Source: a virus
Reading direction: 5' to 3' (one strand)
Length of the DNA: 25,782 nt
IMG/VR virus record: IMGVR_UViG_3300033153_008107
Span: 1 to 25,782 of that record
Position numbers and translations under genes: made by a program. The notes beneath the pieces are model-generated. The model ran no database searches and was not told where the DNA came from. It saw nothing but the letters and a program-made list of their open reading frames with translations. This document shows positions 1-25,782 of the stretch, piece by piece (position 1 is the first letter of the stretch; each line of letters begins with the position of its first letter).

Positions 1-306
1 GATGCACAGGTATCTGGCAATGCACAGGTATCTGGCGATGCAAAGGTATATGGCAATGCACAGGTATCTGGCGATGCATGGGTATCTGGCAATGCATGGG
101 TATATGGCAATGCATGGGTATATGGCAATGCAAAGGTATCTGGCGATGCATGGGTATATGGCAATGCACAGGTATCTGGCGATGCAAAGGTATATGGCGA
201 TGCACAGGTATCTGGCAATGCACAGGTATCTGGCGATGCAAAGGTATATGGCAATGCACAGGTATCTGGCGATGCATGGGTATCTGGCAATGCATGGGTA
301 TATGGC
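1..306 (+). repeat. Array of 17 tandem 18-bp hexapeptide-coding units
   Basis: Seventeen exact-length 18-bp units run without a gap from the window edge, so the array may extend further left. Read in the frame beginning at base 1, every unit codes for [D/N]-A-[Q/K/W]-V-[S/Y]-G. The codons for A, V and G never change (gca, gta, ggc); only codons 1, 3 and 5 vary. Units 1-6 (1-108) and units 12-17 (199-306) are identical, giving a 108-bp perfect higher-order repeat separated by five other units. Because the unit length is a multiple of three and contains no stop, all three forward frames stay open here. Confidence 0.97.
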
Positions 307-321
307 AATGCAGGGTTTTAA

Positions 322-337
322 CTGCTTTTAAAAGCAG
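322..337. repeat. 16-bp perfect palindrome
   Basis: The sequence CTGCTTTTAAAAGCAG is its own reverse complement and lies one base after the stop of the hexapeptide frame. As RNA it could form a six-pair stem with a UUAA loop. It lies inside the restored reading frame (LTAFKS) and is not followed by a T-run, so terminator function is doubtful. Confidence 0.5.
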
Positions 338-481
338 GGATAAAAAAATTTATTGTAATCGTGGATGTTTTAAAGGGACGCTAACTGAATTTTCAAAAAA
401 AGTAAAAGAAGTGCATGGTGATAATAAGCATGGCAAGGCTTACAAAGCGGCAATAACAATGATAAGAGCGAGGTTAAAATA

Positions 482-637
482 ATGTTTACATTTGAGCAAA
501 TAAAATTACTAGGCGAACAAGGTCAAAAGCTAGCAATGGATATATATAAAAAAGGTTATGTTGATTGCTATAATCATACCAAATGTATGAGTGATCAGGA
601 AAAGAAAATACATATAAGGAGCATGAAAGATGAATAA
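482..637 (+). CDS. Small hypothetical protein, 51 aa
   Basis: An ATG at 482 overlaps the preceding stop as TAATG and opens a 51-codon frame ending TAA at 635-637. The protein begins MFTFEQIKLLGEQGQKLAMD and has a middle YVDCYNHTKCM segment with two Cys, then a lysine-rich end. The overlap with neighbours on both sides (the next start lies at 630) is typical of coupled phage genes and is the main support. I do not recognise the family. Confidence 0.6.
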   Translation: MFTFEQIKLLGEQGQKLAMDIYKKGYVDCYNHTKCMSDQEKKIHIRSMKDE

Positions 638-770
638 AGAATTAGAAAGAATGGATTATAATATAAATGCTATATTTTGGCTGTGCATTAGTGGGCTAGC
701 AGGAATGTTAGCAGGCTATGGTATAGGTGAATTAATATCTTATTTAGTAGAGGTAAAAAATGCCAGCTAA
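630..770 (+). CDS. Small single-pass membrane protein, 46 aa
   Basis: The frame overlaps the end of the preceding gene by 8 bp and the next start by 11 bp. About 13 polar residues are followed by one hydrophobic span of roughly 25 residues (from AIFWLCISG to ISYLV), so it should insert once in the inner membrane. Function is unknown. Its place in the small-gene block, far from the lysis cassette, argues weakly against a holin role, though size and topology alone would permit it. Confidence 0.55.
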   Translation: MNKELERMDYNINAIFWLCISGLAGMLAGYGIGELISYLVEVKNAS

Positions 771-843
771 TGATAATTATACAAGTAAGCAGTTGCTAGA
801 ATTAAAAAGGTTGCATGAAGCATTGAATGGGGAAGGGTTATGA
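760..843 (+). CDS. Very short ORF, 27 aa, overlapping both neighbours
   Basis: ATG at 760 opens a 27-codon frame (MPANDNYTSKQLLELKRLHE...) ending TGA at 841-843. It overlaps the upstream gene by 11 bp and the next start by ATGA. The sequence looks like one amphipathic helix. Support is mainly that it fills the space between two overlapping genes exactly. It may be a real microprotein or only a translational bridge. Confidence 0.4.
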   Translation: MPANDNYTSKQLLELKRLHEALNGEGL

Positions 844-1259
844 CTGAAACAACAAAAGAACAGGCGATTGAGAAGATTGCTAGGCTTTGCTACGAACAAA
901 AATACGATACAGTTAGTTGGGAAGAGCTTTGTAATAAATGGATTAAAGAAGAAAGGCAAAATTGTTGGAAGCCTCTTTACTTTGAGTACATAAAGCAAGC
1001 AGAGGCAATCCTAAACGCACTTCCTATTGAATTTGTGGATGATGAGACTGAGCCGATGGAGGGGGATTTTATTGTTTATAGTATGGATAGGCTTGGAAAA
1101 TATGGTGAAAGTGTTTTTGAAGAAATCCAGATAGACCATGATGTTAGGCAAGAAATAGTTGATTGCATCAAAGATGATGGGGTTAAGTGCCAAATAATCC
1201 AGCGCAACGGCAAGCACGCTATTCACCTTAATGATATTGGAGATGGAGATGAGCGATAA
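840..1259 (+). CDS. Acidic hypothetical protein, 139 aa
   Basis: The start overlaps the previous stop as ATGA, with a purine-rich GGGGAAGGG just upstream. The protein begins MTETTKEQAIEKIARLCYEQ and is rich in Glu and Asp, with a predicted helical N-terminal half (EELCNKWIKEERQNCW, IKQAEAILNALP) and a second half containing GEDEx-like acidic patches (DDETEPMEGDF). There is no signal peptide or membrane span. I do not recognise the family; it is probably an early or host-takeover type small protein. Confidence 0.7.
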   Translation: MTETTKEQAIEKIARLCYEQKYDTVSWEELCNKWIKEERQNCWKPLYFEYIKQAEAILNALPIEFVDDETEPMEGDFIVYSMDRLGKYGESVFEEIQIDHDVRQEIVDCIKDDGVKCQIIQRNGKHAIHLNDIGDGDER

Positions 1260-1539
1260 ATTAACAGTAGTTTTTGAATATAAGAAAGGTCAGGAAGCTG
1301 ATAAGTGGTTTAAAGAGCAAGTAGGTGATAAAATTTGCGCTATCAAGGCAAATAAAGATAAGCCTGTACAAGTTACTTCTTATTCAAGTTACGATGAGTT
1401 AGAGATTAATGAAATTTACTCAGATGCATTGGAAAAAATATCTGAACTTATTGACGAAGGTGAGGATATTGATGAGATAGAAGACATTGTCAGGCAAACT
1501 AAAACTGAAGTTTTTAACTTAAAAAAAGCAAGTTGGTAA
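1249..1539 (+). CDS. Acidic hypothetical protein, 96 aa
   Basis: I chose the ATG at 1249 (MSDKLTVVFEYKKGQEADKW) because GGAG at 1239-1242 lies six bases upstream. In-frame ATGs at 1231 and 1243 would only add up to six residues. The start overlaps the previous gene by 11 bp. The C-terminal half is a likely acidic helix (LEKISELIDEGEDIDEIEDI). No recognised domain. Confidence 0.68.
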   Translation: MSDKLTVVFEYKKGQEADKWFKEQVGDKICAIKANKDKPVQVTSYSSYDELEINEIYSDALEKISELIDEGEDIDEIEDIVRQTKTEVFNLKKASW

Positions 1540-1541
1540 AG

Positions 1542-1889
1542 ATGACAAAAAGTAAAACAGATGAGTTGGTTGAGAGGATTGAACCAAAGTTAAGTAAATT
1601 CAGTTGTGTAAATGGTGATGTACAAGAGCTTCTGAAAGACTGCAAAATCCATATTTTGGAACAACATGGAGAAGTGGAAGGTTTAGATGAAGTTGTTGCA
1701 GGCGTTGTTCTGAAGAACGCAATCTTAAAGCAAAAACTAGAGCGCTTAAAAGACACTGAAACTCTAATGAAAATCATTGGAGAAACTAGCATTAGAAATT
1801 TGGCAAAAGCAATTCAAAATTATATTAATGGAAAAAAAGATGAAAAAAATACTACTAGCAGCGACCATATTGATAACGACGACGACTAG
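1542..1889 (+). CDS. Helical hypothetical protein, 115 aa
   Basis: The ATG at 1542 follows the previous stop by two bases; a TTG at 1533 in frame is less likely. The protein begins MTKSKTDELVERIEPKLSKF and is largely helical with heptad-like stretches (LKNAILKQKLERLKDTETLM), ending in a polar tail NTTSSDHIDNDDD. The last 50 bp overlap the start of the secreted protein gene in another frame. Function unknown. Confidence 0.68.
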   Translation: MTKSKTDELVERIEPKLSKFSCVNGDVQELLKDCKIHILEQHGEVEGLDEVVAGVVLKNAILKQKLERLKDTETLMKIIGETSIRNLAKAIQNYINGKKDEKNTTSSDHIDNDDD

Positions 1890-2313
1890 TCAAGCGAATG
1901 AGTTTAGCATTGTTAAGCCCGTAGCAGGTTATCATTTTAGCGACAGAGACTTTAACAATAAAGACTGGAACGAAAATTATTTAAACAGTTTGGGGTTATC
2001 TTATCGAAAAAATAATGGCTTTGGCGCGTCAATAACTTATGTAGATAAAAATAGCGTTAATAACAATGCTTGGTTTATACATGCTGAATATATTCCCACT
2101 GTGTGGAAGCAAGGTAATCATAGCGTTAACTTAGGACTTGGTTTAGGCGTTAGAAATGGCTATCCTAAAAAATCAAAAGGTAGATCAGAAACTGATTTTA
2201 TTCCTTCTGGTGCTTTGCAGGCAGAATATTGCTATGATAAGTTTTGTCCTACACTACAAGTAGTGCCATACACTAGCGGCGTTGCCGTATTTGGGTTTAG
2301 GTATAAATTTTAA
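1840..2313 (+). CDS. Secreted outer-membrane beta-barrel-like protein (PagP/Lom-like), 157 aa
   Basis: I chose the ATG at 1840 because it gives a textbook Sec signal peptide: MKK, a hydrophobic stretch, then TTTTSQA with likely cleavage before NEF. The frame is open further upstream, but those starts would bury the signal. The mature ~138 residues alternate polar and hydrophobic residues in short strands (GFGASITYV, SVNLGLGLGVRNGY, GVAVFGFRYKF) and end in Phe, the usual C-terminal residue of outer-membrane barrels. Eight-stranded PagP/Lom-like proteins are known in several phages. An inferred role is surface alteration of the host, such as exclusion of other phages. The overall fold is inferred from pattern only. 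Confidence 0.6.
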   Translation: MKKILLAATILITTTTSQANEFSIVKPVAGYHFSDRDFNNKDWNENYLNSLGLSYRKNNGFGASITYVDKNSVNNNAWFIHAEYIPTVWKQGNHSVNLGLGLGVRNGYPKKSKGRSETDFIPSGALQAEYCYDKFCPTLQVVPYTSGVAVFGFRYKF

Positions 2314-2323
2314 AAGAATAAAA

Positions 2324-2461
2324 ATGACTAAAAAACTAGGCGACAAACAAAGTTTCGGTATTAAGCAAAAAAATGCTATTCTGAAGAAATACAAGTCAAT
2401 TGGCGCTCGAGCATACAAAGGTGTTAACTTTAAAACCAAGAAAAGTTATGAAAACAGCTAA
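2324..2461 (+). CDS. Small basic protein, 45 aa
   Basis: ATG at 2324 opens a 45-codon frame (MTKKLGDKQSFGIKQKNAIL...) with many Lys and few acidic residues, suggesting nucleic-acid contact. It starts 10 bp after the previous stop and overlaps the next start at 2448 by 14 bp. The ribosome-binding site is weak. I do not recognise it. Confidence 0.5.
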   Translation: MTKKLGDKQSFGIKQKNAILKKYKSIGARAYKGVNFKTKKSYENS

Positions 2462-2609
2462 ATACAAAAATTTAACCACAGGCAAATTTGAGTTAGTGCA
2501 AAGGTGCAATTTCTACTATCCTGACGGCACCAGCGCCTATTTTGTTAACGGCAGTTTTAGCCCCATGCCTGAGAAAGAGTTTTATACTAAATATCAAAAA
2601 AGAAAATAA
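2448..2609 (+). CDS. Small hypothetical protein, 53 aa
   Basis: I use ATG 2448 (MKTAKYKNLTTGKFELVQRC), since the frame upstream to 2400 has only a TTG start. The protein has the look of a small beta-sheet fold (NFYYPDGTSAYFVNGSFSPM) and a basic end. It overlaps the neighbours on both sides; its stop forms TAATG with the next gene. Function unknown. Confidence 0.6.
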   Translation: MKTAKYKNLTTGKFELVQRCNFYYPDGTSAYFVNGSFSPMPEKEFYTKYQKRK

Positions 2610-2872
2610 TGCCTAGATATTCTAAAAACCCTAACTGGAAAGAAGACTTGCAATTTGCTTTAGATAGAGGTTGCAAATTTAGGACAGCTTGCGCTTATGC
2701 AGAGATAAGCGCTGTATGGGCTAGGCAATTAGGGTATAAAAGTAAAAGAATACCAGCGAGCAAAAAATCAAATGAAATATTAAGTAAATTTAATAAGGGC
2801 CACAGAATAAAGGACTTAGCAAAAGAATATAAATGTTCAGAAGGTCATATTTTTAACCTAATCAATTATTAA
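2609..2872 (+). CDS. Helix-turn-helix protein, 87 aa
   Basis: The C-terminal half (HRIKDLAKEYKCSEGHIFNL) fits a helix-turn-helix: a first helix with Ala, a turn at the Cys-Ser, and a recognition helix. The N-terminal half (CKFRTACAYAEISAVWARQ) looks like a second, similar motif, so the protein could be a tandem HTH. It has no other domain and a net positive charge. A DNA-binding regulator or packaging-type recognition protein is possible. It is the last + strand gene, coupled to its upstream neighbour by TAATG, and ends 2 bp from the opposing late block. Confidence 0.65.
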   Translation: MPRYSKNPNWKEDLQFALDRGCKFRTACAYAEISAVWARQLGYKSKRIPASKKSNEILSKFNKGHRIKDLAKEYKCSEGHIFNLINY

Positions 2873-2874
2873 AG

Positions 2875-3075
2875 TTAATTGCAAAGCTGTTGATATTTAT
2901 CACTATGGTTAGCGATAGTTTCAAGCTCTTTATTCGTTAAATGGTCAGGGCTTGCAATAACAATATCGTTAAAATAATTACATATATAGTAATGGCTATA
3001 TAAACTTTTATCACAGCTACTTAGACACAGAATCAATAAGCTCAGAACGAGATTTCTTTGCGTTATCTTTTTCAA
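2875..3075 (-). CDS. Outer-membrane spanin-like lipoprotein (o-spanin)
   Basis: The frame has a clear lipoprotein signal: a basic start, hydrophobic LVLSLLILCL and lipobox LSSC. From the TTG at 3075 (an AAGGAA stretch lies just upstream) the Cys is residue 21, an ideal length; an ATG at 3123 would give an unusually long n-region of about 24 extra-polar residues and lacks an upstream site. The mature part is about 46 residues. It begins inside the preceding membrane-anchored gene in another frame, which is the classic Rz/Rz1 arrangement. Role: fuse outer and inner membranes at the last step of lysis. A plain small lipoprotein is the alternative. Confidence 0.6.
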   Translation of the reverse strand: MKKITQRNLVLSLLILCLSSCDKSLYSHYYICNYFNDIVIASPDHLTNKELETIANHSDKYQQLCN

Positions 3076-3259
3076 TTTCTTTTCCTTTTTTGGTAAGTTT
3101 TTTACCTGCTTTGTTGATTTCATCTTTTACAGATAAACCAAATTCATCTTCCCAATCACTTTTGATAAAGAAAACAAAATATAAAACAGTTACAAAACTA
3201 CATACAGCACCACCCAGTAAAAAACTAACTATATCAATTGGCACTGATAATATTTGCAT
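3017..3259 (-). CDS. Inner-membrane spanin-like protein (i-spanin)
   Basis: This 80-aa protein has one N-terminal membrane span (about residues 8-32, ending VLYFVFFIK) and then a charged, helical periplasmic tail rich in Lys and Glu (KKLTKKGKEIEKDNAKK). It is shorter than most Rz proteins. The downstream lipoprotein gene overlaps its 3' end in another frame, and the holin precedes it with a TAATG overlap and an AAGGA site. This makes a two-component spanin likely, acting with the lipoprotein to bridge the periplasm. Confidence 0.6.
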   Translation of the reverse strand: MQILSVPIDIVSFLLGGAVCSFVTVLYFVFFIKSDWEDEFGLSVKDEINKAGKKLTKKGKEIEKDNAKKSRSELIDSVSK

Positions 3260-3423
3260 TATTTATCCTTCTTATCCCAAATTGACCAAACAACACCTAC
3301 TAAAGTAACAACAGCACCAACACCCATATTAAGCTCGTCAGCACTTACTAAGCCTTGACCTGTTAAATAACCGCCTGCCGTAGTTAAAATATGCCTAATT
3401 ACACCCAAAATTGAACTCTTCAT
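3259..3423 (-). CDS. Putative holin, 54 aa
   Basis: ATG at 3421-3423 follows a good AAGGAG site by six bases. The protein (MKSSILGVIRHILTTAGGYL, then a Gly-Val-rich second span ending VGVVWSIWDKKDK) matches the pattern of small phage holins of the Pam3-gp28 type as I remember it: a short helix, Gly-Gly turn, a GLVSADE link, then a hydrophobic helix ending W-S-I plus a charged tail. It sits between endolysin and spanins, the expected place. Role: pore formation in the inner membrane that times lysis. Confidence 0.75.
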   Translation of the reverse strand: MKSSILGVIRHILTTAGGYLTGQGLVSADELNMGVGAVVTLVGVVWSIWDKKDK

Positions 3424-3462
3424 CGCATTCTCCTTTTTGCTAATTATAACATTTTTTAATTT

Positions 3463-4038
3463 TTAAGCAAACATAGTAACTTCACGGCTTATCAAAGCCC
3501 TATTGCGAATCCAGCCATAAGTATAGCGCTCATTTTTAACATAACGCTTAGAAAGTTCTTTGTACCTAACTACTTGCTCACTATTTAAAGCTGTAAGCAA
3601 TACATACTCTCCATCATCATCAACACGAAGAAGCCAATATTCCATACAAGCCTTTATAGTATTATTACCAATCCCACCATCAACCACTATATCATCATAT
3701 AGCTCACCCTTGTTATTAAGAGTATTTAACCAATCTTGCAAACTTTTTGCAGCAAAGCTAACACCACAATTAATCGCAGTATCTGCAAGCTCCTTTGCAA
3801 TAGCGGGGCTTTTTTCCTCTATCTGATCTAACTTTAATTTATCCCAATATTCAGCAGAATAAATATTGAATGCAACCTGCCTAGGTAAATCTTTCATTTC
3901 TCCTATATAGCCATAAGAACGAGCTACTTTCTTAGTAATACCGTAATTAGTTTCTCCACCACTATCAGAAGGGTCATTAACGTAACCACCCTCGATTTCT
4001 ATTATATGATTTATTATATTGCTCTTTAATTTAGACAC
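3463..4038 (-). CDS. Endolysin, GH108 N-acetylmuramidase
   Basis: The N-terminus carries the glycoside hydrolase 108 signature: EGGYVNDPSDSGGETNYGIT at residues 16-35, with Glu16 as the expected catalytic acid. Further family features follow (YWDKLKLDQI, then ADTAINCG around the middle). The C-terminal third fits the peptidoglycan-binding domain usually fused to GH108. At 191 aa it has the usual length. There is no signal peptide, so it needs the holin. The start is GTG at 4038, with AAGG eight bases upstream, overlapping the preceding stop by 8 bp. Role: cleaves the glycan chain of host peptidoglycan at lysis. Confidence 0.92.
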   Translation of the reverse strand: MSKLKSNIINHIIEIEGGYVNDPSDSGGETNYGITKKVARSYGYIGEMKDLPRQVAFNIYSAEYWDKLKLDQIEEKSPAIAKELADTAINCGVSFAAKSLQDWLNTLNNKGELYDDIVVDGGIGNNTIKACMEYWLLRVDDDGEYVLLTALNSEQVVRYKELSKRYVKNERYTYGWIRNRALISREVTMFA

Positions 4039-4441
4039 TTAGAAAACCTTTTATTTTACTACCCACATCAAGGAACCACATTATAATAGCGGAAATTGAA
4101 ACGACAATAGCGGCAAAAACATACCCCTGTCTTTTAGCAAAATTAATTTCATTTGTCGCATCTTTTATTTTCTCTTTTGCCTTACCTACCTCTTTCTTTA
4201 TATCTTTGATATCTTCTTTAGCCTCATCAACTTGCTTTAAAATCCCCTTAGCAAGCTTCTCACCTTCTTCAGAAAACATTCTAAATATACTATCTTCTGT
4301 CGGTATATTCTCAAGTTTATTATATACTTTTTCTATTTTTTGCTGCGTATTATAATGATGCGAATCATCACGCTCAAGTTTATGCTTAAAGTTAATCTCT
4401 AAAGTTTGTATTCTCTCTTTATTTGTAAGTTTATTACTCAT
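4031..4441 (-). CDS. Coiled-coil protein with C-terminal membrane anchor (XhlA-like)
   Basis: I start at ATG 4441 (MSNKLTNKERIQTLEINFKH). Residues about 10-110 are charged and heptad-like, with a Lys/Glu-rich coiled coil (EDIKDIKKEVGKAKEKIKDA). One hydrophobic span follows near the C-terminus (YVFAAIVVSISAIIMWFLDV) with a short cytoplasmic or periplasmic tail. That layout recalls haemolysin XhlA-type phage proteins that accompany holins, though this one is longer. It overlaps the endolysin start by 8 bp, so a lysis-related role is likely. Family assignment is by layout, not motif. Confidence 0.62.
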   Translation of the reverse strand: MSNKLTNKERIQTLEINFKHKLERDDSHHYNTQQKIEKVYNKLENIPTEDSIFRMFSEEGEKLAKGILKQVDEAKEDIKDIKKEVGKAKEKIKDATNEINFAKRQGYVFAAIVVSISAIIMWFLDVGSKIKGFLSV

Positions 4442-4446
4442 TAATA

Positions 4447-4626
4447 TTAACTCAAAAGACTTTCGGCCCAAAAACTACCAACATAATCTTCAACTTCTTT
4501 TTTAAAATTTTTGTTTTTAACTAGCTTACCTTCATCGTTTTTAATCTTTTTCTGAAAAGCTCTAGTCATGTTAACTTCTTCATCATGTATTGATATAGAT
4601 ATATCATTTTCAAATATAATTCTCAT
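4447..4626 (-). CDS. Small hypothetical protein, 59 aa
   Basis: ATG at 4624-4626 opens a 59-codon frame (MRIIFENDISISIHDEEVNM...) ending TAA at 4447. It lies between the last fibre-type gene (10 bp away) and the lysis cassette (6 bp away), filling the gap neatly. It is charged, with a basic central stretch (KKIKNDEGKLVKNKNFKKE). Not recognised. Confidence 0.6.
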   Translation of the reverse strand: MRIIFENDISISIHDEEVNMTRAFQKKIKNDEGKLVKNKNFKKEVEDYVGSFWAESLLS

Positions 4627-4635
4627 AATTAACCT

Positions 4636-5241
4636 CTATGTAAAATATACAACTGTTCCCTGAAGCCTTACTGTTCCACCTGACGGCATATCTGCGGCAT
4701 CAACAAAATCATTTGCTTGACCCATGCCTGACGCATTTAAAAATACGTTACTAGTATTATCAAGAATGGAAGCAGCAACATCAGTATAACCTGACTTATT
4801 GATACCTCTAAACACCATTTCGCCATTTGCATTACTGTCCGCAACGTTCTCAGAAGTAAAAGGTAGTCCATTAATTTGAGCAAAACCCGAGGCTGTTGTA
4901 TGAGTAAAAGTTGATGTTTGTATATCAAAAATTACTGTAACCATGTTGCCTATCTTTCTATACCTTCCTACTTGCCTAGTATAGGCAACTGATAAATCAC
5001 CAGCCGTAGCAAATGTAAGTTCAGGAGTCCAATTACCAGAAACTATACTAGTAGCCTCTAATGAAGAAAAAGCCCCTGTATTTGGAGTCGTTGAACCAAT
5101 AGGCAAAGGCGCATCAAGTATATTATCTATTGTTATCTTCCTGTCTAAAGGTGTGCCACTCGGGTCTTTTACCGCATACAATATATCGCCTGACACTAAA
5201 GCTGTAGCAGCGGTTTTATCTATCAAAGTTTCATTTGCCAT
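4636..5241 (-). CDS. Tail fibre/appendage protein, 201 aa
   Basis: The start has a perfect AGGAGG site six bases upstream. The first ~55 residues (LVSGDILYAVKDPSGTPLDRK, split by IDNIL) look like the attachment part of phage fibre proteins, followed by a G-A-F-S-S-L link. From residue 68 on (GNWTPELTFATAGDLSVAYT, then GRYRKIGNMVTVIFDI) it matches the beta-rich tip domain I know from many phage tail proteins, ending in TVRLQGTVVYFT. It is the last structural gene before lysis and probably forms a trimeric receptor-contact tip. The receptor cannot be inferred. Confidence 0.7.
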   Translation of the reverse strand: MANETLIDKTAATALVSGDILYAVKDPSGTPLDRKITIDNILDAPLPIGSTTPNTGAFSSLEATSIVSGNWTPELTFATAGDLSVAYTRQVGRYRKIGNMVTVIFDIQTSTFTHTTASGFAQINGLPFTSENVADSNANGEMVFRGINKSGYTDVAASILDNTSNVFLNASGMGQANDFVDAADMPSGGTVRLQGTVVYFT

Positions 5242-5250
5242 TTTAACCTC

Positions 5251-5577
5251 CTATGAAATAAAAACAAAATCATTACCGTCTACAAAAAAGAAGTTACTTC
5301 CGTCTGCAAACATAAAATTAACATTTTCTGACAGTGATGTAACTGCGTCCCAATTCTCAAAACCGTAGGCTTGCGCAAATTGTTGCTGCAAATCACTTAA
5401 AACAAAATCATTACCAGTATAACCTAATATATCTCTTAAATAAAGATAAAGCCTTTCATTGTATTGACCAACTGTATAACCTTGCAAAGAAAGAAAAGAT
5501 AGCATATCTCCGTTAAAATCAAAAGATGTGCCAGTTCTACTTCTTAGCCAAGCCTGTAATGCGCCGTTATTAGTCAC
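5251..5577 (-). CDS. Small structural/appendage protein with aromatic octad repeat, 108 aa
   Basis: The start is GTG at 5577 with AGGAG six bases upstream. The first ~80 residues are mixed (ALQAWLRSRTGTSFDFNGDM, then a helical LSDLQQQFAQAYGFENWDAV). The last ~20 residues form repeated octads of the type F-x-F-[AV]-D-G-[SN]-[ND] (FMFADGSN, FFFVDGND, FVFIS). The same octad occurs in the tail stabilisation protein at 11098-12708. Its position between two fibre-type genes suggests it is a linker or assembly factor for them. The family is not recognised. Confidence 0.62.
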   Translation of the reverse strand: MTNNGALQAWLRSRTGTSFDFNGDMLSFLSLQGYTVGQYNERLYLYLRDILGYTGNDFVLSDLQQQFAQAYGFENWDAVTSLSENVNFMFADGSNFFFVDGNDFVFIS

Positions 5578-5580
5578 TTA

Positions 5581-6690
5581 TCACTCCTTACTAAAAATAA
5601 ACACTGAAATGTCAGATTGGTCCTGTGTAGTAGTTTGCGTCGCTGTCTCTATTAAAATATCAACACTAGATGTCGCTTTATTAGCATAACTAGGTATAGC
5701 ACTATTACCATCTTGATTAGTACACATAACCAAAACACCATAACTTGTACCTGTAACAGCGCTAGTAAAATTCACAGTATAATCACCAGTAGAATTTTTA
5801 GTAACATCAGTTACATTATAGCCATCATTAATGGTAATAGGGTCACTTGCAGTGCCATCAAAGGTACACCATGCGGTAGGCAGCAAACCAGATGCATTCA
5901 AGGCAGTAGTAACAGCAGCTGACTCCGCATCTACATACGCTTTTATACTTTGTTGTGTAGCTACCGCAGTAGCGCTATCAGAAGACATATCGTCTTCATC
6001 AAGGAAATCTAGTTCTTCCACATCGCCAGAGCTAGCAGTTGTTCTACCTAGTATTTTAGATGTGTCAATATCTTGCATTTTAGCAAAAGTTACAGTGTTA
6101 TCAGGTATAGTGGCCGCAAAGCTACCCGTTCCACTACCCGTAACATCTCCAGTTAAAGTAATGATTTGATCTACAGCTCTTGTTATTTGAAATTGTGTGC
6201 CATCATAAATAACTTCATATATTGAACCCGACTCTATGTCTCCACTTGCTAAAGCGCCTGTTCCGTTTTTAGTTATACTTTTAGCACCTAAAGCATTTAC
6301 ATTTAATGTCGCAGCACCAGTATTCGTAAAACTAGCTTTAATATAAAAAGACAAACCCTCAACATAAGAAGAAATTACAGGACTAGCGGTTACTACATAT
6401 GTATTAGATGAACCTATTGTATCAAAATATTTACCAGAGTTGTCTTGAAACTGCCCTAAAGCCAAATATTGATTGCGCTCAGTTGCATTAGAAACGTTTA
6501 AGTGCCTGTATGTAGCCATAGGCAAGTTAGCTGTAGGACTGTTTTGCCCATCCTTTGTTAAGCAAGTGTTAATACCAGTAATAAAGGTATCATCTTGCTC
6601 GGTATGTCTATCAGCTCTTATTTTTATACCATTGGCTTTGTCACTGTTCCAATTGTATAAACCTGTAAATGTTCCGTTATTCCAAGGCAT
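5581..6690 (-). CDS. Tail fibre protein, 369 aa
   Basis: The ATG overlaps the preceding stop as TAATG. The protein is Thr/Ser/Gly/Asn-rich. A short N-terminal part (MPWNNGTFTGLYNWNSDKAN, then DDTFITGINTCL) is typical of a virion-attachment region. A domain around residues 110-175 (ASFTNTGAATLNVNALGAKS, YEVIYDGTQFQI) is widespread in phage fibres. It is followed by a repetitive linker (ITLTGDVTGSGTGSFAATIP, DNTVTFAKMQ) and a helical YVDAESAA piece, then a beta tip ending ISVFIFSKE. It likely forms trimers that contact the host; no enzyme motif is visible. Confidence 0.78.
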   Translation of the reverse strand: MPWNNGTFTGLYNWNSDKANGIKIRADRHTEQDDTFITGINTCLTKDGQNSPTANLPMATYRHLNVSNATERNQYLALGQFQDNSGKYFDTIGSSNTYVVTASPVISSYVEGLSFYIKASFTNTGAATLNVNALGAKSITKNGTGALASGDIESGSIYEVIYDGTQFQITRAVDQIITLTGDVTGSGTGSFAATIPDNTVTFAKMQDIDTSKILGRTTASSGDVEELDFLDEDDMSSDSATAVATQQSIKAYVDAESAAVTTALNASGLLPTAWCTFDGTASDPITINDGYNVTDVTKNSTGDYTVNFTSAVTGTSYGVLVMCTNQDGNSAIPSYANKATSSVDILIETATQTTTQDQSDISVFIFSKE

Positions 6691-8513
6691 TAGATACCAC
6701 CTCCCACTTGTTGGGCAGTCGTTACACCTAATAAAACTGGCAAATCATCCTGCACATTTAATAAAACTCTTTTTTGTAAAGCGCTATCTTGCGCTTTTAT
6801 AATCCTGTCCATAACTTCTATACCCGCGTCTTTACTAGTTAAAGTCTTGGCTAGTTTTGCTGCATTTTTATCTGTTAAGCCAGTATATCTATTTTTAAAC
6901 CAATAAGCCAAACTATCTACAAGTTTATTTTTTAAACCTTGCTGACCTTCAGTGATAGTTGCTTCGATTAATTCTTGCCCAGTTTCAGCTACATTTATAT
7001 CGGTTCTTGAACCACCCAAAACTTTATTAAAAGTATCAAAAGATCTAATTTCTTCTTCCATGCGCTTTTCAAAAGCATTAAAAGTCTTAGGGTCTTGTAT
7101 TGCAGCTTTTAATTGCTCTCTTTTATATGGAATACCAAATATTCTTTTAGCCGCATCAGAGCCATCCGCTGTTGAACTTGCCGTTTTTTGCAGGTTTTCT
7201 CTTACACCTATTAAAAAACCTTCCTTTTCACTAGGCCCAAGTCCTTTAACATATCTTCTTATTTGCTCAGGACGTAAATTGCTAAAAGCTAAACCTTGTT
7301 TTTGCGCGTCTTCTATAGAGGCAAAATCTGAAAAAATTTTTCTAGCTTGGCTATAAGTTGGACTTGCATTATCAGCAATATTAACAACTTGTTTTTTAAC
7401 ATCTCTTAATTGGTTGGCAAAATTCTTACGCCCTTTTCTAGCTGCTTGCATAATATCATCGTCCAAAACCTTCTTTATAGCATCTAAGGCTTGAACAGAA
7501 TTTAAATTAACATCATCGCCTAGACCATAAAGTCTACTTGCTTTGTTTGCCGCACTTTTAAAAAATTTATTAGTATATAAACTTTTCATAACACCTTGTG
7601 GTATTTCTGCTCCTTCTATGTAAGCTTGCTTGTATAATGGAGCGGATGTCTGCGCCCTTGCTGCGGCCATATCGTCTAACTTGCCAAAATAGGAATCAAC
7701 GTTTGAAACTCTTTTTGATAGTTGGTCTGTAACTCTCTTTACTGAATCATCAGCTCTACCTTCAAAAAATTCAACAACTATATCCTTAGCGCCGCCTGAT
7801 TGTTTTGCGACCTGCCTAGTTAGCCCTTTTATTTCATCACCAGCAACATCAGGCAATACAGAAATTTTACCAGCTTGCAAGTCAGCTTTTAATTCTCGTG
7901 GGTCAAACTGGCTTATTCTTCTTGCTAGGATTTTATCAGCATCCCTACCTTTTAACAAAGATTTAACACCTCTACCAACAGCGGCAGCCCCACCAATAGC
8001 ACCACCGATAGCACCACCTAACGCGGCCTTTTCAGCCCTTCTTAATAAAGATTGTGATTGGTCTAGAATTTCTTCTTCTGGTGTTATACCTGCAACACCT
8101 GCGCCAGCAGCTATAGTTCTAGCAATGCCAGCCCCACCTATTGGCAACGCTGCTAAGGGCGCAGTTTGCCCAATAAATCTACCCACTTGTGCTGGCGCAC
8201 CTTGCTGTTGCTGCCTTAAAGCTGCCGCTTGCTGGCCTCTCGCAATATCCTCACTTAGTTGCTCAGCGCCAAGCACATCTGCTGCCGTTTGCAGCGCGCC
8301 CGCAGGTATATCTTGTAACCCTTGGCCTACACCACTAGCAAAACGACCAACAGGAATGCTTTTTCGCTCCGCTCCTCTAGCTAATGCGAAAATATCTTCA
8401 GTAGTCATAGCATCCAAGTTAGGGCGTGTAGCTTCCCCAAACTGGTCAAATACATTAACCGAGTCAGCTACCGCAACATCACCGCTATCAAATTGGTCAA
8501 ATACATTAGCCAT
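6690..8513 (-). CDS. Internal virion/DNA ejection protein, 607 aa
   Basis: The N-terminus repeats NVFDQFD/NVFDQFG (residues 3-8 and about 20-25), a motif seen at the start of many phage ejection proteins. It is followed by an Ala/Gly/Gln-rich stretch with possible membrane-active segments (GGAIGGAIGGAAAVGRGVKS) and then long charged helices to the end. There is no tape-measure gene and this is a short-tailed phage, so release of this protein into the cell envelope with the DNA is the expected role. No lysozyme or transglycosylase motif was found by eye. The gene ends overlapping the fibre start (TAATG). Confidence 0.72.
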   Translation of the reverse strand: MANVFDQFDSGDVAVADSVNVFDQFGEATRPNLDAMTTEDIFALARGAERKSIPVGRFASGVGQGLQDIPAGALQTAADVLGAEQLSEDIARGQQAAALRQQQQGAPAQVGRFIGQTAPLAALPIGGAGIARTIAAGAGVAGITPEEEILDQSQSLLRRAEKAALGGAIGGAIGGAAAVGRGVKSLLKGRDADKILARRISQFDPRELKADLQAGKISVLPDVAGDEIKGLTRQVAKQSGGAKDIVVEFFEGRADDSVKRVTDQLSKRVSNVDSYFGKLDDMAAARAQTSAPLYKQAYIEGAEIPQGVMKSLYTNKFFKSAANKASRLYGLGDDVNLNSVQALDAIKKVLDDDIMQAARKGRKNFANQLRDVKKQVVNIADNASPTYSQARKIFSDFASIEDAQKQGLAFSNLRPEQIRRYVKGLGPSEKEGFLIGVRENLQKTASSTADGSDAAKRIFGIPYKREQLKAAIQDPKTFNAFEKRMEEEIRSFDTFNKVLGGSRTDINVAETGQELIEATITEGQQGLKNKLVDSLAYWFKNRYTGLTDKNAAKLAKTLTSKDAGIEVMDRIIKAQDSALQKRVLLNVQDDLPVLLGVTTAQQVGGGI

Positions 8514-8516
8514 AAC

Positions 8517-9548
8517 CTACCTTTCTATAAAAACCTTTTTAGGGTCTACATTATATTTTTGCTTAAATTGCTCAAGTATTCTTGAATCGTCAAAGTTATT
8601 TTTTAATAGCTCTAAAGCACCAGAAGGAATTTGCCCAGTAAAAGATTTATCAAACTCTAACACAGTTTCTTTTCCCGCTTCAGGCGCAATAGCAAGCCCT
8701 AAATCTATAACCACATCTTCAGGATTAACATTAGCTCTAGTGGCTAAGTTGCTAAACTGGTCAATTATAGCATTTTGCTGTGTGCTTGCTTGGTTAAATA
8801 GCCTTTGTGAACGGTCAACAAAATCACTTCTAGTAACATCAGTTAACCTTTCCCCGCCTATAGCATTATTATATGAAGCCCTTATTCTTTCAGGAATACT
8901 AGCGGCATTTTGAGCATTGGCAAATTCACCCTCTCTAACTGTAGAGCCTGGGTCTAGTAATTTCATATAGTTAAATATTAACGCTAAATCACCAGCAGCG
9001 CTTGGGTCTTGCGCACTTGCTTGTATTCTGCCAAAAGCATCCCTTTGCTTAATAAAATCTGAAGACAGCTTAGTAAACTCACCCCTTAAATCCTTCTCTA
9101 TTTTAATTTCATCTTTAGGGTCTAAAGCGCCAACAACATCACTTACAGCCTTATCTATATCAGTTTGCAATTTTTCAATACGCTTAGCTGATTCAGCACT
9201 TAAAATACCTAATCTTTGTTGCTGGAAAGCTCTTTGGTCAGCTGCTTGCTGCTCCCGTATATCTAAACCTCTTTCCTGCAGGCCAAACCGCCTTTCTTCT
9301 AAACCCGCTTTACGCTGCCTTTCTTGCTCAGCAAGCTCACCCTCTCTTCTACCTAAATTACCTAAAGCTGAGGCCCCAACAAAACCTGTTAAAGCAGCAA
9401 CTATAGGGTTTCTAGTTTGTTGAGACTGCTGCAACAAAGATTGGGCTAAATTAATATTACCAGTATTAACGCCATCTGTGTCGTCCAAACCTATATTGGC
9501 AACACCACTTTGGATATTTTGCAATAAATCAGAAATACCATTAACCAT
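8517..9548 (-). CDS. Internal virion protein, coiled-coil rich, 343 aa
   Basis: I chose ATG 9548 (MVNGISDLLQNIQSGVANIG), which overlaps the upstream gene by 8 bp; the open frame above it reads through the previous gene. Residues about 75-140 are a Gln/Glu/Arg-rich coiled coil (GELAEQERQRKAGLEERRFG). The rest is helical with few aromatic residues. A small Ala/Gly patch near residue 50 (PIVAALTGFVGASALGNLG) could touch membranes. By position between the S74-bearing protein and the 607-aa ejection protein it is probably the second of three ejection-type proteins. No enzymatic motif. Confidence 0.65.
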   Translation of the reverse strand: MVNGISDLLQNIQSGVANIGLDDTDGVNTGNINLAQSLLQQSQQTRNPIVAALTGFVGASALGNLGRREGELAEQERQRKAGLEERRFGLQERGLDIREQQAADQRAFQQQRLGILSAESAKRIEKLQTDIDKAVSDVVGALDPKDEIKIEKDLRGEFTKLSSDFIKQRDAFGRIQASAQDPSAAGDLALIFNYMKLLDPGSTVREGEFANAQNAASIPERIRASYNNAIGGERLTDVTRSDFVDRSQRLFNQASTQQNAIIDQFSNLATRANVNPEDVVIDLGLAIAPEAGKETVLEFDKSFTGQIPSGALELLKNNFDDSRILEQFKQKYNVDPKKVFIER

Positions 9549-10695
9549 GCAACATCTCCATATCAAAAGGTAATTTTTCGTAATCAACCATCATGTAACC
9601 ACTCTCATGCATAACAACTGCATCAGGTATAATTTTTTGTACCTCATCAGCCATAGCGCCTTTAAAGCGTTTTTCAGGTATATCATCGTAAGTAAACTCG
9701 TAAACACCAAGACCATCAACTTCACCAACTTTAACAATGTTATTTTTCAAGCGCCTATCAGAGAATAACATTGCTCCAGTTTGCGCCAAGCCAGCTATAT
9801 CTTGTGCCCTTTGCTGCTCTCTTTGCCCTAATAACCCATATCTCTGCACTTGGTCCTGATACCCTTGGTTAATAATACTAGCAACATCTATTTGAGGTGT
9901 ACTAAACTGAGTAAATGGCTGAGCAAAGCCAAGTAACGATCCTATTTCACCGAACCTAGCAGCCCTTGCTTGATTTTCTAAACTAGTTAATCCACTTTGC
10001 TCAGTAAATGCTTGCCCTCTTAAGGCGGCACCTAATCTAGCAAGCCTATCCTGCTCTTGCCTTCCAGCTTGTACCGCATCCAAACTTAATCTACTTAACT
10101 GCTCACCTTGGTTTTCACGCAACAAGTTTATTTGCTCTTGGTAAGCTTCACTACCAGCAGGCAAGCCTTGGTCTGCTAAACGCTGCTCTAATTGCTCTTG
10201 CTGCCTGTCAAATTGCGGCTGCAATCTAGCGCTAGCTGCGTCAAATGTAGCTTGCTCTAACCTAGCAGCATCACCGCTAAAATCAGTAGATAATGCTGGT
10301 AATCCAGCTTCTATAGATTCAGGCGTTCTTGTAGCGCTTAATGGCAAATCTTCACCTAATAACTGATTCAAAAGCCTTAAACTTAAATCTTCCCTGCCAA
10401 GCCTAGTTTCTTCTTGAAATGGCGTTTCAAATATTTGCAAAGCATCAGTTTGACGGGCCTCAAACTCGCCAGTCTCAGGATTGTAAGTGCCAAATAATTG
10501 AGTGCCTTGAGGGGTTATCTGAGCAACCTGATTAGCTTCCTTTTGAGCCTCTATTGTTCTGACGGGGTCAGGCGGTGGCGGTGGCTTAGGCGGGCTAAAT
10601 ATACTTTTTTGCAAAGCAGGCTTAGACCCCACCTCGTTAAATTCAGTAACGCAGCTTAAATCTGATGTTAATTTAGAACCTTTTATAAAACTCAT
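9541..10695 (-). CDS. Virion protein with C-terminal S74 intramolecular chaperone domain, 384 aa
   Basis: Layout: a Pro-rich start (FSPPKPPPPPDP, residues about 33-44), a long Gln/Glu/Arg/Leu helical body (DRQQEQLEQRLADQGLPAGS), then at the end the S74 signature SDRRLKNNIVKVGEVDGLGV, followed by YEFTYDD, FKGAMADEVQKIIPDAVV and YMMVDYEKLP. The Ser and the Arg/Lys of the SDxRLK motif are present. In tailspikes this domain trimerises and then cleaves itself off; here it is short and attached to a helical, fibre-unlike protein. The place before two internal proteins suggests an ejection-complex component. Whether it is cleaved cannot be told. Confidence 0.75.
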   Translation of the reverse strand: MSFIKGSKLTSDLSCVTEFNEVGSKPALQKSIFSPPKPPPPPDPVRTIEAQKEANQVAQITPQGTQLFGTYNPETGEFEARQTDALQIFETPFQEETRLGREDLSLRLLNQLLGEDLPLSATRTPESIEAGLPALSTDFSGDAARLEQATFDAASARLQPQFDRQQEQLEQRLADQGLPAGSEAYQEQINLLRENQGEQLSRLSLDAVQAGRQEQDRLARLGAALRGQAFTEQSGLTSLENQARAARFGEIGSLLGFAQPFTQFSTPQIDVASIINQGYQDQVQRYGLLGQREQQRAQDIAGLAQTGAMLFSDRRLKNNIVKVGEVDGLGVYEFTYDDIPEKRFKGAMADEVQKIIPDAVVMHESGYMMVDYEKLPFDMEMLHG

Positions 10696-10700
10696 AGCAC

Positions 10701-11141
10701 TTAACTCTCGTATTCCTCTTTCAAGATACTAAACAATAATGCATCTTTACCTTTATAAATCTTACGAAGCCTACCTTCTTCTGTAAACCCGCTTAATCTA
10801 AGTAAACGTATAGCTTGCTTATTATTAATTTGCACAAGTGCTATTAGACGTACATTATTATAATACTTGTTTTCAAAGAAAGTTGCAAGTATCGTTTTAA
10901 TCCGTCCTTTTGTTAAAGGAAATTTTGAATTAAAGGAAGCTATAGTCATTTCAGCTTGCATACCATCATCTAGCTCTCTGTAATCATTTAAACACCAGCA
11001 CAAATCATAATTACCTAAGTAATAGCATTGAGCTTGAGTATAATCACAATAGTGGTCTTCAAACTTATCGTTTAAAAGAGCCCCAACCACGCTATCATCA
11101 CGGATAGGTATTGAGTAATTTAAAGTTGTAGATTCCTTCAT
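10701..11141 (-). CDS. GNAT-family acetyltransferase, 146 aa
   Basis: The C-terminal half carries the GNAT pattern: a strand (NVRLIALVQ), then N-N-K-Q-A-I-R-L-L-R-L-S-G-F-T-E-E-G, the conserved acceptor-side helix and turn, then RLRKIYKGKDALLFSILKEE. The length suits a single domain. The start at 11141 is backed by a full AGGAGGTGA site inside the upstream gene, which it overlaps by 44 bp. It sits between tail stabilisation and ejection genes and would be expressed late. An acyl-CoA-dependent modification of a virion or host protein is possible; the substrate is unknown. Confidence 0.75.
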   Translation of the reverse strand: MKESTTLNYSIPIRDDSVVGALLNDKFEDHYCDYTQAQCYYLGNYDLCWCLNDYRELDDGMQAEMTIASFNSKFPLTKGRIKTILATFFENKYYNNVRLIALVQINNKQAIRLLRLSGFTEEGRLRKIYKGKDALLFSILKEEYES

Positions 11142-12708
11142 ACCAAGTCACCTCCTGCCCCGCTACAGAAAACCTCATTTGAGGGCTAAAATTATAACCA
11201 CTAGAATTAAGTATAAATTTAGGTACAGCCGTTATAGCTCCAGCCCAATCAGGCTCATCCCAAGCAGCAACATCCCAGTCAGCACCTATAGTTTCTGTTG
11301 AGGCGCTAGAAGAAAAGGGCTGCAGAGTAAAATCATAACTTAGGCTAAAATCTAGATTAAGCTCACCTTCGGCCTCTAAAAATTGAGTGGCCGCATTAAT
11401 TTGTTTTTTTCTAGCGGACCCTAAGTCACTAAAAGCCTGTCTTGCAGTCGCTTCTATAGCTAACCCATCATCTGTAAAACCAGAAAGCACGCTATATAAA
11501 ACTTGGTCTCCGCCGCCATAAAGTTTATTATCAAGAACCCCAAAAACATTAAAATCTAAATTGGAAAATTGTGTTGCAGCACCTGTAACAGTATTTATAG
11601 CATATTGCGTATAAGTAGCATTCGTGACTTGCGGCATATTTAACACTATTAACGACTGTCCCGCAAACAAAGTTAAACTAAAACCAAAATTACTACCAAA
11701 CGTTTTATAGAAATCAGTTATAGCTCCTGACAATTTAGATGGCTGCAAAATAAAGCCTTCCGCCCTAATAACATCTGAAACCTTAACTAAATCTTGCTGC
11801 GTAAGTATAAAGATATCTCCTGCAAATTCAGCAGCACACCTTTTAGCTATAATAGGAGGCGCTTTATACTTACCAACCAAAGACCAATTGGTCGCATCCC
11901 CAGGGTCTGAACCTTGGTATATAATAATCTCACCTGTATCTAGGATAAAGCAAGCATAATCATCAGGCCCGTTACCACCATCACGCGATATTGTTTTCAT
12001 CTCTATTAAGTTACCACCAGTATCACTAACATTACCCAAAGGGAACTCAGTAAATGCACCCGCAACAGCATTAACACCACCATAAAAGAAAACATTATCG
12101 TCAGTATTCCATAAATAAACTCTGTTTTTGTGCTTGTGAGCATTATCTATATTGGTAGGGCCGTAAGTATTTAAATCACCAGTAAAAGATGGTGTGGTCA
12201 GGGAAGACCCATCATAGTTTCTAGGTGCGTCAGCGCCATTAACCAATATCATGTTAGCACCTAGCTTCACATACTCCCACCTAGCATTGCTAAAACCTGT
12301 TGCTAACTCAGTCAAACTATTTGCAGTGTCATCTACATACAAAGCATCATCACTTGCCGTAATTAAAACCGAAGTTGTGCCCTCAACATAAGGTATAATT
12401 GACTCTATCTCACCAGAATAGAGTGTATTTTCAGCAAATACAAAATCATTAGTATCTACAAATACAAAATCATTAGTATCTACAAACACAAAATCAGCAC
12501 TAGATGTGGCTATACTATAGCCGCTTCTAACCTTTAAGCCGCCTTGTTGTGGAATCCAATTCACAAGCTCAATAGCATCAATAGGTGGCATCGCTGCCCA
12601 GCTATCACGAGTATTCAAACCTCCAATAGGGGATGGCAAAGGAAACGTTTGAGCTTCCGCTCTCCTCAGTTGTGCACCAGCACGCTTTGGTAAACCCTGC
12701 CTCCTCAT
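11098..12708 (-). CDS. Tail stabilisation/tubular-type protein (P22 gp10-like beta-propeller), 536 aa
   Basis: The N-terminus has PLPSPIGGLNTRDSWAAMPP followed by AIELVNWIPQQGGLKVRSGY, the opening of a class of podovirus tail proteins in which a beta-propeller caps the adaptor ring. Residues about 70-95 carry a tandem octad (DFVFVDTN twice, then DFVFAENT). The remainder is repeated beta-strands with W/Y/G loops (NRVYLWNTDDNVFFYGGVNA). The length fits. It directly follows the adaptor gene (TAATG overlap), as in other podoviruses. Role: closes the portal channel after packaging and carries the fibres. Fold assignment is by resemblance, not by alignment. Confidence 0.7.
   Translation of the reverse strand: MRRQGLPKRAGAQLRRAEAQTFPLPSPIGGLNTRDSWAAMPPIDAIELVNWIPQQGGLKVRSGYSIATSSADFVFVDTNDFVFVDTNDFVFAENTLYSGEIESIIPYVEGTTSVLITASDDALYVDDTANSLTELATGFSNARWEYVKLGANMILVNGADAPRNYDGSSLTTPSFTGDLNTYGPTNIDNAHKHKNRVYLWNTDDNVFFYGGVNAVAGAFTEFPLGNVSDTGGNLIEMKTISRDGGNGPDDYACFILDTGEIIIYQGSDPGDATNWSLVGKYKAPPIIAKRCAAEFAGDIFILTQQDLVKVSDVIRAEGFILQPSKLSGAITDFYKTFGSNFGFSLTLFAGQSLIVLNMPQVTNATYTQYAINTVTGAATQFSNLDFNVFGVLDNKLYGGGDQVLYSVLSGFTDDGLAIEATARQAFSDLGSARKKQINAATQFLEAEGELNLDFSLSYDFTLQPFSSSASTETIGADWDVAAWDEPDWAGAITAVPKFILNSSGYNFSPQMRFSVAGQEVTWYEGIYNFKLLNTYP
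11148..11156 (-). promoter_or_regulatory. Strong Shine-Dalgarno for the GNAT gene
   Basis: On the minus strand the sequence AGGAGGTGA lies six bases before the ATG at 11141, inside the 3' coding part of the upstream gene. It is a full anti-16S match and fixes the start despite the 44-bp overlap. Confidence 0.75.
12436..12483. repeat. Two perfect 24-bp tandem copies, third partial
   Basis: The 24-bp unit running 12436-12459 is repeated exactly at 12460-12483; a third copy decays after about 13 bases. It lies inside the tail stabilisation gene and codes the octad DFVFVDTN. Confidence 0.9.
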
Positions 12709-13415
12709 TACTGGCCAACCCCTGTATCAGGTATATTTACAATATAATTACTCCTAAATGAACTCGTGCCTCTGATTTTTTTAGCAGGCTTCTCTTGTCC
12801 TATTAACTCTGCTAACGCATAATAATATGCATCAAAATCTTCTTGCGCATCTAAGCCTAGCTCATTTTTCCAATATGCCTTTAGACCTAACTCAATTAAT
12901 TCTTCATCCAATATAGCAACATCAGTATCTTCCGTGTAAGTAAGTTTAGAATTTCCCGCGCTATCATTCACCAAGTAATTAGAAACATATTCAAAAACCA
13001 ATGTATCACCAGAAGCATCGTTTTCTATAATGAAGTTACCACCTCTCGCACGTGCAAATCTACGAATGCCGACTATACCAACCGTAGAACTAACTAACTC
13101 CTGCCACTCTTCAGCGGTAACTATATATAATTTTCTATTATTACTTCTATCCCATTCAGTTTGATTTTTAGTTCTACCATAATCATTGTCAGTAACTATA
13201 GCATTAAAAGCGTAACTGCCTGAACCATCAGTGACAAAGGTCTGTTCTTTTATTAAACTTTCCCAATCATGAGCACGATAAATTTCTTGCAAAACTTTTT
13301 TTACAAAAGCAAAAGCCTGCCTTACACCAGTATCGCTACTTGTCGCTACTACTGCTGGCCTTTGTATTAGAGCTGTTTCGTCCACTACGTTTTGGACTAC
13401 TGTTAGAAGGCTCAT
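12708..13415 (-). CDS. Head-tail adaptor protein (gp4/SU10 adaptor type), 235 aa
   Basis: The start at 13415 has AAGGAGAAAGGAA upstream and overlaps the previous gene by 80 bp. The helical N-terminus (AFAFVKKVLQEIYRAHDWES) followed by a long beta excursion (WDRSNNRKLYIV, RFARARGGNFIIENDASGDT) and a C-terminal helical part (ELGLKAYWKNELGLDAQEDF) matches the podovirus adaptor family known from P22 gp4 and SU10. Its place before the stabilisation protein fits a ring bound to the portal. No catalytic role is seen; P22 gp4 is also a muramidase, but I do not see such a motif here. Confidence 0.72.
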   Translation of the reverse strand: MSLLTVVQNVVDETALIQRPAVVATSSDTGVRQAFAFVKKVLQEIYRAHDWESLIKEQTFVTDGSGSYAFNAIVTDNDYGRTKNQTEWDRSNNRKLYIVTAEEWQELVSSTVGIVGIRRFARARGGNFIIENDASGDTLVFEYVSNYLVNDSAGNSKLTYTEDTDVAILDEELIELGLKAYWKNELGLDAQEDFDAYYYALAELIGQEKPAKKIRGTSSFRSNYIVNIPDTGVGQ

Positions 13416-13908
13416 TTCCTTTCTCCTTTAATTCTTGTTTAAGCTGCTCTATCTCAGCTTTTAAAGCCTTCAGTTCCTCATTGCCAGTTGAGGATTGCTG
13501 TAAATATTCTTGCGCACGCTTCTGTAACTCTGCGCCACCATAACCAATACTATCAAGTACACTATGACCACATTCCGCAAGCCTTTCAATAGTATACACA
13601 TGGCATTGCTCTAAATTATCTTTCTGAGCTGGGGTAATAGCGGGTAAATAATCTATCGGCGTACCATCTTCTTTTTGCTCTTCGTTTGCTTTAAAGGCTT
13701 GGTACTGTTTAAAATACATTTTTCTATGCTCATCTTTTGCCCTTAAATGCCTGACATTAAGCCTATCTATAAGCTTCTCCAAATATTCCACATTTTCAAA
13801 TTTACCTGTTTCTTCATTTTTTATGCTACGATAAAAAAAACGCACAGGAATATTACTTCTATCCTCTAAACCATCAATAACAATCTTTTCTGCCTCTTTT
13901 ATACTCAT
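13336..13908 (-). CDS. Conserved-type head-region protein with C-terminal coiled coil, 190 aa
   Basis: AAGGAG lies seven bases before the ATG. The N-terminal part (MSIKEAEKIVIDGLEDRSNI, PVRFFYRSIKNEETGKFENV) looks like a family I recall next to capsid genes in SU10-like podophages, whose function is unknown. Residues about 140-165 form a coiled coil (LKALKAEIEQLKQELKEKGN). The Ser/Asn/Lys-rich tail (SPKRSGRNSSNTKASSSSDK) lies in the 80-bp overlap with the adaptor gene. It may be a minor head or connector factor. Confidence 0.62.
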   Translation of the reverse strand: MSIKEAEKIVIDGLEDRSNIPVRFFYRSIKNEETGKFENVEYLEKLIDRLNVRHLRAKDEHRKMYFKQYQAFKANEEQKEDGTPIDYLPAITPAQKDNLEQCHVYTIERLAECGHSVLDSIGYGGAELQKRAQEYLQQSSTGNEELKALKAEIEQLKQELKEKGNEPSNSSPKRSGRNSSNTKASSSSDK

Positions 13909-13923
13909 AAGATTCTCCTTTAA

Positions 13924-14718
13924 TTATTTTAAATTATTTTTATCTTTTTTCAAGCTTTCATCCTCTGCCGCTTTTAACAAGCCATTTGACTTAACAACCA
14001 TTTTTCCACCGCTTCTTTCTAAGATATCTTTAAATTTTAAATATGTATCAACTTGAGCCGCTAAAGCAGGTGTTGTTTTAAACACTTTATCGCCAACCGT
14101 TAACTCTACCACTTTATCTTCCTTATTTTGACTCTGCTCATATGAATGTTGAATCTCATCAAAAGAACTATCCATACCATACAATAAAAACTCTCTAAAT
14201 CCTAAAGTGTAAGCCAAGCAAACAGAAGTAAGTCCTATAGTGCCTTTCCCAGATATTAAAGTGTTCCCCAACACTTTTCTTTTTATCGCCTCTTTTGCAA
14301 TAAATTCTTTGTCTATTTCCTCATATTCGCAGTGCCACAAGATAACGTTAGAGCCCTTAAGTTTATTAAAAATATCTTTGTGACATTGACTAGCTAAAAA
14401 ATACACACAGCTTTTAATAGGCGTATTAACAAAATCATTAAGCTTTCTTGCATCCAGCATAGCAAAAAAGTCTGGCTCTATGCCATTATCCACTAAGTAA
14501 TCATGAGAGCCGTTAACACTCATAATCATAACACCTTTAGCCTTAAGCTTTTTTAATTCATCTATACTAGTTCTTAACGAGGGAGACCCACCAACAATTG
14601 CAATTTTACCTGTAAAAATGCAATGTTTAAGCTCATCTAGCCAAACTACATTGCTTTTAGAATTTGTTTTTATATTTTTATCTATTTGCTTAATCGAGGT
14701 GTTAAATTTTGTAGTCAT
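13924..14718 (-). CDS. MptE-like/DUF115 family protein, 264 aa
   Basis: After a 30-residue leader comes WLDELKHCIFTGKIAIVGGS followed by PSLRTSIDELK: the GGxPSL nucleotide-binding turn typical of MptE-like (6-hydroxymethylpterin pyrophosphokinase) and DUF115/Maf-like proteins. A second block, VNGSHDYLVDNGIEPDFFAM, gives the xPDxxxxxD motif. The third is TIGLTSVCLAYTLGFREFLL with YGMDSSF. All three blocks are present, so it may be active. Known relatives transfer pyrophosphate to pterins or act on glycans; the phage substrate is not known. The ATG directly follows the terminator T-run and has no visible Shine-Dalgarno. A role in modifying the virion or host surface is a guess. Confidence 0.75.
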   Translation of the reverse strand: MTTKFNTSIKQIDKNIKTNSKSNVVWLDELKHCIFTGKIAIVGGSPSLRTSIDELKKLKAKGVMIMSVNGSHDYLVDNGIEPDFFAMLDARKLNDFVNTPIKSCVYFLASQCHKDIFNKLKGSNVILWHCEYEEIDKEFIAKEAIKRKVLGNTLISGKGTIGLTSVCLAYTLGFREFLLYGMDSSFDEIQHSYEQSQNKEDKVVELTVGDKVFKTTPALAAQVDTYLKFKDILERSGGKMVVKSNGLLKAAEDESLKKDKNNLK

Positions 14719-14756
14719 AAAAAAGGGCTATAGTTTTTTGCAACTATAACCCTTTT
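14719..14756 (-). terminator. Rho-independent terminator after capsid/decoration genes
   Basis: On the minus strand a 15-pair stem (AAAAGGGTTATAGTT with AACTATAGCCCTTTT) encloses the loop GCAAAA and is followed by T-run TTTTTT overlapping the stem base. The single non-Watson-Crick pair is G-U on this strand but would be a C-A mismatch on the other, so the signal points along the late block. It lies directly between the decoration-like gene and the MptE-like start. Confidence 0.85.
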
Positions 14757-14779
14757 AGTAAAAATATGCAATTACCGCC

Positions 14780-15241
14780 CTAGCAAGGGAAGTCACACAT
14801 AATAATTTTTGCACTAGCATCAACAGCAAAAGCTACAACAGGTGAAGTAACCGCAGCAGTCACATCTAAAGTACCATCTGTAGCACCTGTAGCAGTTAAT
14901 GGGTCGCCATCAGCACCAGCAGTTAATGCAGGAGTTAATGTAGCAACACCCTTAACCTGAATCCAGCAGTATTCGCCATCAGCAGGAGCCGACTGTAATA
15001 CACCCGCACCAATTTCTGAAGAATCAGAAAGATCAGAAGTAACCACAGCAGAAGCACCCGCTGAAGCACCGCCTGGAGCATATATATAAGCTACGTTACC
15101 AGAAACAGCGGCAACAGAGCCTGCGCCAGTGTCATATTGAACGTATCTATATACTTTGCCATCAGGAGCTGCATAAGTTTCACCTAGTCCAAATTCAGCT
15201 GAAGTATCAACTGTATCTATATCTACACCAGAAAATAACAT
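14780..15241 (-). CDS. Head decoration/structural protein, 153 aa
   Basis: I start at ATG 15241 (MLFSGVDIDTVDTSAEFGLG), with AGGAG seven bases upstream; an ATG 18 bp further up would overlap the capsid gene. The composition is Ala/Gly/Thr/Val/Asp-rich and beta-type (GETYAAPDGKVYRYVQYDTG, ATGATDGTLDVTAAVTSPVV), with very few Lys or Arg and no coiled coil. It follows the major capsid gene by 10 bp and is the last gene before the terminator, so it is expected in high amounts. A capsid-cementing or head-fibre role is inferred from composition and place. Confidence 0.68.
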   Translation of the reverse strand: MLFSGVDIDTVDTSAEFGLGETYAAPDGKVYRYVQYDTGAGSVAAVSGNVAYIYAPGGASAGASAVVTSDLSDSSEIGAGVLQSAPADGEYCWIQVKGVATLTPALTAGADGDPLTATGATDGTLDVTAAVTSPVVAFAVDASAKIIMCDFPC

Positions 15242-15251
15242 AATAATTCTC

Positions 15252-16199
15252 CTATTCAAATATAACGCCTTGTAGTTCCCTGTTTGAGCAAGTCAAGTTA
15301 CCTTGGAAGATAACTGGGAAAACTTCAGCGTCTTGGTTAGTAGGAACACGACCATCAAGCGGAGTCATGTAAGCATCTTGATGCACATCAAAGAATAAAT
15401 AATCAGTATTCAAGAAGTACATATGGTTAGATGATATACCAGAGCCACCATCTAGAATTACAGGAACATTACCCATGTAAACTAAATTAGTGAATCCAGC
15501 GCCAGCCCTTGAATCATCAGTAAATCTTTGCTGATCTTGCAAAGAATCTTGATAAAAACCATAGTAGTTATTGTCCGCGACAATAATATCAGGTCTATCA
15601 TTACCTCTAACTAAAGAGTTAAACGCATTATTCATACGAGTTTTAATATTACCTGCAGAAGTAGCAGCGCTATTAAAATAGTTTCTCCAGAATGCGTAAG
15701 TAGCAGAATTGATACCACCAACTGTACCAGTTGAAGGTGAGTCAGCTACAATAGCTTGAAGACCATCAATTTGCTTGCCAGAAGTACCAGTACCATCAGA
15801 ATAAATACCTTCAGATACTTTATTACTCATTGTACGCATAGCGTTAGTAATTCTTGAAGCAAGTAAATTAATAACAGCAGCATCACCACTATTTTGCCTT
15901 TTTTCAAGACCAGAAATAGTAACAGCAACAGCCGCTTGCCTCCAATCATATTCCGCTGCAGAAAGTGTTTCTGAAGCAGATACATCTAGAGATTCATAAC
16001 CAGAATAGTATTTGAATGTGCTGTTTTCAGCATAATCAAGTTCACGAACAATAGTTCTACCACCAGAGTGACGTGTAATGTTGCCAGTTCTATCTAGCTC
16101 TGCTAGTAACGCGTTTTTATTTGTTACGTTATCAGCAAATTCACCAGCACGTCTTCTAAGGGTGGTTGAAACTATCTCACTTAAATTAGGAGTAGCCAT
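15252..16199 (-). CDS. Major capsid protein, 315 aa
   Basis: Recognised from a set of segments shared by a podovirus capsid family: LLAELDRTGNITRHSGGRTI, VRELDYAENSTFKYYSGYES, WRQAAVAVTISGLEKRQNSG, RPDIIVADNNYYGFYQDSLQ, AGFTNLVYMGNVPVILDGGS and HMYFLNTDYLFFDVH. The length is normal for an HK97-fold capsid without a large delta domain. It follows the scaffold gene by 23 bp and precedes the decoration-like gene; AAAGGG lies eight bases before the ATG. Role: builds the icosahedral or prolate head shell. No maturation protease is seen nearby. Confidence 0.9.
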   Translation of the reverse strand: MATPNLSEIVSTTLRRRAGEFADNVTNKNALLAELDRTGNITRHSGGRTIVRELDYAENSTFKYYSGYESLDVSASETLSAAEYDWRQAAVAVTISGLEKRQNSGDAAVINLLASRITNAMRTMSNKVSEGIYSDGTGTSGKQIDGLQAIVADSPSTGTVGGINSATYAFWRNYFNSAATSAGNIKTRMNNAFNSLVRGNDRPDIIVADNNYYGFYQDSLQDQQRFTDDSRAGAGFTNLVYMGNVPVILDGGSGISSNHMYFLNTDYLFFDVHQDAYMTPLDGRVPTNQDAEVFPVIFQGNLTCSNRELQGVIFE

Positions 16200-16222
16200 A
16201 ATTTATACCCTTTATTAAATTG

Positions 16223-17278
16223 TTAATTTTGTCCTGCACGAGCTAAAAGTTCTTCAGTGATAGACATCTTACTAAAATCAGGCTTGTTCGAATTAGTCTT
16301 TACAGACTTGCTAGCTTTCTTGGCCTGCTTAGCGCGCTTTCTAATCGCTTCAATATCAACTTTATACTCGTCTTCTTTTGGTTGCTCTTTATCAGCTTGC
16401 AAACCTTCTATAGCTACAGCTTTTTTATAAGCATCTGCAAGAGATAGGTTAGGTTGCTTACCTACAAGAACACCCATAGTTGAGCGAACTTTATCAAAAT
16501 GAGGGTGCATTAGCTTGCCCTCTGTATTAGTCGCTTCAGCGAATTGCGCTATTTTAGTAGCGTTTCGAATTTGTTCTTCAGTCATTTGAGGATTAGACTG
16601 TCTAATTTCCTCAGACTTACTATCATTATACTCAAAATCATCGTAATCGTCAAAACCTAAGTCACTAGGCTTAAGATTATACTGCTTAACCCAATTTTTC
16701 ATTTTATCGGCTGGATTTTGATTTAATTGTATATACTCATTAATAAGAGCTTTAGTAAAATCAGCATTACTCATATTATTAGCTTCTAAAAGTGCCTTCA
16801 TAGGCTTAAATGCCTCTTCTATACCTTCAAACGATTTACGCTTTTCTGCAATATCTTGGGTTTTTTTATAAAAAGCTTTCTTCATGCTTTCATATCTAGC
16901 AATTAAAACCTCGGCAGCTAAGCGCTCATTTTCATTCTCACTTTCCATGAGATTTTCAAGTATTTCTTTTTCTTCAGCAGACATATCTTTTGGTATAAGA
17001 GGAAACTCTTCGTCCGCCTTATCGCTTTCAGCTTCTTCCGTCTCTTCAGGCTCAGACTCTGAGGCTTCCTCTGTATTTTGCAATTGCTCAGCTATTTCTT
17101 GCGCTTCTTCGCTGGCATCTTGCTTTTCTTTTTGTATCCCTTCTTCATTGGCATCTGAACTTACCTCCTTTGATTCTGGTTCTGGGTTGTTAATTTGCTC
17201 GTTAGCCATATTTAGCATTTCTTGAGCAATGCCTACATTAGACTCAGTTGCTGCTTGCTCGTTTTGAGTGTCAGTCAT
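16223..17278 (-). CDS. Scaffolding protein, 351 aa
   Basis: I choose the ATG at 17278 because GGAG lies seven bases upstream of it and too close to the ATG at 17284. The N-terminal third is extremely acidic and disordered (NNPEPESKEVSSDANEEG, ESEPEETEEAESDKADEEF), the middle is helical (EKEILENLMESENENERLAA), and the C-terminus is basic and helical (RKRAKQAKKASKSVKTNSNK), a charge layout common to phage scaffolds, where the basic end binds the capsid. It directly precedes the capsid gene. Role: directs assembly of the procapsid and then leaves. Confidence 0.82.
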   Translation of the reverse strand: MTDTQNEQAATESNVGIAQEMLNMANEQINNPEPESKEVSSDANEEGIQKEKQDASEEAQEIAEQLQNTEEASESEPEETEEAESDKADEEFPLIPKDMSAEEKEILENLMESENENERLAAEVLIARYESMKKAFYKKTQDIAEKRKSFEGIEEAFKPMKALLEANNMSNADFTKALINEYIQLNQNPADKMKNWVKQYNLKPSDLGFDDYDDFEYNDSKSEEIRQSNPQMTEEQIRNATKIAQFAEATNTEGKLMHPHFDKVRSTMGVLVGKQPNLSLADAYKKAVAIEGLQADKEQPKEDEYKVDIEAIRKRAKQAKKASKSVKTNSNKPDFSKMSITEELLARAGQN

Positions 17279-17280
17279 TA

Positions 17281-17595
17281 TCATTCTCCATTAGTTTTAA
17301 TATCAGTGCCTACTTGGCGTATTCCATGTTTACGCTCGTGCTCTCTTAAAGAACGTTTGCATGAAATTTCTGAGCCGTCTACAGGACTTACAAAAGACTC
17401 AAACTGAGTATTCACCTTTTTTGTGCTGTAGTTGCGATTTTTTTTCATTAACCAATTAGCAACCTGTTTGCCAACTGGACTGTCAATTATCCATTTATCA
17501 GAGTTGCTTAAATCCATAATAGCCCCATAAAATAGTTCGCACTCAGCGGCAGTTAACTTTGCATTACTTAATTGAAAGGCTTTATCTGTTTTCAT
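17281..17595 (-). CDS. Hypothetical phage protein with Cys/Arg/His C-terminal motif, 104 aa
   Basis: I start at ATG 17595 (MKTDKAFQLSNAKLTAAECE). The first half is helical. The second half ends with SPVDGSEISCKRSLREHERK followed by HGIRQVGTD, a pattern (I-x-S-x-R-x-L-x-E-H-x-R-x-H-G-x-x-x-V-G) that I associate with small phage proteins near the terminase/scaffold genes; its function is unknown. It lies two bases upstream of the scaffold ATG used here. The Cys/His residues could suggest metal binding, but the set is incomplete. Confidence 0.6.
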   Translation of the reverse strand: MKTDKAFQLSNAKLTAAECELFYGAIMDLSNSDKWIIDSPVGKQVANWLMKKNRNYSTKKVNTQFESFVSPVDGSEISCKRSLREHERKHGIRQVGTDIKTNGE

Positions 17596-17603
17596 AACTA
17601 AAT

Positions 17604-18104
17604 TTACTCCTCTATATATTCCCAATTTTCGTTAAATGGCTTACCTTCCCAATCAAGTTGAGCCATAATCCAATCCTTTGACTCCTGTGTTATAGGTTTA
17701 GTCTCGGTTGCACTCAAATCCAAGGTGGAAAATACATAATCAAAAGGAAGTTGACCAATATACACCTCTGACAATAAAGCTATCTCCTCCTGAGACAAAT
17801 CAGCAATATCCCCAAGCTCACTATCCTTGAAGTAATACTTATCACCATCATATAAATAAGTTACACCATCAGGTGAGATATATTCTGGCATATAATAGGT
17901 TTCATCAAATAAAAACTCGCCCGTTTCAATAGGCTCGTGGCTATCATTAAGGGCTGTTCCTGACGAAAACAAACCATACTTAATATGCAGAACTTTCTTC
18001 TGATAATCAATTAATGTGCGTATTGTTAAAACAGCAGCATCAGGAATATCAAGACCTTGCTTATTTTTTAATATTGGCGCATTAGCTTTTCTTATTAACT
18101 TCAT
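17604..18104 (-). CDS. Hypothetical protein in the fibre module, 166 aa
   Basis: I start at ATG 18104 because AAAGG lies seven bases upstream. The protein has a Pro/Tyr/Asp-rich middle (LFDETYYMPEYISPDGVTYL) and an acidic, aromatic end (WEGKPFNENWEYIEE). No signal peptide or membrane span is present. It sits between the small fibre-type gene and the scaffold-region unknown. It could be a fibre assembly or adaptor protein by position; not recognised. Confidence 0.58.
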   Translation of the reverse strand: MKLIRKANAPILKNKQGLDIPDAAVLTIRTLIDYQKKVLHIKYGLFSSGTALNDSHEPIETGEFLFDETYYMPEYISPDGVTYLYDGDKYYFKDSELGDIADLSQEEIALLSEVYIGQLPFDYVFSTLDLSATETKPITQESKDWIMAQLDWEGKPFNENWEYIEE

Positions 18105-18124
18105 AACTAAACCTTTATTCAAAT

Positions 18125-18415
18125 TTAACTTAACTCATTGCAGCCAACCCATGTGTTAGCAGCTACCTTTATAAAAAAACAATATCCATAAGAGCGCAGG
18201 CTTGTTCCATGAGAGTGTAAAGTAACTCCATTTTCTACAATAAAATTTACATCTGATAAGGTATCGTTAAACACCCTGATTTCATCACCTATTACAAAAT
18301 TATAAGTTGAATCGTTTGGCAATGTCAAGGTTAGCCCTTCAGTATCAACGATATTAAGAATTCCCTCCTCGCCAGTATTAAAAGTTCTTGAGCTTGAGAT
18401 AATATTTTGGGTCAT
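18125..18415 (-). CDS. Small fibre-module beta protein, 96 aa
   Basis: The start overlaps the previous stop as ATGA. The protein is all-beta by pattern: LTLTLPNDSTYNFVIGDEIR, VFNDTLSDVNFIVENGVTLH, then GYCFFIKVAANTWVGCNELS. The order (LP, then G-D-x-I, then N/G-V-T-L, then aromatic strand ending W-V) resembles the module in residues about 30-110 of the neighbouring 264-aa protein. Such modules occur at the ends of phage tail proteins. Probable role: fibre-associated or tip-binding piece. Confidence 0.6.
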   Translation of the reverse strand: MTQNIISSSRTFNTGEEGILNIVDTEGLTLTLPNDSTYNFVIGDEIRVFNDTLSDVNFIVENGVTLHSHGTSLRSYGYCFFIKVAANTWVGCNELS

Positions 18416-19206
18416 ATTTGCTTTACCGATAAACTTAAGTCTGTTATCAAAACATTGTTGGTATTAGTCTCATTCTTAACCCTAATATCAAGAGCTTCAT
18501 CTTTAGCTAAGCCCAAGTTCCCCGTAAACCCCAAGCAAGATTCTCGGTCTCTTTCCGAGGAAATTGCACTAAAGCCTGCCTGCTCAACCCCGTCCTTAAA
18601 CAAGGCTACCCTATAATCCCTAAACCCCCCTCCAGAGTCTCTTCTAAGTGAAATATTTGCAGTTACCTCGGCAACAATATCACCGTTACCTTTATAGGTA
18701 ACTACATTAGGTGATGTGGTAAAAGAGAATAAATTAACAGGAAACGCAACGCCAACTCCACCTATTTCAGTATAAGTATCAGTTGCTGCTATAGTTGTAA
18801 CTGTGGTGTTTTCAGCTAAGTAAAAGCCTCCATAAGATTTCTTATTTTCTCCACCTGCGCTTGTGGCAATAATTACCCACTGATTATCCAAAAACTCAAA
18901 AACAATAGCCCCATTATCCTGCTCTATAAAAACCTCAGTCAAACCCTCAATAGTAGATGAATCAGAGCCATTAGGAATGACACGCACATAATTAGTGGCA
19001 GCATTACCAGCGTCATAAATCCAAATTCTCTTACCGTTCGCTATATTAGAAGAAGTAGTATCAGGTAAAGCGATATCAACCGCGTTACTTGTTGTGTCTA
19101 CTTCCACATACTCGATAACATCGTTGAGCGTCTGATTTGTAGTATATGTAGCTTCAATACTTGTAGAACGCCATTTTTGATAAAAATCTGATTGTACTTT
19201 AGCCAT
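18412..19206 (-). CDS. Tail fibre/appendage protein, 264 aa
   Basis: TAATG overlap with the large fibre gene before it. The first ~110 residues form a beta module (YVEVDTTSNAVDIALPDTTS, NGKRIWIYDAG, VIIATSAGG). The last ~145 residues form a beta-sandwich-like domain with segments FSFTTSPNVVTYKGNGDIVA, DYRVALFKDGVEQAGFSAIS and VKNETNTNNVLITDLSLSV. That domain closely parallels the C-terminal domain of the 1058-aa fibre. Probably a trimeric receptor-contacting tip or a paralogous short fibre. Confidence 0.65.
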   Translation of the reverse strand: MAKVQSDFYQKWRSTSIEATYTTNQTLNDVIEYVEVDTTSNAVDIALPDTTSSNIANGKRIWIYDAGNAATNYVRVIPNGSDSSTIEGLTEVFIEQDNGAIVFEFLDNQWVIIATSAGGENKKSYGGFYLAENTTVTTIAATDTYTEIGGVGVAFPVNLFSFTTSPNVVTYKGNGDIVAEVTANISLRRDSGGGFRDYRVALFKDGVEQAGFSAISSERDRESCLGFTGNLGLAKDEALDIRVKNETNTNNVLITDLSLSVKQI

Positions 19207-22200
19207 TATACTATCAACTTTAATTCGGTTACAGTTATATTGGTTGTGTCCGTTTTATTCTCTATAAACATTTGTATAGTATCATTTGTGTCTAATTGCA
19301 AATTATCCACACTTACAAATTCCGGGGATGTAGGTGTTTGGAACACAGACTCAATTGTGACTTGAGCAACTGTGCTAGCCTCTTGAGAACCATTTTTGTA
19401 AATATAGGTGGCGATAACAACCTCTTCTAAATTAGAATTAACTTCTATCTTAGCCCTTCCCTCTATTCTCAACGTAGTAGGCTCTTTCCCTATATACGTT
19501 AGTATACCTGCTGAGTTATGAGTAAACCTTTCCAACTCGCCGGCAGTAGTCGTTCCAGATATAGCTACCGGAGTATTGGCAGCGCTTATTGTTGTTTCAG
19601 TAGAGTTGCCAACAAAATAACAAGAACCTTTAATAGCACTATCTCTTGTGTTTAAATTATCAGTAAATCTAAACTCAACTGATGTCTGGTCTTCACTACC
19701 AGCAGCCAAGAATGAGCCGCCCAATACATCACTAAAAACGCAGTTGTTTACAAAGACCGCATCATAAGTTCCTGTTGATTTAAAATCAAAAAGAGCAACA
19801 CCAGATGGTGGAACGGCACTAATTTGATTTAAGGATATTAGGCTATTTGTACCCTCAAAGGTTAAGTGAGTATTAGATATACCAGCAAAAGCAACCCCTT
19901 GCAAAACCCAACTAGCTGGGAAAGTGCCTGTGTCATCAATCGTTAAACCCGTTGTTGCTGCGCTAAACAACACATCAGACATTGATCCCCTAGTTCCTTC
20001 AATCGTTCCAAGAGAATTAAAGCCAATAAACCTACATTTATTTACAAATAGAAAAGGTGTTGTGGCGGTACTAGAATTAAAACCAAATAAAGTTCCTTGA
20101 TTAGTTGTTTCGGCCTCGATATTTATTTCTTCAATATTAAAACGGCCAATATCTCCTATTAAAAAAGCAGTTCCATTAGGAACGTTAGTTATTAACTTAT
20201 AAGTAAAAGGATTAGCGGAAACTATAAGATTCTCACCTCCAGCTACTGTAGTGATTTGATTAGTCCCACAATTTACTGTGGCACATAATTCATACTTAAC
20301 ACCATCCTCTAAAGTTATTACGCCAGAAACAGGGGCAGGGAAGTCACTTAACTCAAAAACCTTAACAACTTTGTTGGTACCTGACCAAGTATAAATAGGA
20401 GTTCTTTTCCAAGTGTCAGTAGCTATAGCTTGATATAAGTAATCTTCATCCCAAGCTTGCTGGCCTTGGTCGCCTGTGTCGTTTGCAGAAGCTGGAGTTT
20501 TGCTTGTACGAATCCTCACTGAATCACTATCAATATCCAATTTTTGAGTAGGCTCCGTTGTTCCAATTCCTACGTTACCTGACCAACCCTCTACACGCAT
20601 GCGCTCTATCATAACAGGGATAGAGCTATCATCCCTAACAAGAAACCTCATAGAAAGCTGGTCTTCAGAGATATCATCATAGACACCTTGAATCTTTACA
20701 GCATCCCTTAAAACACCCGATTTATTTTCTACCCTCCAACCAACACTTATTCCATCACCATCAGATGATGTAGCGCTAACCAAAGTGTCAAAGGTATATT
20801 CACTAACGCCACTACTAATAGTCTTTGTGAAACCATCAGTAGTAACACCCATTGTTTGAGACCCAGAATCATCAAATATCTTAACAACAGTATCAGTGCC
20901 ACCACTAAACTGAGTCAAATGAAGACAACTTTGTGAAGTGTTTTTAGGGGCGATATTAAGTTTACCATTGCTACCGCTACCCATTCTCACATCACCAACT
21001 GTAAAAACAAGGGTTCCCGTTCCTGAGGATGACCTAATTTCTGATAAATTACGAATAGAGCCGCCCGAGCTGAATTGTATAGACTGGCCACCTTTAATAG
21101 TTAAATCTGGAATCGAGCCATTTTGAATCGTAATACGCCCATTAGCTGCTATTGAAAGGTTATTATTAGGACCCATGTTAAAGCGACCATTAACATCAAG
21201 TGCATAATTTACACTAGGTGTCGTGTTAATACCAACATTACCTGTACTAGTATCAACAAAAAGCTGATTACCATTAACGCTAAAATCACCATCAGTAGCG
21301 CCTGTTAAATCTACATTATAATCACCATCAGTGCCACTAGTAGCAACTGTGACCCCTCCGTCGCTAGCTAGCGTTGTAGTCATACTACTAGAAGCACCAT
21401 TGCCAACAGTAAATGCCTTAGCTGTATCATCCCAAGTAAAATCAGAGCTAGCGCCAAAAGCGCCGCTATCATTATATTGTATTTGCGTATTTGATCCTGC
21501 TGGGTCAGTATCTTGATCGGCGGCATTTATCGTTATATTCGTGCCACTTGCAACAACGCTATCAATGTTAGTGCCCGCCACTATATCTAGATCGCCTGTG
21601 AGGTTATTTAACTCAGTTACGCCAGCAGGCGGTAAATCTGAAGCTTCCCACTTTTCAGTTGAAGAGTTATACTGTATTATCTGCCCATCAGTCACACCCT
21701 CAACATCAACATCAGTTAAAAACTTTAACTTTTTAGCAAGGTTGCTACCGCCACCTACAATATTAACCTGCCTATATCTTTTTTCACCGTCAGGCTGTTT
21801 AACATCTGTCAACTTACCAACTATTTTATCTTGCAGCTCCTCTAAGTCTATTTGCTTCGTTACAAGCTCAGTGATCGCTTTTAAAATATCCTTGTTGGCT
21901 TTTTGCAGCTCTATTATTTCAGCAGAATTATCTTTTCCCTTTTGCTCAACATATATAGTTTTAGACTTATCAACTATATCAGGCTTTTTACTCTCTATTT
22001 CTTTATATTTACTCTCAAGGGCTTCAATCTTACCAACTAGCTCAGACTTAATTGCATCAGGTAATAAATTAAACCTTTCTAGCAAATCCTCTCTTAACTC
22101 ATAAACAAGTTGATTTATTTGGCTTTTATCATAAACATTCAAACCCTCTATATCCGCTAAATCATGCTTGTGCTCCAGTGGCTCCCTAGCATCTGAAAGC

Positions 22201-22382
22201 CTTTCATCAGCTAATGAAACTTTTGTATTAATTAATGCATCTTGTTCTGCTTGGTACTTCTCGTTACTCGTGATGTACTTTAATAGCGCCCTGATATCTA
22301 AATTAGATAATATTTTCTTCTCTAGATCAGAGAGGTAAATATCACCATCATTAGTTTTTATCTTGGTAAATTGATTTACCAT
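19206..22382 (-). CDS. Large tail fibre protein, 1058 aa
   Basis: The ATG overlaps the portal stop (TAATG). In order: a helical N-terminal part (residues about 1-210, rich in Lys/Glu heptads such as IEALESKYKEIESKK) for attachment or trimer formation; a linker (TDGQIIQYNSSTEKWEASDL, then NNLTGDLDIVAGTNI); repetitive beta segments with two G-N-V-G-I-[NG]-T-T blocks (GNVGINTTP, GNVGIGTTEP); a region of short strand repeats around residues 660-920 that could be a parallel beta-helix; and a C-terminal beta domain ending NITVTELKLIV. It probably forms the main trimeric host-recognition fibre. No lyase or S74 domain was seen. Confidence 0.8.
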   Translation of the reverse strand: MVNQFTKIKTNDGDIYLSDLEKKILSNLDIRALLKYITSNEKYQAEQDALINTKVSLADERLSDAREPLEHKHDLADIEGLNVYDKSQINQLVYELREDLLERFNLLPDAIKSELVGKIEALESKYKEIESKKPDIVDKSKTIYVEQKGKDNSAEIIELQKANKDILKAITELVTKQIDLEELQDKIVGKLTDVKQPDGEKRYRQVNIVGGGSNLAKKLKFLTDVDVEGVTDGQIIQYNSSTEKWEASDLPPAGVTELNNLTGDLDIVAGTNIDSVVASGTNITINAADQDTDPAGSNTQIQYNDSGAFGASSDFTWDDTAKAFTVGNGASSSMTTTLASDGGVTVATSGTDGDYNVDLTGATDGDFSVNGNQLFVDTSTGNVGINTTPSVNYALDVNGRFNMGPNNNLSIAANGRITIQNGSIPDLTIKGGQSIQFSSGGSIRNLSEIRSSSGTGTLVFTVGDVRMGSGSNGKLNIAPKNTSQSCLHLTQFSGGTDTVVKIFDDSGSQTMGVTTDGFTKTISSGVSEYTFDTLVSATSSDGDGISVGWRVENKSGVLRDAVKIQGVYDDISEDQLSMRFLVRDDSSIPVMIERMRVEGWSGNVGIGTTEPTQKLDIDSDSVRIRTSKTPASANDTGDQGQQAWDEDYLYQAIATDTWKRTPIYTWSGTNKVVKVFELSDFPAPVSGVITLEDGVKYELCATVNCGTNQITTVAGGENLIVSANPFTYKLITNVPNGTAFLIGDIGRFNIEEINIEAETTNQGTLFGFNSSTATTPFLFVNKCRFIGFNSLGTIEGTRGSMSDVLFSAATTGLTIDDTGTFPASWVLQGVAFAGISNTHLTFEGTNSLISLNQISAVPPSGVALFDFKSTGTYDAVFVNNCVFSDVLGGSFLAAGSEDQTSVEFRFTDNLNTRDSAIKGSCYFVGNSTETTISAANTPVAISGTTTAGELERFTHNSAGILTYIGKEPTTLRIEGRAKIEVNSNLEEVVIATYIYKNGSQEASTVAQVTIESVFQTPTSPEFVSVDNLQLDTNDTIQMFIENKTDTTNITVTELKLIV

Positions 22383-24364
22383 TATGCACCCACTATTGCA
22401 TTATCCTCTGGATTAGCCTGCTCTGCTGCAAGCCCAGCAGCACTTATGGCTGTATTAATCGCCTCAATATCAAGTTTTTCATACTCTATATTTTCCTTGA
22501 TGCCAACCTCTTTAGCTCTAAGTTGCAATTCTAAAAACTTTAACTGCCTATCCTTTTCTTCACTTTGAGCATCTAACTGCGCTTTTTGCAGCTCAACTTG
22601 CGCTCTAATTTGTGCATCACTAGGCTGTGGCGGCTGCTCAGGAGCTTTTTTAAGGGCCTCAATATGATCAAGAACTTCTTGCTGTATATTTCTACCCAGC
22701 TTGTACTTTTCAATGTAACTAAGCAAAACAGAAGCGGTGGCATCTTGGCCAATTATACTAGCCATAGATGGCGCTATTTGAACCATTTGCGCTATACTTT
22801 GTGTCATGCTTAGTAAGTCTTGCTTGTCTTCCTCGTCTTGCTGTAACGCAGTGGAATCGGTTTGTATGTCAACAATTACATTGCTAGGCTCAACATCTCT
22901 TATACCTTCAAGCAAATCATTGACACCCACAGCAACAACTTCAACCTCGCCAGTTTCTTCATTAGTTTTTGTTTCTGTATTTAATGGCGAGTTGGTTATT
23001 ATCTGCAAAGTTTCTGGCTGGAATTGATTAATTATTATCTCACCAGTAATTCTTAATAAATCCCTAAAGTATTCCTGCACCTTTCTTTGATAAGTAGAAA
23101 TCCTTATTGTACCATACCTAGATTTAAGTTTCTGCGCGCCCAAAGTTTCTCTGGCATCAGTTTGCGCCCTTATGATATCCGATATACCAATAATCTGATA
23201 TATATCATTAATCAGCTCAACCTTTCTTTGGGTTAACACCCCAAGCACATTTGCATAAGACTGTATGTCCTCAAACTGCATAGCTCCAGCCATACCGCCA
23301 GACCCTAAGAACTCAGCCCAATTATTCATTGGGTTAAATTCATTATCATCAAGATTAGATATATTTCCTAATTCATCTAACTTAGAATTATAAAAACCTC
23401 GCCTTTTCATATTCTCAACTAAGTGCGCTATTCTGGCGCAAACTTCATTAAGTTCTTGAGCTTGGTCTTGATATTGCACATAAAAAGGCACGGGAAGCAA
23501 AGATTCCCCTGTAGTTATACTAAGCATAGGTTTAGGAACTGGGAAAAACCCCTCTAACTCAAGAGGGTCTTCTTGTATATCCAGCAAAGCATTAGCCTTT
23601 GTCTCACTAAAAAACAACTGTTCCCTATTATGCTTGTCCCATATCTCATAAACGCAAGCTTTCTTTTCAGAAGATGGGTTGTTAGATTCTCGGCCGTCCT
23701 TACTATCTTGCCCTTGCTTGTACTCCATATATTCAAGTTGAATAGCTTTTTCTTCACCAAACATTTCAACGGCTTGGTCGTAAGTCATGTAGCATCTAAA
23801 AGCTATCCAAGGCAAATCTGCCCAAGTGCTACAACGGGGGTAAATAAAATTCTGCCAATTAACATACTCAAATTCTATCTCTTCATAAACAACCCTCTCA
23901 AGGTCAGGAGTTTCACCTAATTCTTCCTGAGCCTCTATATTTTCCTCAATAGCTTCAAGCCTTGCTTTATATTTCGGCCTTAATTGCCCTAAACCAGCAA
24001 GTAAAAAATCAGTTACTGCTAAGCGGGCTTTATCATTAAAATCATCATTTAAATAATAAGAAATTCCCTCCTCAATCATTTCAGCTGATTTACGTTGAGC
24101 AACTACGCTAGTATCTCTAGCCCTTGCATCAGGCTTAGGCTTATCCGCATAAATAACAGGCAATATTGTTTCTGTGTTTGAGTATAAAATATTATAGTTT
24201 GACCTAGTGTAATCTAAATCATCATTCTCAACGGTATAAATATCATTTATTCTGCGCCCTTTTTCTATAAAGTCACTGCGCCATGTGTTAGCCTCATCTA
24301 TTTGAGCTTTCCAGTATTTATAACAAGGTGAATCGTAGTCGTTTTTTTGCTTAAGCTCTTCCAT
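22382..24364 (-). CDS. Portal protein, P22-like, 660 aa
   Basis: The 660-aa size and N-terminal content fit podovirus portals: CYKYWKAQIDEANTWRSDFI, a polar core NYNILYSNTETILPVIYADK with PKPDARARD, a structural segment YVNWQNFIYPRCSTWADLPW, and a long helical stem/crown with Gln-rich end (QVELQKAQLDAQSEEKDRQL). It follows TerL by 30 bp, which holds no clear ribosome-binding site, and overlaps the fibre start. Role: twelve copies form the DNA channel at one head vertex, binding terminase and then the adaptor. No other function is suggested. Confidence 0.88.
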   Translation of the reverse strand: MEELKQKNDYDSPCYKYWKAQIDEANTWRSDFIEKGRRINDIYTVENDDLDYTRSNYNILYSNTETILPVIYADKPKPDARARDTSVVAQRKSAEMIEEGISYYLNDDFNDKARLAVTDFLLAGLGQLRPKYKARLEAIEENIEAQEELGETPDLERVVYEEIEFEYVNWQNFIYPRCSTWADLPWIAFRCYMTYDQAVEMFGEEKAIQLEYMEYKQGQDSKDGRESNNPSSEKKACVYEIWDKHNREQLFFSETKANALLDIQEDPLELEGFFPVPKPMLSITTGESLLPVPFYVQYQDQAQELNEVCARIAHLVENMKRRGFYNSKLDELGNISNLDDNEFNPMNNWAEFLGSGGMAGAMQFEDIQSYANVLGVLTQRKVELINDIYQIIGISDIIRAQTDARETLGAQKLKSRYGTIRISTYQRKVQEYFRDLLRITGEIIINQFQPETLQIITNSPLNTETKTNEETGEVEVVAVGVNDLLEGIRDVEPSNVIVDIQTDSTALQQDEEDKQDLLSMTQSIAQMVQIAPSMASIIGQDATASVLLSYIEKYKLGRNIQQEVLDHIEALKKAPEQPPQPSDAQIRAQVELQKAQLDAQSEEKDRQLKFLELQLRAKEVGIKENIEYEKLDIEAINTAISAAGLAAEQANPEDNAIVGA

Positions 24365-24394
24365 ATAGATACTTATTTTTTATAAAACTTTAAC

Positions 24395-25714
24395 TTATAA
24401 ACGCTTTCTTTTCAAGTTATTTGAATTTTTCAACAAAGCATTAAAAGTTGGGAGACCTTTTTCATCAATCATTGGAGGTGATTCATAACCTTGGCTTACA
24501 TTGTAAGTGGCTAAATATCTAAAGGCATCCGCGCCATGTGAAGACCAGTCATGATCTGGTTTATCTAAAAACATAGCTTTATTATCATCCCATTTCTTCT
24601 TGTAATTTCTTAAACTTTTTAAGCCATCTTCACACTTAACAGCATCAAATACGCATTTAGATAAGAAGTTTCTAGTCGCCATAATATCAGCTTGAACACT
24701 TTGCGTTCTGGCTTGCACAGTAAAGTTTTCTGTTGGCATTATATCTTGCAACTGCTCTTTGATACTTTTTCCAGTAGCAAATTGCCTATAGCCTGCATCA
24801 TGCGGTAAAATATGCTCACCAAAGTTATAACCTTTTTCTTTTAACCTCCCCGCATACCACTCAACGCCTTCACCATTATTCTGCAAGTAATCAATAACCC
24901 AATATTCACGCCCTACTTTTTGCACAAACCAAATAGAAGTGTAGTCACTAATACCAATATCCCAGTAAGTATTAACTGGAAAAGAGAAGTCATAAGGAAC
25001 GTTAGTAATCTTATCGTTTTCCCTTAATTGCTGCAATTGCTTAGCATAATAAGAGCCTTCCATTATTTTTCTGTATATCCCATTCCAGATATAATCATAG
25101 TTATCAGGGTCAAATTCTTTGACATACAACCTTTCCTCATCTAGCACATTTGGAAACCAAGGATTATCATCCCAATTTATTTTAATAACATTAGCATTGG
25201 AAGGTGGCGTGTTTTCTATAAAAGTCTGTGACACGTAATCTTCTTCATCTTCAGGGTTAAACGTCATCCATATTTCAGAGCCCTCCATACGAACGGTAGG
25301 GGTTAAAATATTGGCACTAGCTTTAGAAAGTTTTTGAGCTTCTTCCACCCATGCATATTTAATTCTCTCTGTAGACTTAACTTGATCAACATTATGTTTT
25401 AACCCGTAAAACAAAAAGTCACTACCTGTGCGATTGCATCTGATAAAAGATTCACCTGTATCGAATTCGTTTTCTACCCCCAGCCTACTAATGGTATCTT
25501 TTATAAGCGTAAAAGAAGAATCTTTAATTGATTTTTGTAATTCCCTTGCACAAAGTATTCTAATATTAGGCTCGGTCATTGCCTTAAGAACAAGCATCTG
25601 AGCAAAAGCCCAAGACTTACCAGAGCCCCTACCACCATAAGCAATACGGTATCTCCAATCACCCTCAAAAAGTGATTTAAGTTTCTTCGGTATTTTTATC
25701 GTCGGTATCGACAT
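24395..25714 (-). CDS. terL: Terminase large subunit, 439 aa
   Basis: Walker A GGRGSGKS is at residues 27-34, the ATPase coupling and Walker B region is KYAWVEEAQ (Walker B acidic pair at 124-125), and TFNP (151-154) is the motif III-type segment seen in the PBSX/Terminase_3 family. The nuclease part starts with YWDIGISDYTSIW (Asp252) and ends with HGADAFRYLATY, both with the acidic residues expected of the RNase-H-like fold. The length is normal. The ATG overlaps the preceding gene by 38 bp. Role: ATP-driven packaging of phage DNA into the procapsid and cutting of the concatemer. Confidence 0.95.
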   Translation of the reverse strand: MSIPTIKIPKKLKSLFEGDWRYRIAYGGRGSGKSWAFAQMLVLKAMTEPNIRILCARELQKSIKDSSFTLIKDTISRLGVENEFDTGESFIRCNRTGSDFLFYGLKHNVDQVKSTERIKYAWVEEAQKLSKASANILTPTVRMEGSEIWMTFNPEDEEDYVSQTFIENTPPSNANVIKINWDDNPWFPNVLDEERLYVKEFDPDNYDYIWNGIYRKIMEGSYYAKQLQQLRENDKITNVPYDFSFPVNTYWDIGISDYTSIWFVQKVGREYWVIDYLQNNGEGVEWYAGRLKEKGYNFGEHILPHDAGYRQFATGKSIKEQLQDIMPTENFTVQARTQSVQADIMATRNFLSKCVFDAVKCEDGLKSLRNYKKKWDDNKAMFLDKPDHDWSSHGADAFRYLATYNVSQGYESPPMIDEKGLPTFNALLKNSNNLKRKRL

Positions 25715-25782
25715 ATTTTACAACCAATTGGCTTACTAAAGGGGTGTCGCTGTCGCCGCCTAATTTCAAAGAATCACCATAC
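25677..25782 (-). CDS. Probable terminase small subunit, C-terminal end only
   Basis: The open frame enters from beyond the right edge of the window and ends TAA at 25677, overlapping the TerL start by 38 bp. The visible 34 residues include DSLKLGGDSDTPLVSQLV and an acidic DTDDKNTEET end. Position directly upstream of TerL and the LKLGGDxDTPL segment suggest TerS, which recognises the packaging site. Only the tail is visible, so the family cannot be checked here. Confidence 0.6.
   Translation of the reverse strand, partial: YGDSLKLGGDSDTPLVSQLVVKYVDTDDKNTEET

Follow-up and report, generated by a model that had tools for sequence, protein, structure and literature searches.

A frame break between the repeat array and the C-terminal domain of a phage solenoid protein gene at a contig end

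Why does a repeat-protein gene that is cut by the end of a virus contig change its reading frame exactly where its repeats give way to a second domain? The record in question, IMGVR_UViG_3300033153_008107, is a virus contig of 25,782 bases (the whole stretch, referred to here as the window) with genes including those for a terminase, a portal and a major head protein, and its 5' end cuts into an array of hexapeptide repeats, i.e. the window starts in the middle of the array. The frame break is present in the deposited sequence. The original prediction had attributed it to the loss of a single T within the last repeat unit, either as a true mutation or as a sequence error in a repeat. Here, we compare the locus with its relatives and weigh the possible origins of the break.

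An array and a C-terminal domain of one protein

The array (1-312, plus strand, frame 1, 5' end cut) is a beta-solenoid repeat of the [DN]A[QKW]V[SY]G type, in which 17 complete units of 18 nt occupy positions 1-306 and are followed by AATGCA, GGG, TTT and the TAA that closes the frame (319-321, plus strand). Units 6, 7 and 17 read AATGCATGGGT and the partial 18th unit reads AATGCAGGGT, exactly as had been noted before, together with the overlap of the domain with the following gene. The array matches the Pfam YdcK beta-solenoid (PF18836, E 1.4e-24) and, with an E value of 2e-38, the profile of phrog_7964, which identifies it as the array of that family. Frame 3 stays open across the whole array, so that frames 1 and 3 overlap, and encodes 56 residues of a C-terminal GCFxG domain (312-482, plus strand), apparently without its first strand. 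This frame ends at a TAA (480-482), which overlaps the ATG (482-484) of the next small gene in the form TAATG; the product of that gene (482-637, plus strand) matched no Pfam family.

The C-terminal part matches phage proteins as well as the families phrog_20532 (E 3.9e-12) and phrog_7964 (E 7.5e-11). Since these two families are matched by the array and by the C-terminal domain alike, we conclude that both are parts of one protein. The members of the two families, which are of unknown function and include proteins of Ruminococcus phage phiRM10, Bacillus phage phiAGATE and Mannheimia phage 587AP2, carry the repeats and the GCFxG domain in the same order as the window; however, they possess a linker between the two and a single open frame, whereas in the window the linker is gone and the gene falls into two frames. 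The YdcK family (PF18836; PDB 2F9C, 2PIG) shares the type of beta-solenoid repeat with the array of the window, but the profile match spans the N-terminal part and the array only, without the C-terminal domain, and the score remains far from the cut-off of the NCBIfam YdcK equivalog (41 of 350 bits). The gene is thus that of an ordinary phage YdcK-type solenoid protein.

The comparison comprised 82 domain copies, taken from 80 IMG/VR loci plus a single bacterial contig, and all of them show a G(S/T) linker motif in the same open frame as the domain, a result that was not selected for, because the pattern used to search IMG/VR was placed in the GCFxG region. In phage records with the domain, too, a single open frame runs through array, linker and domain. 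We also looked for relatives in which the protein stops naturally where the repeats end and the domain has a start of its own; neither a split gene nor a loss of the linker was encountered among the 82 copies. The prediction that the two parts form one protein, with its frame broken at the junction of array and domain, is therefore supported both by the shared phrog families and by the uniform single frame of the relatives. Among 26 searched records that were reached via the terminase, one had a domain match; most records reached in this way were without this gene. The domain of the window found no match in the bacterial genomes searched. When a close relative's domain served as query instead, one Leminorella contig was recovered, which likewise breaks off within the array and carries the linker.

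The segment missing at the junction

In the deposited sequence, AATGCA runs directly into GGGTTTTAAC (junction at 312-315, plus strand). In the relatives, the array is followed by a linker segment ending in (I/V/F)G(S/T)xxG (e.g. PIGSENG) and then by xLTAF...GCFxG. Among those with hexapeptide arrays, the last [ND]A is mostly separated from the position corresponding to the V of VLTAF by 13 residues (24 copies) or 19 residues (27 copies), while other spacings stem from variant arrays or from the way in which our script anchored the motif. The window retains just 2 nt at this place. The net loss thus amounts to about 37 nt, or to 55 nt if the native spacing is 19 residues, and as both values are of the form 3n+1, either accounts for the shift of the frame. 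The G(S/T) motif is found in no frame of the window, and no single open frame runs through array and domain there, which are encoded in frames 1 and 3 and separated by the TAA at 319-321. From this we conclude that the window holds either a broken member of the family or an intact one that has been mis-assembled.

An AlphaFold2 model of one relative (L114) indicates what the missing segment contributes. The C-terminal domain is modelled with confidence (means over ten residues of 84-96); the array is unreliable (pLDDT under 50 at residues 49-127), and only the end domains were used. With the numbering anchored on the invariant G138-S139, residues 131-137 (WITISPI) form a strand that directly precedes the strand of residues 142-148 (GVLTAFK). 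According to this model, the C-terminal domain has its first strand in the segment that is missing from the window. The piece between the repeats and the end domain would therefore be a conserved strand of that domain, which should aid the annotation of this common, uncharacterised phage family. A fold search found YdcK and returned nothing informative for the C-terminal domain. Judging from how its parts are arranged, the intact protein most likely acts as a rigid solenoid spacer with a small domain at either end.

Origin of the frame break

The window starts inside the array of a phage protein composed of an N-terminal domain (outside the window), a YdcK-type solenoid and a C-terminal alpha/beta domain. 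About 37 nt, or 3n+1 bases, are missing at the junction of array and domain in comparison with all relatives examined. This loss takes away the linker, with which the C-terminal domain begins as its first strand in the model, and shifts the frame, so that the deposited sequence encodes a protein stopping two codons past the partial last unit. We think it somewhat probable that this loss is an assembly or library error at a repeat boundary near the contig end, and such an error appears slightly favoured over a genuine, recent and private deletion. It is favoured because the contig starts in the array, because the 114 nt at 199-312 (plus strand) exactly duplicate positions 1-114 with an identity that stops precisely at the junction, and because the contigs of relatives often end in this array as well. 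Indeed, 25 of the 80 relatives' contigs end within 500 nt of the domain on the array side, where 1.7 would be expected from the lengths of the contigs under random placement, compared to 3 on the other side; as the 80 loci are not all independent, this excess points to a strong enrichment but gives no exact probability. Tandem repeats and repeats in viromes are known sources of assembly errors (PMC6868369, PMC6350398), in line with an artefact. Two points count against it. All 25 relatives with a contig end in the array have kept the linker, which indicates that breakage at this site does not usually cause a join of this kind. In addition, an assembler normally requires reads that contain the junction.

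A genuine deletion in the phage or in part of its population, in which about 37 nt were lost at the boundary of array and linker, the C-terminal domain was silenced and a solenoid-only protein was left, is a plausible explanation that we hold to be only a little less probable. No second frame break was seen in the window where open reading frames of related phages match it, with matches that are unevenly spread and do not reach the first 5.5 kb, and this agrees with a real mutation, as does the lack of a comparable error in the relatives whose contigs are broken in the array. However, such a loss was seen in none of the 82 domain copies, and the site, a repeat boundary with just 312 bases between it and the contig end, is of the kind at which assemblies are least to be trusted. 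Furthermore, the domain of the window retains the residues that do not vary among its close relatives and looks freshly functional; this argues against a long decay, and the lesion would then be either very recent or not real. Exact scans of IMG/VR with 22 bases of the domain sequence and with the 19-base junction yielded no second record, in a collection that may withhold near-identical ones. Mutation and sequence error, the two options named in the original prediction, both remain live.

That a real loss of the linker segregates among the phages of this population, with a small deletion at the repeat boundary switching off the C-terminal domain in some members and the solenoid kept, seems to us improbable. 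Still less credence can be given to the absence of a single T from the 18th repeat unit, whether by mutation or by sequencing error. Unit 17 and the broken unit are indeed alike over AATGCA.GGGT, but the one-base proposal at 312/313 rests on matching the break to a further repeat unit, which the relatives reveal to be the wrong comparison, since a conserved linker follows their array where the window proceeds from AATGCA with about 37 nt missing. Nothing corresponding to the joined peptide NAWVLTAFKS occurs in the relatives examined, which without exception have a G(S/T) linker before xLTAF. As this linker is the first strand of the domain in the relative's model, a repair of the frame by one base would still give a protein without that strand. 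Least of all do we believe in a natural two-frame gene, whether read by programmed -1 frameshifting or with its C-terminal domain translated on its own: frame 3 has no stop along the entire array and overlaps frame 1, and a heptamer GGGTTTT lies at 313-319, but this only slippery-like heptamer is out of phase (0-frame GGG TTT T), so that a -1 slip does not keep the pairing, the sole close upstream in-frame ATG (294) lies inside a repeat unit and has no ribosome-binding site, and the relatives encode both parts in one frame in 82 of 82 cases.

The frame break therefore probably reflects no functional arrangement. Since contigs of this phage family end inside arrays far above chance (25 of 80), we advise caution at such arrays, where frameshifts, unit counts and contig ends should not be taken as biology without reads. 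A literature search returned general papers on repeats and assembly and none on this protein.

Further observations in relatives and in the window

A virus record of 204 kb (G001) contains at least 5 genes with this C-terminal domain (L007, L088-L093), all in one frame, with arrays that vary in length between genes. Pentapeptide repeats of the ANLSG type also precede linker and C-terminal domain (L089, L098, L134, L151, L176 and others), so that the domain is common to different kinds of solenoid.

Elsewhere in the window, an open reading frame at 1777-2313 (plus strand), with a likely start near 1837, encodes a protein that begins like a signal peptide and matches phrog_3600 (E 8.6e-12; annotated as antimicrobial peptide resistance and lipid A acylation protein PagP) but no Pfam family, and thus appears as an outer-membrane-type accessory gene within the phage. 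At 2875-3259 (minus strand), upstream of an endolysin (Glyco_hydro_108), two small open reading frames overlap in different frames, one of them with a lipoprotein-like LCLSSC motif, and resemble a nested Rz/Rz1 spanin pair. The product of 10701-11141 (minus strand), which sits amid structural genes, weakly matches with its C-terminal third the acyl-CoA N-acyltransferase phage family phrog_4470 (E 1.4e-5). Finally, a 24-nt tandem repeat of 2.6 copies lies within a structural gene at 12435-12496 and encodes the peptide repeat FVFVDTND, which is resembled by FFFVDGNDFVF in the open reading frame at 5251-5577.
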